A stretch of 64,000 bases of DNA, taken from contig JAKSNY010000003.1 in assembly GCA_024399495.1 (NCBI GenBank), forward strand, positions 105,975 through 169,974. Reading direction: 5' to 3'. The DNA is from Paludibacteraceae bacterium. Its GTDB lineage: Bacteria > Bacteroidota > Bacteroidia > Bacteroidales > Paludibacteraceae. The position numbers and the translations under genes are program-made. The notes beneath the pieces were generated by a model that searched no databases, had not been told where the DNA came from, and was given only the letters and a program-made list of their open reading frames with translations. Below, one piece after another: positions 1 through 64,000 of this stretch (within the stretch, counting starts at the first letter, position 1; each line of letters starts with the position of its first letter).

Positions 1-271
1 TAAGTCCCTCTTTTACAGTATATAACGTATATTTAACAACTGTATTCCAATACTCTTCCTGTAGTGATACAACCTCTAATTCAAGCCCGTAATGCTTTGC
101 TATAAGGGTAACCATCTCTATATCCTCTTCTGCGGAGCAACCCATATAGCCGTTCTCATCTTCCATTCCTATGCGTATGTAGAATAGCGTAGGCTTATAC
201 CCCGATTCTACCAATTGGTGTATAACAACAGAGCTGTCAACTCCACCTGATGCGAGAACTGCGATATTCAT
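1..271 (-). CDS. mnmA: tRNA-specific 2-thiouridylase MnmA, N-terminal part (cut by window edge)
   Basis: The first 90 residues of a minus-strand gene that runs off the left edge. The protein begins MNIAVLASGGVDSSVV, carrying the PP-loop SGGxDS motif that binds ATP in tRNA 2-thiolases, followed by a FYIRIGMED segment and a GCSAEED stretch as in MnmA, which makes s2U34 in Lys, Glu and Gln tRNAs using sulfur relayed by cysteine desulfurase. The ATG at 269-271 is the only sensible start; a tandem heptamer repeat precedes it. It lies 44 nt downstream of dnaJ on the same strand, so it may be read from that operon. Family recognition is by motif; the catalytic cysteines lie outside the window. Confidence 0.85.
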   Translation of the reverse strand, partial: MNIAVLASGGVDSSVVIHQLVESGYKPTLFYIRIGMEDENGYMGCSAEEDIEMVTLIAKHYGLELEVVSLQEEYWNTVVKYTLYTVKEGL

Positions 272-296
272 AGTTGAAAGTTGAAAGTTGAAAGTT
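272..296. repeat. Heptamer tandem repeat (AGTTGAA)n
   Basis: About three and a half copies of a 7-nt unit fill the gap between dnaJ and mnmA. The same unit, in one orientation or the other, recurs at 20077-20106 and 58061-58083. Confidence 0.8.
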
Positions 297-315
297 AATT
301 TTCAATTTTCAATTT

Positions 316-1467
316 TTAATTAAAATAGTTTCGTTTTGTGGATTCTGATGGTTTGAAGGAATCTGAATCCTTAATACGTTCAAAGAATTCACGTTCCTCC
401 TTATTTAGGTGTTCCGGTACATATACCGCTATATTCACCAGCAAATCTCCTGTACCGTATCTGTTTACATCCGGCAAACCTTTACCTCTGAGCCTTAATA
501 TCTTACCTGTCTGCGTACCTGGATCTATCTTTATTTTAACCTTACCGTCAACTGTAGGTATCTCTACATCGCCGCCAAGTACGGCAGTCGGCATAGGCAA
601 CAAAAGGTTATATATCAAATCACGCTCATCACGTATGAATGTCTTGTCCTCCTCCTCTTCTATAAGTATATATAAATCACCAGATTCGCCACCTCTGCGT
701 GCCGCATTGCCTTTGCCACGCAATGTAAATTTCATACCCTCTGCAACACCTGCAGGTATGTTTATTGGTATAACCTCTTCTGATACCACTATACCCTCGC
801 CACCACACTTAGGACACTTGTTGGTTATAATCTTTCCTATACCGCCACAATCGGGACAAACGCCTTGTGTCTGCATCGGACCGAATATGGAGTTTACAAC
901 CTTAGTAATCCTACCTGTACCATGGCAACGTTCACAGGTCTTCAAATCAGAGTCTGACTTTGCACCTTTGCCGCCACAATCGGGACATGTCACATAACGT
1001 TTCAACTTTATTTTCTTCTCACAACCTTTGGCAATCTCTTGTAAGTTCACCTTTACACGTATTCTAAGGTCTGAGCCACGACGTACAGCAGGACCTGAAT
1101 CCCCACCAAAACCGCCAAAACTGCTAAAGCCGCTAAAACTGCCACGTCCTCCGTTTCCAAATAAATCTGAGAATACACTGCCGAACTGAGAGAAAATATC
1201 GTCCATTGAGAATCCGCCGGCACCGCCAAATCCACCTGCTCCATTTACGCCTGCATGACCGAATTGGTCATAACGCTGACGTTTTTCAGGGTCAGACAGA
1301 ACTGCGTATGCCTCGGCAGCCTCCTTAAATTTCTCTTCGGCTGTCTTGTCACCAGGATTCTTGTCTGGATGGTATTTTATGGCAAGTTTCCTGTATGCTT
1401 TCTTTATGTCATCGGCAGAGGCGTTCTTCTCAACGCCTAACACCTCGTAATAATCTCGTTTCTCCAT
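316..1467 (-). CDS. dnaJ: Chaperone protein DnaJ (Hsp40)
   Basis: Co-chaperone that delivers unfolded clients to DnaK and stimulates its ATPase. All type I DnaJ regions are present in 383 residues: J domain (about 1-70) with the HPD motif at 33-35, a Gly/Phe-rich linker (about 70-125), four CxxCxGxG zinc-binding repeats (about 160-225: [32 protein letters not shown]), and the C-terminal substrate-binding barrels. Length is normal for the family. It lies 75 nt downstream of grpE on the same strand, and the pair is probably co-transcribed from a sigma-54-type promoter before grpE. dnaK is not in the window. The gap to grpE holds an imperfect inverted repeat that could act as a processing or attenuation hairpin. 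Confidence 0.97.
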
Positions 1468-1483
1468 AAAAAACTTTGTTTTT

Positions 1484-1543
1484 TAGGGTCAAGGGTCAGG
1501 AGTCAAGGTTAAAGGAATCCTTGTCCCTTGTTCCTTGTCCCTT
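1484..1543. repeat. Imperfect inverted repeat built of AAGGGTC/CCTTGTC units
   Basis: Three rightward units (GGGTCAAGGGTCAGGAGTCAAGG, split into short repeats of 7-8 nt) face three leftward CCTTGTCC-type units, giving a hairpin of roughly 24-nt imperfect arms between grpE and dnaJ. It resembles the other short-unit repeats between genes in this window. Confidence 0.6.
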
Positions 1544-2079
1544 TAATTTGCAACAACAACTTTTGCGTACCTAATGACTTTGTCATTGTATGTGTAACCT
1601 TTTTGTACACAGTCTATTATCTTGTTTTTCTGACTCTCGTCAGCGGCAGGGAACATAGTGGCAGCCTCATGAAAATCTGTGTTGAACTCCTCATTCTCTG
1701 TGGCTATAACCTTTACATTGTTCTGCTCAAGGAATGTAGTGAATTTCTTATAGATTAGCAACACACCCTCTTTAATAGGGTCATCGCCATCGGGTAAGTT
1801 ATCTACAGCACGCTCAAAGTCATCTACAATGGGCAAAATGTTCTTTATGACATTCTCTCCACCATATTTCAGTAAATCAGATTTCTCTTTAAGTGTACGT
1901 TTTTTGTAGTTGTCAAACTCTGCCAAAAGATAGGCATATTGATTTTTTGATTCTGCCAATTTTTCTAAAACAGACTCTACGGTCTCCTCTTTCTGTTCTT
2001 CTGGCTGTGCCTCACTTTTAATCTCTTCTTTCTCAACGTTTTGTTCTTTAATTTCCTCTTTTTGCTCTTTGTTTTTCAT
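1543..2079 (-). CDS. grpE: Nucleotide exchange factor GrpE
   Basis: Releases ADP from DnaK, completing the DnaK-DnaJ-GrpE cycle. The 178-residue protein has the usual plan: a charged, Glu/Lys-rich N-terminus (1-45) continuing into a long coiled coil (about 45-95, including NYKKRTLKEK), then the beta domain with FHEAATMFP and the closing VQKGYTYNDKVIRYAKVVV motif typical of GrpE. It starts at the ATG at 2077-2079, 57 nt after yidC stops. A sigma-54-like promoter lies in that gap, so grpE-dnaJ can be switched independently of yidC. Confidence 0.95.
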   Translation of the reverse strand: MKNKEQKEEIKEQNVEKEEIKSEAQPEEQKEETVESVLEKLAESKNQYAYLLAEFDNYKKRTLKEKSDLLKYGGENVIKNILPIVDDFERAVDNLPDGDDPIKEGVLLIYKKFTTFLEQNNVKVIATENEEFNTDFHEAATMFPAADESQKNKIIDCVQKGYTYNDKVIRYAKVVVAN

Positions 2080-2115
2080 ATCTGTTGGTGATATTTATTT
2101 ACAAATAATGGTATT

Positions 2116-2131
2116 AGCAAAAACCGTGCCA
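2116..2131 (-). promoter_or_regulatory. Sigma-54 (-24/-12) promoter for grpE-dnaJ
   Basis: On the minus strand the 16 bases read TGGCACG-GTTT-TTGCT, a full match to the RpoN consensus TGGCACG-N4-TTGCW, with the invariant GG and GC at correct spacing. The predicted start of transcription is about 2104, some 25 nt before the grpE ATG. It starts 5 nt beyond the yidC stop. The same motif precedes clpC. Confidence 0.8.
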
Positions 2132-2136
2132 CGATG

Positions 2137-4044
2137 TCAACGTTTAGCACGTTTTTTAGCCAGTTCACGTTGTTGTACCATCTGTGCCTTCTGCATTTTC
2201 TCCAAACGTTCCATAAAGCCCGATTTCTTTTTAGGTTTCTTTTTGTTCTCCTCCAGTTTGGCAAGTACTTTCTTATCATCAACAAAAAGACGGAAGAGGT
2301 AGGTCTGCCCTATTGTTATCAGCAAGGATACAAGATAATAGTAGCTAAGACCTGCGGCATAATCGTTGAATATGAACAGGAACATAACGGGCATCAGGTA
2401 CATCATCCATTTCATGGCAGGCATTTGGCTGTTGCCAGGCTGGTCTTTCATGGTTATATGAGTATATACAATGTTTGTTATACACATAAGCAGACAGAAC
2501 AGTGATACATGATTTCCGTAGATGGATGATATGATAGGTATGTATGTATCCCAACTCAGTATGCTATCGTAAGTGGATAGGTCATCTGCCCACAGGAACC
2601 CTTGCTGACGTAACTCTATACATGCAGGGAAGAATGTGAACATGGCAAACAGAATAGGCATCTGTAGTAACATTGGCAGACACCCGCCCATCGGGCTAAC
2701 ACCTGCACTACGATAAAGACCCATAGTGGCTTGCTGACGCTCCATAGCCTTATCCTCTGGGATTTTGGACGTGATTTCCTCTATCTGCGGCCTAAGCACT
2801 CTCATCTTGGCTGTTGACATATAAGACTTGAATGTGAACGGCAACAGAATAATCTTAATTATAAGGGTAAGCAGGAATATTATAAGTCCGTAACTTACAA
2901 GGAATCTGCCTAAGAAATTAAAGATAGGTATAATAAGATACTTGTTCACCCACCCAAATATACCCCAGCCAAGTGGCAGTATATCAACTAATTGTAACTC
3001 TTCTACACCCTCTTTGTCATCATCTATACCTTTAAGTATCTTATATTGGTTTGGACCAAAAAAGTATTGTAGTTCAGTATCTTCGGCACCCGATGGGTCA
3101 AAATTAACTACCATACGGCTGTTGCAATGTTTAAGATACTTACTTCCGTCTCCGCTTGCAATATCGCTAAGCATTGATGACTCTAAATCAGTGCTTGTAA
3201 AATAGCCATCGCCGTCTGCAATTATTATAGATGAGAAGAATTGGTCCTTAAACCCTATCCATTTAACCTTATTGGTTAATTTTTGGCTATCATCTTTCTC
3301 TGTTTCAAGGTTTTCAACATCATCTTCCAAGAACTTGTAGTAAAGCCCGGAATAGCGGTTTTCAAACTTACGCCCACGCTCCTGCTGACGTATCATCATA
3401 TCCCACTCCATATCAAGTCCGTTCTCACGTTGGCTAAGATATTGTGACATATTGTCTGCCTTTATTTTGAAACCAAGCATATAAGAGCCTTGAGGTAGTG
3501 TATATGTGAATCTCAACGCTCCGTCTGCCATTGGCAATGACATCTCCAATGTGCTGTCATTAAGGTATGATGCCTTAAAGTAAAGGTCTTTAGTATCTAT
3601 AACCCTGTTATTTGTAGTTATTAGGGTCATATTCTGCTCTGAGTCTGTCCCGTCAAACAATATTAAAGGCTTGCCACTGCTTGTGGTATAGTCTTTAACC
3701 TCAACGCTTTGCACTGCTCCACCCTTATTTGATACCGTTACCCTTAGAAGGTCATTCTCAAGGGTGAAACCTTTGCTCTCTCCTTGTGAAAATTGTGCAA
3801 AATCACCTAATTTGTTTGCCAACAACTCTTGATTTACGCTATCTGACTGCTGGCTTATCTGCTGACTCTCTGCTGCTTGCAATTCCGCCTCTGCCAATGC
3901 CTGCTGTGCCGCCTGTTCTGTACGTATTGAATCCTGAATCTGACGTTGACGCTCCAACTCCTCCTCAGACGGGCGATTAAGGTAGGAGAAGCCTACCATT
4001 ATGCCTATTATCAATAGGAATCCGATTAGTGTGTGTTTATCCAT
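2137..4044 (-). CDS. yidC: Membrane protein insertase YidC
   Basis: Inserts and folds inner-membrane proteins, with or without SecYEG. Reading 635 residues from the ATG at 4042-4044: an N-terminal membrane segment (IGFLLIIGIMVGFSYL), a Gln/Ala-rich linker, a large periplasmic beta domain (about 60-340), then the conserved 60KD_IMP core with membrane helices (YGLIIFLLTLIIKIILLPFTF, PMLLQMPILFAMFTFFP, and others) and a Lys/Arg-rich tail that can contact ribosomes. An upstream in-frame TTG at 4047 is less likely. The ATG overlaps the thioredoxin stop by one base (TGATG), suggesting translational coupling. Confidence 0.96.
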   Translation of the reverse strand: MDKHTLIGFLLIIGIMVGFSYLNRPSEEELERQRQIQDSIRTEQAAQQALAEAELQAAESQQISQQSDSVNQELLANKLGDFAQFSQGESKGFTLENDLLRVTVSNKGGAVQSVEVKDYTTSSGKPLILFDGTDSEQNMTLITTNNRVIDTKDLYFKASYLNDSTLEMSLPMADGALRFTYTLPQGSYMLGFKIKADNMSQYLSQRENGLDMEWDMMIRQQERGRKFENRYSGLYYKFLEDDVENLETEKDDSQKLTNKVKWIGFKDQFFSSIIIADGDGYFTSTDLESSMLSDIASGDGSKYLKHCNSRMVVNFDPSGAEDTELQYFFGPNQYKILKGIDDDKEGVEELQLVDILPLGWGIFGWVNKYLIIPIFNFLGRFLVSYGLIIFLLTLIIKIILLPFTFKSYMSTAKMRVLRPQIEEITSKIPEDKAMERQQATMGLYRSAGVSPMGGCLPMLLQMPILFAMFTFFPACIELRQQGFLWADDLSTYDSILSWDTYIPIISSIYGNHVSLFCLLMCITNIVYTHITMKDQPGNSQMPAMKWMMYLMPVMFLFIFNDYAAGLSYYYLVSLLITIGQTYLFRLFVDDKKVLAKLEENKKKPKKKSGFMERLEKMQKAQMVQQRELAKKRAKR

Positions 4045-4472
4045 CAATGTTTAATGTTATTGTTAAAGAAAAAAGAATCTATCACTTGTTTTAGTTCATC
4101 TTGTGTGCGGTAACCCATTGTGGCTGTGTATTTTCCATCGGGTTTAATAAAATATAGCGTTGGAATGGACTGTACTCCGAATATACGTGCCAATTCCTCC
4201 TCCTGCTCTATGTTTATTTTATAGATAAGCACTTTACCCTTATAGTCTTTCTGCAACTGTATAAGTTCAGGTGCAAGCATCTTACACGGACGGCACCAAT
4301 CTGCGTAAAAATCAAGGATTACAGGTACTTTTGATTTCATTACCAAGGCTTGGGAGTTCTTTGTGTAATCCCAAATCTTATTCTTAAAATCTTGTGTACT
4401 AAGATGTTCCTGTGCCACGATGGGGAGTACCATCATGCTTACAGCCACTAATGCTAATGCTTTGAGTTTCAT
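4044..4472 (-). CDS. Periplasmic thioredoxin-fold protein
   Basis: Thiol-disulfide oxidoreductase with thioredoxin fold. Starting at the ATG at 4470-4472, the product (142 residues) has a signal peptide (MKLKALALVAVSMMVLPIVAQ) and the active site WCRPC, cysteines 60 and 63, followed by the cis-proline segment QSIPTLYF. WCRPC differs from the classical WCGPC; thioredoxins of Bacteroidota often vary here. A longer reading frame begins at 4520 inside a CATACAT repeat and is discarded because it lacks a signal peptide at its front. It is translationally coupled to yidC, so it may help fold envelope proteins, but that is inference from position. Confidence 0.88.
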   Translation of the reverse strand: MKLKALALVAVSMMVLPIVAQEHLSTQDFKNKIWDYTKNSQALVMKSKVPVILDFYADWCRPCKMLAPELIQLQKDYKGKVLIYKINIEQEEELARIFGVQSIPTLYFIKPDGKYTATMGYRTQDELKQVIDSFFFNNNIKH

Positions 4473-4485
4473 AATTATTATATTT

Positions 4486-4538
4486 GGTGAATTGGTGAAT
4501 CGGTGAATCGAATACATCATACATCATACATCATACAT
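4486..4538. repeat. GGTGAATC and CATACAT tandem repeats
   Basis: Three copies of an 8-nt unit (GGTGAATY, 4486-4510) followed by nearly four copies of a 7-nt unit (CATACAT, 4512-4538) fill the gap between the thioredoxin start and the lipoprotein stop. The same two types lie together again before porT (13681-13740). Confidence 0.85.
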
Positions 4539-4541
4539 TTA

Positions 4542-5342
4542 TTACTGTACTCCTATACTCCTCAACTCCTTCAACACCCCAGACAATTCCACCGCCTCTT
4601 TGATTGCAATGCGGTCCAGCGGGTCCAGAAAATAAGTATAAGTATTCGCCTTCTTGCCTTTCTTAGTCTCAATGGAATCAGCAATCAGAGTAACTTTTAG
4701 CTGATTATCAGCATTTTCCGCTATAAAAGACGGCAAATCGCCCATATTGTAATCAAGGAATGTAACATACTCCCATTGAGTGCCATAATCTTCAAAACGG
4801 TTATTATACGGACTGTCCAAATCTATAGACGCTGTTTCTACAAAAAGGTTTTCTTTATTAGTTACTTTAACCTGTTTATGATTAAGCTTACGCCCTGAAT
4901 ACACGCTGATAATACTCAATTCACCATTATCCTTAACCTCTGCTATAAGAGATATTCTTGGAGCACCTGCACACTGGTTCTTATGCGTATATTTGGTATA
5001 GTTATGGTATGCTGTGTCTGACGTAATTCTGAAATTCTTTACAAGAGATTCAAATTCAGCCTCCTTGTATGGTCTTAGACTATCAAAATAGGCTCTTGTA
5101 CGCTCATCTTCAACCGCCTTTATCTGTTTCATAAGACTATCGGCACGCTTACGCACGTCAACCTTTAGCCTATACTCTGTATGTATGCTGTCTATCAGTA
5201 TTTTACTGCGGTTATAATTACCATCGGCAAAACACTTTTCAGCCTCTGCATAGAGTGTTTCAGCACCATTTTCCTCTTGCTGACCGCCATTACACGATGT
5301 CAACAGAAAGCATAAAAACAATATTACTCCCAGTTTCTGCAT
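4542..5342 (-). CDS. Lipoprotein of unknown function
   Basis: The 266-residue product starts MQKLGVILFLCFLLTSCNGG: a short hydrophobic segment followed by the lipobox LTSC, so cysteine 17 should be lipidated and the protein held in the envelope. Residues 25-95 are charged and likely helical (NRSKILIDSIHTEYRLKV, KQIKAVEDERTRAYFDSLRPYKEAEF) and the rest is predicted mixed alpha/beta. I do not recognise the family; it resembles small envelope lipoproteins common in Bacteroidales. A TAACTTTG -7 element ends 8 nt before the ATG, so the transcript may have almost no leader. It is the last gene before the thioredoxin-yidC group, with repeats in between. Confidence 0.75.
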   Translation of the reverse strand: MQKLGVILFLCFLLTSCNGGQQEENGAETLYAEAEKCFADGNYNRSKILIDSIHTEYRLKVDVRKRADSLMKQIKAVEDERTRAYFDSLRPYKEAEFESLVKNFRITSDTAYHNYTKYTHKNQCAGAPRISLIAEVKDNGELSIISVYSGRKLNHKQVKVTNKENLFVETASIDLDSPYNNRFEDYGTQWEYVTFLDYNMGDLPSFIAENADNQLKVTLIADSIETKKGKKANTYTYFLDPLDRIAIKEAVELSGVLKELRSIGVQ

Positions 5343-5350
5343 TAAGGGGG

Positions 5351-5358
5351 CAAAGTTA
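5351..5358 (-). promoter_or_regulatory. Bacteroidota -7 promoter element (TAACTTTG) for the lipoprotein gene
   Basis: Minus-strand TAACTTTG matches TAnnTTTG. Only 8 nt separate it from the ATG at 5342, which would place the transcription start at or next to the start codon. Confidence 0.6.
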
Positions 5359-5371
5359 ATAAAAAATTTCG

Positions 5372-6784
5372 TTATTTCAGACCTTTTTCCGCAGCAAGTT
5401 TGAACATTAAGGCTTTGGCTGCCTCATATTCATTCTCAATGGTGCCGTCAAGTATGGCATCCTTTATGGCTGATTTGATTTCACCGACTATGCTGCAAGG
5501 CGGCAAATTAAAGGTTTTCATTATCTCATCACCCGATATAGGCGGTTGGAAGTTACGTATATGGTCCTTCTCCTCAATATCCTTCATCTTTTGCTTTACA
5601 AGTTCCAGATTCTCAATATAGCGTTTTACCTTAGCCTCATTACGTGATGTTATATCGGCGTGGCATAGTGTCATAAGGTCATCAACATCATCTCCTGCCT
5701 CAAACAGCAAACGGCGTACTGCACTGTCAGTAACCTCATCTTCTACCAAGGCTATAGGTCTCATGTGCAGTTCCACCATCTTCTGAATATATTTCATACG
5801 CTCATTAAGAGGAAATTTAATGCGTTTGAATATACCTGGTATCATTTTCATTCCCACATAGTTATGGTTATGGAAAGTCCACCCTACACGGCTGTCAAAA
5901 CGTTTGGTTGATATTTTGCCTACATCGTGGAATAAGGCTGCATACCTAAGGTCAAGTGAGCCACCTGCAAATGCAACATTATCAACCACTTGTAGTGTAT
6001 GGTAAAAAATATCCTTGTGACCTCTACCCGCTATGGTCTCAATGCCTTTCATATTACTGATTTCAGGCAGAAAACGTTGCATCAAGCCTGTATCGTCAAG
6101 CATAATAAGCCCTGTAGATGGACGTGGACTCATCATAATCTTGTCCAACTCCTGCACAATACGCTCCTTTGATATAATGTCAAGCCTCTCTGCGTTGCGT
6201 GCAATGGCATCGTAAGTATCTTGCTCAATATAGAACTCCAACTGAGTTGCGAAGCGTATGCATCGCATCATACGGAGAGGGTCGTCGCTAAAGGTAATAT
6301 CGGGATTTAACGGTGTACGGATAATTTTCTGCTCCAAATCTTTTTGACCGTTAAACGGGTCTAAAATTTTACCGTAATTATTGCTGTTAAGGCATATTGC
6401 CATAGCGTTTATTGTAAAGTCACGGCGGTTCTGGTCATCTTCAAGTGTGCCGTCCTCCACTATAGGCTTGCGGCTCTCTCTATGATACGATTCTTTTCTT
6501 GCCCCCACAAACTCCAACTCTATATCCTTATACTTTATCTGTGCGGTTCCAAAGTTCTTAAACACGCTTAGATACGCATGTTTACCCAATGCCTCCTGCA
6601 CTTTCTCCGCTATCTCTATTCCGCTGCCAATAACCACTATGTCTATATCGTTGTTAGGACGTTTAAGAAAATAATCCCTTACATAACCCCCAATCACATA
6701 ACACTCCACCCCTACGCTGTCAGCACAGGCAGAGACGGTCTTAAATATTGGATGTTCCCAAGTGTTTTGCATAAAACAAATCAT
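5372..6784 (-). CDS. cca: CCA-adding tRNA nucleotidyltransferase with HD domain
   Basis: Adds or repairs the 3' CCA of tRNAs. The 470 residues hold the class II nucleotidyltransferase head, with GGYVRD at 32-37 and the metal-binding DID at 46-48, the RRDFTINAMA motif near 120, the arm domain with DPLRMMRCIRFATQL, and a C-terminal HD domain (YAALFHDVGK near 285) with further HN/H residues as in bacterial cca/poly(A)-polymerase-type enzymes. It begins at an ATG that overlaps the hipT stop by one base (TAATG); the alternative MQNTWEHP start at 6772 is equally natural for the protein. Promoter sequence of its own would have to lie inside hipT, so read-through from the toxin operon is likely. Confidence 0.93.
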   Translation of the reverse strand: MICFMQNTWEHPIFKTVSACADSVGVECYVIGGYVRDYFLKRPNNDIDIVVIGSGIEIAEKVQEALGKHAYLSVFKNFGTAQIKYKDIELEFVGARKESYHRESRKPIVEDGTLEDDQNRRDFTINAMAICLNSNNYGKILDPFNGQKDLEQKIIRTPLNPDITFSDDPLRMMRCIRFATQLEFYIEQDTYDAIARNAERLDIISKERIVQELDKIMMSPRPSTGLIMLDDTGLMQRFLPEISNMKGIETIAGRGHKDIFYHTLQVVDNVAFAGGSLDLRYAALFHDVGKISTKRFDSRVGWTFHNHNYVGMKMIPGIFKRIKFPLNERMKYIQKMVELHMRPIALVEDEVTDSAVRRLLFEAGDDVDDLMTLCHADITSRNEAKVKRYIENLELVKQKMKDIEEKDHIRNFQPPISGDEIMKTFNLPPCSIVGEIKSAIKDAILDGTIENEYEAAKALMFKLAAEKGLK

Positions 6785-7785
6785 TAATTTCTATTAAATC
6801 TTGCAATCCGTTCTGTTATAATACGTTTATAGTTACGTTTAGTACTATCATTAAAAAAGAATGAATTTTCTATTAGATTCAAGGTTAAAGATGGCATAAC
6901 AGTAAATTGTGAGATTATTTTATTTACACGAGCCTCCACTATCCCGATAGAGAGACCAAAATTATAAAAATCTTCTTTGCAAGGATGTCCCGTTCTGTGG
7001 TAAGTATCACTTTTATCAAAAGTTTCAGAAAATCCGAATTTCAAACCAAAATCTGTTCCGTTTATATGTACCATAGTGTTTATAAGGTCATACGCAGGAG
7101 CCAACTTCATCTCATTCCCGTTATCCAACACAGAAAAGTTTTTAAGATGTGCATCGCCGTTAGCATATATGTAATTGAAAACAACCAACTTAAAAAAATG
7201 TTCCATAGCAATCTGCCACGCCGGCACATATTTACGTATAGCATTGGCTATATCTAAATAAGAACCGTCATACTTAAACTCACTACCTCCATTGCTTTCT
7301 GTTTTTCCTATCAATGAACAAAAATCCTCTTGATGATATTTAGTTCCATCGGGCGCTATATCAAAACGCTTTGTAATATACACAGGATGTCCGCCAACAT
7401 CAAAACACAATCCGTTTGCAGCAGTATCAATACCATACACCTGATTTGCTATCTGCATAGTAAGATGCTCATTCATTGGAATTTGCTTTCTTTCCGAAAT
7501 AATATCCACTGGAGCGGGTTTAAGAATATGTGTACCCTGCTCTCCATCATAAGACAACCTAATCTTACCACCATCTATTACAGCTGACAATTTTTCTTGA
7601 GCACCAGATATAGATATGTTCTTCATATTTTGCTGAGCCTCATCAACGTTTAATGAATCCTCATCCAAACTAAAATCAAGCAAAGGAGAAACATTTTTAC
7701 CATAAAAAAGTGTACGCAATGCCTTAGGGCTATATTTTTTATACCCCGATACCAACAATGACGGACATTTCTCTATTATTACCAT
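6784..7785 (-). CDS. hipT: HipT-type Ser/Thr kinase toxin (HipA-like core)
   Basis: Toxin kinase of the HipA fold. The 333 residues contain the HipA C-terminal domains but lack the N-terminal HipA subdomain, which is a separate gene (hipS) just upstream. Visible motifs: Gly-rich loop ISISGAQEKLS (SIS at 58-60, a form reported as autophosphorylation sites in Escherichia coli O127 HipT), ATP-binding lysine in THILKP (K89), catalytic loop NGDAHLKN (D211, N216), and metal-binding APAYDL (D233). Known relatives phosphorylate aminoacyl-tRNA synthetases (HipA: GltX; HipT: TrpS); the target here is unknown. Three bases separate it from hipS. It is AT-rich compared with its neighbours, as expected for a transferred module. 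Confidence 0.88.
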   Translation of the reverse strand: MVIIEKCPSLLVSGYKKYSPKALRTLFYGKNVSPLLDFSLDEDSLNVDEAQQNMKNISISGAQEKLSAVIDGGKIRLSYDGEQGTHILKPAPVDIISERKQIPMNEHLTMQIANQVYGIDTAANGLCFDVGGHPVYITKRFDIAPDGTKYHQEDFCSLIGKTESNGGSEFKYDGSYLDIANAIRKYVPAWQIAMEHFFKLVVFNYIYANGDAHLKNFSVLDNGNEMKLAPAYDLINTMVHINGTDFGLKFGFSETFDKSDTYHRTGHPCKEDFYNFGLSIGIVEARVNKIISQFTVMPSLTLNLIENSFFFNDSTKRNYKRIITERIARFNRN

Positions 7786-7788
7786 AGT

Positions 7789-8103
7789 TTAAATTTTAAA
7801 TGTGATATCCCCTATTACATCTTTGTTTGCAAATGACATAAGTAAACCAAACATATCATTTTCATCTATCTTATTCAATCTGCATACCGCCCTTCTGTTT
7901 GCTCCCTCCGGAAGCATATTCTGAAATAATGGGAATAATGATTTTTCAATATACTCACCTTCTTTTTTAGGAAATGCTACCGATATGGCGGGCAAAGAGG
8001 TTAACAGATATGTGGCATCATACTTGAATTTATACATATCGGTTGAAACTTCTGTTAAAATTCCAGCCAAAACATCATTTTTATATACGTAAAGCTGTCT
8101 CAT
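7789..8103 (-). CDS. hipS: HipS-type protein (detached HipA N-terminal subdomain)
   Basis: The 104 residues match the couple_hipA N-subdomain normally fused at the front of HipA: YVYKNDVLAGIL near the start, YLLTSLPAISVAFP in the middle, and LFPLFQNMLPEGANRR, the usual HipA signature, near 55-70. As a free small protein between hipB and hipT it corresponds to HipS of tripartite HipBST modules, where HipS, not HipB, neutralises the kinase. The ATG overlaps the hipB stop by one base (TAATG) and hipT follows after 3 nt, so the three genes are translationally linked in the known order B-S-T. Confidence 0.88.
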   Translation of the reverse strand: MRQLYVYKNDVLAGILTEVSTDMYKFKYDATYLLTSLPAISVAFPKKEGEYIEKSLFPLFQNMLPEGANRRAVCRLNKIDENDMFGLLMSFANKDVIGDITFKI

Positions 8104-8303
8104 TAGCTATTTTTTTTGATATGTATATCTATTTCCATACCCAATACATCAGCAATCTTTTCCATCATTTTTAAAGACGGATTTCCTGCACCACGCTCTA
8201 TATCTTTAATCGTAGCAATGCCCACACATGCCATCTCCGCTAAATCTGACTGTGAGATTTTGAGTTCTTGCCTACGTTGTTTCATTATGTCTGCAATGTT
8301 CAT
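8103..8303 (-). CDS. hipB: HipB-type XRE-family DNA-binding protein
   Basis: A 66-residue helix-turn-helix protein (SQSDLAEMACVGIATIKDIERGAGNPSL is the recognition region) with a short beta tail (MEIDIHIKK), the size and form of HipB. The ATG at 8301-8303 (MNIADIMKQ) is chosen over the longer frame to 8348, whose extra residues overlap the promoter. Expected role: autorepressor of the hipBST operon, by analogy with HipB. Two matching palindromic sites flank its promoter. Confidence 0.85.
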   Translation of the reverse strand: MNIADIMKQRRQELKISQSDLAEMACVGIATIKDIERGAGNPSLKMMEKIADVLGMEIDIHIKKNS

Positions 8304-8304
8304 T

Positions 8305-8381
8305 GTACAATATATTATACTTTTGACCGCAAAGATAGCAAATTTCATTCAAAACAACAACAAAAGTACAATAAAATATAC
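8305..8381 (-). promoter_or_regulatory. hipBST promoter with two operator-like sites
   Basis: The -7 element TATCTTTG lies at 8330-8337 (minus strand), with TTG about 20 nt further upstream. Two near-identical 16-nt sequences, GTACAATATATTATAC at 8305-8320 and GTACAATAAAATATAC at 8366-8381, sit downstream and upstream of it. The first is almost its own reverse complement (14 of 16). This paired layout suggests HipB binding with looping or cooperative contacts; the assignment to HipB is inference. Confidence 0.65.
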
Positions 8382-8394
8382 TTTTTGGTATAAA

Positions 8395-8739
8395 CTACTT
8401 ATGAGAATATTTAACCGCATCTTCCGCTGCTGCCAAAATAGCGGTGTCAGGTGATTTATAAGAATAACTATCGCATGTTGGCTTGATAATATCATCATCT
8501 AAGGCAATAGCAAGTTTGGCTATGGTTGCAACGGTTAAATTGTGTGTACCACTAAGCCAACGGCTAACTTCCGTTTCTGTTTTACCAAGTTTTTGTGCAA
8601 GTTCCTTCTGACTCATATTTTTCTGCTCTAACAAATAATATACTCTATTTGCTATGCCAACACATAAATCCACTTGCTTTTGAATGTCAGGTGTCACAAA
8701 CCTATTGCGGCATTCCTCCATTAAACGGTTCTTTTTCAT
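8395..8739 (-). CDS. XRE-family antitoxin (HigA-like)
   Basis: A 114-residue helix-turn-helix protein: leading helices, then the XRE domain MSQKELAQKLGKTETEVSRWLSGTHNLTVATIAKLAIAL (about 43-82) and a polar tail. The gene starts 7 nt after the stop of the 161-residue gene at 8747-9232, the toxin-first order of HigBA-like modules, and the protein should bind both toxin and operator. The antitoxin role is inferred from position, size and domain. Confidence 0.72.
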   Translation of the reverse strand: MKKNRLMEECRNRFVTPDIQKQVDLCVGIANRVYYLLEQKNMSQKELAQKLGKTETEVSRWLSGTHNLTVATIAKLAIALDDDIIKPTCDSYSYKSPDTAILAAAEDAVKYSHK

Positions 8740-8746
8740 AATGGTA

Positions 8747-9232
8747 CTATTTTATATAAAAAGATAAATCTCCTTCAAGATGACTACCTTTAACAACTAT
8801 CAATTTCTTATTCTCTCTTACTTTAATTTCAAAATCAATTTTTTGCAACGTCTCAACGCAACTATTCAAATAAGCATCCTCATTATAAGTTTCAGAATTT
8901 TTAATTCCGCCATTTCCTAAAACCACAACTTTCTTGCTTACAACGATGCAATAAACCCTAAGTTTTGATGAATCTATATATTTTGCTGGCAATGCACGTA
9001 CTCTGTCTTTTGTTGTACCCTCATACCTAAAGTACCTGTCTTCAGCAAATTTTTCCTTAATTACATTTATTCTAGCAAATATAACACCCAAATCTGTTGA
9101 AAACTCATCTTTGTCTTTATATTCAAGTATAAATTTTTCAAATTCAGTATATATTTCACCTTCAAAACGTGGAGAATACAAACTTACATTTTCTCCATCC
9201 TCAAGCAATTCCAGCAATAAATTCTGTCTCAT
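8747..9232 (-). CDS. Putative HigB/RelE-fold toxin
   Basis: 161 residues, AT-rich coding, no signal peptide. The C-terminal half has the strand pattern of RelE/HigB-type endoribonucleases: RVRALPAKYIDSSKLRVYCIVVSKKVVVLGNGGIK, where the LRVY strand and the GGIK turn are commonly seen in HigB-like toxins of Bacteroidota. The N-terminal 60 residues are acidic and unplaced. It is followed by an XRE gene after 7 nt. A -7 element TATTTTTG lies at 9252-9259, 19 nt before the ATG. I am confident it pairs with the XRE gene, less so about the exact toxin family. Confidence 0.6.
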   Translation of the reverse strand: MRQNLLLELLEDGENVSLYSPRFEGEIYTEFEKFILEYKDKDEFSTDLGVIFARINVIKEKFAEDRYFRYEGTTKDRVRALPAKYIDSSKLRVYCIVVSKKVVVLGNGGIKNSETYNEDAYLNSCVETLQKIDFEIKVRENKKLIVVKGSHLEGDLSFYIK

Positions 9233-9323
9233 ATTTTATCTAAATTTTATGCAAAAATAAACATATAAGTTGATTTTTGCAAATATTTTTTATATTATTT
9301 CTAAAAATTTCTGTAATTCAGAT

Positions 9324-9353
9324 TTTGCATAAAAGAAAAATTCTTTAACTTTG
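9324..9353 (+). promoter_or_regulatory. Promoter of RNA element E1
   Basis: TTTG (9324-9327), 18-nt spacer, TAACTTTG (9346-9353): a very good match to the primary Bacteroidota promoter. Expected start near 9360. No start codon of a plausible gene lies in the next 320 nt. Confidence 0.75.
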
Positions 9354-9359
9354 TACCCG

Positions 9360-9651
9360 ATGTCCACGCTGTGGCTCTGAAAAGAGATATTATGGGTGGG
9401 CAACGATGGGAGAAATCCCGATGACATAAATTAGCGTTTATTGACGCTTTGTTTTGACGTTACAGAACTTCGCAAATTCTTTTTCATTGTCAAAAACATA
9501 GCAGCAGTAGATGTCCTGTGGGTGTGTAATAGATATTGCAATTGCAGTATTTTACATACAGCGTGGACTTCTGTGTTGCTCGTTCTGACAATGAGGGCAA
9601 TGCGAAGGCCTTGTAACGTGGAACAGCAACAAAGTTGGTCCACGTTTTTTT
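9360..9651 (+). ncRNA. Candidate structured RNA, copy E1 (about 292 nt)
   Basis: A non-coding stretch from its own promoter to its own intrinsic terminator. A second copy of equal length lies on the minus strand at 29063-29354. Blocks kept between copies include GCGTTTATTGACGC followed by TTTGTTyTGACGTT, ACTTCGCAA, AACATAGCA-GTAGATG, GCGTGG-CTTC, GCGAAGGCCT and AACGTGGAAC-GCAACA before the terminator, while spacer stretches differ freely. Possible helices: ATGTC/GACAT closing the 5' part, the GCGT/ACGC hairpin, and CTTC/GAAG enclosing a long stem. Reading frames across it are not shared between copies. I do not recognise a named family. Confidence 0.65.
9617..9651 (+). terminator. Intrinsic terminator of E1
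   Basis: CGTGGA (9617-9622) pairs with TCCACG (9639-9644), followed by seven T. It ends 31 nt before the ATG of the aminotransferase gene, so transcription of the glycan genes needs read-through or a start after it. Confidence 0.8.
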
Positions 9652-9681
9652 ATGTCATATCATATTCAACCAAGAACTGAT

Positions 9682-10815
9682 ATGAAAGAAAAAACACCTA
9701 CAATTACCGTTACATCCCCTTTATTGCCACCAATAGAGGAATTTGTTCCGTATTTAAAGGAAATATGGAATAATAAATGGATAACAAACAATGGACAGTT
9801 CCACCAAAAACTAGAACAAGAATTAGCCAAATATTTAGGAGTGGAATACATCTCAGTATTTACCAACGGAACGCTTCCACTTATAACCGCATTACAAGCT
9901 CTTAATATCACTGGAGAGGTAATAACAACTCCCTACTCTTTTGTTGCTACTACACATGCTATTTGGTGGAATGGATTAAAGCCAGTATTTGTTGACATCG
10001 ACCCAATTACTGGTAACATAGATCCCACAAAAATTGAAGCCGCCATAACCTCTAAAACATCGGCAATAATGCCTGTTCATGTTTATGGGTGTCCGTGTGA
10101 TACAAATGCCATTCAAAAAATCGCTGAAAAGCACAAATTAAAAGTAATATATGATGCAGCACACGCCTTTGGCGTAAAAGTTAATGGACAAAGTATTTTA
10201 AATGCCGGCAATATTTCTACTCTATCGTTCCATGCTACAAAAACATACAACACAATAGAAGGAGGTGCATTAGTATGTCACTCTGCTGAAATGAAACAAA
10301 AAATAGATTACCTTAAAAACTTTGGTTTTGAAGATGAAATAACTATTGTTGCTCCTGGTATCAACAGTAAAATGGATGAAGTAAGAGCCGCATACGGATT
10401 ATTAAATTTAAAATATGTTGATGAAGCCATTGCTAATAGGAAACATGTCGCCGAACAATATGTTAATGCACTATCAAACACAAAAGGTGTAAAATTATAT
10501 CAACCTATTGTTGAATCTTTAAAAAATGATTCAATAAAAATGAACTATTCTTATTTTCCAATTTTTATCGATGCTGAAAAGTTTGGAATAACTAGAGATG
10601 AACTATACTATAAGATGAAAGAACAAGGCATACTCGGTCGCAGATATTTTTATCCGTTAATCAGTTCTTTAAATCAATACAATACATACGAATCTTCTTC
10701 TATTGGAAATCTACCCATAGCAAATAATTTTGCAAATTCAGTTATTTGTTTGCCAATGCATCAAAACCTAACAGATAATGATATTAATATGGTCCTTAAA
10801 AGTATAAAACTATGA
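9682..10815 (+). CDS. DegT/DnrJ/EryC1-type PLP sugar aminotransferase
   Basis: Transfers an amino group to a nucleotide-activated keto sugar. The 377-residue protein shows the family pattern: FTNGTLPLITALQAL near the cofactor phosphate site, TPYSFVATTHAIWWNG, DIDPITGNID, the YDAAHAFG motif (aspartate contacting the pyridine nitrogen) and SFHATKTYNTIEGG, whose lysine (near residue 186) should bind PLP. The start at 9682 is preferred to a GTC/ATG upstream at 9652, which lies in the terminator of E1. It overlaps the next gene by 4 nt (ATGA). Low GC relative to the core genes suggests transfer. The sugar substrate cannot be told from sequence. Confidence 0.85.
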   Translation: MKEKTPTITVTSPLLPPIEEFVPYLKEIWNNKWITNNGQFHQKLEQELAKYLGVEYISVFTNGTLPLITALQALNITGEVITTPYSFVATTHAIWWNGLKPVFVDIDPITGNIDPTKIEAAITSKTSAIMPVHVYGCPCDTNAIQKIAEKHKLKVIYDAAHAFGVKVNGQSILNAGNISTLSFHATKTYNTIEGGALVCHSAEMKQKIDYLKNFGFEDEITIVAPGINSKMDEVRAAYGLLNLKYVDEAIANRKHVAEQYVNALSNTKGVKLYQPIVESLKNDSIKMNYSYFPIFIDAEKFGITRDELYYKMKEQGILGRRYFYPLISSLNQYNTYESSSIGNLPIANNFANSVICLPMHQNLTDNDINMVLKSIKL

Positions 10816-11762
10816 GAATTTTAGTTACAGCCATCGGTTCTATGTCTGCCCCATACGTAATAAAATCATTACGCTCTTATGGTCATTTTGTTTTAGGAAC
10901 AGATATATATCCAGGAAAATGGCACTTTGAAACAAGATTATGTGACGCTTTCAGGCAAGCACCGTTAGCAACCCAACAAGATGAATACATAAAATTTTTA
11001 ACACAATGTTGTGATGATTATAATTTAGACACGATACTTCCTCTCACAGATTTAGAGATAGATATTATCAACACACATCGTGAGGCTTTTAAAAATAACA
11101 TATTATTAGCGATGCCTGATGCTAATGTACTTAACATCGCCAGAGACAAATATAAATTATATGAGCAATTTAAAAACGATGATTCAGTGCCCTCTATCAA
11201 AACCATTAGACTTATTGATTTTTTGAACGATTCAACATTATTCACAACTTTCCCATGTGTTGCAAAAACATACAATGGTAGGAGTAGTGAAGGTTTAATC
11301 AAGAATGCTTTTTTTAAAGATATCAAAGCAGTAGAAAATCCAAATTCATACATTATACAGGAACAAATAGAAGGTTCTATAGTTACTGTGGATTATGTGC
11401 GTTCCAGTAAATATAATATCGATGTGTCAATAGCTAGAGAAGAATTACTGCGTACAAAAAATGGTGCAGGTATGACTGTTCGTGTTTTTAAAGATGACAA
11501 ACTAGTTCAATTATCATCTCACATTGGTAATGTTCTAAACATTAATAGTGCTATTAATATGGAATTTATCAGTGCAAGTAATGGAAATTATTATCTTATT
11601 GATGTTAATCCTAGATTTTCTGCAGGAATAGCATATAGTAAAATTGCTGGCTATGATATGGTACGCAATCATTTCAATGCACTTTCCGGTCAGATTATTG
11701 AACCGCAAATACATATTAACGAACTATATATAACAAAACATTGGGAAGAATCGATTTTATAA
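10812..11762 (+). CDS. ATP-grasp ligase domain protein (carbamoyl-phosphate-synthase-like)
   Basis: 316 residues. The N-terminal Rossmann-like part (MRILVTAIGSMSAPYVIKSL) and pre-ATP region (TILPLTDLEIDIINTHREAF, ARDKYKLYEQF) are followed by an ATP-grasp core: VAKTYNGRSSEGLIK, IIQEQIEGSIVTVDYV and the metal-binding end INMEFI...YYLIDVNPRFSAG. Such proteins join a carboxylate to an amine. Between an aminotransferase and a glycosyltransferase it could acylate the amino sugar made by the first, but that is inference. Start ATG overlaps the previous stop by 4 nt, so the genes form an operon. Confidence 0.78.
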   Translation: MRILVTAIGSMSAPYVIKSLRSYGHFVLGTDIYPGKWHFETRLCDAFRQAPLATQQDEYIKFLTQCCDDYNLDTILPLTDLEIDIINTHREAFKNNILLAMPDANVLNIARDKYKLYEQFKNDDSVPSIKTIRLIDFLNDSTLFTTFPCVAKTYNGRSSEGLIKNAFFKDIKAVENPNSYIIQEQIEGSIVTVDYVRSSKYNIDVSIAREELLRTKNGAGMTVRVFKDDKLVQLSSHIGNVLNINSAINMEFISASNGNYYLIDVNPRFSAGIAYSKIAGYDMVRNHFNALSGQIIEPQIHINELYITKHWEESIL

Positions 11763-11775
11763 AAAACACAAAATT

Positions 11776-12717
11776 ATGACTACAAAAGATATTAAAGTTA
11801 GCATCGTTTGTGATGTATATAATCACGAACCTTATTTACGAGATTGTTTTGAAGGATTTGTTAACCAAAAAGTGAATTTCAAATATGAAATTTTAGTGAA
11901 TGATGATGCGTCTACTGATAATTCTGCAAAAATAATCAAGGAATACGAAGAGAAGTATCCAGAGTTATTTAAAGTAATTTATCAAAAAGAAAACCAATAT
12001 TCTCAAGGTATAAAAATATGGGGTGACATTCAATTTCCAAGAACAAATGGACAATATGTTGCAGTATGTGAAGGCGATGATTATTGGACAGATATGAGTA
12101 AACTACAAAAACAAGTTGACATCTTGGATTGTGATAATTCACTGATGGGTGTAGTTACCAATTCTTCTGTTGTCAGTTTTAATGGGGATCTCATAAAATC
12201 TATGCAAGAAAATGTTGTGCAAAACAATGTTGAAGGAAAATATGATTTGAGAGATTTTTTAACGCCACCACAACATTCTTATCCAACAGCAACTGTGATG
12301 TTTAGAAATAATCCTAAAAATGAGATTCTGCAAAAATTAAGTCATACAAGAAATAAATATTTGTCAGACTGGACATTATGGATTATTCTACTTTCTTATG
12401 GAAATTTTTATTATTTAGATGAAGTTACTGCCGCATATAGAATAAATCCAACCTCTGTTACACACACATGTGATAGAGTTGGCAGAGCCAAAGCAAGCAG
12501 ACAGATTTGTAATGCTGTTGCAGATATTTTACCTGCAGAATACTCGGATATAGCAAAAGAATTTAGAGATACACGATGGATATGGATTTCTTTGTTCTTT
12601 GCATACAGACACGAAAAGAAATACATAAAAATGTTTGGTAGTCTGTTTATGGCACTAATTTTGTGTCCTAGTGCAATGAAAACACACATTTCAAACTATT
12701 TGCACAAAACTAAATAA
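11776..12717 (+). CDS. Family 2 glycosyltransferase
   Basis: 313 residues with a GT-A fold: KVSIVCDVYNHEPYLRDCFEGFVNQ at the start, EILVNDDASTDNSAKII (nucleotide-binding), and CEGDDYW near 95, the DxD-like metal site, then LSDWTLWIIL and a basic C-terminal region. No membrane segments, so it acts on the cytoplasmic face. Third gene of the short glycan cassette, 13 nt after the ATP-grasp gene. Donor and acceptor are unknown. Confidence 0.85.
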   Translation: MTTKDIKVSIVCDVYNHEPYLRDCFEGFVNQKVNFKYEILVNDDASTDNSAKIIKEYEEKYPELFKVIYQKENQYSQGIKIWGDIQFPRTNGQYVAVCEGDDYWTDMSKLQKQVDILDCDNSLMGVVTNSSVVSFNGDLIKSMQENVVQNNVEGKYDLRDFLTPPQHSYPTATVMFRNNPKNEILQKLSHTRNKYLSDWTLWIILLSYGNFYYLDEVTAAYRINPTSVTHTCDRVGRAKASRQICNAVADILPAEYSDIAKEFRDTRWIWISLFFAYRHEKKYIKMFGSLFMALILCPSAMKTHISNYLHKTK

Positions 12718-12720
12718 AAA

Positions 12721-12958
12721 AATAGGTATACTACTCACACCTTGCGGTGTTCGTGAAGATTGAGCTACGCTCGGCATAATCATTACTCGTACCTGACGGT
12801 ACTCGTGATGATTGAGCTACGCTCGGCATAAGCCGTAGGCTAAGCCTACTTTAATCCCATCCTTTTCGCATAAAGCAAACGTAAGTAGACTTTCGTTTGC
12901 TTTACGCTTAAAGTATGTGCTTATGCCTCGCTTGTGACTTCTGCTCTCGCTTGCACAA
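12721..12958. repeat. Intergenic repeat cluster D with duplicated hairpin unit
   Basis: The 240-nt gap between the convergent glycosyltransferase and porT genes holds no gene. Two copies of a unit made of a 5-bp hairpin plus TCGTGAwGATTGAGCTACGC lie at about 12738-12779 and 12789-12830; the hairpin stems differ (ACACC/GGTGT versus GTACC/GGTAC) but both pair. Further right are GTAGGCT-A-AGCCTAC (12835-12849) and an inverted repeat GCATAAAGCAAACG / CGTTTGCTTTACGC (12868-12907). Confidence 0.65.
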
Positions 12959-13660
12959 TCATTCAAAGTTAAATGTAATTGACAGCATGCGGGCGGTGAG
13001 GCGTTTGACGGATTGGGTGCAGATGAAGTCTGCGGTACCCTCCATCTCCGGGTGGTTGCGGTTAAGTTCATCAAGAAGCCCAAAGCCGAACTTGATTTCA
13101 GGGCATAGTTTGAAGTATTGCAGGTATATGTCAAAGCCTATACCAAATGCTATCTGGACATCAAATGATTTTAGCAGAATGGGTACATCGGGGTCCAGAT
13201 TCATATTAAACATAGGTCCACCACCTGCTATAAGGTACGGACGGAAATTACCGTAACGCTTGGCACTGAATTTAAGATAGAACGGAATATCCATTGTAAC
13301 ACCGTTTACAGAGGTGTTTTTTCTATCAACAACCTCACCAGCTGAGTTAAAGGCAGAGTATTGGAAAGAGCGTTTACCTAACCCAAGATATGGAGTAAAC
13401 CTGAGATTCAGATGGTTACACAATCTTAAATCTACTATCATACCAACCAAAAACGCTGGCTGAAGCCCACCCGATGCGGCATACCAAGTGTTTTCGTTCT
13501 CATCTACATAGCCATTTGGCTCCACACGAAAATCGTTGAATCCCAGACCCAATATAAAGCCAAAATGCCAACGGTTATAATCCACCTTGGTAAGACGCTG
13601 AACTATATTACGGTCATACTGAGCAGATGCAACAGATGCAAATGCACAAGTTAAAAGCAA
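12959..13660 (-). CDS. porT: PorT-like outer membrane beta-barrel protein (type IX secretion)
   Basis: A beta-barrel outer-membrane protein of the PorT family, required for maturation and export of type IX secretion substrates in Porphyromonas. Length about 233-240 residues, with alternating amphipathic strands (WHFGFILGLGFNDFRV, HLNLRFTPYLGLGKRSFQY, VTMDIPFYLKFSAKR, FRPYLIAGGGPMFNM, VQIAFGIGFDIYLQYFKLCPEIKFGFG) and a final LTARMLSITFNFE. The start is odd: the frame continues upstream to IKRLLFILLLTCAFASVASA, a perfect signal peptide, but its first codon (13679-13681) is ATC, not ATG; the first usable start is TTG at 13660, giving a very short signal. An 8-nt repeat abuts this point. Confidence 0.78.
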   Translation of the reverse strand: MLLTCAFASVASAQYDRNIVQRLTKVDYNRWHFGFILGLGFNDFRVEPNGYVDENENTWYAASGGLQPAFLVGMIVDLRLCNHLNLRFTPYLGLGKRSFQYSAFNSAGEVVDRKNTSVNGVTMDIPFYLKFSAKRYGNFRPYLIAGGGPMFNMNLDPDVPILLKSFDVQIAFGIGFDIYLQYFKLCPEIKFGFGLLDELNRNHPEMEGTADFICTQSVKRLTARMLSITFNFE

Positions 13661-13680
13661 TATGAATAATAGTCGTTTGA

Positions 13681-13740
13681 TGGTGATTCGGTGATTTGGT
13701 GATGCGGTGATGCGACATCATACATCATACATCATACATA
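13681..13740. repeat. GGTGATTC-type and CATACAT tandem repeats
   Basis: Four copies of GGTGATKY (13682-13713) followed by about three and a half copies of CATACAT (13715-13740) fill the gap between porT and hisS, touching the expected porT start codon. The arrangement repeats that at 4486-4538. Confidence 0.85.
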
Positions 13741-13756
13741 AAAAACTCCTAAACTT

Positions 13757-15124
13757 TTATTTTATTGTGAACTTCTCTATAAGTTCTTCCGGAGTAAGGT
13801 TGGTTTGTGTGCCTGTAGTCATATCTTTTAGGGCTATTACACCATTTTGCAGTTCGCTCTCCCCTACAATGGCTACAAACGGTATCTGACGGTCACCGGC
13901 ATAACCTATCTGTTTCTTGAATTTTGCCGCATCGGCGTACAACTCTGTGGCTACACCTGCCTGACGTAGGCGTTTTACTATAGGTAAAACAAACTCCACC
14001 TCTTTTTCTCCCAAATTAAGGAATATAACCTTGGTCTGGCATGCAAGGGATTCCGGATAAAGATTAAGCCCGTTAAGAACATCGTAGATTCTGTCTGCTC
14101 CAAATGATATGCCCACGCCTGACAGCCCATCTACACCAAACACACCTGTAAGGTTATCGTATCTACCGCCACCTGTAATGCTGCCTATCTCAAAATCAAG
14201 GGCTTTGACCTCTATTATAGTGCCTGTATAGTAGTTCAGTCCACGTGCAAGTGTAAGGTCTGCATCCACTGTGCAACGGATACCTGCCTTATCTATCATA
14301 GAGAACAGTGTCTGCATCTCAGATACACCTTTCATTCCTATTTCTGAGCCTTTTAGTATATTAGACAACTCATTGATTTTATCAGTATTAGAACCTTGCA
14401 TTAAAAGTATAGGTTGAAGTTTGGCTACAGCATCGGGGCTTAAACCTTTTTCAAGTAATTCAGCATTCACGTTATCAATACCTATCTTGTCAAGTTTATC
14501 TATGGCAACGGTAATATCCACTATCTTATCCTCTGCACCCACCGTTTCTGCTATACCTGCAAGGATTTTACGGTTGTTCAGCTTTATTGCCACACGCATA
14601 CCGAATCTTGCAAACACCTCATCTATAATCTGCACTAATTCAAGCTCGTTAAGGAGTGAATCTGAGCCTACGATGTCGGCATCGCACTGGTAAAATTCAC
14701 GATATCTACCCTTCTGTGGACGGTCTGCACGCCATACAGGCTGGATTTGAAATCTGCGGAAAGGGAATTTTATCTGGTCTCTGTATTGCACCACAAAACG
14801 GGCAAAAGGAACTGTAAGGTCATAGCGTAATCCCTTTTCTGATAGCTTAGATGTTAGTTTTACACTGTTTTTAGAAAGCAACTCCTCATCGGTGAGAGAG
14901 CCTAAGTAATCTCCTGAATTAAGTATTTTAAATAAGAGTTTATCTCCCTCTTCTCCATATTTTCCCATAAGGGTTGAGAGGTTTTCCATTGCAGGAGTCT
15001 CTATCTGCTGGAATCCGTATAGTGAATACACACTCTTTATTGTATCAAAGATGTAGTTTCTGCGTGCCATCTCGCTTGGCAGAAAATCACGAGTACCTTT
15101 TGGAATTGACGGTTTTGTAGCCAT
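13757..15124 (-). CDS. hisS: Histidyl-tRNA synthetase
   Basis: Class II synthetase charging tRNA-His. All hallmarks are present in 455 residues: the N-terminal KGTRDFLP, motif 2 [32 protein letters not shown] region (about 125-160), the histidine-specific [15 protein letters not shown] (near 285-300), motif 3 [13 protein letters not shown]...[15 protein letters not shown], and the C-terminal anticodon-binding domain. Length is normal. A -7 element TAACTTTG lies at 15148-15155, 23 nt before the ATG. Confidence 0.97.
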
Positions 15125-15167
15125 AACGTTATTTGAAAATTAAAGTGCAAAGTTACAATTTATTTTA

Positions 15168-15959
15168 TTACCAACAAAGTACGTACAGGTCTCCTCTTGG
15201 GTTGATGCACATTACAGGAGTTGTAGCGGCACGCAGTACGTGTAACTCCTTGGGACCAAAGAATATATCGTCAAGTCCGTAGTCTCTTGACGTGGAAATA
15301 ACAACCATACCGGCACCTATCTCTGATGCCTTGTAGGCTGCCTCTTTCTCCACCTTGAAGCTATCTTTCTTGCCTTTCTCCACCTTATATTTAAGGTTGA
15401 ACTTATCATATAGAGTCTTTATTGCCTCCACATTCTTAGGGGTCTTACTTCCGTAGTCATTTGCCTCAAGTATCAGCAATTCAGAGCCTAAGAATCTGCC
15501 CATATTTGATGTGTATGGGGCTTTCTCCTTCTCTTCCACAAGATAGCACACAGGAACTATCACTTTAGAGAAATCGGTTACGTCTGCGTCCATCTTAACT
15601 ATCACAAACGGTATTCTAAGGTCTCTAAGCCCTTTAAACACTGTCATCGGGTCTGAAAACTTATCCCGATGTCCTGTTTCAAAAAACATTATAGGGGTTT
15701 CTGTACGCTCACTCATAAGGCATACCTCTTCAAGTGTGCCGTCTGAAATATAGTATTGGAACTGCACATCGGCGTTAGCCTGCTCCCAATCGCTCTCTTT
15801 TGCGGCAAAGGTGTCAGAGACTTTGTCGGTAAGTGCAAGCAGACACAACCCCTTCTGAAAGCCTCGTGCAAACTGCACTGCCGCTTTCATTGCCTTGGCT
15901 GGGAAGTAAATGCCATCTGTGACCACCAAGAAATACCTTGAATATTTTATTTCTTCCAA
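15168..15959 (-). CDS. Universal-stress-type tandem domain protein
   Basis: About 263 residues with two alpha/beta repeats: KYSRYFLVVTDGIYFPAKAMKAAVQFARGFQKGLCLLAL at the front and FSKVIVPVCYLVEEKEKAPY followed by the ATP-loop-like GAGMVVISTSRDYGLDDIFFGPKELHVLRAATTPVMCINP at the end, the UspA-like closing pattern. Role unknown; such proteins bind nucleotides and respond to stress. The start is uncertain: the frame stays open into palindromic element A, but a TACCTTTG -7 element at 15970-15977 puts the transcript start at about 15963. Only GTG (15965) or TTG (15957-15959, giving MEEIKYSRYF) fit, so the message is leaderless or nearly so with a non-ATG start. Confidence 0.7.
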   Translation of the reverse strand: MEEIKYSRYFLVVTDGIYFPAKAMKAAVQFARGFQKGLCLLALTDKVSDTFAAKESDWEQANADVQFQYYISDGTLEEVCLMSERTETPIMFFETGHRDKFSDPMTVFKGLRDLRIPFVIVKMDADVTDFSKVIVPVCYLVEEKEKAPYTSNMGRFLGSELLILEANDYGSKTPKNVEAIKTLYDKFNLKYKVEKGKKDSFKVEKEAAYKASEIGAGMVVISTSRDYGLDDIFFGPKELHVLRAATTPVMCINPRGDLYVLCW

Positions 15960-15969
15960 TAACACATTG

Positions 15970-15977
15970 CAAAGGTA
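15970..15977 (-). promoter_or_regulatory. -7 element (TACCTTTG) deciding the start of the stress-type gene
   Basis: Minus-strand TACCTTTG matches TAnnTTTG; it excludes any start codon upstream of about 15965 for the gene at 15168-15959. Confidence 0.55.
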
Positions 15978-16008
15978 ATAAATTTTTGTTTTACTATTAA
16001 CTACATTA

Positions 16009-16158
16009 AACAATTTTATATTAACCCAATTTAGGACTTCAACCCTTTTGTAAAGGGTTTCAGCCCCTCCCATATAGGTCTGTGACCAATATGGGTCCCT
16101 CCCCCTGTACGTCCGCGGGGGTGCGGACGCCTAAATTTGGGTTAATATAAAATTTGTT
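16009..16158. repeat. Palindromic element A
   Basis: Between divergent genes, arms of about 29 nt (16009-16037 and 16130-16158; AACAATTTTATATTAACCCAA versus its near-perfect complement) enclose three hairpins: AACCCTTT/AAAGGGTT, the nested CCCATAT-GGTC-tgt-GACC-ATATGGG and GTCCGC/GCGGAC. The CCCATA-GGTCTGTGACC-TGGGTCCCTCCC part is shared with elements B and C; the arms are not. Confidence 0.8.
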
Positions 16159-16192
16159 CTATTTTGTTAATAAAATTAACTGCAACAAAACC

Positions 16193-16221
16193 TTTGCAAG
16201 CAGAAAAAATTATTAACTTTG
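16193..16221 (+). promoter_or_regulatory. Promoter of ftsK
   Basis: TTTG at 16193-16196 and TAACTTTG at 16214-16221 with a 17-nt spacer, 32 nt before the ATG at 16254. It lies immediately beside the right arm of element A. Confidence 0.6.
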
Positions 16222-16253
16222 TGCAAGAATTCAGAAAAGCACGTTGTAGCACT

Positions 16254-18776
16254 ATGGCAAAGCCCTCAAAACACGCTGAAAAACAGACAGAAGAGGCTTC
16301 TTCTCTTGGATTTTTCCAAAAGATTAAGGCTTTCTTCTCCAATGATACTGTGAAGTTTATCATTGGCGTCACGTTGTTTGCCGTAGGTATTTTTGTACTG
16401 CTTTCTGAAATCTCATTCATATTCAGTGGCAGAGAAGATTATAACCTGCTTACTAAAGGCGTAAGTGAATTGCAAGACGAGCCTAAAAAATTCTCCAATT
16501 TCTGCAGCAGCACAGGGGCAAACATTGCCAACATAATGATAAACAACTGGTTTGGTATTCCATCCATACTTGTTCCTATATTCCTGCTTATAGCCGGACA
16601 CCGCTTGTGTAACCCAGATACCAAGTATTCCGTTTTACGCCATTTCATAAATTGTTTCTTCTTAATGATTTGGACATCAGTACTTTTAGGTGCTGTAATT
16701 CCTAATGGACTGGTGCTTGATTTTATCCGTCCTGGAGGCTTGCATGGAGTAATTGCGGCAGACTACATAAGCCTGCTGATAGGCCCCATCGGGTTATCAC
16801 TGACATTGGCACTTACAATAATTATATATTGTGCCATAACATTTGCATCGTTTGTTCCTAAAGTTCAATCATGGCTAAATGTAAAGAATTGGGAATCAAA
16901 CAAATATGAAGATTTTGGGCAAGAAGGAATGCAGGAAGAACCTGCCGATGGCATAGGCGATGAAATTCAAGACTCAGACTTTAAGATTACTGATATACCG
17001 GAGGAGGAAAACCCTGTTGAAGACTCTCCTATCGATGATACTCCTGTTGAGGTTTCTCCTCTCGAGAATGTTCCTGTTGAAGACTCTCACGTTGAGGAAA
17101 ACACCGCTATAATAGAGACTACAGACGGACCACGTAATCCTGATTTGGAAGATACTGATACTGTTACAGATACAGATTCTGTAGGTTTTGCCGCTACCGT
17201 AGCCAAAAATGAAGAATCTGAGGCTGTAGAACAAAATACAGATTTATCTTTGGTGGAGAAATACGGAGAGTATGACCCTACATTGGAACTGCCTAATTAT
17301 AAGCTGCCTACGTATGACTTGCTAAAGGATTACGGACAGATTGTATCTATTGATGAGGTGGAACAACAGCAGAATAAGGAGAAGATTATCTCCACCCTAA
17401 AGAGTTACAATGTGTTTGTAAAGGATATTCAAGCCACTATAGGACCTACCATAACACTATATGAGATAGTTCCTGTGGAGGGTACCCGTATTAATAAGAT
17501 ACGTAACCTTGGTGACGATATTGCTATGAGTATTGCCGCTAAGGGTATCCGTATTATTGCCCCGATGCCAGGCAAAGGCACTATAGGAATTGAGGTGCCT
17601 AACAAGAAATCCCAAACGGTGTCAATGCAGTCTGTATTGGCTTCAAAGAAATTCCAAGAGACCACATACGACCTTCCTGTAGCCCTTGGAAAGACCATTA
17701 CAGATGAGGTATTTATGGTGGATTTGTGTAAGTTGCCGCACTTGCTTGTGGCTGGTGCTACAGGTCAAGGAAAATCCGTAGGACTCAATGCGATTATCAC
17801 ATCTTTATTGTATAAAAAGCACCCTTCGCAGTTGAAGATTGTACTTGTTGACCCTAAAAAGACCGAGTTCAGCATATATAGCGATATTGACAAGCATTTC
17901 CTTGCAAAATTACCTGAAAACGATGATGCAGTTATTACAGATGTGGATAAAGTTATCCGCACTCTGCAATCTGTTTGTAAGGAGATGGACACACGTAATG
18001 ATTTGCTTAAGAAAGCACATGTACGTAATATAAAGGAGTATAACGCCAAGTTTGTAAAGCGTGAACTGAATCCTGAAAACGGACACCACTACCTACCCTA
18101 TATGGTTGTAATAATAGATGAGTACGGAGACCTTATTATGACCGCAGGCAAAGAGATAGAGGTGCCTATTGCACGTATTGCAGCGGTGGCACGTGCCGCA
18201 GGTATTCACATGGTTATTGCCACTCAGAGACCGTCCGCTAACATTGTAACGGGTCTTATTAAGGCTAACTTCCCTGCCCGTATGGCGTTTAAGGTTGCAT
18301 CTATGGTGGATTCACGTACCATTTTGGACGCATCGGGTGCAAACCAATTGATTGGTAGAGGTGATATGCTGTTCCTGCAAGGCAGTGACATAACGCGTGT
18401 TCAATGTGCATTTGTAGATACTCCTGAGGTTGAAGATATCTGTAATTTTATAGCAGACCAAAAGGGCTACCCCGATGTTTTTGCATTGCCTGAGGTTGAA
18501 ATGGCTGAAGATAGCGGAGACACTAATATAAAAGGTGTGGATTTGACCAAAGACCGTGACCCGTTCTTTGCAGAGGTGGCAAGAATGATTGTCCTGAACC
18601 AAGATGCGTCTGTAAGTATGATTCAGCGTAAATTCAGCATCGGATTCAACCGTGCAGGCAGACTTATGGACCAAATGGAGGCGGCTGGCATTGTAGGACC
18701 GTCTAACGGAAGCAAGAAACGAGACATATATGTGGGTACAGAGACAGAACTTGAAAATCTAATAAATAATTTATAA
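16254..18776 (+). CDS. ftsK: DNA translocase FtsK/SpoIIIE
   Basis: Hexameric motor that pumps chromosome ends through the closing septum. From the ATG at 16254 (840 residues; the frame continues to 16164 but would cover the promoter) the protein has four membrane helices in the first 200 residues, an acidic linker with PVEDSPIDDTPVEVSP-type repeats, the alpha/beta motor with Walker A GATGQGKS near 500 and Walker B VVIIDEYGDL near 620, and a C-terminal winged-helix gamma domain (about 775-840) that reads KOPS-like signals. Twelve nt separate it from glyA. Confidence 0.96.
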   Translation: MAKPSKHAEKQTEEASSLGFFQKIKAFFSNDTVKFIIGVTLFAVGIFVLLSEISFIFSGREDYNLLTKGVSELQDEPKKFSNFCSSTGANIANIMINNWFGIPSILVPIFLLIAGHRLCNPDTKYSVLRHFINCFFLMIWTSVLLGAVIPNGLVLDFIRPGGLHGVIAADYISLLIGPIGLSLTLALTIIIYCAITFASFVPKVQSWLNVKNWESNKYEDFGQEGMQEEPADGIGDEIQDSDFKITDIPEEENPVEDSPIDDTPVEVSPLENVPVEDSHVEENTAIIETTDGPRNPDLEDTDTVTDTDSVGFAATVAKNEESEAVEQNTDLSLVEKYGEYDPTLELPNYKLPTYDLLKDYGQIVSIDEVEQQQNKEKIISTLKSYNVFVKDIQATIGPTITLYEIVPVEGTRINKIRNLGDDIAMSIAAKGIRIIAPMPGKGTIGIEVPNKKSQTVSMQSVLASKKFQETTYDLPVALGKTITDEVFMVDLCKLPHLLVAGATGQGKSVGLNAIITSLLYKKHPSQLKIVLVDPKKTEFSIYSDIDKHFLAKLPENDDAVITDVDKVIRTLQSVCKEMDTRNDLLKKAHVRNIKEYNAKFVKRELNPENGHHYLPYMVVIIDEYGDLIMTAGKEIEVPIARIAAVARAAGIHMVIATQRPSANIVTGLIKANFPARMAFKVASMVDSRTILDASGANQLIGRGDMLFLQGSDITRVQCAFVDTPEVEDICNFIADQKGYPDVFALPEVEMAEDSGDTNIKGVDLTKDRDPFFAEVARMIVLNQDASVSMIQRKFSIGFNRAGRLMDQMEAAGIVGPSNGSKKRDIYVGTETELENLINNL

Positions 18777-18788
18777 ATACTTTTAATT

Positions 18789-20069
18789 ATGAAACGCGAT
18801 AACGCTATTTTTGACATCATTGCCCGTGAGAGAGAACGTCAGCTTAAGGGCATTGAACTTATTGCATCAGAGAACTTTGTAAGCGACCAAGTTATGGAGG
18901 CTATGGGTTCATGTCTTACAAACAAGTATGCAGAGGGCTACCCTGGACACCGTTATTATGGTGGTTGCCAAGTGGTTGATGAGAGTGAGCAACTTGCCAT
19001 TGACCGTCTTAAAGAGATTTTTGGTGCTACTTGGGCTAATGTTCAGCCACATTCAGGTGCACAGGCTAACGCCGCTGTATTTCTTGCAGTCCTTAATCCA
19101 GGCGATAAGTTTATGGGTCTTAATCTTGCTCATGGCGGACACCTTTCTCACGGCTCGTTGGTTAATACATCGGGTTTGATATACACTCCTTGTGAGTATA
19201 ACCTTAATGAGGCTACAGGACGTGTTGATTATGACCAAATGGAAGAGATAGCATTGCGTGAAAAACCAAAGATGATTATAGGTGGTGGTTCCGCTTACTC
19301 TCGTGAGTGGGATTACAAGCGTATGCGTGAGATTGCAGACAAGGTTGGTGCTATTCTTATGGTGGATATGGCTCACCCTGCAGGTCTTATTGCAGCAGGT
19401 CTGCTGAACAACCCTCTTGATTATGCTCACATTGTAACATCTACAACTCATAAGACACTACGTGGACCACGTGGCGGTGTAATTATGATGCGTACAGATT
19501 TCCCTAATCCTAAGGGCGTTAAGACTCCTAAGGGTGAAGTTAAGATGATGTCAGCTTGCCTTGATTCTGCCGTATTCCCTGGCATTCAAGGCGGTCCTCT
19601 TGAACACGTAATTGCCGCTAAAGCTGTTGCATTTGGAGAGTGCTTGCAACCAGAATATAAAGAGTATCAGAAACAGGTTAAGAAAAATGCAGCCAAACTT
19701 GCAGAGGAGTTAATCAAACGTGGATTCAAGATTATTTCAGGCGGTACAGACAACCACTCTATGCTTGTAGATTTGCGTACTAAATATCCTGAACTTACAG
19801 GTAAGGTTGCTGAGAAGGCTCTTGTTGCCGCAGACATTACCGTAAACAAGAATATGGTTCCGTTTGACAGCCGTTCCGCTTTCCAAACATCGGGTATCCG
19901 TCTTGGAACACCTGCAATAACAACTCGTGGTGCAAAAGAAGACCTTATGGTAGAAATTGCCGAGATGATTGAAGAGGTTCTCAATGCCCCTGAAGATGAG
20001 GCTGTTATTGCAAAAGTACGTGCTCGTGTTAACGCAACTATGAAGAACTACCCACTTTTCGCTTATTAA
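18789..20069 (+). CDS. glyA: Serine hydroxymethyltransferase
   Basis: PLP enzyme converting serine and tetrahydrofolate to glycine and 5,10-methylene-THF. The 426-residue sequence is typical: [51 protein letters not shown], and the PLP lysine in [14 protein letters not shown] (near residue 223), ending with the [12 protein letters not shown] motif. It follows ftsK closely and precedes prs, so the one-carbon and PRPP genes could share a transcript. Confidence 0.98.
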
Positions 20070-20076
20070 GATTAAA

Positions 20077-20106
20077 CTTTTAACTTTCAACTTTCAACTT
20101 TCAACT
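20077..20106. repeat. Heptamer tandem repeat (CTTTCAA)n
   Basis: Four copies, some imperfect, in the 40-nt gap between glyA and prs; reverse complement of the unit at 272-296. Confidence 0.8.
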
Positions 20107-20109
20107 ATA

Positions 20110-21057
20110 ATGTCACAGAACGCTCCTTTTAAAGTATTTTCAGGGACAAAGTCCCGTTACATGGCAGAGCAAATCTGCAAACACATAGGTTGCCCTCTTG
20201 GTGAAATGAATATCCAATATTTTGCCGATGGCGAGTTTGTGGTATCGTATGAGGAATCCATACGTGGTTGTGAGGTCTATCTTATACAATCCACATTCCC
20301 TAATGCAGACAACCTGCTTGAGCTGCTTCTTATGATTGATGCGGCAAAGCGTGCGTCAGCAAGAAGAATTGTTCCGGTTATCCCCTACTTCGGTTGGGCT
20401 CGTCAAGACCGTAAAGACAAACCACGTGTATCTATAGGTGCAAAACTTATTGCAGACCTTCTTAGTGTTGCCGGCATAGACCGTGTAATCACTATGGACT
20501 TACATGCAGACCAGATTCAAGGTTTCTTTGATGTTCCTGTTGACCACCTATACTCTTCATCTATATTCCTGCCATACATTCAATCTATGAAATTAGAGAA
20601 TATGGTTATGGCATCACCCGATGTAGGTGGCTCAAAACGTGCTGCAAGTTATGCAAAATACTTGGGTACAGACCTTGTACTTTGCCACAAGCAACGTGCT
20701 AAAGCCAATGTGGTTTCAGAGATGAAGGTTATTGGTGATGTAGAAGGCAAGAATGTAATTATTCTTGACGATATGGTTGATACAGCCGGTACCATTACCA
20801 AGGCGGCAGACCTGTTTATAGAGAACGGTGCATTGTCTGTACGTGCATTCGCTCCTCACGCAGTGCTTTCTGACCCAGCTACAGAGCGTATCAACAACTC
20901 TAAACTTACAGAAATCTTCTTTACAGATTCTATTCCTCTACGCAAGCAGAGCGATAAAATAAAGGTTATCAGTGCCGCTGGCCTTCTTGCAGACAGCATT
21001 GTAAAATGCAACCAAAACGAGAGTATTTCTGAGAGTTACTTAATCAAATCGCACTAA
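20110..21057 (+). CDS. prs: Ribose-phosphate pyrophosphokinase
   Basis: Makes PRPP from ribose 5-phosphate and ATP for nucleotide, His and Trp synthesis. The 315 residues contain the class I pattern: FADGEFVV, VIPYFGWARQDRK, MDLHADQIQGFFDVPVDHLY, the flexible SPDVGGSKRA loop and the PRPP-binding VIILDDMVDTAGT. Length is normal. An inverted repeat with a T run follows the stop and probably ends transcription. Confidence 0.98.
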   Translation: MSQNAPFKVFSGTKSRYMAEQICKHIGCPLGEMNIQYFADGEFVVSYEESIRGCEVYLIQSTFPNADNLLELLLMIDAAKRASARRIVPVIPYFGWARQDRKDKPRVSIGAKLIADLLSVAGIDRVITMDLHADQIQGFFDVPVDHLYSSSIFLPYIQSMKLENMVMASPDVGGSKRAASYAKYLGTDLVLCHKQRAKANVVSEMKVIGDVEGKNVIILDDMVDTAGTITKAADLFIENGALSVRAFAPHAVLSDPATERINNSKLTEIFFTDSIPLRKQSDKIKVISAAGLLADSIVKCNQNESISESYLIKSH

Positions 21058-21061
21058 ATAT

Positions 21062-21156
21062 TGAAAGTTTAGGAGTTTAGGAGTTCAGGAGTTTAGAAGT
21101 TTACTCCTTAACTTAGCCACGAAGTGGCGACCGAACTCCTTTACTCCTTAACTTTT
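21062..21156 (+). terminator. Inverted 8-nt repeat array, likely terminator after prs
   Basis: Rightward AGGAGTTT units (21070-21098) face leftward AACTCCTT/TACTCCTT units (21132-21152) around GCCAC-gaa-GTGGC, followed by six T directly before the rlmD ATG at 21159. It could also expose or mask the rlmD start. Confidence 0.55.
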
Positions 21157-21158
21157 TT

Positions 21159-22673
21159 ATGAAAAAGCCCTATCCCATACTTGAGAACATTCTTATCACT
21201 GACGTAGCGGCAGAAGGAAAAGCCTTGGCACGCGTTGGTGATATGGTTGTTTTTGTACCATACGTAGTTCCTGGCGATGTAGTTGATATCCAACTCACAA
21301 AAAAGAAAAAGAACTATGCAGAGGGACGGGCTGTTGCTTTTAAAAAGTATTCTGAAAAAAGATGTGAGCCGTTCTGCTCCCATTTTGGTGTATGCGGAGG
21401 CTGCAAATGGCAACAACTTCCCTACTCAGAGCAAATTGCCTACAAACGTCAGCAAGTAATTGATAATCTTACCCGTATAGGTCATTTGGAGTTGCCTGAA
21501 GTTACCGAGACTCTTGGCTCCGAAAACACAGAACGCTACCGCAACAAGTTGGAATACACATTCTCCAACAAAGCATGGCTTACATTTGAGCAGATGAACC
21601 TACCCGATGAGGAAAAGCCACACAATGCCTTGGGATTCCATATTCCGGGTATGTTTGACAAGGTTCTGCACATAGAGAATTGCTACCTTCAGGATTCCTT
21701 ATCGGATGAAATCAGGAATGCGGTACATAAGTATTGCCAAGATAACAATCTGCCTTACTTTGACTTACGTAACCAAAACGGACTAATGCGTAACCTTATT
21801 GTACGCATTTCAGCCACCACGGCAGAGGTTATGGTTATAGTGGCATTTTATGAAAAATCAGACAAAATAGAGCCTTTGCTCCAATTCTTGGCAGATAAGT
21901 TTCCTCAAATAACTTCCCTGCTCTATGTAATTAACGGTAAAGCCAACGATACCCTGTTTGACCAAGACATTAAGGTTTTCAAGGGCAAAGACCATATTAT
22001 TGAAACTATGGAGAACCTTAGGTTCAAGATTGGACCTAAATCATTCTACCAAACTAACAGTCTGCAAGCATACCGCTTGTATAGTGTTGTACGTGAGTTT
22101 GCAAATCTTAACAATGATGAGCTTGTTTATGACCTCTACACAGGTACAGGCACAATAGCAAACTTTGTGGCAGGCAAATGCAAGCAAGTTATTGGTATAG
22201 AGTATGTTCCAGAAGCAATTGAGGATGCTAAGATAAATGCCTCTTTCAATAATCTTGACAACACCCTATTCTTTGCTGGCGATATGAAGGATATTCTTAC
22301 AGATGAGTTTATTGCTTCGCATGGCAGACCAGATGTCATCATCACAGACCCACCACGTGCCGGTATGCATGCCGATGTTATAAAGACCATTCTCAATGCC
22401 GCACCCAAACGCATTGTTTATGTAAGCTGCAATCCTGCCACCCAAGCCAGAGACTTGGCGGACTTATGCGTTAATTACAAGATAGAAGCGGTCCAACCGG
22501 TTGATATGTTCCCACATACACAACACGTGGAGAACGTAGTTCTCCTTACGTGTAAATATATGTATGCTGAAAAGCCAATAAAACAAATGGATTTGTCTAA
22601 ACTGGTTGGTGCTGTTACTCTTTCTGAAGAAGATATAAATAATGATGCACGACTAAGCTGCTTGTTTAAATGA
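21159..22673 (+). CDS. rlmD: 23S rRNA uracil-C5 methyltransferase, RlmD/TrmA family
   Basis: SAM-dependent enzyme making m5U in rRNA. The 504 residues hold an N-terminal TRAM RNA-binding domain (about 1-60), a cysteine set for a [4Fe-4S] cluster (CEPFCSHFGVCGGC with a later Cys near ENC), and the C-terminal methyltransferase with YDLYTGTGTIANF (SAM site), ITDPPRAGMH and catalytic VSCNPATQARD. RlmD, RlmC and TrmA are hard to separate; the iron-sulfur motif argues against TrmA, and RlmD is the usual name in Bacteroidales. Confidence 0.88.
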   Translation: MKKPYPILENILITDVAAEGKALARVGDMVVFVPYVVPGDVVDIQLTKKKKNYAEGRAVAFKKYSEKRCEPFCSHFGVCGGCKWQQLPYSEQIAYKRQQVIDNLTRIGHLELPEVTETLGSENTERYRNKLEYTFSNKAWLTFEQMNLPDEEKPHNALGFHIPGMFDKVLHIENCYLQDSLSDEIRNAVHKYCQDNNLPYFDLRNQNGLMRNLIVRISATTAEVMVIVAFYEKSDKIEPLLQFLADKFPQITSLLYVINGKANDTLFDQDIKVFKGKDHIIETMENLRFKIGPKSFYQTNSLQAYRLYSVVREFANLNNDELVYDLYTGTGTIANFVAGKCKQVIGIEYVPEAIEDAKINASFNNLDNTLFFAGDMKDILTDEFIASHGRPDVIITDPPRAGMHADVIKTILNAAPKRIVYVSCNPATQARDLADLCVNYKIEAVQPVDMFPHTQHVENVVLLTCKYMYAEKPIKQMDLSKLVGAVTLSEEDINNDARLSCLFK

Positions 22674-22679
22674 ATTCAC

Positions 22680-22710
22680 AAATGGGTCGCCAACGGCTAC
22701 CCCATTTAAA
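22680..22710 (+). terminator. Hairpin after rlmD
   Basis: AAATGGG pairs with CCCATTT around an inner GCC-aac-GGC, beginning 7 nt after the rlmD stop. No strong T run follows, so termination efficiency is uncertain. Confidence 0.5.
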
Positions 22711-22782
22711 TGTCTTACAGGATGTTTCTACTCAAAGGTGGTAACATACCACCCAAACCTAATAACACTTTGTGAATATAAC

Positions 22783-23000
22783 ATTTTGGTAGTACCTTCT
22801 GCAGAGCTCTGCCCCTCTGTGAATGGGCAGAGTCCCTCCCATGCGTGGTCTGTGACCACTTTGGGTCCATTACTCACTGCGTTCGTGAAGTTTGGCTTCG
22901 CCTCAACATAATCCACTCGTGGTTTCTGTATTCGGCTCGCTCAAACATTCCGTGCACGTGCTCACGGGTAAGAACGTCTGCCTAAAGGTACTACCAAAAT
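22783..23000. repeat. Palindromic element B
   Basis: Arms ATTTTGGTAGTACCTT-nGCAGA (22783-22805) and its complement (22977-23000) enclose hairpins GCTCTGCCC/GGGCAGAG and CCCAT-GTGGTC-tgt-GACCAC-TTGGG, the same inner sequence as element C, plus an added stretch TTCGTGAAGTTTGGCTTCGC resembling cluster D, and CCGTG-cacgtgct-CACGG. It lies between convergent rlmD and the surface island, in a 460-nt stretch that otherwise contains no gene. Confidence 0.8.
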
Positions 23001-23060
23001 ATCTGCTATTTACAATAGCACCCCTGTTTTTTTTATTTATTTTTGGCTGAAATGCATATA

Positions 23061-23092
23061 AAAATAGCCTGTGGCAGATGCTACAGGCTATT
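23061..23092 (-). terminator. Intrinsic terminator of the surface-protein operon
   Basis: Minus-strand AATAGCCTGT-(inner GCA/TGC)-ACAGGCTATT followed by a run of T, 41 nt after the last stop of the 28987-to-23134 gene group. Confidence 0.8.
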
Positions 23093-23133
23093 AACATATT
23101 AAGTTTAATAAATAAAAATTTATAATAATAAAA

Positions 23134-24819
23134 TTAATCCTTTAAGCAACGCACAGATAGTCCGTTGTTCTTATTGTGGTGGTGGTGGTCGTCGTCCAAG
23201 TAGTCATAGCCGTAATAAAGGTAGCGAGTGTAAGCGTAGTGAATATTGCTCTCATACGGAGTAGCCGTCCAGAAAAAGGCAATGTCGCCAACATCAACAT
23301 AGCACACGCTACTATCATATGCGTAGCCTGCCGGTAGAGCCGCAAAACCATAACTGTCTGTTCCGTTGCCGTTATTGTACCAACCAGAAGTTGTCTTTAG
23401 GTGCTTGCCTGCGGTATATGAACCCTTGCCTTCTGCCTTTTCTATATAATCTTTAAGCGTCTGCCACTCAGCCCTTGACGGAATATGCCACCCGTTTGGG
23501 CAGATGCCCTGTCGCTTGCCACTGAACGCTGATGTCTGTTTTTCTCCATCTGCAACACCTACAGCCGCAGCCCAGTTGTAGAGGTAGCCCAATTTCTTTA
23601 CCTGTGCGTCAGTGAGGTTATCATAATCATAATCATAATAATCATAATCTTTATACCACTTGCTCTTGTCTGATGCATCGGTGTAGTACGGGGTGTATGA
23701 TTCGTACAACTCTGATGTAGGAATGGTGTTGTCTGTGAGCCAAGAAGCGTTGTATGCCTCAGACTCAGTGTCATACTTATCGCACCTTAAGTTCTCAGCC
23801 ATCCAGTTCTGTCCACCTATCCAAACTGTTGAATAACTACTTCCATTTATGTCTGTTACATTTTCACCTGCTCCAGTATATTCCGCACGATAAATAGTAA
23901 CAGCTGCTGATTTACCAAGGGTTGTTGTGCAGGTTACAATAGCGGTATCGGCTTTTGCTTTGTCAACACCAGAAGCAACATTTATAACAAATAAAGCATC
24001 CCCCGTTCCCTGCTCTATTGATACTGAAGCCCAACTCTTATTACTTGATGCTGTCCATTCTGTATTTGATGTAACCGCCACGTCAAAACTTCCTCCCTCA
24101 AACCTAATTTTCTTAGTTGTAGGAGAAACAGATATCTTTTCACCTTCACAAACAATGCTTCTTGAAATACTTGTGCCACCCATTGCCTCAAAGTATATAG
24201 TGGCATATTTATCATCAGCGTCTTTATTTGAATCAACTGTTAGTTTCACCTTGCCATCATATTTACCAGATGATGGTGAAATGTGAACCCATGATTCTGA
24301 ACATTGAGCAGTCCAATATGTATTTGAAAATACTTGAGTTTCAAATGTACCACCTTGTTTTTCTATTATTTTACTCACAAATGGTGGTATATCCGAATAT
24401 ACATATTCATCGTCAACAGAGACATTAACTTTAAGATGGGCTTTTGTTCCATCGTTTGTTTTTACTGTGACAGTCTCTGTATATGGTTTATATTCATTAT
24501 TAGCAAATGCTGAAACATTTATGGTTTCATTCCCTTTGCCGCTCGTTTTTGAGAGAATGAGTGCTGTTGGGTCACTGACTGTCGCTGTCCAAGGTCCGTC
24601 TGTATTTATGTTAAGAGAAAACCTTCCTCCAGTGCTTGGCAGGTTTTTCTCTGAAGGCGATAGTGACACACATTTGGGAGTAACAAAACTAAGACTGTCA
24701 ATCATTGACAAGTCATGTGCCGTACGTACGCCATTACTTTCATACACCCATACAGTCTCTCCTGCAAAACAAAATAAGGCTATATTAATTAAGAAAAACA
24801 GGAAAACAAATTTTTTCAT
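23134..24819 (-). CDS. Secreted BACON-repeat protein with C-terminal FISUMP domain
   Basis: 561 residues with signal peptide MKKFVFLFFLINIALFCFA. After a short domain (WVYESNGVRTAHDLSMIDSLSF) come three BACON-type beta-sandwich repeats (about 50-330), each with an S-x-N-T-x-W-x-A-type strand. The rest (about 335-561) is a FISUMP domain, a C-type-lectin-like fold: WIGGQNWMAENLRCDKY, GYLYNWAAAVG, GICPNGWHIPSRAEWQTLKDYIE, GFAALPAG, FFWTATP and a terminal GLSVRCLKD. Expected on the cell surface, perhaps binding glycans. Two loops are rich in Tyr, Asp, His and Asn (KDYDYYDYDYDN; DDDHHHHNKNN). Its paralogue at 25890-28127 shares a nearly identical block, pointing to recent exchange. Confidence 0.82.
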   Translation of the reverse strand: MKKFVFLFFLINIALFCFAGETVWVYESNGVRTAHDLSMIDSLSFVTPKCVSLSPSEKNLPSTGGRFSLNINTDGPWTATVSDPTALILSKTSGKGNETINVSAFANNEYKPYTETVTVKTNDGTKAHLKVNVSVDDEYVYSDIPPFVSKIIEKQGGTFETQVFSNTYWTAQCSESWVHISPSSGKYDGKVKLTVDSNKDADDKYATIYFEAMGGTSISRSIVCEGEKISVSPTTKKIRFEGGSFDVAVTSNTEWTASSNKSWASVSIEQGTGDALFVINVASGVDKAKADTAIVTCTTTLGKSAAVTIYRAEYTGAGENVTDINGSSYSTVWIGGQNWMAENLRCDKYDTESEAYNASWLTDNTIPTSELYESYTPYYTDASDKSKWYKDYDYYDYDYDNLTDAQVKKLGYLYNWAAAVGVADGEKQTSAFSGKRQGICPNGWHIPSRAEWQTLKDYIEKAEGKGSYTAGKHLKTTSGWYNNGNGTDSYGFAALPAGYAYDSSVCYVDVGDIAFFWTATPYESNIHYAYTRYLYYGYDYLDDDHHHHNKNNGLSVRCLKD

Positions 24820-24830
24820 AGTAAATTAAT

Positions 24831-25811
24831 TTAACAAGATTTATTATGGTTACTTGGTTTACAACCACAATTATTTGATTTATTAAATATTTGAATACCA
24901 ACACTATTTTTGATTTTATAATCTAAACAAAATCCCAAATAATATCCTTTACTTAATATTATTTCGGTAACAGATTCCCACACAATCTGTGCTAACGAAG
25001 GATTATTTAAAGGCGTATTACGAATGCCTTGATTTAAATTATCATTAATCAATTTATAATCAGTCTTATTTTTGATTTTTGAACTAATCTTACTATTCAA
25101 TTCCTCATTAGTAATTTCAACTCTTGCAAAACCACTATTTTTGCAACCAAGTTTACACGGAACATAACTGAACATTTCTTGGTATTGCTCACGTTCATAA
25201 AAATTAACACCTTCATACATAGTAAGTTTTGAAGAATCCGGCATTTTATATTTCCCCATAATAGCCCCATAATATGGTGGATACATTGATGTTTGACAAC
25301 AGTTATTTGAATCTATTGGCTCTTTATTCAAATAGTTCATTTCCCCTTTTTTTACTACAAAAACTGTATCTACAACAAATGAAGATTTTTTATTTGACCC
25401 AAATAATATAATGCTGGAGGAATCAAGTGTACGCAAACTTTTATATTTCATTTGTCGACACAAGCCATACAAAAAATGATTATTAAAAACAAATGGGTCT
25501 GTGTTAATTCCTTGGCAAACAACATTCCCAGACTTTTGAACCTGAAGGAAAGGTGAATGAGAGCAATGCGGTAGTATGTTGCTACCATTTTTGTAAACAT
25601 CAATAATTTTGGATGTTGGTTCCCACTCTCCCCAAAAATATAGTTCTTCTGCACTAGTTGGACTTTGTTCTTTTAAACTTTTAACATAATATCCTGATGT
25701 TACTATAAACTTACGCTTGTGGTTCCCTTTATTCCAAGGGTATATAGTACCTTGTTTACTGGATATATGTTCAGAACCAGGATGTAAAAACTGTACAAAT
25801 AAGATTGCCAT
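24831..25811 (-). CDS. Unrecognised cytoplasmic protein with conserved-looking motifs
   Basis: 326 residues, AT-rich, no signal peptide or membrane segment, unlike both neighbours. Features that look like a true family: MAILFVQFLHPGSEH at the start, NHKRKFIVTSGYYV, ELYFWGEWEPTSKI, LPHCSHSPFLQ, NTDPFVFNNHFLYGLCRQ, ILFGSNKKSSFVVDTVFVV, and a Cys-rich end (NNCGCKPSNHNKSC). I cannot assign a function. It lies 11 nt before the start of the downstream FISUMP gene and 78 nt after the upstream one, so it is co-transcribed with surface proteins. The composition and location suggest insertion between two paralogues. Confidence 0.72.
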   Translation of the reverse strand: MAILFVQFLHPGSEHISSKQGTIYPWNKGNHKRKFIVTSGYYVKSLKEQSPTSAEELYFWGEWEPTSKIIDVYKNGSNILPHCSHSPFLQVQKSGNVVCQGINTDPFVFNNHFLYGLCRQMKYKSLRTLDSSSIILFGSNKKSSFVVDTVFVVKKGEMNYLNKEPIDSNNCCQTSMYPPYYGAIMGKYKMPDSSKLTMYEGVNFYEREQYQEMFSYVPCKLGCKNSGFARVEITNEELNSKISSKIKNKTDYKLINDNLNQGIRNTPLNNPSLAQIVWESVTEIILSKGYYLGFCLDYKIKNSVGIQIFNKSNNCGCKPSNHNKSC

Positions 25812-25889
25812 AATTGTTTAAGATTTTAAAAGGTTAATAATATATTTTTTAAATCACTATTTTTTTAATATTATCATAACTACACCGTA

Positions 25890-28127
25890 TTAATTCCTTA
25901 GACAACGCACACTTTGACCGCGGTCTTTTCTGTCGGCGAAGTCTAGTAACCAGTCACCTTTCCAAAAGATGCTGCGGAGGTAAGCGGAACCACTGTCTAT
26001 CTCACTTGGAGTAGCCGTCCAAAAATAGGTGTATCCGCCAGTATCGTATATTCTAAGTTCTCCTCTGTAAAAACCAGCTGGCAAAGCCGCAAAACCATAA
26101 CTGTCCAATCCGTTGCCGTTACTGTACCAACCAGAGGTTGTCTTTAGGTGATTGCCTGCGGTATCTGAACCCTTGCCGTCTGTCTTTTCTATGTAATCTT
26201 TAAGCGTCTGCCACTCAGCCCTTGATGGAATATGCCACCCGTTTGGGCAGATGCCCTGTCGCTTGCCACTGAACTCTGTTGTCTGTCTCTCTCCGTCAGC
26301 CACACCTACAACGGCAGCCCAGCTATAGAGGTAGCCTAACCTTGCAACCTGTGCATCAGTAAGATTGTCGGCATATTGTGCTGAATGCTCACTCCACTTG
26401 CTCTTGTCTGAAACATCGATGTAGTACGGGGTGTAAACATCATAATCTTCTGATGTAGAAACATCTGTAGGAACAACGTATCTGCCCTCCTTGTATGCCT
26501 CTGACTCGGTGTCATACTTATCACACCTTAAGTTCTCAGCCATCCAGTTCTGTCCACCTATCCAAACTGTTGAATAGCTACTTCCATTTATGTCTGTTAC
26601 ATTTTCACCTGCTCCAATATATCCTGCACGATAAATAGTGACAGTTGCTGATTTACCAAGGGTTGTTGTGCAGGTTACAATAGCGGTATCGGCTTTTGCT
26701 TTGTCAACACCAGAAGCAACATTTATAACAAATAAAGCATCCCCCGTTCCCTGCTCTATTGATACTGAAGCCCAACTTCTATTACTTGATGCTGTCCATT
26801 CTGTATTTGATGTAACCGACACATCAAAACTGCCACCTTCAAAAGCAATATATTTTGTTATAGGATTAACCTTTAACGATTCTGCTTCTTGTATAACGTT
26901 ACACTGTGCAGTTTTACCATTTGATGTGGTAACGGTAATGTTTGAGACCTCTTTATCACATTCAATTAACGATGCTGTTAAAAACCAATCATCAACATTA
27001 TCAACAACAAAACAAGCATCGTCTGTAATACCAAGAATGTTATCCGTTTGTACATAGCCATCTTTATTAAAGATAATACCAAATTTGGAGTCTGTGTAAT
27101 CAATATCATCAATATCATAGTACCACCATTCACCGTTAGAAGATAAATTCATAGGGACACCAGGCCAATATGGTGAATCTGATGAATTCCAATAATATAA
27201 ATATGGTGTGTTTTCTATAAAACATCCATCCCTTCTAAGTGAAATTCTTCTTGCATTTGCTTTTTTAGGATCAGCATCGCCAATATTCATAACCGTTACA
27301 ATAATTTCCCTGTTGTTTGTACCTAAAGTCTTATCAAACGAAACATTAGAATTGTCAGCATTAACAGTCCAATCAGTGTTTGACAACACATTAATTGTAA
27401 ATTGATCTCCATTATGTAAAATACCTTTATGGAATGTCGGATTAACAGAGACTCTGTCACCCTCATGGTAAACAATACAATGTGCAGTTTTGCCATTTGA
27501 TGTAGTCACAGTTATTGTTGCTTTAGTTGGTTCAACCTTGTCACTCTTTGCCACAATTACCTTTATACTATCATTAAGTGTGCCATTAGTTTTATCAAAT
27601 GTAACCCAAGGCTCACTTGCACTTACTTTCCAGTCTGTGTTAGATGAAATCCCCATCTTGAATGTTCCACCCGCAGGGGTAAATAGTTTTGAAGACGGAT
27701 TTATGGTTACTTTATCTTCCCACTCCTCTGCTATGAGAGTTATAGAGTTTTTGGTTCCATCAGCCAACTGAAAAGTTATGGTGCTGTATGCTTTCTCTGA
27801 TTGTTTGTTTACACTCACTTTTACAGAAATATCATCGTTCCCATCTCCTTGCATCTTACTTAGGCTCACACGCTTAGCGTCTGATACTGTCGCTTTCCAA
27901 GGCTGGCTTGCGTAGATTGCAAGATTGAATGTCTCTCCCTCACACGGAATTGTGCGTTCTGACTGAGACAGTGCAAGTGTGCCAGGTGTTACTCTTGACA
28001 AACTGTCAAACATACTATAATCATAACTATAACGTGTGCCGTCACTTTGATACACCCAAATTTGAGATTGTGCAATGACTATGATTGCTGATATAATTGC
28101 CGCTAATGCTATTAAGTATTTTTTCAT
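25890..28127 (-). CDS. Large secreted BACON-repeat protein with CBM26-like insert and FISUMP domain
   Basis: 745 residues with a signal peptide (MKKYLIALAAIISAIIVIAQS). An N-terminal WVYQSDGTRYSYDYSMFDSL domain is followed by several BACON repeats (about 50-480). Near residues 295-390 one repeat is interrupted by a module that looks like a starch-binding CBM26 (TPYLYYWNSSDSPYWPGVPM, GEWWYYDIDDIDY, FGIIFNKDGYVQTDNI, DDWFLTASL). The C-terminal FISUMP domain matches the paralogue at 23134-24819 except for two variable loops, and ends GQSVRCLRN. Likely a surface or secreted glycan binder. Confidence 0.82.
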   Translation of the reverse strand: MKKYLIALAAIISAIIVIAQSQIWVYQSDGTRYSYDYSMFDSLSRVTPGTLALSQSERTIPCEGETFNLAIYASQPWKATVSDAKRVSLSKMQGDGNDDISVKVSVNKQSEKAYSTITFQLADGTKNSITLIAEEWEDKVTINPSSKLFTPAGGTFKMGISSNTDWKVSASEPWVTFDKTNGTLNDSIKVIVAKSDKVEPTKATITVTTSNGKTAHCIVYHEGDRVSVNPTFHKGILHNGDQFTINVLSNTDWTVNADNSNVSFDKTLGTNNREIIVTVMNIGDADPKKANARRISLRRDGCFIENTPYLYYWNSSDSPYWPGVPMNLSSNGEWWYYDIDDIDYTDSKFGIIFNKDGYVQTDNILGITDDACFVVDNVDDWFLTASLIECDKEVSNITVTTSNGKTAQCNVIQEAESLKVNPITKYIAFEGGSFDVSVTSNTEWTASSNRSWASVSIEQGTGDALFVINVASGVDKAKADTAIVTCTTTLGKSATVTIYRAGYIGAGENVTDINGSSYSTVWIGGQNWMAENLRCDKYDTESEAYKEGRYVVPTDVSTSEDYDVYTPYYIDVSDKSKWSEHSAQYADNLTDAQVARLGYLYSWAAVVGVADGERQTTEFSGKRQGICPNGWHIPSRAEWQTLKDYIEKTDGKGSDTAGNHLKTTSGWYSNGNGLDSYGFAALPAGFYRGELRIYDTGGYTYFWTATPSEIDSGSAYLRSIFWKGDWLLDFADRKDRGQSVRCLRN

Positions 28128-28183
28128 ATTCTAAAACATTATGAGATTCTTCGCTAACGCTCAGAATGACGAGGTTAATAATT

Positions 28184-28987
28184 TTATTTTACCAAAATCT
28201 TTTGTCTGTAAGTTCCTGCTTCAACCACATATACACCCGGTAATGTTACCGTACACTCACAATGTTCTGCAATAACGCATTCTCCAAGGGCATCGCCACC
28301 AAGGGTGTGGAATGTTATATTTTCAGTTGACGGGCAATCAACAACTATTATTTTGCCAACAGAATAAATCTGTGGAAGTTGTGCATTTGTTCCATCTGCT
28401 GAGACCTCTGATTTTGTGCGGAATGAGCCTGATTCACTGCTAATCTCTTCTCCAAATGAATTGTACGCTCCAAGTGTGTATTGATATTCGCTGCCTTTTG
28501 TAAGACCTGTTACAGTGAAAGATATAGATGCAAGAGCACTCTTCAATTTGGACTCTGAACCGTCAGTGCTAAAGTCTATATTTACAAGTTGTCCGTTAGA
28601 ATTGAACGTAAGCGTGCATACACGCTCGGTACAAGCCTCATCTTTGTATATTATCAATTGATATGACGCTACGCCCTCTATAGTAGGCCATGTGAACACT
28701 GCGGAACTCTCAGTTGTTTCAATTACAACTTCCGCTGGAGCAGGTTCAGGCTCTTTCTCCGTACTAAAAAGAACAGATTTAATACTTGTTGCTGTTGCAG
28801 TGCCGTCATTAAATGAAACATTGAACTGCGGTGTAACACTCTGCTTGTTTACTGTAACATTTTTCCAAGCACTAAGCAGGTACGTCTTACGCACCCCGTT
28901 GGCACTGATTGTAATCAAGTTCTCTGTTTCTGCCATCACCGCTATTGGAAGCAGCAGAAACATTGCAATGTAAATTAGTTTCTTCAT
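28184..28987 (-). CDS. Secreted fibronectin-III-like protein with possible type IX sorting tail
   Basis: 267 residues with signal peptide MKKLIYIAMFLLLPIAVMA. A short N-terminal domain (ITISANGVRKTYLLSAW...SIKSVLFST) resembles the fronts of the FISUMP proteins downstream. A fibronectin type III-like sandwich follows (about 85-195: AEVVIETTESSAVFTWPTIEGVASYQLIIYKDE, SFTVTGLTKGSEYQYTLGAYNSFGEE). The last 60 residues (IYSVGKIIVVDCPSTENITFHTLGGDALGECV ... LPGVYVVEAGTYRQKILVK) have the pattern of a type IX C-terminal sorting signal. First gene after RNA element E2. Confidence 0.75.
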   Translation of the reverse strand: MKKLIYIAMFLLLPIAVMAETENLITISANGVRKTYLLSAWKNVTVNKQSVTPQFNVSFNDGTATATSIKSVLFSTEKEPEPAPAEVVIETTESSAVFTWPTIEGVASYQLIIYKDEACTERVCTLTFNSNGQLVNIDFSTDGSESKLKSALASISFTVTGLTKGSEYQYTLGAYNSFGEEISSESGSFRTKSEVSADGTNAQLPQIYSVGKIIVVDCPSTENITFHTLGGDALGECVIAEHCECTVTLPGVYVVEAGTYRQKILVK

Positions 28988-29062
28988 ATACTATTGTTTT
29001 TATATATTATGAGATATTTGGTTACGTTACGCTTCACTTAAAATGACCAGAAAAATGGACAT

Positions 29063-29354
29063 AAAAAAAGCGTGGAACCCGACTGTTGCCGTTCCACGTT
29101 TTGAGGCCTTCGCATGCCCGAGCAGAAAGAACAGACAACGCGAAGCCCACGCCGATATAAGCTTGACATCGGGGCAAACAACACCCGACACAACATACTT
29201 ACATCCCGCAAGCATCTACCGTTGCTATGTTCCAGACTGCTCAAATGAAAGTTGCGAAGTTTCAAAACGTCAGAACAAAGCGTCAATAAACGCCTTTAAT
29301 ATGTCTGCAACCCCACCCTTTGTCCAAAACAGACATCCATCGGCGTAGGATTGC
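29063..29354 (-). ncRNA. Candidate structured RNA, copy E2 (about 292 nt)
   Basis: Second copy of the element at 9360-9651, on the opposite strand. From the predicted start (about 29354) to the end of the T run (29063) it is the same length as E1. Conserved blocks occur in the same order, while other parts differ: for example GTCTG/CAGAC replaces the shorter GTC/GAC closing helix, and GCTTCGC/GCGAAG replaces CTTC-GTGTTGC/GCAATGC-GAAG. Its terminator is CGTGGAAC/GTTCCACG plus seven T (29063-29098). It ends about 75 nt before the ATG of the first surface-island gene. Confidence 0.65.
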
Positions 29355-29359
29355 ATCTA

Positions 29360-29391
29360 CAAAGATATTATTTTTTTAGATTTTTAGCAAA
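29360..29391 (-). promoter_or_regulatory. Promoter of RNA element E2
   Basis: Minus-strand TTTG (29388-29391), 20-nt spacer, TATCTTTG (29360-29367), matching the primary Bacteroidota promoter and placed relative to the RNA as in E1. Confidence 0.7.
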
Positions 29392-29416
29392 TATTATTGC
29401 AAAAAAGCAACTTTTC

Positions 29417-30172
29417 CTATAAAAACATTCCAAACACAGCGGAACCACTGCCTGACATTGAGGCGTAGAGGGCTCCCCTATTGTAAAATTCTTGTTTCAG
29501 TGCCTCTATTTCAGGGAATTGTGGAAAGACCGAGGCTTCAAAATCATTTTTTACTACACTCTTCCACTGCTCTATTGGTAATTTGGGCAGTTCCAATAGG
29601 GTGAACGTTGATGGTTTAGGTGTTACACCTCTGTAAGCCATTGCGGTGCTTACGTTTACAGACGGTTTTATGATTTCTATTTTATAGGCTGACAAATCAA
29701 GGTCTATAGGGGTAAACTCATTGCCTATGCCTGTAGCAAATACAGGCTTGTTCTTAATAAAGAACGGACAATCTGCACCTAACTTAACGGCATAACTCTC
29801 TAATTCTAATTCTGTTAAACCTAAAGAGAACATTTGATTCAGGGCTTTAAGGGTATTTGCGGCATCTGAACTTCCACCGCCAAGCCCTGCTCCAAACGGA
29901 ATACGCTTGTCAAGAGTGATACTTACCGCAGGTATATTAAAATCATGCTTTAGCAGATTGTAAGCCTTTATAATAAGGTTGTCTTGCGGATTGGAATCAA
30001 CGGCGATACCTATATTAATAAGGTGTGTTTCAGAATCGGGGCTTTCATCTATATCTATAGTATCACTCATATCTACAGGATAGAATATGGTCTCAAGATT
30101 GTGATAGCCGTCTGCTCTTTTGCCTACCACATTTAACCCGATGTTGATTTTTGCATTAGCCGTTATTTTCAT
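29417..30172 (-). CDS. ispE: 4-diphosphocytidyl-2-C-methyl-D-erythritol kinase
   Basis: GHMP kinase of the MEP isoprenoid pathway. From the ATG at 30170-30172 (MKITANAKINIGLNVVGKRADGYHNLETIFYPV), 251 residues, the protein shows the substrate motif AKINIGL, the ATP loop PFGAGLGGGSSDAANTLKAL (near 90-110) and the closing MSGSGSAVFGMF. The frame stays open upstream to 30370 through palindromic element C but that part is not protein-like. The -7 element TACCTTTG ends 5 nt before the ATG, so the message is probably leaderless. Confidence 0.95.
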   Translation of the reverse strand: MKITANAKINIGLNVVGKRADGYHNLETIFYPVDMSDTIDIDESPDSETHLINIGIAVDSNPQDNLIIKAYNLLKHDFNIPAVSITLDKRIPFGAGLGGGSSDAANTLKALNQMFSLGLTELELESYAVKLGADCPFFIKNKPVFATGIGNEFTPIDLDLSAYKIEIIKPSVNVSTAMAYRGVTPKPSTFTLLELPKLPIEQWKSVVKNDFEASVFPQFPEIEALKQEFYNRGALYASMSGSGSAVFGMFL

Positions 30173-30177
30173 AAGTA

Positions 30178-30185
30178 CAAAGGTA
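30178..30185 (-). promoter_or_regulatory. -7 element (TACCTTTG) of ispE
   Basis: Minus-strand match to TAnnTTTG only 5 nt from the ATG; supports the start at 30172 and a leaderless transcript. Confidence 0.6.
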
Positions 30186-30219
30186 ATAAAAATTTCAATA
30201 TCAATAATATAAGTTTTAC

Positions 30220-30363
30220 GATTTTTAGGTATACCTTTTGTAGGGCTCTGCCCCTCTGTGAATGGGCAGAGTCCCTCCCATACGTGGTCTGTGACCACTT
30301 TGGGTCCCTCCCGTGCACGTGTCCACGGGTAGGAACGCCTACTTAAAGGTACACCTAAAAATC
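30220..30363. repeat. Palindromic element C
   Basis: Arms GATTTTTAGGTATACCTTT-GTAGG (30220-30244) and CCTAC-AAAGGTACACCTAAAAATC (30338-30363) enclose GGCTCTGCCC/GGGCAGAG, CCCA-GTGGTC-tgt-GACCAC-TGGG and CCCGTG/CACGGG hairpins. The inner part is almost the same as element B, while the arms differ from those of A and B. Confidence 0.82.
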
Positions 30364-30641
30364 TATACACTTATTAAAATTGTTCATTTCTTGTTAATAT
30401 CTGTACCAAATAAAAGAATTGTAAAGAAAATATATTCACTACTTTTGTATTCAATTTTGTTAAAACAAGTTTTAGCCATGTTACTTCGTCACTCGGCATA
30501 ACTTAAGTAAACTTAGTTCTGCCCTCGTTCCTAGTAACAGTCAACTTTACAACTTCGTTGTGAATTTTGTCGTGACTCGGGATAGTGAATAAACTCACTC
30601 TCCTCTCGCTACTCCAAAATTTCAACTTTCAATTAAATAAA
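30364..30641. other. dnaB upstream region with promoter and degenerate repeats
   Basis: A TACTTTTG -7 element at 30440-30447 would give dnaB a leader of about 190 nt. The leader holds CAAC-ttc-GTTG, two diverged copies of a CACTCGGCATA / GACTCGGGATA stretch (30492-30580) and a short TTTCAAC repeat before the ATG. No gene is visible. Confidence 0.5.
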
Positions 30642-32144
30642 ATGGAAGCAGAACAGGAAAAAAAGGTGCCTCAAAAGAGGAAAAAGCCGGCACCATCAGC
30701 AGACGTTACAAAACTACCACCACAAGCACTTGATTGTGAAGAGGCTGTAATAGGAGGATTGCTTATAGAGCCTTCAGCGTTCTACGAGGTGGCTGCAATA
30801 CTTAAAAAGGAGTACTTCTACGATGAGCGTAACCAGCACATATTTGAGGCTATGTTTGAGTTGGCAAACGACCATAAACCCATTGATTATCTCACAGTTG
30901 GAGACCAACTTCAGAAAGACGGCAACTTAGAGAAAATAGGTGGCAAATTGGCATTGGCTGAGTTGTCAGACAAGATTTCATCGGCTGTAAACATAGAATC
31001 GTATGCAGAGATTGTGGCTCAGAAATACTTGGCAAGAGAGCTTATACGCGTATCAACAGAAATCCAGACACAAGCATACGACACCCAAACAGATGTAAAG
31101 GACCTGATTTCTGAAACAGAGCGTAAAGTGTTTGAAGTTACTCAGACTAATGTACGCCAAGATGCAGTTCAGGTTAATGATGTTATTAAGGATGTTATAG
31201 ACAAGATTCAGCTTGCAGGGGTAAACAAAGGCAACTACACAGGCGTTCCAAGCGGTTTTCATGCCCTTGATGACATTATTTACGGATGGCAACCAGGCAC
31301 ACTGAACGTAATAGCGGCACGTCCGGCGATGGGAAAGACAGCATTTGCACTGTCTATGGCAAAAAATATGGCTGTGGATTACGGCAAGCGTGTATGTGTG
31401 TTCTCTCTTGAAATGTCAACCACTGAGCTTACTACCCGATTACTTGTAAACGTGAGTGAGATTGAGGGCGAAAAGATTAAGAAAGGTAATCTGGCACCAT
31501 ACGAGTGGGAAATTCTAAGTAAGAAGGCGGAGTTGCTTTCCAATGCAAAACTTTTTATTGACGATACTCCTGGATTGTCTATTTTTGAGTTGTGCAGCAA
31601 GGCAAGAAAGCTTAAACGCACTGAGAATCTGGATTGTATAATAATAGATTATCTACAACTTGTAAACGCAACAATAAAGAACGGTTCCCGTGAGCAGGAG
31701 GTAAGTTTTGTATCCCGAAGCCTGAAGGCACTTGCCAAGGAATTGCAAATACCTGTTATTGCATTGGCTCAGCTTAACCGTGGCGTTGAGTCAAGAAACA
31801 GCGATGACAAACGCCCACAACTTGCAGACTTGCGTGAGTCTGGTGCCATAGAGCAGGACGCCGATGTTGTTATTATGCTTCACCGCCCTGAATACTACCA
31901 TCTGACGCAAGACAAACAAGGGAATGACCTGCGTGGATTGGCTATGATTATTATTGCAAAACACCGTAGCGGAAGTATTGATGATATTTGGTTGCGATTT
32001 ACAAAAAATTTGATTAAATTTGACAACTTAAAAAAAGGAGAAATGTCATCAGAGTATCATGGATTGTTAGATACTGATAATCAAAGCAATAATGCAAATT
32101 ATGGCGGAGAGATAAAACCCGATGACAATGACCCGTTAGCATAA
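30642..32144 (+). CDS. dnaB: Replicative DNA helicase DnaB
   Basis: Hexameric 5'-3' helicase at the replication fork. From the ATG at 30642 (MEAEQEKKVPQKRKK; the open frame to 30585 is discarded as it covers repeats), 500 residues: N-terminal primase-interacting domain (PPQALDCEEAVIGGLL...), linker, and RecA-like motor with Walker A ARPAMGKTAFAL, FSLEMS, Walker B LDCIIIDYLQL and the LADLRESGAIEQDADVV motif with the arginine-finger region. No intein or insertion. iorA follows after 13 nt. Confidence 0.97.
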   Translation: MEAEQEKKVPQKRKKPAPSADVTKLPPQALDCEEAVIGGLLIEPSAFYEVAAILKKEYFYDERNQHIFEAMFELANDHKPIDYLTVGDQLQKDGNLEKIGGKLALAELSDKISSAVNIESYAEIVAQKYLARELIRVSTEIQTQAYDTQTDVKDLISETERKVFEVTQTNVRQDAVQVNDVIKDVIDKIQLAGVNKGNYTGVPSGFHALDDIIYGWQPGTLNVIAARPAMGKTAFALSMAKNMAVDYGKRVCVFSLEMSTTELTTRLLVNVSEIEGEKIKKGNLAPYEWEILSKKAELLSNAKLFIDDTPGLSIFELCSKARKLKRTENLDCIIIDYLQLVNATIKNGSREQEVSFVSRSLKALAKELQIPVIALAQLNRGVESRNSDDKRPQLADLRESGAIEQDADVVIMLHRPEYYHLTQDKQGNDLRGLAMIIIAKHRSGSIDDIWLRFTKNLIKFDNLKKGEMSSEYHGLLDTDNQSNNANYGGEIKPDDNDPLA

Positions 32145-32157
32145 AAAGAAGAAAAAA

Positions 32158-33741
32158 ATGCAGAAATTGTTGTTACTTGCCGATGAGGCGATTGCTCTTG
32201 GAGCCATTGACGGCGGACTTTCAGGTGTATATGCATACCCTGGAACACCAAGTACGGAGATTACGGAATTTATCCAACTTAACAGTGATGCCAAGGCACG
32301 TGGAATACACTCCCGTTGGAGTGCAAATGAAAAAACGGCTATGGAAGCCGCTGTAGGAATGTCGTTTGCAGGGAAACGTGCTATGGTTTGTATGAAACAT
32401 GTGGGGCTTAATGTGGCGGCAGACCCGTTTATGAACTCTGCCATCACAGGAGTTAACGGAGGAGTATTGGTACTGTCTGCCGATGACCCTTCAATGCACT
32501 CCTCACAAAATGAGCAGGATTCAAGATATTATGCCAAATTTGCATTGATACCGGCATTGGAACCGTCAAATCAGCAAGAGGCATACGATATGGCTTACTA
32601 TGGTTTTGAACTTTCAGAGAAACTTGGCAGACCTATACTGCTTAGAATCACAACAAGGCTTGCACACTCACGTTCAGGAGTTGTACGTAAAGAGATGAAG
32701 CCACAGAACAAGACAAGTTTCCCAAGCAATCCAAAACAGTATATCCTACTACCTGCGATTGCCAAGAAAAACTATGCCGATTTACTATCTTCGCAAGCAC
32801 GCTATGTAGAAAATTCAGAAAACTCACCATTTAATGTATATTACAATGGTGACAATAAGAAAAGAGGCATTATAGCGTGTGGTGTCACCTATAATTATCT
32901 TATGGAGAACAAGGAACTGATTAACGGTTCTCCAATTCTTAAGATAGGTCAATACCCTCTTCCGCGCAAACAGGTGGAGAAAATAATGAATGAATGTGAA
33001 TCCATTCTTGTTATTGAAGAAGGATATCCACTTGTTGAGGAGATGCTTAAAGGATTTCTTGGAAAAGCCCTGAAGATTAACGGAAAGTTGGACGGTACAC
33101 TTCCACGTCAAGGGGAGCTGACTCCTGACAGTGTTGCAGTGGCATTATCGGGTAAAAAAGCGGAACCTGTAGTAATTCCTGAAGTTGTAAGAATGCGTCC
33201 GCCTGCACTTTGCCAAGGTTGCGGACATAGAGATATGTATGAGGCTTTGAATGCTGTAGTAAAGCAATATCCCGATGCTAAGGTGTTTGGCGATATAGGT
33301 TGCTACACATTGGGGGCGTTACCTCCATACGGAGCCATTAACTCTTGTCTTGATATGGGTGCTTCAATCACTATGGCTAAAGGTGCCGCCGATGCAGGTG
33401 TATTCCCTGCCGTTGCAGTTATAGGAGACAGCACTTTCACCCACTCAGGCATTACAGGATTGCTTGATGCTGTTAATGAGAACACTAACATTACAGTAGT
33501 TATTTCTGATAACCTTACCACCGCTATGACAGGCGGTCAGGATTCTGCAGGCACAGGCAAGTTAGAAGATATATGTGCCGGTATCGGGGTAAAGAAAGAA
33601 CATATAAGAGTACTTGTGCCTCTAAAGAAAAACTTTGAAGAGATGACAAGTATAATAAAGGAAGAGATTGAGTATAAAGGCGTTTCAGTAATTATTCCAC
33701 GCCGTGAGTGTTTACAGACCTTAAAACGCAAGAAAAAATGA
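32158..33741 (+). CDS. iorA: Indolepyruvate ferredoxin oxidoreductase, alpha subunit
   Basis: Oxidatively decarboxylates aryl pyruvates to acyl-CoA with reduced ferredoxin, or runs in reverse. The 527 residues hold the pyrimidine-binding half (AYPGTPSTEITEF, SANEKTAMEAAVGMSFAGKRAMVCMKHVGLN), a transketolase-C-like middle, and the TPP-pyrophosphate half with RPPALCQGCGHRDMYEAL, FGDIGCYTLG, GDSTFTHSGITGLLDAV and NLTTAMTGGQDS. The archaeal enzyme carries a C-terminal ferredoxin domain that is absent here, so electrons must pass through another protein. Overlaps iorB by 4 nt. Confidence 0.93.
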   Translation: MQKLLLLADEAIALGAIDGGLSGVYAYPGTPSTEITEFIQLNSDAKARGIHSRWSANEKTAMEAAVGMSFAGKRAMVCMKHVGLNVAADPFMNSAITGVNGGVLVLSADDPSMHSSQNEQDSRYYAKFALIPALEPSNQQEAYDMAYYGFELSEKLGRPILLRITTRLAHSRSGVVRKEMKPQNKTSFPSNPKQYILLPAIAKKNYADLLSSQARYVENSENSPFNVYYNGDNKKRGIIACGVTYNYLMENKELINGSPILKIGQYPLPRKQVEKIMNECESILVIEEGYPLVEEMLKGFLGKALKINGKLDGTLPRQGELTPDSVAVALSGKKAEPVVIPEVVRMRPPALCQGCGHRDMYEALNAVVKQYPDAKVFGDIGCYTLGALPPYGAINSCLDMGASITMAKGAADAGVFPAVAVIGDSTFTHSGITGLLDAVNENTNITVVISDNLTTAMTGGQDSAGTGKLEDICAGIGVKKEHIRVLVPLKKNFEEMTSIIKEEIEYKGVSVIIPRRECLQTLKRKKK

Positions 33742-34307
33742 TAAAGACAGATATAATACTTTCTGGTGTTGGCGGACAGGGAATTCTGTCCATTGCCACC
33801 GTAATAGGCGAGGCAGCCTTAAAGAACAATCTTTACATGAAACAGTCAGAGGTTCACGGAATGAGCCAGCGTGGAGGTGATGTACAGAGTAATCTGCGTA
33901 TATCAGACTCCCCTATCTCATCAGACCTTATTCCTCTTAAGAAATGTGACCTTATCCTGTCATTGGAGCCTATGGAGGCATTGCGTTACCTACCATATCT
34001 AAGTGATAACGGTTGGATTGTAACAAGCAGCACTCCGTTTAAGAATATACCTAATTATCCTGAAGACAGCGATGTGTTAAATGAGATTAGGAAGGTAAAA
34101 AACAGCGTACTGATTGATGTGGAGGCTATTGCAAGAGAGGTTGGCAATACCCGATGCTCCAACATAGTGCTTTTAGGTGCCGCCCTACCTTACCTTGGCA
34201 TACCTGCAAGTTACATTGAAGATGCCATAAAATCAATATTTGCACGCAAAGGAGAGGAAGTTGTGGAATTAAACTTAAAAGCATTGGCAGCAGGAGCAAA
34301 GAAGTAA
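33738..34307 (+). CDS. iorB: Indolepyruvate ferredoxin oxidoreductase, beta subunit
   Basis: Gamma-type 2-oxoacid:acceptor oxidoreductase subunit, 189 residues from the ATG at 33738 (MIKTDIILSGVGGQGILSIATVIGEAAL), with KQSEVHGMSQRGGDVQSNLRIS and the closing FARKGEEVVELNLKALAAG. The ATG overlaps the iorA stop (ATGA), so the subunits are made together. Confidence 0.95.
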   Translation: MIKTDIILSGVGGQGILSIATVIGEAALKNNLYMKQSEVHGMSQRGGDVQSNLRISDSPISSDLIPLKKCDLILSLEPMEALRYLPYLSDNGWIVTSSTPFKNIPNYPEDSDVLNEIRKVKNSVLIDVEAIAREVGNTRCSNIVLLGAALPYLGIPASYIEDAIKSIFARKGEEVVELNLKALAAGAKK

Positions 34308-34365
34308 AGGAGTTCAGGAGTAAAGGAGTTTAGGAGTTTAGGAGTTTTCATACATCATACATCAA
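34308..34365. repeat. GGAGTTTA and CATACAT tandem repeats
   Basis: Five 8-nt units of the type GGAGTTTA (34309-34347) and two CATACAT units (34349-34365) lie between iorB and the DUF5606 gene. Confidence 0.8.
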
Positions 34366-34376
34366 ACATTAAAATT

Positions 34377-34790
34377 ATGTTATCAAAAATTTTAGCCATT
34401 TCAGGCAAAAGCGGGTTGTACAAGATGATTTCAGGCAATAAGAATATGATTATTGTAGAGTCTCTTACAGATAAAAAACGTTTCCCCGCATACTCTAACG
34501 ACAGAGTGATATCCCTAAAGGATATATCAATGTTTACAGACGATGAGGATATTCCTCTTTATAAAGTGTTTGAATCCGTTAAAAAGGCTTCTGCTGGTAA
34601 AGAGGTCTCTTTGGATGTAAAGAATGCCACAGCAGCAGATTTGCAAAAATGGTTTGCCACAGTTTTGCCTTCATTTGACCGTGAGCGTGTACACAATAGT
34701 GACATAAAAAAGGTCATAATTTGGTATAACATACTAATTGGCAGCGGTATCACGGAATTCGCCCCTAAAGAGGAAGAATCAAAAGAGTGA
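34377..34790 (+). CDS. DUF5606 family protein
   Basis: 137-residue small protein of a family restricted to Bacteroidota: it begins MLSKILAISGKSGLYKMISGNKNMIIVESL, continues with KKRFPAYSNDRVISLKDISMFTDDEDIPL and ends with an acidic tail. The front half looks SH3-like; no function is known. No signal peptide. It precedes the tRNA-Asn gene by about 85 nt. Confidence 0.85.
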   Translation: MLSKILAISGKSGLYKMISGNKNMIIVESLTDKKRFPAYSNDRVISLKDISMFTDDEDIPLYKVFESVKKASAGKEVSLDVKNATAADLQKWFATVLPSFDRERVHNSDIKKVIIWYNILIGSGITEFAPKEEESKE

Positions 34791-34818
34791 TTTTTTCTTA
34801 AAAAAGCATTAAAAAAAC

Positions 34819-34849
34819 TTGCATAATACTTTTTTAAGTATTACCTTTG
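34819..34849 (+). promoter_or_regulatory. Promoter of tRNA-Asn
   Basis: TTG at 34819-34821 and TACCTTTG at 34842-34849 with a 20-nt spacer; the tRNA begins 25 nt after it. Confidence 0.65.
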
Positions 34850-34874
34850 CAACGCTTTTTAGAAAAGGGCAAAT

Positions 34875-34948
34875 GCTTCCTTAGCTCAGTCGGTTAGAGC
34901 ATCTGACTGTTAATCAGAGGGTCCTTGGTTCAAGTCCAAGAGGGAGCG
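34875..34948 (+). tRNA. tRNA-Asn (anticodon GTT)
   Basis: 74-nt cloverleaf: acceptor GCTTCCT/AGGGAGC (one G-U pair), D arm GCTC...GAGC, anticodon arm TCTGA-CTGTTAA-TCAGA with GTT, T arm CTTGG-TTCAAGT-CCAAG, discriminator G. The 3' CCA is not encoded, so it depends on the CCA-adding enzyme (cca is in this window). Confidence 0.97.
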
Positions 34949-34950
34949 CA

Positions 34951-34995
34951 GAAGTCCGGAATCCGCATAAGGGTTTCGGACTTTTCTTTTTTTAG
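34951..34995 (+). terminator. Terminator after tRNA-Asn
   Basis: GAAGTCCG-AA-CC pairs with GG-TT-CGGACTT around GCATAA, followed by a T-rich run. Confidence 0.85.
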
Positions 34996-35020
34996 TCATA
35001 AACAATTAAAACTCAAATAG

Positions 35021-36667
35021 ATGAAACGTATTTTCTATTTATTGGCTGCTGCCACTCTATCACTGTCTGCTTACGCTTCTAAAGAACAGACGGCAACAGA
35101 ACCGCTTGAGGACGTATCCAAAAATCTGGATATATTCAACTCTCTTTTTAAGGAACTGTATATAAACTATGTGGATACCATACCTGTAGAGAAAATTGTA
35201 GTGGCAGGTATTAACGGCATGTTAAACAAGTTAGACCCCTACACCACCTACATTCCTGAGGATAAGGAGAAGGATTTTAAGTTAATGACAACAGGTGAAT
35301 ATGGTGGCATCGGGGCATTGATTGGAGTAAAAGGAGACAGCATTATAGTTAGCCAAATATATAGTGGCAGACCTGCTCAGAAATACGGACTTATTGCAGG
35401 CGACATTATTTTAAGCATCGACGGTAAAACTATGATAAAAAAAATGCCAAGCGATGCAAGTGCCGCACTTAAAGGTGTACCTGGAACATCAGCAGAGGTA
35501 AAAGTTAAAAGATACGGAGAAAAGAAACCTATATCAATCACTATAGTTAGGGATAAAATTTCACTTAACCCTGTAACATTCAGCGGATTGGTAGCGGATA
35601 GTATAGGGCTTATATGTCTATCGTCTTTCTATGACAAGAGCAGCGATGAGGTAAAAAAGGCGTTCCTGGATTTGAAAAAGCAAGGAATCAAGTCACTCAT
35701 CCTTGACCTAAGGGGCAATCCTGGAGGCATTGTTTCTGAGGCAGTTAATATATGTAATCTATTTATTCCCAAGGGAAGAACTGTGGTATCAACCAAAGTT
35801 AAGGGAGGCAAGACCGGCACTGTATATAAGACTGCATATCAGCCTGTTGACACAGAAATACCTTTAGTTGTACTTGTAAACGAAGGTAGTGCAAGTGCAA
35901 GTGAGATAGTTAGCGGCGCCCTCCAAGATGAAGACAGAGCGGTTATTATGGGACAACGTACTTACGGCAAGGGATTGGTGCAAACCACCGCCGCTTTACC
36001 TTACGGAGGCAAACTTAAAGTCACCATAGCCAAGTATTACACTCCAAGCGGCAGATGTATCCAAAAAATAAATTATACGGTAAAGGATGGCGAGAAGAAT
36101 GCGGAAATACCTGATTCTCTGACACATGAATTTAAGACTAAAGGTGGTCGTACGGTACGTGACGGACGTGGCATTATGCCCGATGTTAAACTTAAATCAG
36201 ATAGTGGAAAAGTAATTACCTACAATTTGGTTTATGAGCACAAGACTTTTGAATGGGCTACAAAATATTACTATAACCACAAAACCATTGCTCCTTACAA
36301 GGAGTTTGAACTTACAGACGCTGATTTTGATGATTTCAAGCAATTTGTATTAGACAGTAAGTTTACATACAAGGTCTCTACCAAGGATATGTTCACAGAC
36401 CTGTTGGATGCAGCCAAATATGAGGGTGTATATGAACCTAACAAGGCTTTGTTTGACAGTCTTGAGCATGCTTTAGAGCATAATATCAGTGCCGAGATGG
36501 ATTCTGCAAAAGAAGAGGTGCTAAGGGCTTTAACCACAGATGTTATATCCAGATACTATTTTGAAGGTGGTATGGAGTACTACTCTGTAAAACACGATAA
36601 GGACGTTAAGGCAGCCATAGAGTTCCTGTCAGACGATAAAAAATATAAAAATTTGTTTACCAAATAA
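35021..36667 (+). CDS. S41 family C-terminal processing peptidase
   Basis: Exported protease that trims C-termini (CtpA/Prc type). 548 residues: signal peptide (MKRIFYLLAAATLSLSAYAS), a helical front, PDZ domain (about 85-180; GEYGGIGALIGVKGDSIIVSQIYSGRPAQKYGLIAGDIILSIDG), and the S41 core with RGNPGGIVSEAVNICNLF, catalytic Ser in NEGSASASEIVSGALQD and Lys in GQRTYGKGLVQTT. The C-terminal 150 residues are an extra helical domain common in Bacteroidetes members. Transcribed after tRNA-Asn, with its own start 25 nt after the terminator. Confidence 0.92.
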   Translation: MKRIFYLLAAATLSLSAYASKEQTATEPLEDVSKNLDIFNSLFKELYINYVDTIPVEKIVVAGINGMLNKLDPYTTYIPEDKEKDFKLMTTGEYGGIGALIGVKGDSIIVSQIYSGRPAQKYGLIAGDIILSIDGKTMIKKMPSDASAALKGVPGTSAEVKVKRYGEKKPISITIVRDKISLNPVTFSGLVADSIGLICLSSFYDKSSDEVKKAFLDLKKQGIKSLILDLRGNPGGIVSEAVNICNLFIPKGRTVVSTKVKGGKTGTVYKTAYQPVDTEIPLVVLVNEGSASASEIVSGALQDEDRAVIMGQRTYGKGLVQTTAALPYGGKLKVTIAKYYTPSGRCIQKINYTVKDGEKNAEIPDSLTHEFKTKGGRTVRDGRGIMPDVKLKSDSGKVITYNLVYEHKTFEWATKYYYNHKTIAPYKEFELTDADFDDFKQFVLDSKFTYKVSTKDMFTDLLDAAKYEGVYEPNKALFDSLEHALEHNISAEMDSAKEEVLRALTTDVISRYYFEGGMEYYSVKHDKDVKAAIEFLSDDKKYKNLFTK

Positions 36668-36679
36668 TTATACCCTATT

Positions 36680-36735
36680 CATACATCATACATCATACAT
36701 CATACATCATACATCATACATCATACATCATACAT
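36680..36735. repeat. Eight perfect CATACAT tandem units
   Basis: The longest and cleanest array of this unit in the window, in the 72-nt gap between the S41 peptidase and ygiQ; it ends 4 nt before the ygiQ start, so a change in copy number would change the leader directly. Confidence 0.95.
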
Positions 36736-36739
36736 CCTT

Positions 36740-38491
36740 ATGTCCTTCCTGCCCACCACATCAAAAGAAGTCTCCGCCCTTGGTTGGGACTATATAGATG
36801 TCATTGTTTTTACCGGTGATGCCTATATAGACCACCCCGCTTTTGGTGCCGCCGTTATTGCAAGGGTTATGGAAGCAGAAGGTTTAAGGGTGGCTGTGGT
36901 TCCCCAACCAAATTGGCGTGATGACTTGCGTGATTTTCGCAAATTAGGGGCTCCAAGAATGTTTTTTGCAGTTACAGCAGGTGCAATGGACTCTATGGTG
37001 AACCACTATACCGCCGCCAAGCGTCTGCGTAGCGATGATGCATACTCCATTGATGGTAAAGCAGGTTTTCGCCCAGATAGAGCGACAGATGTATATTGTA
37101 GGATTCTTAAAGACATATACCCCGATGTACCCATTGTAATAGGTGGAATAGAGGCTTCTCAGCGTAGATTCACACATTATGACTATTGGGAAGACACTCT
37201 ACGTAAAAGCATATTGGTTACATCAGGTGCAGACCTGCTTATCTGCGGTATGGGTGAAAAGCCACTTCAAGAGTTGGTGCACAGACTAAAAAACGGTGAT
37301 AATTTCTATTCTATAAAAGATTTAAATCAAACCGCATATTTAAGTGATATTAAGGCAGTTGATATAGAATTAGCATCACATGAGCAATGCCTTGCAAGCA
37401 AACGTGCTGAAGCGGAAAACTTTAAGATATTTGAGACTGAGAGCAACAAATACGCACCATCTGCGGTATTGGGGCAACAGGTTGACGGTAAAATGGTTAT
37501 ATGCAATCCAACATATCCTCCTATCACCACAGAAGAGTTGGACTATATCTACGATTTACCATACACAAGGCTTCCACACCCAAGGTATAAAGGAAAGAGG
37601 ATTCCAGCCTACGATATGATAAAATACTCTATTACAATACATCGTGGATGTTTTGGGGGCTGTTCTTTCTGCACAATATCTGCTCATCAGGGCAAATTTA
37701 TAGTTTCCCGCTCTGTGGATTCTATAATGAAAGAGGTGCATAAGATTTTACAAGATACTGATTTTAAGGGTTATATAAGTGATTTAGGAGGTCCGTCCGC
37801 TAATATGTACGGTCTTACAGGTAAAAATCATGATGCTTGCAAGAAATGCGACAAACCATCGTGCCTACACCCTAAAATATGCCCAAACATGAGTAGAGAC
37901 CACTCTGCTCTTATAGATTTATACCGTATGGTGCGTAATACAGAGGGAATTAAAAAGGCTACTATAGGCAGCGGAATACGCTATGACCTTGCTACAGAGG
38001 AGTATATAGAGGAAGTTTTAAGATTTCATGTTTCAGGCAGGCTGAAAGTGGCTCCTGAGCATACATCGGGACAAGTATTGACGCTTATGAGAAAACCCGA
38101 TTTCAGCAATTTTATAAAATTTGACTCTCTGTTTAATGAAATCAATGCAAAATATGCTCTAAAAGAGCAACTTATACCCTATTTCATTTCAAGTCACCCA
38201 GGTTGCAGCGCTGCGGATATGGCTGAAATGGCAGCCATAACAAAAAACATGAACTTCCGTTTAGAGCAGGTGCAGGATTTTACACCCACCCCAATGACAC
38301 TCTCTACAGAGATGTACTACACGGGATTTAATCCTTACACTATGGAGAAAGTCAAATGTGCAAGAACGGTGGAACAGAAAAAAGAGCAAAGAAGTTTCTT
38401 CTTTTGGTACAAACCCGAAGAGAGACGTAATATTATACGGAAACTTAAAGAGATAGGAAGAGCGGACTTGATTGATAAAATTTATAATTGA
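36740..38491 (+). CDS. YgiQ family radical SAM protein
   Basis: 583 residues. The N-terminal UPF0313 domain (WDYIDVIVFTGDAYIDHPAFGAAVIARVMEAEGLRVAVVPQPNW, GGIEASQRRFTHYDYWED) precedes a radical SAM core with the cluster motif CFGGCSFCT (CxxxCxxC, near residue 307). A further Cys group (CKKCDKPSCLHPKICPN) may bind a second metal. Exact reaction unknown. Shorter than Escherichia coli YgiQ (about 740) by a missing C-terminal extension. Confidence 0.9.
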   Translation: MSFLPTTSKEVSALGWDYIDVIVFTGDAYIDHPAFGAAVIARVMEAEGLRVAVVPQPNWRDDLRDFRKLGAPRMFFAVTAGAMDSMVNHYTAAKRLRSDDAYSIDGKAGFRPDRATDVYCRILKDIYPDVPIVIGGIEASQRRFTHYDYWEDTLRKSILVTSGADLLICGMGEKPLQELVHRLKNGDNFYSIKDLNQTAYLSDIKAVDIELASHEQCLASKRAEAENFKIFETESNKYAPSAVLGQQVDGKMVICNPTYPPITTEELDYIYDLPYTRLPHPRYKGKRIPAYDMIKYSITIHRGCFGGCSFCTISAHQGKFIVSRSVDSIMKEVHKILQDTDFKGYISDLGGPSANMYGLTGKNHDACKKCDKPSCLHPKICPNMSRDHSALIDLYRMVRNTEGIKKATIGSGIRYDLATEEYIEEVLRFHVSGRLKVAPEHTSGQVLTLMRKPDFSNFIKFDSLFNEINAKYALKEQLIPYFISSHPGCSAADMAEMAAITKNMNFRLEQVQDFTPTPMTLSTEMYYTGFNPYTMEKVKCARTVEQKKEQRSFFFWYKPEERRNIIRKLKEIGRADLIDKIYN

Positions 38492-38494
38492 CTG

Positions 38495-38664
38495 TTATTG
38501 ATTTATACTATGTCACACCTAGAACGGGCTTATTTCCCTTCAAAACGCCAAACTTGTTGCGGTGCTCACAAACTCGCACTACGTGCTCAAACAATGCTGC
38601 GCTCCTCCAAGTGGGAGCGTTTTGTGCGGGAGCCCTGATGGTGTTCCATAGTATAAATCAATAA
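38495..38664. repeat. Palindromic element E
   Basis: Arms TTATTGATTTATACTATG-ACACC-GGGCT (38495-38530) and its near complement (38631-38664) enclose CAAAACG/CGTTTTG and CTCC/GGAG hairpins. Same architecture as A-C but different inner sequence. The left arm starts 4 nt after the ygiQ stop; the right arm ends 25 nt before the next gene. No gene is visible inside. Confidence 0.78.
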
Positions 38665-38689
38665 AATAAATAAATATTTTAATATCTAT

Positions 38690-41329
38690 ATGAAAAAACT
38701 ATTATTGTTAGCATTATCGCTTATCAGTTTGAGTGTTTGGGCTGATGAGACGGAAATTAAGGTGGACTCAGTCTTTAGTAATAGTGACCCGTTCACTGCC
38801 GATTTGACACCGCTTAACAATGTGGGTTCCATATTAAGCGATGACGGCAAACTTAGGATTGTATCTTGGAACAACCGTAAAGATGACGGCAGTTTTGAGT
38901 ATTACACATACTTTATTTATAAGAAAAACAAGAAGTCAAAACCATATCTGCATAAACTGTACTGCCCTACAGCCATAAAGCCGACAGACAACGGCAAATA
39001 CAATGCGAATAGTTGGTATGGAGCATTGTATTATAATGCATTCGCAATAAAAGGAGGCTATATTTTATTAGGTTATCAGACTTATCGGGACATAAGTAGA
39101 GTTAAGTTAATAGAGCCAGTTACGTTAAATAAGAAAGAGATTGTTTTTGGCAACGATGTGTTCTTACTTGACAAAAAGCCGCAGAGCCGGGCGGTATTTG
39201 AATACAGTGCAAAAGCGGTGATGTCAATAACGTACAATGAACATGAACATCAATTTGTATTTGACCATTTAAGTCCCGAGAATCCAAATATGAAAGGACT
39301 TTTCCAATACTACGGACCAGACTTCAGTTACGATGCACTGAAGTCCAAAAAAAAAATATTGGCATCTGATTCAGGATATAGATATACGAAACAAGCAATA
39401 GAGAAAATGGATACAACTTTTAATTATGTGATAGACCGCTTTGCGGATTTACAGATACTAAGATATAAAGTGCCAGGTTTTGAGGACTTGACACTAAACC
39501 AAAAATTATATATCTACCACCTTACACAGGCGGCGGAAGAAGGACGTGATATATTGTTTGACCAAAATTTCAAGTTCAACCTACAGATTAGGAATCTTTT
39601 GGAAAACATTTACCAAAATTACAAAGGAGACAGAAACACTCCTGATTTTAAGGAGTTTGAGATTTATCTTAAACGTGTATGGTTCTCTAACGGCATACAC
39701 CACCACTACTCCACAAACAAGATATTACCAGGGTTCTCACAAGATTATTTCAATGAATTGTTAAGTTCATGTGGGCTTGATTGTGAAATAGAGATTAAAG
39801 AGGCTATGTTCAACCCTACAATATACGCCAAAAGAGTTAATCTTGACAGTTCAGCGGATGTTATTGCAACATCTGCGAACAATTATTACAGCGGAGTAAC
39901 CCAAAAAGAAGCAGAAGATTTCTATGCCGCAATGACAGACTCTACCGATAAAGCCCCCATATCATACGGAATGAACTCCAGATTAGAGAAAGATGACAAT
40001 GGTAACATATCAGAGAACGTATGGAAAGCGGACGGACTATATGGAGATTATATAAAACGCATTATATACCATTTGAACAATGCACGCAAATATGCTGACA
40101 ACGATACCCAAAAGCATATAATAGACCTGCTTGTAGCGTTCTACACCACAGGAGACCTAAAGACATTTGATGAGTATTCCATAGCGTGGGTTAAAGACAC
40201 CACATCTAAAGTGGATTTTGTTAATGGTTTTATAGAGACCTACGGCGATGCGTTAGGGCTTAAAGCAAGTTGGGAGTCCATAGTCAATTTCAAGAACGAG
40301 GAAGCCACAAAACGCACAGAAACAATAAGTTCAAATGCCCAATGGTTTGAAGACAACTCCCCTGTTGACAGCCGTTTTAAGAAAAAGGAAGTTAAAGGAG
40401 TATCAGCCAAAGTGATTACCAACGCATTCCTTGCCGGCGACTGCTACCCTGCCACCCCTATAGGCATAAACCTGCCAAACGCCAACTGGATACGTCAAGT
40501 TTATGGGTCTAAATCAGTTACAATAGAGAACATAATGGATGCCTACGATGAAGCGGCAAAAGGGAACGGATTTGCAGAGGAGTTCTATCTGCACGATGCA
40601 GACCGCAATGCACACTATAAATACGGATTTATAACTGATGTACTTCATACAGACCTGCATGAGTGTCTTGGTCATGGTAGCGGTCAACTGCTTGACGGAG
40701 TGTCTCAAGATGCACTTAAAAGCTATGGTGCCACACTTGAAGAGGCTCGTGCTGATTTGTTCGGACTATATTATATGGCAGACAGCAAATTAGTGGAATT
40801 GGGATTGCTACCCGACTCTACAGCCTACCAAACGGCTTACTACCAATATATCCTCAACGGAATGATGACACAATTACGCAGAATACCGCTTGGTGAAGTT
40901 GTAGAAGAGTCACACATGCGTAACCGTCAACTCATTGCATCGTGGGTATATGAAAGAGGAGAAAAGTCAAAAGCACTCAAATGGATAGAGAAAGACGGCA
41001 AACACTATCTTGAAATATACGATTACGCCACTCTACGTAAGTTATTTGGAGATTTACTTAGCGAGGTACAAAGAATTAAGTCTGAGGGTGATTATGAAGC
41101 AGGTAAAAAACTTGTGGAGCAATACGGAATAATACCAAACAAACTGTTCCACAATGAGGTTACAGAACGTTACAAGCATCTTAACATAGCCCCTTATAGC
41201 GGATTTGTAAATCCTGTATATAGGCTTGTCATAAATCAGGACGGAACAGTCAAGGATGTAAAAATTGACTATACAGAAGACTACACTCACCAAATGTTAC
41301 GTTATTCTGCCAAAAACAAATTACAATAA
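38690..41329 (+). CDS. M49-like (dipeptidyl-peptidase III type) metallopeptidase
   Basis: 879 residues with a signal peptide (MKKLLLLALSLISLSVWA), so exported. The zinc site is HECLGHGSGQ (HExxGH form, near 657-661) with EEARADLFGLYYM (near 684-697) supplying the third ligand, as in M49 enzymes that cut dipeptides from peptide N-termini. The N-terminal 200 residues are a separate domain. Genes of this family in Bacteroidales are sometimes misnamed dihydrofolate reductase; nothing supports that here. It fits a peptide-scavenging role. Confidence 0.85.
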   Translation: MKKLLLLALSLISLSVWADETEIKVDSVFSNSDPFTADLTPLNNVGSILSDDGKLRIVSWNNRKDDGSFEYYTYFIYKKNKKSKPYLHKLYCPTAIKPTDNGKYNANSWYGALYYNAFAIKGGYILLGYQTYRDISRVKLIEPVTLNKKEIVFGNDVFLLDKKPQSRAVFEYSAKAVMSITYNEHEHQFVFDHLSPENPNMKGLFQYYGPDFSYDALKSKKKILASDSGYRYTKQAIEKMDTTFNYVIDRFADLQILRYKVPGFEDLTLNQKLYIYHLTQAAEEGRDILFDQNFKFNLQIRNLLENIYQNYKGDRNTPDFKEFEIYLKRVWFSNGIHHHYSTNKILPGFSQDYFNELLSSCGLDCEIEIKEAMFNPTIYAKRVNLDSSADVIATSANNYYSGVTQKEAEDFYAAMTDSTDKAPISYGMNSRLEKDDNGNISENVWKADGLYGDYIKRIIYHLNNARKYADNDTQKHIIDLLVAFYTTGDLKTFDEYSIAWVKDTTSKVDFVNGFIETYGDALGLKASWESIVNFKNEEATKRTETISSNAQWFEDNSPVDSRFKKKEVKGVSAKVITNAFLAGDCYPATPIGINLPNANWIRQVYGSKSVTIENIMDAYDEAAKGNGFAEEFYLHDADRNAHYKYGFITDVLHTDLHECLGHGSGQLLDGVSQDALKSYGATLEEARADLFGLYYMADSKLVELGLLPDSTAYQTAYYQYILNGMMTQLRRIPLGEVVEESHMRNRQLIASWVYERGEKSKALKWIEKDGKHYLEIYDYATLRKLFGDLLSEVQRIKSEGDYEAGKKLVEQYGIIPNKLFHNEVTERYKHLNIAPYSGFVNPVYRLVINQDGTVKDVKIDYTEDYTHQMLRYSAKNKLQ

Positions 41330-41407
41330 TATTTGCACATTCAAAAAAAATCAGTTAAATTTGTATTAGATATGTACTGACACAATAAAACTATACCTTA
41401 TCAAACT

Positions 41408-44107
41408 ATGAAAATAACATTCAGAATCAATTACAACACGGCTTGGGGTGAGACCTTGTATATCTCAGGCTCTGCTCCGGAACTTGGTTCCAACACCTAT
41501 TCCAAAGCAGTACCTATGAACTATTCCGATGGTGGAATATGGTCTGTCACCGTTGACTTTAAGAAATGTACAGAATTCTCTTATCGCTATTACGTGATGG
41601 CAGAGAACAAGAGTTATTGGACAGAATGGGGACGTAATCGTAATGCGGTGATTTTAGCCGACACGCCTCACACTTTTGATGACAGTTGGCGTGTAAACGG
41701 AGTGGATAAGAAATACTACTCAAGTGCATTTACAGAAGGTCTTATCAGGCATACTCCATCTAAGAAAACACCTACATTGCCTAAATCTGCCAACATACTG
41801 TGTTTTTCAATATCATCTCCACGTATAGAGGATGGGCTATGTGTGGGTATTTTAGGCTCTTGCAAAGCACTTGGAGAGTGGCAAGAGAGCAAAGTGGTTT
41901 TACTTAATGACACATACTACCCTGTATGGATTGGAGCCATAAACGCAAACAAGCTTCCAGAAGTAATTGAATACAAGTATGTTATATACAACAAGAGTGA
42001 GAAACGCATAATCGCTTGGGAATGGGGAGAAAACCGCAGATTGGAAACATCGGGTGTAAAAGGCTACTACATAAAGACCGATGAGATTTTAAGATACGGC
42101 ATTGGAGACTACAAATGTTCAGGAGTTGCAATCCCTATCTTCTCTCTACGTACAAAAGAGAGTTTTGGTATTGGCGAGTTCTCTGATATAAAGAAGATGG
42201 TGGATTGGGCTAACAAGACAGGACAAAAGGTTATACAAACCCTTCCTATCAACGATACTACCCGATTCCGCACAAATGCAGACTCCTATCCGTATAGTGC
42301 CATCACTGTTATGGGACTGCACCCTATTTATATAAATCCATTTGAAATAGGCATTCTCACAGACAAGGCTCAGATGGACAAGTTCTATCAGGCAAGAGAG
42401 AGATTCAATCAAAGCCCTACCGTTATGTACCAAGAGGTATGTGCTGAGAAATGGGATTATTTCCACCTTATATATAAGCAAGAGAGTAAAAAGGTGTTTG
42501 CAAGTAAGGAATACAAGGATTTCATTAAAGAGAACGAGGAATGGCTATATCCATACGCATGCTTCTGTTTCTTTAGAGATTACTTTCATACCTCAGATTT
42601 TAATAAATGGGACGTATATAACAGATACAATAAAGAGTTCTTCAACTTCCTATACAAGGATAAGGAGCATGCAGATGAATTAAAGATTCACCTATTTCTG
42701 CAGTTCTGTGCACACAAACAGCTTCTTAGTGCAACACAATATGCACAAGAGCATGGTGTGGTAATGAAGGGAGATATTCCTATAGGTATAAGCCCTGAGA
42801 GCGTTGAAGCATGGACAGACCCACAACTGTTCAATCTTGACAGTCAAGCGGGTGCTCCGCCTGACCCATTCTCAGAGACAGGTCAGAACTGGGGATTCCC
42901 TACCTACAACTGGTCTGCAATGAGCCGTGACGGTTACAAATGGTGGATGAGCAGATTCCAAAAGATGGAGACATACTTTAAGGTATATCGTATAGACCAT
43001 GTACTTGGATTCTTCCGTATATGGAGAATGAATGGCGGTGATGTTCAAGGTCTGTTAGGTCAGTTTGACCCTGCTCTACCTATGACAGAACAGGAGATAT
43101 GCAGTTACGGAACTTGGTTTGAATACCACAGAATGACTCATCCGTTCATACGTGAGTATATGCTTGGTGAAATGTTCGGGAAACATGCACAAACAGTAAA
43201 GAACGTATTTCTTGAGATGGTGACAGACGGCATCTACAGATTCCGCAAGGAGTTCCCTAACCAGCGTGCTTTAGAGCAATTCTTTAATACAAATGCCCTC
43301 AATTCACAATTAACAGGTTTGACGGAAGACGAGATTAAATGGATATACGGTGGATTGATGAGCCTTTACACAGAGGTGTTGTTTGTAGAGGATTGTCATG
43401 AGAAAGGCAAGTTCCACCCAAGAATAGGAATGCAAAACACATACTCATTCCGTGAACTTGATTGGAACACCCAACAAGCCCTTAACCGCCTATACGATGA
43501 TTTCTATTACCACCGCCACAATGGATTCTGGGCAGAACAGGCTATGAAGAAACTGCCTGCATTGCTTAACTCAACAGATATGCTATGCTGTGCAGAGGAT
43601 TTGGGAATGATTCCTACTTGCGTACCTGAAGTAATGAAGAATCTCTATATGCTGAGCCTTGAGATAGAGCGTATGCCTAAAGACCCACATGATGAGTTTG
43701 TACCATTATATAGAGTACCATACCTATCAGTATGCACAACCTCAACCCACGATATGGCACCTATCCGTTTATGGTGGAAAGAGAACAGAGACCTAACCCA
43801 ACGCTACTATAATTATTATCTTGGCGAATGGGGAGCCGCTCCTGAAAATTGCGAGCCTTGGATTTGTAAAAAAATTATAGACCGCCATCTATACAGCCCT
43901 GCAATGTTGGTTATTCTGCCACTACAGGATTGGCTGTCAATTGACGGAGAAGTAAGACGAGCCAATGAGTATGAAGAGAGAATCAACATTCCTTCAGACC
44001 CACACCATTTCTGGTGCTATAGAATGCACAAGACAATAGAGGAACTTATTTCTCTTGACGGACTTAACAATAAAATAAACAATATGGTTAAAAATTGTGG
44101 CAGATAA
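41408..44107 (+). CDS. malQ: 4-alpha-glucanotransferase (amylomaltase) with two CBM20 domains
   Basis: 899 residues. Two N-terminal CBM20 starch-binding domains (about 1-100 and 130-230: FRINYNTAWGETLYISGSAPELGSN; GILGSCKALGEWQESKVV) precede the GH77 catalytic barrel. Active-site residues are visible: YRIDHVLGFFRIW (nucleophile Asp near 529), CAEDLGMIP (acid/base Glu near 729) and STHDMAPIRLWW (Asp near 782). No signal peptide, so it remodels maltodextrins or glycogen in the cytoplasm. The CBM20 pair is typical of Bacteroidetes and plant DPE2-type enzymes. A TAAATTTG -7 element at 41354-41361 precedes it. A strong palindromic terminator follows. Confidence 0.94.
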   Translation: MKITFRINYNTAWGETLYISGSAPELGSNTYSKAVPMNYSDGGIWSVTVDFKKCTEFSYRYYVMAENKSYWTEWGRNRNAVILADTPHTFDDSWRVNGVDKKYYSSAFTEGLIRHTPSKKTPTLPKSANILCFSISSPRIEDGLCVGILGSCKALGEWQESKVVLLNDTYYPVWIGAINANKLPEVIEYKYVIYNKSEKRIIAWEWGENRRLETSGVKGYYIKTDEILRYGIGDYKCSGVAIPIFSLRTKESFGIGEFSDIKKMVDWANKTGQKVIQTLPINDTTRFRTNADSYPYSAITVMGLHPIYINPFEIGILTDKAQMDKFYQARERFNQSPTVMYQEVCAEKWDYFHLIYKQESKKVFASKEYKDFIKENEEWLYPYACFCFFRDYFHTSDFNKWDVYNRYNKEFFNFLYKDKEHADELKIHLFLQFCAHKQLLSATQYAQEHGVVMKGDIPIGISPESVEAWTDPQLFNLDSQAGAPPDPFSETGQNWGFPTYNWSAMSRDGYKWWMSRFQKMETYFKVYRIDHVLGFFRIWRMNGGDVQGLLGQFDPALPMTEQEICSYGTWFEYHRMTHPFIREYMLGEMFGKHAQTVKNVFLEMVTDGIYRFRKEFPNQRALEQFFNTNALNSQLTGLTEDEIKWIYGGLMSLYTEVLFVEDCHEKGKFHPRIGMQNTYSFRELDWNTQQALNRLYDDFYYHRHNGFWAEQAMKKLPALLNSTDMLCCAEDLGMIPTCVPEVMKNLYMLSLEIERMPKDPHDEFVPLYRVPYLSVCTTSTHDMAPIRLWWKENRDLTQRYYNYYLGEWGAAPENCEPWICKKIIDRHLYSPAMLVILPLQDWLSIDGEVRRANEYEERINIPSDPHHFWCYRMHKTIEELISLDGLNNKINNMVKNCGR

Positions 44108-44113
44108 TTTTCC

Positions 44114-44191
44114 ATTTGGAAAACTTTTTGACATTGTTAAAAATATAAGCACCTAAAAATTAGGTGCTTATATTTTTATTTGGAAAACTTT
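44114..44191. terminator. Perfect 16-bp bidirectional hairpin flanked by 14-nt direct repeats
   Basis: 44141-44156 pairs perfectly with 44160-44175 around AAA, followed by T runs on both strands, so it can end transcription of malQ. The 14-nt ATTTGGAAAACTTT occurs at 44114-44127 and again at 44178-44191, directly flanking the hairpin like a target-site duplication. Confidence 0.8.
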
Positions 44192-44217
44192 AAAAAATTT
44201 CAGCATACAAATGTTAA

Positions 44218-44278
44218 TAACTTTGCATAAAATTCCGATATCAAAAATTGCAAAAATAAAAAACTTTCCATAGTTTTG
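44218..44278 (+). promoter_or_regulatory. Two candidate -7 elements before nrdJ
   Basis: TAACTTTG (44218-44225) and TAGTTTTG (44271-44278), the latter with TTG 20 nt upstream (44248-44250). No cobalamin-riboswitch-like structure is visible in the roughly 60-120-nt leader, although the enzyme needs B12. Confidence 0.5.
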
Positions 44279-44345
44279 CATTCACATTTTAAAAAACAAA
44301 TAGAATAAAATATATAAACACAAATAACTATTTAAAACAAATTTT

Positions 44346-46877
44346 ATGGAAAAACAAACTTACACGTTTGACGAGGCAATGAAAGCCACTACCGATTATT
44401 TTTTAGGTGATGAGTTGGCTGCAAAAGTCTGGATAAACAAGTATGCTCTAAAAGATTCCTTTGGGAACATATTTGAGAAGACTCCGGCAGATATGCACCA
44501 CAGGCTTGCCTCAGAGATTGCCAGAATTGAAAGTAAGTACCCTAACCCACTTACAGAGAAACAACTGTTTGACCTGTTTGACCACTTTAACTACATAATA
44601 CCGCAAGGTGGTCCAATGACAGGTATCGGAAACGATTACCAAATAGCGTCATTATCAAACTGTTTTGTAATAGGTTTTAATGAGGAGTCGGACTCCTACG
44701 GAGCAGTAATGAAAATAGATGAGGAGCAGGTTCAGCTTATGAAACGTCGTGGTGGTGTGGGTCATGACCTGTCACACATACGTCCTAAGGGGTCTCCAGT
44801 TAAGAACTCTGCCCTGACATCAACTGGTATAGTTCCGTTTATGGAGCGTTATTCCAACTCCACACGTGAGGTTGCACAAGACGGAAGACGTGGAGCGTTA
44901 ATGCTTAGCGTATCTATCAAGCACCCTGATTCAGAGTCCTTTATAGACGCTAAAATGGAGCAAGGGAAAGTTACGGGAGCCAATGTATCCGTAAAAATTC
45001 ACGATGACTTTATGCAGGCTGTCATTGATGGCAAGCCATACACACAGCAATACCCTATCAATTCAGACAAGCCATTATTCTCTAAAGAGGTTAATGCAGG
45101 AGACATCTGGAAAAAGATTGTCCACAACGCTTGGAAATCTGCTGAGCCTGGTGTATTATTCTGGGATACTATAACAAGAGAATCTGTGCCAGATTGCTAT
45201 GCAGACCTTGGCTACAGAACCGTATCCACAAACCCTTGCGGTGAGATTCCTCTATGTCCATACGACAGCTGCCGCCTTATAGCGTTAAACCTATATAGTT
45301 ATGTGGAGAATCCGTTTACACCTGATGCAAAATTCAATTTTGAATTATTTAAATCACATGCCGCACTTGCTCAGCGTATTATGGATGACATTATTGATTT
45401 GGAGATGGAGAAGATAGATAAGATTCTTGCAAAAATCAACTCTGACCCTGAATCAGAAAGCATTAAACAGACTGAGCGTGAACTTTGGGAAAAGATTAAG
45501 ACAAAAACCATAAAGGGACGTAGAACAGGCGTAGGTATAACAGCAGAGGGTGATATGATAGCCGCTATGGGATTAAGATACGGAACCAAAGAGGCTACAG
45601 ATTTCTCTGAGAACATTCACAAGAATCTTGCCATAGCATGCTACGGTTCATCTGTTGTAATGGCAAAAGAGAGAGGTGCATTTGAGATTTACGACACTAA
45701 AAGAGAGGCTAAAAACCCATTCATCAACCGTCTGAAAGAGGCTGACCCAGGTCTATATGAGGAGATGAAAAAATATGGCCGCCGTAATATTGCATGTCTT
45801 ACCATAGCACCTACAGGCACCACCAGCCTTATGTCTCAGACTACATCGGGTATAGAACCTGTATTCCGCCCTGTTTATAAACGCCGTAGAAAAGTAAATC
45901 CTAACGACAAAGATGTCCATGTAGATTTTGTAGATCAAGACGGCAACAGTTTTGAGGAGTTTATTGTATTCCATCATAAGTTTGTAACCTGGATGGAGGC
46001 CAACGGATACCCTACTGCCAAACAATACACACAAGATGAGATTGATGAGATGGTGGCAAAATCACCATACAACAAGGCAACAGCCAACGATGTGGATTGG
46101 CTTGAGAAAGTGCGTATGCAAGGCAGAATCCAAAAATGGGTTGACCACTCTATCAGTGTAACCATAAATCTGCCAAGCGATGTATCAGAAGACCTTGTTA
46201 ACAAACTATACATAGAGGCTTGGAAATGCGGTTGTAAAGGATGTACTGTATATCGTGACGGTTCACGTGCCGGTGTACTTGTGGAGACTAAAAAAGATGA
46301 AAAACCTGCACCATGCAACTGTTACCCTGAAATAACACCTAAGCGTCCTATTGAATTGGATTGCGATGTTGTACGTTTCCAAAACAACAAAGACAAGTGG
46401 ATTGCATTTGTGGGCTTGCTTAACGGCAGACCATACGAGATATTCACCGGTCTTTTAGATGAGGATGAAGGTCTTATGTTACCTAAATCAGTTGTTAACG
46501 GTAAAATCATTAAGAACCACCACGAGGATGGAACCAAGACCTACGACTTCCAGTTCACAAACAAATATGGCTATAAGGTTACAATGGAGGGATTGTCTCA
46601 CAAATTCAATCCTGAATACTGGAACTATGCAAAACTTATATCAGGTGTGTTACGTTATGGTATGCCTATAGACCAAATTGTAAAGCTTGTAGGTAGTCTC
46701 CAACTTAACAATGAGTCAATCAACAACTGGAAGATGGGTGTTGAGCGTGCCTTAAAGAAATATATTCCTGATGGCACAGATACAGGTCTTAAATGCCCTA
46801 ACTGTGGTGAACCTCTGACATTTACAGAGGGTTGTATGAAATGCAACCACTGCGGTTACAGCAGATGCGGCGGATAA
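44346..46877 (+). CDS. nrdJ: Adenosylcobalamin-dependent (class II) ribonucleotide reductase
   Basis: Reduces ribonucleotides to deoxyribonucleotides using a B12-derived thiyl radical. 843 residues: redox Cys in LSNCFVIGF (near 98) and in CRLIALNLY, RRGGVGHDLSHIRPKG, catalytic NPCGEIPL (Asn, Cys, Glu near 296-300), APTGTTSLM, and a C-terminal TSCPD-like region closing with Cys pairs (CPNCGEPL, CMKCNHCGYSRC) that bind zinc or shuttle disulfides. No ATP-cone. A single-gene unit; adenosylcobalamin must be supplied. Confidence 0.95.
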   Translation: MEKQTYTFDEAMKATTDYFLGDELAAKVWINKYALKDSFGNIFEKTPADMHHRLASEIARIESKYPNPLTEKQLFDLFDHFNYIIPQGGPMTGIGNDYQIASLSNCFVIGFNEESDSYGAVMKIDEEQVQLMKRRGGVGHDLSHIRPKGSPVKNSALTSTGIVPFMERYSNSTREVAQDGRRGALMLSVSIKHPDSESFIDAKMEQGKVTGANVSVKIHDDFMQAVIDGKPYTQQYPINSDKPLFSKEVNAGDIWKKIVHNAWKSAEPGVLFWDTITRESVPDCYADLGYRTVSTNPCGEIPLCPYDSCRLIALNLYSYVENPFTPDAKFNFELFKSHAALAQRIMDDIIDLEMEKIDKILAKINSDPESESIKQTERELWEKIKTKTIKGRRTGVGITAEGDMIAAMGLRYGTKEATDFSENIHKNLAIACYGSSVVMAKERGAFEIYDTKREAKNPFINRLKEADPGLYEEMKKYGRRNIACLTIAPTGTTSLMSQTTSGIEPVFRPVYKRRRKVNPNDKDVHVDFVDQDGNSFEEFIVFHHKFVTWMEANGYPTAKQYTQDEIDEMVAKSPYNKATANDVDWLEKVRMQGRIQKWVDHSISVTINLPSDVSEDLVNKLYIEAWKCGCKGCTVYRDGSRAGVLVETKKDEKPAPCNCYPEITPKRPIELDCDVVRFQNNKDKWIAFVGLLNGRPYEIFTGLLDEDEGLMLPKSVVNGKIIKNHHEDGTKTYDFQFTNKYGYKVTMEGLSHKFNPEYWNYAKLISGVLRYGMPIDQIVKLVGSLQLNNESINNWKMGVERALKKYIPDGTDTGLKCPNCGEPLTFTEGCMKCNHCGYSRCGG

Positions 46878-48800
46878 TTAATTAAGTAAATACATCCATT
46901 CCACTTCTAAGGCTTCCAACTCTTTTTTAAGGTTGGCATAATCAGTAAAGATGGCGTTATCAGTAATTTCTGATGATGCCATTTTTTCTTCCAAAGCCTT
47001 GATTTCCGCCTCCTTATCAGCAATTTTTCTCTCCACTTCTGCTACTGCCTTATCCGCCTTACGCTGAATTTTCTGCTGTTGCTTTCTCTCTGTATATGAA
47101 GGCTGCAAAGGTTTTGTCTCTTTAGATTCAGTCTTAGCCTGATTGTTTTTCTGTGGTTCTGTTGTACGTTTTTTCTCAAGTTCCTGCAGATTAGACAGAT
47201 TCTTGTCTCTAAGGAAATCATATATACCCCCGATGTGAGGCTTCACCTTACCTCCGCCAAACTCATAAACCATTGAAACCAAGCCATCTAAAAACTCCCT
47301 ATCATGCGATACTATAATTGCAGTTCCGTCAAACTCCTTAATGGCTTGTTTTAGCACGTCCTTACTCATCATGTCAAGATGGTTAGTAGGCTCATCTAAA
47401 ATCAGCAGATTTACAGGTTCAAGCAAAAGTTTTATCATTGCGAGTCTTGAACGTTCACCACCTGAAAGAACCTTTACCTTTTTATCTGATGCCTCTCCAC
47501 CAAACATAAAGGCACCCAATATATCTCTTATCTTAGTTCTTATTTCACCAACAGCCACATTATCAATAGTTTGGAATACAGTCAAATTCTCATCTAACAG
47601 TGATGCCTGATTCTGTGCAAAATATCCTATCTGAACGTTATGCCCTATCTTTAGAGAACCATCATATTCCAACTCTCCCATAATACACTTTACAAGAGTG
47701 GATTTACCCTCTCCGTTCTTCCCCACAAACGCCACTTTACTACCCCTCTCTATAGTCATTTCCACATTTTCAAACACTTTATGCTCTCCAAAACTCTTGG
47801 CAACACCCTCCATTATCACAGGATAAGAACCTGAACGTGGTGCAGGTGGAAACTTTAACCTTAAAGCACTTGTATCCTCCTCATCCACCTCTATACGCTC
47901 TATTTTTGCTAAAGCCTTTATTCTGGACTGCACCTGCACTGATTTTGTAGCCTTGTAGCGGAAACGCTCTATAAAATCCTCTGTATCCTTAATCTCCTTT
48001 TGTTGATTCTGATACGCCCTTAACTGCTGCTCTCTACGCTCCTTGCGTAACTCCACATATTTGGTGTAACTTGCCTTATAGTCATAAATCTTACCCAAAC
48101 TAATCTCTATTGTACGATTGGTGGCAGCATCTAAAAAAGCCCTATCGTGTGACACCAACAACACAGCCCCACTATAATTTGCAATAAAATTCTCAAGCCA
48201 TGTAATAGACTCTATATCAAGGTGATTGGTAGGCTCATCAAGCAATAGTAAAGATGGGTGTTGAAGCAGGATTTTAGCAAGTTCTATTCTCATACGCCAG
48301 CCACCGCTGAACTCAGATGTAGGTCTGGTAAAATCAGAACGTTGGAATCCAAGACCTGTCAGAGTCCTTTCTGTCTGTGCAATCTTATCCTGAGAGCCTA
48401 TTATGGCAAGTCTGTCATTAAGAACATTTATATTATCAAGCAGTTTTTGGTACGCCTCACTCTCATAATCCTCACGTTCACACAACTCAGCATTCAATTT
48501 TTCCAACTCAGCCTCCATACTGTGAATATGAGAAAAAGCCTTCTCCGCCTCCTCCATTACGGTAGTGTCATCACCAAGCACCATAGTCTGAGGCAAATAA
48601 CCTATTGTATAACCCGATGGAATACTGACCCTCCCCGATGTAGGATTCTGCAACCCTGCAATAATCTTAAGCATAGTACTCTTACCGGCACCGTTCCTAC
48701 CGGTAAGGGCAATTCTATCCTTATCATTGACAACGTATGATACCTTATCAAAAAGCACCCTGTCACTAAAAATAACCGATAAATTATCAACTGAAATCAT
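46878..48800 (-). CDS. ABC-F family ATPase
   Basis: Soluble tandem ATPase acting at the ribosomal E site (EttA/Uup-type translation factor). From the ATG at 48798-48800 (MISVDNLSVIF), 640 residues: Walker A GRNGAGKST, signature FSGGWRMRIE, first Walker B LLLLDEPTNHLD; arm and linker (about 240-320); second set GKNGEGKST, LSGGERSRLA, LLILDEPTNHLD; and a C-terminal coiled coil (about 575-640, EVERKIADKEAEIKALEEKM). The in-frame extension to 48905 lies over the promoter and the divergent gene. No resistance role can be told from sequence. Confidence 0.93.
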   Translation of the reverse strand: MISVDNLSVIFSDRVLFDKVSYVVNDKDRIALTGRNGAGKSTMLKIIAGLQNPTSGRVSIPSGYTIGYLPQTMVLGDDTTVMEEAEKAFSHIHSMEAELEKLNAELCEREDYESEAYQKLLDNINVLNDRLAIIGSQDKIAQTERTLTGLGFQRSDFTRPTSEFSGGWRMRIELAKILLQHPSLLLLDEPTNHLDIESITWLENFIANYSGAVLLVSHDRAFLDAATNRTIEISLGKIYDYKASYTKYVELRKERREQQLRAYQNQQKEIKDTEDFIERFRYKATKSVQVQSRIKALAKIERIEVDEEDTSALRLKFPPAPRSGSYPVIMEGVAKSFGEHKVFENVEMTIERGSKVAFVGKNGEGKSTLVKCIMGELEYDGSLKIGHNVQIGYFAQNQASLLDENLTVFQTIDNVAVGEIRTKIRDILGAFMFGGEASDKKVKVLSGGERSRLAMIKLLLEPVNLLILDEPTNHLDMMSKDVLKQAIKEFDGTAIIVSHDREFLDGLVSMVYEFGGGKVKPHIGGIYDFLRDKNLSNLQELEKKRTTEPQKNNQAKTESKETKPLQPSYTERKQQQKIQRKADKAVAEVERKIADKEAEIKALEEKMASSEITDNAIFTDYANLKKELEALEVEWMYLLN

Positions 48801-48808
48801 AACGTTTG

Positions 48809-48838
48809 CAAAAATACTACAATTTTTTTGTATTTTTG
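48809..48838. promoter_or_regulatory. Divergent -7 elements between the ABC-F and addB-like genes
   Basis: Minus-strand TATTTTTG (48809-48816) lies 8 nt from the ABC-F ATG; plus-strand TATTTTTG (48831-48838) lies 20 nt from the addB-like ATG. The two promoters sit within 30 bp. Confidence 0.55.
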
Positions 48839-48858
48839 TAACAAATTGAGTGTAGTTT

Positions 48859-51540
48859 ATGTTAAGACAGGTAGCAAGACACTTTTCTGACAGGGATTTA
48901 AGCAATTACTGCTTTGTATTTCCTAACAGGCGTGCAGGTCTTTTCTTTCTTAAATATATGGAAGAAGAGGCCAAGAAAACCACTATTGAGCCTGAAGTCA
49001 TGACCATAGCGGAGTTTTTTCAGTCATACAGCACCACTGTAAACTGCGACCAACCCACCCTCCTGTTTGAACTTTACAATGTGTATTCAGACGTACTGAC
49101 CAAAAACGGCAAGAGTGTGGAACCGTTTGATGAATTTGTACCGTTTGGACAAACATTGATATCTGATTTCAACGATGTGGATAACTATATGGTCAATGCC
49201 GGACAACTCTACACCAATATAGATGACTTACAGAAACTATCCGGCACAGAATATATTAACGACAAGCAAAAAGAGGCTCTTGAAACATTTTTTAAGCATA
49301 CTATAATATCAAAGGATTCTAAAAGCAGCCATATAGATACATTCAAATCTATTTGGAGTATGTTGTTTGATATCTACACAGATTTTAGGAAATCATTAAA
49401 AAACAAGCAATTATCTTATCCTGGCATGCAATGCAGAGATGTGGTTGAACGCTCTGAACATTTGGACACATCGTATAAAAAAGTGATATTTGTAGGCTTC
49501 AATGCACTTAACGAAGTGGAACGCAAACTGTTTAAGGCATTGGGTGAGAAGGCTGATTTCTATTGGGATTATGATTTGCCATACGTAAATGATAACACTA
49601 ACATAGCCCATTATTTTGCAGACAAGAACAGGCTGATGTTCCCAAGCAAAGAGGCTTTAGAGGTGGAAACTATTACGCAAGAGACTGAATTTTACAGCAT
49701 TACAGCCCCATCTATGACTGAGCAAACCATCGAGGCTCGTAAAATATTGGACACACTTAATGCCAACAATACAAATACTGCCATAGTTCTGTTAGATGAG
49801 CAGTTACTGCTTCCAATGCTGTTTGCACTGCCCCTTACCGCAGATAACAACCTTAAAGTTAATGTCACTATGGGTTTCCCCATAAGCCATACCCCTATTC
49901 TAAAATTCATAGAGGAATTTATCCTTTTGCAAAATTCCTGTAAAACAACAAAATACGGAATAAAATTTTATCCTAAATATGAAAAGGCGATACTATCTCA
50001 TCCGTATGTCAGCGGCTCTGATAAAATAAAGGGAATGGTATTAAATAAATACAATGATTCCGCTCTTCTTGATACCATAATATCAATATTCTCAAGCATA
50101 GAAGCACAAAATGATTACGATGTTGAATGCTTGTCACAAGCAAGACTATATCTTAACAATATTAATCGTTTGCTTAAGGCTTATAATCAAAACATAGCAC
50201 CAGTTACCCTACTGCAAATATTAAGGCAAATACTGTCATCAATAAGCGTTGCCTTTAAGGGTGAGCCGATTAAAGGTTTGCAGATTATGGGTACACTTGA
50301 AACCAGATGTCTCAGTTTTGAAAACATAATCTTCATATCATTCAATGAGGGGATTTTTCCAAAGAACGACAACCAGAATTCTTACATTCCATATAATATA
50401 AGGCGTGGGTTCAATCTTCCTACCACAGAACACCAAGATGCTGTATTTGCCTACAATTTTTACAGGCTAATAGCAAGGGCAAAGCGTGTGTATATGATTT
50501 CCGATTGCCGTACCGATGGTCTGAAGAACGGAGAACCAAGCCGTTATCTTAAACATTTGGAATATATATATGGTAAAAAAATCAACAAGATAGCGTCATC
50601 AGGGAATATAAAAACAGAACCAATGCAAACTCAAATGCAAAAACCTGAGGATTGGGGAAATGTAGTGTTAAACAGAAGGGCTATGTCTGCAAGTGCTGTT
50701 AACGAATATCTTAGATGTCAATATAGGTTCCATATAGACAGATATTTAGATGTAAAACAACCGTCAGAAGAATCTGAAATTATGGAAGCAAACGACATAG
50801 GAACTATATTTCACAAGTCAATACAGATTCTCTACTCTGATTTAAAAGCAGAACTACATAATAAACCATTTACAAAAGAAGCGCTTAATAACCTTAAAAA
50901 CAATCAATTAAAAATTGACAAAGCAATAATTAAGGCATTCAGCCAAGAATATTTCAAGAATATTAAACCTGAAGATATTACACTGGAAGGATTTAACAAA
51001 CTTGTATATACTTTGGTAAAAAAATACATAAAAAGCACTATATCATACGATTCCACTCAAGCACCATTTGTGTTAGAGGCATGTGAATGCCGGTACAATG
51101 CAACTGTATCTTATAAAAACATTAAGTTTACAGGTTCTATAGACCGCATTGACAGTTTTTTAAAAGACGGCGTGACACATTACAGACTAATAGATTACAA
51201 AACAGGTTCAGGCAAGGTTCTTAAAGATAAAGACCCGATGGATAAAAACAACGGAGTTCTACGTCAAATGCTGTTATATCAATATTTCTTTGAAAAAGAG
51301 CATAACAACAAGATACATCTGAATGTTTATGAATTAAGTAAATTAGGTATAAAATATTCATCGCCTGAAATTTTCATTCCAGGCGATGAAGAGTTAGCGA
51401 AAAATCAATATATATCTTTTATTGATGGTCTTAACAATCTATTACAAACAATTGCCGACCCTACTATACCAATAACAAAAACAAATGACGCTAATATTTG
51501 TGCAACTTGTCCTTATAGCGAGTTATGCTCAAGACTATAA
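48859..51540 (+). CDS. AddB-like helicase/PD-(D/E)XK nuclease
   Basis: 893 residues with the plan of the AddB subunit of AddAB, which processes double-strand ends for RecA. It starts LRQVARHFSDRDLSNYCFVFPNRRAGLFF, a degenerate helicase front without a proper Walker A, and ends with a RecB-type nuclease: YRLIDYKTGSG (catalytic Asp and Lys) and an iron-sulfur staple formed by YLRCQYRFHIDRYL and CATCPYSELC. The partner AddA is not next to it. The last codons overlap the convergent TPR gene by 6 nt. Confidence 0.85.
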   Translation: MLRQVARHFSDRDLSNYCFVFPNRRAGLFFLKYMEEEAKKTTIEPEVMTIAEFFQSYSTTVNCDQPTLLFELYNVYSDVLTKNGKSVEPFDEFVPFGQTLISDFNDVDNYMVNAGQLYTNIDDLQKLSGTEYINDKQKEALETFFKHTIISKDSKSSHIDTFKSIWSMLFDIYTDFRKSLKNKQLSYPGMQCRDVVERSEHLDTSYKKVIFVGFNALNEVERKLFKALGEKADFYWDYDLPYVNDNTNIAHYFADKNRLMFPSKEALEVETITQETEFYSITAPSMTEQTIEARKILDTLNANNTNTAIVLLDEQLLLPMLFALPLTADNNLKVNVTMGFPISHTPILKFIEEFILLQNSCKTTKYGIKFYPKYEKAILSHPYVSGSDKIKGMVLNKYNDSALLDTIISIFSSIEAQNDYDVECLSQARLYLNNINRLLKAYNQNIAPVTLLQILRQILSSISVAFKGEPIKGLQIMGTLETRCLSFENIIFISFNEGIFPKNDNQNSYIPYNIRRGFNLPTTEHQDAVFAYNFYRLIARAKRVYMISDCRTDGLKNGEPSRYLKHLEYIYGKKINKIASSGNIKTEPMQTQMQKPEDWGNVVLNRRAMSASAVNEYLRCQYRFHIDRYLDVKQPSEESEIMEANDIGTIFHKSIQILYSDLKAELHNKPFTKEALNNLKNNQLKIDKAIIKAFSQEYFKNIKPEDITLEGFNKLVYTLVKKYIKSTISYDSTQAPFVLEACECRYNATVSYKNIKFTGSIDRIDSFLKDGVTHYRLIDYKTGSGKVLKDKDPMDKNNGVLRQMLLYQYFFEKEHNNKIHLNVYELSKLGIKYSSPEIFIPGDEELAKNQYISFIDGLNNLLQTIADPTIPITKTNDANICATCPYSELCSRL

Positions 51541-52776
51541 AGATTTAAGTTCATCATCAATAGCCTTATAATTATCGCTTGAAGCACCCTCAACTTGCAA
51601 ATAAAGGGCTTTCATAATTTGAAGCATTTGCTCATAATTGGCATCTGCCTTAGTCATACCGCCTTTAGCCTCAACAAAATATTTAAGAGCACTCTTGTAA
51701 CACTCCTTTGCCTTAGCCATCTCTTCATTATACTTGTTATTGTCTGTTAAATCCTGGGCGGCGTCTTGAATGCTTGAACCCTCTGTAGCCCAACATTTTC
51801 CTAATAAAAATACACCTGTTGAGGTTCTGTTGTTTGCCAAAGCATCCTCAAGCACTTTCTTGGCTCCTGCAAAATCCTTAAGTTCGTTAAGCAATTCAGC
51901 CTTAACATTGATATACTCTATGTTTTTAGGGTTTGTAGCAATCACTTTATCAACGTAACTTAACGCCTCATTATATTTACCCTTACTTACACAATAATTA
52001 ACCAAACTGCCAATAAAGAATGTGTTTTGAGGATAAGCCTCCATACCGTCCTTTATAGCCTTAATGTATTTGGTAGTATCATTTTGACTTTGATATACGC
52101 TTACCAACAATTCATAAACACTCTGCTTTGCTGAATAATTTGAAGCGGAAAGCTCATTTAATAAAGTTAAAGCCTCATCGTTTTTCTCTGAACGAAAAGC
52201 TGCCAATGCGGCATAATATTTAATTTGATTATATGTGGTGTCAATCTTGATATTATCCTTACCATCAAAAATAGAAAGGTCAGCCACCTTAACGTAATCA
52301 ATAAACATAGTATAAGCCTTATCAAAATTACGTGCGTCAAATTGAGAGGCTCCTGCATCTATGAAAATATTGTGCATCTCTTTAAAGTCATTCTTGATAC
52401 CCTTACGCTGAGTATATTTAGGATTGCCCTTTTTATCCAACTCTTTACCGTCTAATTCATCTGCTTTAAGGTAATTGCTATACATCTCATCCAAACCTGT
52501 ATATAAAAGGTCTGCATCAGGAGTTTGACCTAAATACCTTTTATTCCACTCTTGATTTGCCAAAGTGTAACCTATACGACCTGCCACATACCAAGTTTTA
52601 GGATCTTCAGATGTGGTTGCATCTTGTTTGGCCGCATCTATATAAGAGCGGGCTTCATCGTAATTAACAGGGTCGGAAAGCAAAAGATTGTTCGCTTTCT
52701 TAACATTTGCTGTTTGAGCCATTGCTACAATACCTGTAGATAGGATTGCTGCGGTTAAAATAATTAGTTTTTTCAT
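51535..52776 (-). CDS. Exported tetratricopeptide-repeat protein
   Basis: 413 residues with signal peptide MKKLIILTAAILSTGIVAMAQ. Several TPR-like helix pairs are visible (KAYTMFIDYVKVADLS, IKYYAALAAFRSEKNDEALTLLNEL, LVNYCVSKGKYNEALSYVDKVIATNPKNIEYINVKAELLNELKDFAGAKKVLEDAL), with a final helical region. A periplasmic scaffold of unknown partner. It lies 44 nt downstream of gyrA on the same strand. Confidence 0.85.
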   Translation of the reverse strand: MKKLIILTAAILSTGIVAMAQTANVKKANNLLLSDPVNYDEARSYIDAAKQDATTSEDPKTWYVAGRIGYTLANQEWNKRYLGQTPDADLLYTGLDEMYSNYLKADELDGKELDKKGNPKYTQRKGIKNDFKEMHNIFIDAGASQFDARNFDKAYTMFIDYVKVADLSIFDGKDNIKIDTTYNQIKYYAALAAFRSEKNDEALTLLNELSASNYSAKQSVYELLVSVYQSQNDTTKYIKAIKDGMEAYPQNTFFIGSLVNYCVSKGKYNEALSYVDKVIATNPKNIEYINVKAELLNELKDFAGAKKVLEDALANNRTSTGVFLLGKCWATEGSSIQDAAQDLTDNNKYNEEMAKAKECYKSALKYFVEAKGGMTKADANYEQMLQIMKALYLQVEGASSDNYKAIDDELKSL

Positions 52777-52820
52777 AAATGTTTGTTTTTATAGCTATGT
52801 GCAAGCACACCGCTGGTTAA

Positions 52821-55364
52821 TTATTCATTATTATTGTCATTATTCTCTGATACACCTTCTATGTTATCAAAATCATTTTCTGCCGCCGCAAGTTCCTCTG
52901 AAACCTCTACTGGCTCCTCCTGATAACGGTCAACAGCACATATTGAGGCTATCTCATCTTCTCGTTTTTCAAGATTTATAAGACGTACACCCTGTGTAGC
53001 CCTACCCTGAACCCTAAGTGATGCTACCTCAAAACGGATTGCTATACCCGATTTATTGATAATCATAAGGTCGTTTTCATCATTGACGTTATTTATGGCA
53101 ACAAGTTTACCCGTCTTGTCTGTAACATTGATGGTTTTTACACCCTTACCGCCTCTATTGGTGATACGGTAGTCTTCCAAATCAGAACGTTTGCCATAAC
53201 CCTTTTCAGAAACAACAAGTATGTCATCTGTAGTATCTTGAGGTACTGTAATCATACCTACAACCTCATCATCGCCACCGTCAAGTGTCATACCACGCAC
53301 ACCTGTTGACATTCTGCCCATCTCTCTGACCTTAGATTCGTTGAAGCGGATTGCCCTACCGTTACGGTTTGCAATAATCACCTCACTGTTACCGTCAGTA
53401 AGCTTGACTTGGATAACCTTATCGTCCTCACGTATAATAATGGCATTGACACCATTCTGACGTGGACGGGAGTATGCCTCAAGCAGTGTTTTCTTAACAA
53501 CACCCTGTTTAGTACAGAATAATAGGCAGTGGCTCATATTGAACTCTGTATCCTGTAGCCCCTTAATCTTTATGAATGCTGTAATCTTATCATCCTTGTC
53601 AATGCTGAGCATATTCTGAATGGCTCTACCTTTGGCGTTCTTTGCACCCTCAGGAATATCATAAACTTTAAGCCAATAGCATCTGCCCCTCTGTGTAAAG
53701 AACAACAGATAACTGTGCATTGAGGCTTGATAGATATGCTCTATAAAGTCCTCGTCACGACTGTCGCTACCCTTGGAGCCCATACCGCCACGGTTCTGTG
53801 CACGATATTCTGTGAGTGGTGTACGCTTAATGTAACCAAGGTGTGAGATTGTGATTACCATCTCATCATCGGCATAGAAATCTTCAGGATTAAACTCCTC
53901 AGAAGCAAATACAATGTCTGTCTTACGCTCATCACCATATTTATCCTTTATTACAAGAAGTTCATCCTTAATTATTTGCATACGGCGTTCTTCCTTGGCA
54001 AGAATATCCTTGTAGTCCTCTATTGTGAGTAAGAGTTGGTTGTACTCTGCCCTTAACTCCTCTTGTTTAAGACCCGTAAGTTGCGAAAGTCTCATATCCA
54101 CAACTGCCTGTGCCTGAATCTCTGATAATGAGAAACGCTCCATAAGAGCGGTTTTTGCATCTGTCGGAGATGATGATGCCCTAATTATCCTTACAACCTC
54201 GTCTATATTGTCTGAAGCGATAATGAGACCCTGCAGAATGTGAGCCCTTGCCTCCGCTTTTTCAAGCAAAAATTGTGTACGGCGTGTAATCACATCTAAC
54301 CTATGCTCTACAAAGTTTGTTATTATATCTCTAAGTGTCAGTAGTTTAGGTCTGCCTTTTACAAGAGCAATATTGTTAATGCTAAATGATGACTGAAGTG
54401 CTGTATCCTTATATAGTTTGTTAAGAACCACACTTGAATTGGCATCACGTTTTACATCTATAACAAGACGCATACCTTCTGAACTTGTCTCATCAGTGAT
54501 ATTTGAGATACCCTCAATCTTCTTGTCACGTACAAGTTCATGAATATGCTTTGTAAGTTCAGCCTTATTAACCATATAAGGAATCTCTGTAACTATAAGG
54601 CGGTCATGGTCTTTATCTGACTCTATCTCTACCTTACTCCTTATAACTACCCTTCCTCTACCTGTAAGATATGCATCACGAATACCTTGATAACCGTATA
54701 TTGTACCTCCGGTAGGGAAATCAGGAGCCTTAATTATTTTTATAAGTTCCTCATCATCAATGTCCTTATTATCAATGTACGCCACTATTGCATCTATAGA
54801 ATCAGAGAGATTGTGAGGAGCCATATTAGTAGCCATACCTACGGCAATACCTGTAGCACCGTTTATAAGAAGGTTAGGAATGGCACAAGGCAGAACTGTA
54901 GGCTCTTTCATGGTCTCGTCAAAGTTGCTTACCATATCAACGGTATTCTTGTCAATATCGTTAATCATCTCATCAGAGATTTTCTGTAGCCTTGCCTCTG
55001 TGTAACGCATGGCGGCAGGTGAATCACCATCCACTGAACCAAAGTTTCCCTGACCCTCAACAAGCGGATACCTTAATGACCAAGGCTGTGCCAAATGCAC
55101 CAATGAGCCGTAGATAGCGGAATCACCATGAGGGTGATACTTACCCATAACCTCACCCACTATTCTTGCTGATTTCTTTGTAGGCTTGTCATACGTGTTA
55201 CCCAACTCGTTCATACCAAACAGAACGCGGCGTTGAACAGGTTTCAGACCATCTCTGACATCGGGTAATGCACGTGAAACTATAACGGACATAGAGTAAT
55301 CAATATACGCAGTACGCATCTCCTCTTCTATATCCACTTTCACAATTTTTTCATCTTCTAACAT
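52821..55364 (-). CDS. gyrA: DNA gyrase subunit A
   Basis: Type II topoisomerase subunit that cuts and rejoins DNA. 847 residues: winged-helix and tower domain with catalytic Tyr in AAMRYTEAR (near 121), [19 protein letters not shown], coiled coil, then the six-bladed C-terminal domain with a GyrA-box-like ITNRGGKG, which favours GyrA over ParC. In the quinolone region [10 protein letters not shown] the Ser equivalent to E. coli 83 is kept, while the position equivalent to 87 is Gly. The Asp/Glu/Asn-rich tail is common. A TAAATTTG -7 element lies at 55430-55437. Confidence 0.95.
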
Positions 55365-55511
55365 TTCTTTCTCTATTTAATAAAAAAACACTAACTTTAC
55401 CACGCAAATTGTGGTTCTATAAAAACATACAAATTTAACGATTTTTTTTGAGAAAATAAGCACTTTTTTATAAAAAAAACATCAAGTTATAAACAATGTC
55501 AATGTGTGTAT

Positions 55512-55527
55512 TGGCACGATTTTTGCA
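55512..55527 (+). promoter_or_regulatory. Sigma-54 (-24/-12) promoter for clpC
   Basis: TGGCACG-ATTT-TTGCA, a full match to the RpoN consensus with GG and GC at the right spacing. The predicted start is about 55538, 28 nt before the ATG at 55566. No good TAnnTTTG element lies between. The upstream AT-rich stretch (55381-55500) is a plausible landing region for an activator. Confidence 0.82.
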
Positions 55528-55565
55528 ATAGACCGTAAATATGGTTATTAGTAGGGATAAAAATT

Positions 55566-58079
55566 ATGGATAAGGAGTATTCAACAGACGTAAAAGCCAT
55601 TATCAAGTACTCCAAAGAGGAGGCAATGAGACTTGGTAATGATTATGTGGGTCCGGAGCATCTGATGCTTGCCATCATAAGGTCAGGAGCCGATATTAAG
55701 GCTTATAACATACTTAGTGACAAGCTTCACATTGATATGCCGGGACTTAAAAGAAAGATAGAGCAACGTATCAAGACAAATAACGATACATTCGGACAAA
55801 AACTATCGTTACTTGCCTCTACAGACAGGATTCTTAAATTCTCTAATCTTGAGGCTCGCTCTAATGGCAGTAACAAAATAGAGTCTGAGCACCTTCTGCT
55901 TGCTATTTTCAAAGACAATTCAAACCTTGCCACAGAGTTGCTTGTATCAGACGGAGCCACCTACGATAAGGTTAAGGCATTGATTTTTCCTGCAAGTACA
56001 GGCTCACTTGAGATGGAGACTGTGGATGTTTATGATGCCAAAGACCACAATGAGAACAGTGATAACGACGATGATGAAGACGACGATATAGTCAAGACCA
56101 CTCAAAAATCAAAGAAGGACTCCAAGACACCTGCCTTGGACCACTTTGGCACAGATATAACAAAATCTGCATCTGAAGGTAAATTAGATCCAACTGTAGG
56201 CAGAACTAAAGAGATAGAGCGTATTGCACAGATACTAAGCCGCCGCAAGAAAAACAACCCCGTGCTTATTGGAGAACCGGGCGTAGGCAAATCAGCCATT
56301 GTTGAAGGGCTTGCAACTCAGATAGTTGAGCATAAAGCACCACATGTGTTGTGTAACAAGAAGATTATATCACTTGATATGGCTTCAATGGTGGCAGGTA
56401 CTAAATATCGCGGACAGTTTGAGGAGAGGCTTAAAGCGGTTATCAAGGAGTTGGAAGACAACCCTGACATAATCCTGTTTATTGACGAAATCCACACCAT
56501 AATAGGTGCCGGGGGCACTGCAGGTACTTTGGATGCCGCCAATATGATGAAACCTGCCCTATCACGCGGACAAATTCAGTGTATAGGTGCCACCACACTT
56601 GATGAGTATCATAAAAGCATAGAGAAGGATGGAGCGTTGGAACGCCGTTTCCAAAAGGTTATAGTTAAGCCTACATCTAAAGATGAGACGTTGGAAATTC
56701 TTAACAACATTAAGGAACGCTATGAGGCTCACCACAATGTAATCTATACCCCCGATGCTATAAATGCCTGTGTGTCATTAGCAGAGCGTTATATAACAGA
56801 CCGTCAGTTCCCCGATAAGGCTATAGACGCAATGGATGAGGCAGGGGCAAAGGCTCATATTTCCAATACGTCTGTTCCGCCTGAAATAAAAGAGATAGAG
56901 GCACAGATAAATGACCTTAACGCCAAAAAGCTTGCCGCCGTAAAGCAAGAGGATTTCTACCTTGCCAATCAATACAAAGATGAATCTGCCGTTTTGGCAG
57001 AAAAACTGCAACAATTACAGAAAGAGTGGAACGATAATGCAGAAAAGAATGCAATTACCGTAACGGCAGAGGATGTTGCACGTGCTGTATCACTTATATC
57101 AGGTGTACCTGTCCAAAAGGTTGAGGAGACGGAATTTACAAAACTGCGTAAGATGAATGGCATTCTAAAAGGCAGTGTAATAGGTCAAGACCGTGCCATT
57201 GACTCTATATGCAAGAGTATTTTAAGAAACCGTGTGGGTCTGAAAGACCCTAACCGCCCTATCGGGTCATTTATATTCTTAGGTCCTACTGGTGTAGGTA
57301 AAACGCACTTAACCAAAGTGTTAAGCGAATATATGTTTAACTCTAAAGATGCCCTTATACGCATTGATATGAGTGAATATATGGAGAAATTCAGCGTTTC
57401 CAGACTTATTGGAGCACCTCCGGGATATGTAGGATATGAGGAAGGCGGACAACTTACAGAGAAGGTAAGACGCAATCCTTATTCAATAATCTTGTTTGAT
57501 GAGATAGAAAAAGCACACTCTGACGTATTCAATCTGCTATTGCAAGTATTGGACGAGGGGCAACTGACCGACTCTGACGGCAGAACAGTGGATTTCAAGA
57601 ATACAATAATTATAATGACATCAAATGCCGGAACACGTCAGCTGAAGGAGTTTGGACAAGGTGTGGGATTTGCCACACAATCACGTGCATTGGACACTAA
57701 ATACAGTGAGAACATAATAAAGAAGGCTCTGCAAAAGACTTTCTCACCTGAATTCCTGAACCGTATAGATGAGGTAATTATATTTGACTCCCTGTCAAAA
57801 GAGTCCATATCAAAAATAATTGACCTGGAACTTGCTAAAGTTACAAAAAGAATTGAGAATCTGGGCATTACAATTGATATAACTGATGCCGCCAAGGAGT
57901 TTATGATAAAGGAGGGCTACGATGTACAATATGGTGCACGTCCGCTGAAACGTACAATCCAAAAGTACGTGGAAGACAACATTGCGGAACTCTTAGTTGC
58001 CACAGACACGGACCTACAAGGCAAACGCATTGTAATAGACTGCAAGGAAGACAAGATTCAGTTGAAAGTTGAAAGTTGA
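55566..58079 (+). CDS. clpC: ATP-dependent Clp protease ATP-binding subunit ClpC
   Basis: HSP100 unfoldase that feeds substrates to ClpP. 837 residues: two Clp_N repeats (about 1-145), an acidic spacer ([14 protein letters not shown]), AAA+ domain 1 with [15 protein letters not shown] and Walker [12 protein letters not shown], a UVR-like middle coil ([24 protein letters not shown]), AAA+ domain 2 with [15 protein letters not shown] and [11 protein letters not shown], and the C-terminal small domain. The stop codon lies inside a GTTGAAA heptamer repeat, so the last residues (LKVES) are repeat-encoded. Preceded by a sigma-54 promoter. Confidence 0.95.
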
Positions 58080-58156
58080 AAGTGAAAGATCTCTCGCTTT
58101 GCTCGAGATGACGAGGTGGAATCATTGTCCACTGTCCATTGTCCACTGTCAACTAA

Positions 58157-58195
58157 TTATAACTCTTTAAGGACTTGTGCAATCTTCTGGTACGT
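58157..58195 (-). pseudogene. Relic of the dapA 3' end
   Basis: On the minus strand this stretch codes TYQKIAQVLKEL and a TAA stop, identical in protein to the last 12 residues of dapA (58286-58324) but differing by about eight silent changes. It is separated from the living dapA end by 90 nt of hairpin-rich DNA. It has no start and is not a gene. Confidence 0.75.
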
Positions 58196-58342
58196 AGAAC
58201 TAAGGAGCATAGCGACAGAGGGCTTTAGCCCGAACGCGAAGCGAGGGAGTTCGGGGTACTCCCCGTATAAAAGGATTTGTACCGACTACAATTCCTTCAA
58301 AACTTGTGCAATTTTTTGGTACGTGGTAATTGTAGTCGGAAC
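58196..58342. repeat. Insertion-like element F at the dapA end
   Basis: 58196-58285 carries hairpins GGGC-ttta-GCCC type, and GGGGTACTCCCC, between the dapA tail relic and the living dapA stop. ACCGACTACAATT (58281-58293) is the inverse of AATTGTAGTCGG (58328-58340) inside dapA, so a long stem forms with the final dapA codons in its loop. The gap 58080-58156 holds only a GCTCGAGATGACGAGG-type short repeat and a (GTCCACT)n array. Confidence 0.65.
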
Positions 58343-59161
58343 AAGCGGTAAGCGTAGCTTGTTCTCTATCATACCCATAGCGTTAAGCATACTCTTTACA
58401 CCTGCTGGATTGCCATCTACAAACAGCAGACTGAACAGTTCTGTGAATTTATGATGTATGGAACGGGCGTTCTCATAATCCCCTGCAAGAGCAAGACGCA
58501 CCATACGGCTAAACTCTTTGGGGAATGCGTTACCTATTACAGAAATCACACCTGAAGCACCTTGAGTAATAAGAGGGAACGCAATGCCGTCATCTCCTGA
58601 TATTACAAGGAAATCATTTGGCTTGTTCTTCATTATGAACTCTATCTGCTCCATATTTCCCGATGCCTCCTTTATTGCAATTATATTCTTGAAGTCCTTT
58701 GCAAGACGGAGTGTAGTCTCTCCTGTCATATTTGTACCTGTTCTACCCGGAACATTATAGAGTACAATTGGCACTGGAGATGCTTCTGCTATAGCCTTAT
58801 AGTGCTGATATATACCCTCTTGTGATGGCTTGTTATAATATGGTACTACAGATAGAATGGCATCTACACCCTTAAAGTCACCTGTTTTAAGTTGCTGAAC
58901 TAATGCGGCTGTATTATTTCCGCCAAGTCCAAGCACCACTGGCACCCTACCTGCTATTTTTTCTATTACAAGTCTTTTAACATTAGATTTTTCCTCTTCT
59001 GTAAGAGTTGGTGTCTCTGCAGTTGTACCAAGTACAACCATATAGTCTATATCGTTGTCAAGTTGAAAACCTACTAATTGCATTAGAGCCTCGTAATCAA
59101 CTGAACCATCTGTCTTAAACGGAGTTATCAGGGCAACTCCCATTCCCTTTAGATTTACCAT
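58286..59161 (-). CDS. dapA: 4-hydroxy-tetrahydrodipicolinate synthase
   Basis: Condenses pyruvate and aspartate semialdehyde, first step to diaminopimelate and lysine. 291 residues from the ATG at 59159-59161: GMGVALITPFKTDGSVDYEAL, GTTAETPTLTEEEK, the catalytic Tyr in PIVLYNVPGRTGTNM and Schiff-base Lys in IIAIKEASGNM, GDDGIAFPLITQGASGVISV. Its 3' end is disturbed by element F. A TAAATTTG -7 element lies at 59185-59192. Confidence 0.95.
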   Translation of the reverse strand: MVNLKGMGVALITPFKTDGSVDYEALMQLVGFQLDNDIDYMVVLGTTAETPTLTEEEKSNVKRLVIEKIAGRVPVVLGLGGNNTAALVQQLKTGDFKGVDAILSVVPYYNKPSQEGIYQHYKAIAEASPVPIVLYNVPGRTGTNMTGETTLRLAKDFKNIIAIKEASGNMEQIEFIMKNKPNDFLVISGDDGIAFPLITQGASGVISVIGNAFPKEFSRMVRLALAGDYENARSIHHKFTELFSLLFVDGNPAGVKSMLNAMGMIENKLRLPLVPTTITTYQKIAQVLKEL

Positions 59162-59194
59162 CACTGTATTATTAATATATCCTGCAAATTTACA

Positions 59195-61770
<2,576 letters not shown>

Positions 61771-61825
61771 TCAAAATATTTGAAAAAATATTATTAAATT
61801 TGCCCAAAGATTTGAACATTCAACT

Positions 61826-62503
61826 ATGCGTATAGATATATTAACGGTGCTACCCGAACTGCTTGAGAGCAATTTTGCCTACTCAATAATAAAGCGTGCA
61901 AAGGATAAAGGGCTTGCAGAGATACACCTGCATAGTCTGCGAGACTATTCCACAGACTTAAAGCATCGCCGTGTAGATGATTATCCGTTTGGCGGCGAAG
62001 CTGGTATGGTTATGCAGATAGAGCCTGTTGACAGGGCTATTGAGCACCTGAAAGCGGAACGTAATTACGATGAGATTATATACACATCACCCGATGGGGA
62101 GATGTTTACCCAAAAGGTGGCAAATGAGCTATCAATGATGAACAATATAATTATCCTATGCGGTCACTACAAAGGTGTGGACCAAAGAATAAGAGAGCAT
62201 CTGATAACAAGGGAGATTTCTGTGGGAGATTTTGTTCTAACTGGTGGCGAATTGGCTGCGTCAATAATAGCAGACGCTACTATTCGCATAATACCTGGCG
62301 TTATTTCTGATGAGCAGTCCGCCCTATCAGACTGTTTCCAAGATGACTTACTTTCAGCACCTGTATATACACGCCCTGCAGACTATAAAGGGTGGAAAGT
62401 TCCTGAAATTCTACTATCGGGTAATGACCGTCTTATACAAGAATGGCGTTTGGAGCAATCACTTGAACGCACTCGCAAACTAAGGCCAGACTTACTGAAA
62501 TAG
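61826..62503 (+). CDS. trmD: tRNA (guanine37-N1)-methyltransferase
   Basis: SPOUT knot enzyme making m1G37, guarding the reading frame. 225 residues: [75 protein letters not shown] and knot [22 protein letters not shown], all typical. Its stop codon forms part of the hairpin that follows. Divergent from ligA with an 80-nt gap. Confidence 0.97.
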
Positions 62504-62532
62504 GTTCTACTTATAATAATAAATAGAACCTA
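62501..62532. terminator. Hairpin between trmD and the DUF3078 gene
   Basis: TAGGTTCTA (62501-62509, including the trmD stop) pairs with TAGAACCTA (62524-62532). No long T run follows, but the convergent setting suits a shared terminator. Confidence 0.55.
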
Positions 62533-62572
62533 CTACTGCCAAATTTTTAATTTAATTAGTTGTATTCAAGGC

Positions 62573-63742
62573 TTATTTTTCAAACCTATAAGCCAGACCT
62601 ATACTAACAACCTCCTTAAGTTGAAGTTTGGCTTGGTCCCAACCTGATTTATAGACATTATCCACATACTTGCCCTCTATTGTACTGTCATAACGTGGAT
62701 TTACAGAGATACGTGCAGTAAGCAGTTTCCAAATCTTGAAATTGGCTATAATTTCCCAATCAACCTCAATACCTACATAGTTTGTATAGAACTGAAGGCG
62801 GCTCTCAAGTGATACATAATCATTAAATTTCTGACGGTACTGTACATCAAAACGAGAACCCAAGTTGTAGGATTTAAGACTTTCAGGTGCTATATACTTC
62901 ATTGCCTCATCGTAATTACCTGCATCGTAAGCCGCTTTATACGCAGTCTCATCTGTAATCTTTTGTCCTATACCTACTCCATCACTGATTGAAGATAGAA
63001 TCATGTTTCCATCACCATCAAGATTGCGGAATACTCTCCTATCACCTACATACACTAATTTATAAGCGTAAGGGGCAATGTAAATTGACAGTTCCACGTT
63101 TTTAGCCTCATTAGCGTATTTCCAGTCAAAACCTATACCTGTATTAAAACGCAATGGAGCAAATGCAGCGGCAGATAATGCGTTTAAAGCCCCAACTTTA
63201 GACCTATCATCATCTACTGTTATGTAGTTTTCAAACAATGTGGTTTGCAAATCTGCATTCATAGCCACATGCCAGCCTTTACCTATTGCATAACCCAATT
63301 TAGTAGAGTATGCGGTCTTATCATCAGAGATGTGCCATTCTCTACCTGCGGCATCCTTGGCAAATGTGGTGTTCACACCATACTTTAACTCTACCAAGTT
63401 ATCCCACATAAGACCTTGTGGTCCTTCATAGTTAAACCAAGCCTTAAATTCACCAAGACCGGATAAACTGCTGTTACCGCCATTGTACCAGGCAGATGAC
63501 CATTTGGTATCTGCTGAAATAAAGTTTTGAGTACCTGTAAGAGATACATCAAATCCCTTTTTCCAATACTTTGGTGTCTCTGGTGCAGGTGCTTCAGTTG
63601 CCGCAGCCGCCTCTGCCGCTGCCGCTGTTGCTTGTGCACTCTCCTCTGCCGCTGCCTTAGCTTCTGTTGCAGAGACTACATCTTGAGCATAGACACCCAC
63701 TGTGAGTGCCATAGCCGCTACTGTTAGTAAAACTTTTTTCAT
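62573..63742 (-). CDS. DUF3078 outer-membrane protein
   Basis: 389 residues with signal peptide MKKVLLTVAAMALTVGVYAQ, an Ala/Glu-rich low-complexity stretch (AKAAAEESAQATAAAAEAAAATEAPAPETP, about 28-58), then a beta-barrel region: FDVSLTGTQNFISADTKWSSAWYNGGNSSLSGLGEF is the DUF3078 mark, and strands follow to a terminal Phe-containing VSIGLAYRFEK as in outer-membrane proteins. Function unknown; the family is abundant in Bacteroidales. The repeat-rich stretch could have changed length by slippage. Confidence 0.88.
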   Translation of the reverse strand: MKKVLLTVAAMALTVGVYAQDVVSATEAKAAAEESAQATAAAAEAAAATEAPAPETPKYWKKGFDVSLTGTQNFISADTKWSSAWYNGGNSSLSGLGEFKAWFNYEGPQGLMWDNLVELKYGVNTTFAKDAAGREWHISDDKTAYSTKLGYAIGKGWHVAMNADLQTTLFENYITVDDDRSKVGALNALSAAAFAPLRFNTGIGFDWKYANEAKNVELSIYIAPYAYKLVYVGDRRVFRNLDGDGNMILSSISDGVGIGQKITDETAYKAAYDAGNYDEAMKYIAPESLKSYNLGSRFDVQYRQKFNDYVSLESRLQFYTNYVGIEVDWEIIANFKIWKLLTARISVNPRYDSTIEGKYVDNVYKSGWDQAKLQLKEVVSIGLAYRFEK

Positions 63743-63960
63743 AATTTTTTATAATTAAACATTAATATTGTAATTTCTATACCATTTATAAATTTTTGAA
63801 ATTTTTCACAATCTATATGAAAAAAATTATGAAAAATTTCCTTTTATATTGGGACACATTCCCAAACCCTTGCGTGCTTCGCACGGCACGCAGAAGCGTG
63901 CTTGTCGCTACGCTCCCTGTCCACTCATACATCATACATCACACATCATACATCATACAT
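63743..63960. other. Intergenic region with palindromes and CATACAT repeats
   Basis: Promoter-like AT-rich DNA for the DUF3078 gene (63743-63840), then GGGACA...TGTCC arms (63851-63921) around GCGTGC-ttc-GCACG and CACGC-agaa-GCGTG hairpins, then about five CATACAT units (63926-63960). No gene is visible. Confidence 0.55.
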
Positions 63961-64000
63961 CCTCCAACGCCCCTACAATCTCCCTCACAGATTTATATCC
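63953..64000 (-). CDS. C-terminal end of a gene entering from the right (uncertain)
   Basis: The last 48 bases read on the minus strand as GYKSVREIVGALEDV and a TGA stop that lies within the CATACAT array. The residues look like a real protein end, but there is too little to name a family. Confidence 0.4.
   Translation of the reverse strand, partial: GYKSVREIVGALEDV

Follow-up and report, generated by a model that had tools for sequence, protein, structure and literature searches.

The window (the whole 64,000-nt stretch of DNA that was analysed) holds two copies of one element, E1 and E2. E2, read from the minus strand, occupies the intergenic region that separates ispE from an operon of four genes. 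Its promoter comprises a -33-like box, ATTTG (29388..29392), recognised by its sequence, and a -7 box, TATCTTTG (29367-29360), backed by the enrichment of TAnnTTTG upstream of the cores of the family; we take both boxes to be of the Bacteroidota promoter type. From an inferred start near 29355 the RNA extends over ~293 nt to a U-tract (29069-29063). The conserved core begins with GACAUA (29305) and continues to UAUGUC past the U-tract (29058). The initial annotation let the element end at the U-tract; the conserved part extends 5 nt beyond that end, through UAUGUC, to 29058.

The operon behind E2, all on the minus strand, starts with a gene for a 267-aa protein (28184..28987), followed by a gene with Fib_succ_major, BACON_2 and CBM26 domains (25890..28127), one without Pfam match (24831..25811) and one with Fib_succ_major and BACON domains (23134..24819). 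The earlier description as a surface-protein operon agrees with the signal-peptide-like N-termini seen by eye in the first, second and fourth product and with the Fib_succ_major and BACON domains in two of them. Segments in the C-terminal halves of the second and fourth genes are duplicated between the two (300 nt at 96% and 296 nt at 88% identity).

E1 is a plus-strand element (9346-9651 as a whole), with the -7 box TAACTTTG at 9346-9353, an RNA of ~294 nt from the inferred start to the U-tract at 9645-9651, and a conserved core at 9423..9658 that scores 183.6 bits with our long-class covariance model R1 and 45.7 bits with the short-class model R2. Its first cargo gene encodes a DegT/DnrJ aminotransferase (9682..10815, +; start in the ORF table 9652), and the operon also contains ATP-grasp and glycosyltransferase genes. 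The two copies have a common block order; a 45-nt stretch is 87% identical and was scored as an inverted repeat because the copies sit on opposite strands, and the remainder aligns in patches. With this common layout and lengths of ~294 and ~293 nt, E1 and E2 are, as first noted, copies of the same RNA, of nearly equal length.

Distribution and position of the family

As a DNA query, E2 hit 7 places in its own genome, a draft of 2.08 Mb at 82.5% completeness; counting this one, 18 of 41 genomes gave matches. With R1, built from 32 copies (alignment A2), the own genome yielded 13 places; by eye, C21:49492 and C20:90564 seem to be partial. At least one match occurred in 15 of 16 genomes of the genus, with a maximum of 14 per genome and, in one of the 15, only a lone weak match. 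In the family 115 of 150 genomes had matches (76 of the 97 of good quality), and in the order 93 of 295 genomes and 62 of 184 genera, so that the element is neither limited to the two copies of the window nor absent from relatives. The two named matches of one strict 24-base pattern of E2 were Paludibacteraceae MAGs from horse faeces and roe deer caecum. A short class of 177-199 nt, without the large hairpin P3, was found among the weaker matches. R2 matched 44 of 395 genomes of the phylum, the own one included (E ≤ 1e-5, strict filters), some of these matches being long-class copies; R2 also detected, with 93.2 bits, a copy that precedes a hypothetical gene on the Rhizosphaericola mali plasmid pB3-10. 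In the plasmid search E2 matched none and a short copy one.

The 102 long and 23 short distinct copies used below are the loci collected, which are fewer than all model matches; antisense matches and the own-genome places C21:49492, C22:85447 and C20:90564 were left out. One locus carries two long-class copies, 80% identical and 1.6 kb apart, each before its own gene (L171, 1501-1738 and 3291-3516). Of 20 stretches retrieved in the study of the short class, 7 (L117-L123; genomes G040, G323, G220, G297 and G229) carry the copy within ~200-670 nt of the end of a contig, which may point to repeats nearby at which assembly broke off.

Copies mostly stand between a promoter and a gene. Of 98 long copies, 92 have the longest ORF within 400 nt downstream on their own strand, 5 have it on the other and 1 has none; for 21 short copies these numbers are 18, 2 and 1. 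The count omits the 4 of 102 long and 2 of 23 short copies that have less than 500 nt downstream. The median gap from RNA to start codon is 58 nt in the long and 68.5 nt in the short class. Among the long copies, 81 of 102 have a TAnnTTTG box at 20-110 nt upstream of the core, against a frequency of 7.0% in random 90-nt windows; among the short ones it is 14 of 23, against 9.3% in random windows. Within the gap between RNA and gene the box occurs in only 9 of 94 long and 2 of 20 short copies, although gaps below 40 nt (38 of 94 and 6 of 20) are too short to tell much on second promoters. At least 6 U in 8 nt mark the RNA end in 101 of 102 long and all 23 short copies (control stretch: 18 long and 6 short copies), and in 13 of 17 phylum-search loci (17 of the 19, L198 and L200 being left out). 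Sequence conservation continues beyond the U-tract.

Among the families of Rfam 15 (including EAR, JUMPstart, Flavo-1 and 6S), only tRNAs reached the gathering threshold in the window, in 20 Bacteroidales loci and in 19 phylum-search loci; permissive scans of three copies gave sub-threshold matches only. The RNA resembles Flavo-1 (RF01705) and the other Bacteroidetes motifs of Weinberg 2010 in being a widespread structured motif of the phylum, but differs from Flavo-1 by the lack of a gathering match in these 20 and 19 loci. Flavo-1 matches are reported as indistinctly sense or antisense in excerpts of PMC9723704. No description of the RNA was found in the open-access literature searched, which included excerpts of PMC2864571, PMC8040213, PMC11109978, PMC7366714 and PMC9723704, and a term check of PMC8632094 gave no occurrence of four taxon terms. 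A phage origin was rejected, as an exact 21-base pattern had no matches in viral contigs. In a phage collection a short copy had no match, and E2 had a 90-nt match on a single scaffold that is unannotated and unverified. This scaffold, L213 (MT839469.1; human faecal 'Bacteriophage sp.', 4260 bp), carries a full long-class copy (2510-2782 of the locus, 108.2 bits) and may be bacterial DNA, or the copy may be phage cargo.

Helices sharing strands

The E2 fold is more stable than 200 of 200 shuffles (z = -6.2). Across 32 copies, 83.2% of 2346 cells pair and a double change occurs in 46 of 76 pairs, a pairing level reached by 0 of 500 shuffles; slid structures reach at most 46.2%. The claim that both strands of helices changed together is thus confirmed. 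The permutation tests given in the following were run after removal of near-identical rows (≥80%), which kept 25 of 32, 15 of 22 and 61 of 68 copies; of 88 model matches, these 68 were both new and 216-319 nt long.

All strands of E2 are on the minus strand. The core is closed by P1, whose 5' strand GACAUA (29300..29305) pairs in 85.9% of cells with the UAUGU after the U-tract (3' strand UAUGUC, 29058..29063; cell count in 32 copies). Strand X (29270..29295) forms P2 with strand Y (29210..29236), with z = -9.5 and z = -14.2 in the 61 new copies. P6 is formed by a 5' strand (29237..29271, P6a/P6b/P6c) and a 3' strand (29097..29127) with z = -18, and -32 in the new copies. The variable hairpin P3 (29154..29205) has 82.7% of its cells paired and was matched by 0 of 5000 permutations. 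Several strands have two partners in the pairing tests, which include the new copies: Y pairs with X or with strand Z (29128..29143), Z with Y or, as P4, with strand W (29082..29096), and strand A (UCGGCGUGGGCU, 29144..29155) with strand C (GGUUCCACGC, 29070..29079), which adjoins the U-tract, or with strand D (CCTACGCCGAT, 29339..29349) of the 5' leader. The A:C helix is paired in 91.4% of cells in the 32 copies. For D:A, 3 of 5000 permutations were as good as own-strand pairing; the duplex is at or below -14 kcal/mol in 15 of 25 copies and weaker in 10. C also pairs with strand B (29091..29098), the 5' arm of a local terminator hairpin (B:C z = -9.4 in the new copies). Such mutually exclusive helices have been kept by evolution. 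By sequence only, an AUGUC in the leader (29332..29336) could pair with GACAU at the core start. An X:W helix as third state was unsupported in long copies and weak in short ones.

Cargo genes and exchange of the cassette

The 99 non-redundant first downstream genes (8 of 102 long copies are without a called downstream protein) belong to 72 Pfam families, some overlapping, the commonest of which accounts for 5 of 99. Among the commonest 25 of the 72 families are BspA-type LRR (5), Fib_succ_major (4), sulfatases, BACON, DegT, FdtA, sugar transferase, glycosyltransferase, acyltransferase and GtrA, and also GmrSD_N, type III restriction helicase, DNA methylase, RmuC and sigma-70; PADLOC added type III methyltransferase, type IV restriction and others. 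A crude criterion of hydrophobicity would class 57 of 99 cargo proteins as exported versus 32 of 113 background ORFs, the background being ORFs of at least 200 aa from the window and 40 of the same loci and the cargo set also holding shorter proteins. Since restriction systems and sigma factors are among the cargo, it is accessory rather than strictly envelope-related, and a restriction of the RNA to envelope operons is not supported. Nor do 99 proteins in 72 families show the coherent downstream metabolism of a metabolite riboswitch. One short-class copy lies 443 nt upstream of an ORF that we take to be a reverse transcriptase by its PQG and FADD-type motifs (L198, G823:C75:9074-9251). A retron or DRT RNA was rejected: since a reverse transcriptase family is absent from the commonest 25 of the 72 Pfam families, this ORF is read as cargo.

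RNA and cargo are exchanged independently. In 150 pairs of the 102 long copies the RNAs share 72% identity or more and downstream similarity is undetectable; a few of these pairs lack a called gene. In L138 and L170, from two species (genomes G003 and G000), the RNAs are 96% identical, the cargo is different and the flanks are unrelated; near-identity extends from the promoter to ~90 nt past the U-tract and ends there on both sides. Different cargo behind similar RNAs was also found for L010/L026 (RNA 90%) and L011/L012 (92%). The reverse case is L018/L027, where the gene is 95% identical, the spacer the same from AUGUCC on and the RNA 64% identical, and L016/L035, with gene 93%, RNA 69%, downstream flank 91% and an upstream flank of 90% that starts some 200-330 nt above the core. 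The genomes are drafts, many of them MAGs, and any single pair could be a chimeric contig, yet the pattern recurs. An ispE gene was detected in 13 genus genomes, and the E2 cassette stands next to it in 2 of them. The remaining 11 loci comprise 7 that extend 1500 nt downstream of ispE with no RNA and 4 that extend only 94-570 nt. Cargo swaps between related species are supported by such cases (L138/L170, L018/L027, L016/L035), and so is the initial annotation of a multi-copy regulatory RNA before variable accessory operons; its self-mobility and 'landing site' are not supported by these data. Plain homologous recombination could account for the exchange.

Mode of action and competing explanations

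The element appears to be a newly recognised structured RNA of Bacteroidota that stands between a promoter and many unrelated accessory genes and is traded as a ready-made on/off cassette. We propose, with moderate confidence, that it acts in cis as a bistable 5' leader controlling the entry of transcription into accessory genes, and that promoter and RNA are inherited and exchanged together as a cassette. As in intrinsic-terminator attenuators and the expression platforms of transcriptional riboswitches, alternative 5'-leader helices share strands with a GC-rich stem abutting a U-tract just upstream of the gene. In contrast to these, no leader peptide or known aptamer was identified, the first genes are not of one kind, and the cassette moves. 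Given the strand order X-p6-Y-(P3 or D)-A-Z-p6'-W-C-U-tract, P2 (X:Y) would form first during synthesis; once Z and p6' emerge, P6 together with Y:Z could displace X and yield a long rod; W and C would then compete for Z and A, giving P4, a GC-rich stem that abuts the U-tract. In the long class C could alternatively form a classical terminator hairpin with the local arm B. The folds would thus compete during transcription and alter termination, with something tipping the balance, and the partner that wins while the polymerase crosses the U-tract would decide whether a stub of ~290 nt or the operon is transcribed. For the short class, read-through is expected from the rod; in the long class B:C can form within the rod, and P4 may be the antiterminator.

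Alternatively, the folded RNA might act, in the manner of EAR or put, on the elongating polymerase, which would then read through adjacent and later terminators in accessory operons. We regard this as unlikely: the RNA is large and folded and its cargo metabolically unrelated, but strand-sharing helices with an abutting U-tract suit attenuation better, and EAR and JUMPstart were unmatched at Rfam thresholds. According to excerpts of PMC2864571, epsC/EAR and JUMPstart (RF01735, RF01707) are 5' leaders of polysaccharide operons linked to transcription elongation, and the placement before polysaccharide and surface operons resembles them; the present RNA differs by its sub-threshold Rfam scores, another phylum, far broader cargo and a built-in terminator-like end. 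NusG-paralogue antitermination (UpxY/RfaH/LoaP) was rejected, with one NusG in 12 of the 16 genus genomes, which are drafts, none found in 4 and more than one in none; any EAR- or put-like action would therefore work without a paralogue. In Bacteroides of the same order, capsule operons have long leaders that are controlled by UpxY, a NusG paralogue; here the host genus has at most one NusG match per genome.

A 5' leader processed by RNase III or stabilising the mRNA, in which the long rod governs decay and not termination, would accord with rods of ~24 bp and longer near the mRNA 5' end and with P1, which requires read-through RNA; we give it a rather low probability. Still less probable is a trans-acting small RNA that lies upstream of genes by chance. 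Its own promoter and terminator, defined ends and many copies would fit, but a free-standing RNA would hardly face a same-strand ORF in 92 of 98 long copies, at a median of 58 nt, second promoters in the gap are few, and conservation extends past the U-tract. Equally improbable is a MITE-like palindromic mobile repeat that carries a promoter and whose structure is a by-product of terminal inverted repeats: multiple copies, GACATA...TATGTC ends, a near-palindromic sequence (antisense matches), independent exchange and a copy on a mobilizable plasmid are present, but orientation to the next gene is mostly fixed instead of random (92 of 98 long and 18 of 21 short copies on the same strand) and compensatory changes are specific to several alternative helices.

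Bacteroidota dominate guts and many soils and waters; for their large and variable repertoire of surface and defence genes, invertible promoters and NusG paralogues are the main gating mechanisms known. A structured leader of ~180-300 nt without Rfam match, in many copies per genome before such genes, would be a large unannotated regulatory layer. We speculate, as a tentative extension of the bistable leader, that promoter and kinetically bistable RNA form a phylum-wide transferable gate for the accessory genome, traded between loci before unrelated cargo such as surface coats, secreted proteins and restriction systems, whose competing folds might set all-or-none and possibly cell-to-cell variable expression: an RNA counterpart of invertible promoters. 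The leader would also be a natural, directly testable case of competing, co-evolving folds and a portable expression part for engineering.

Other repeats were observed in the window. An 85-nt dispersed repeat, 91% identical, occurs at 22784-22868 and 30223-30307; the latter copy adjoins, upstream, the likely true start of ispE, and the extra N-terminus of the ispE ORF has further matches in the own genome and in genome G010. The heptamer TCATACA forms short arrays at or near inter-ORF gaps (4517-4537, 13718-13738, 34348-34361, 36679-36734 and 63925-63959).
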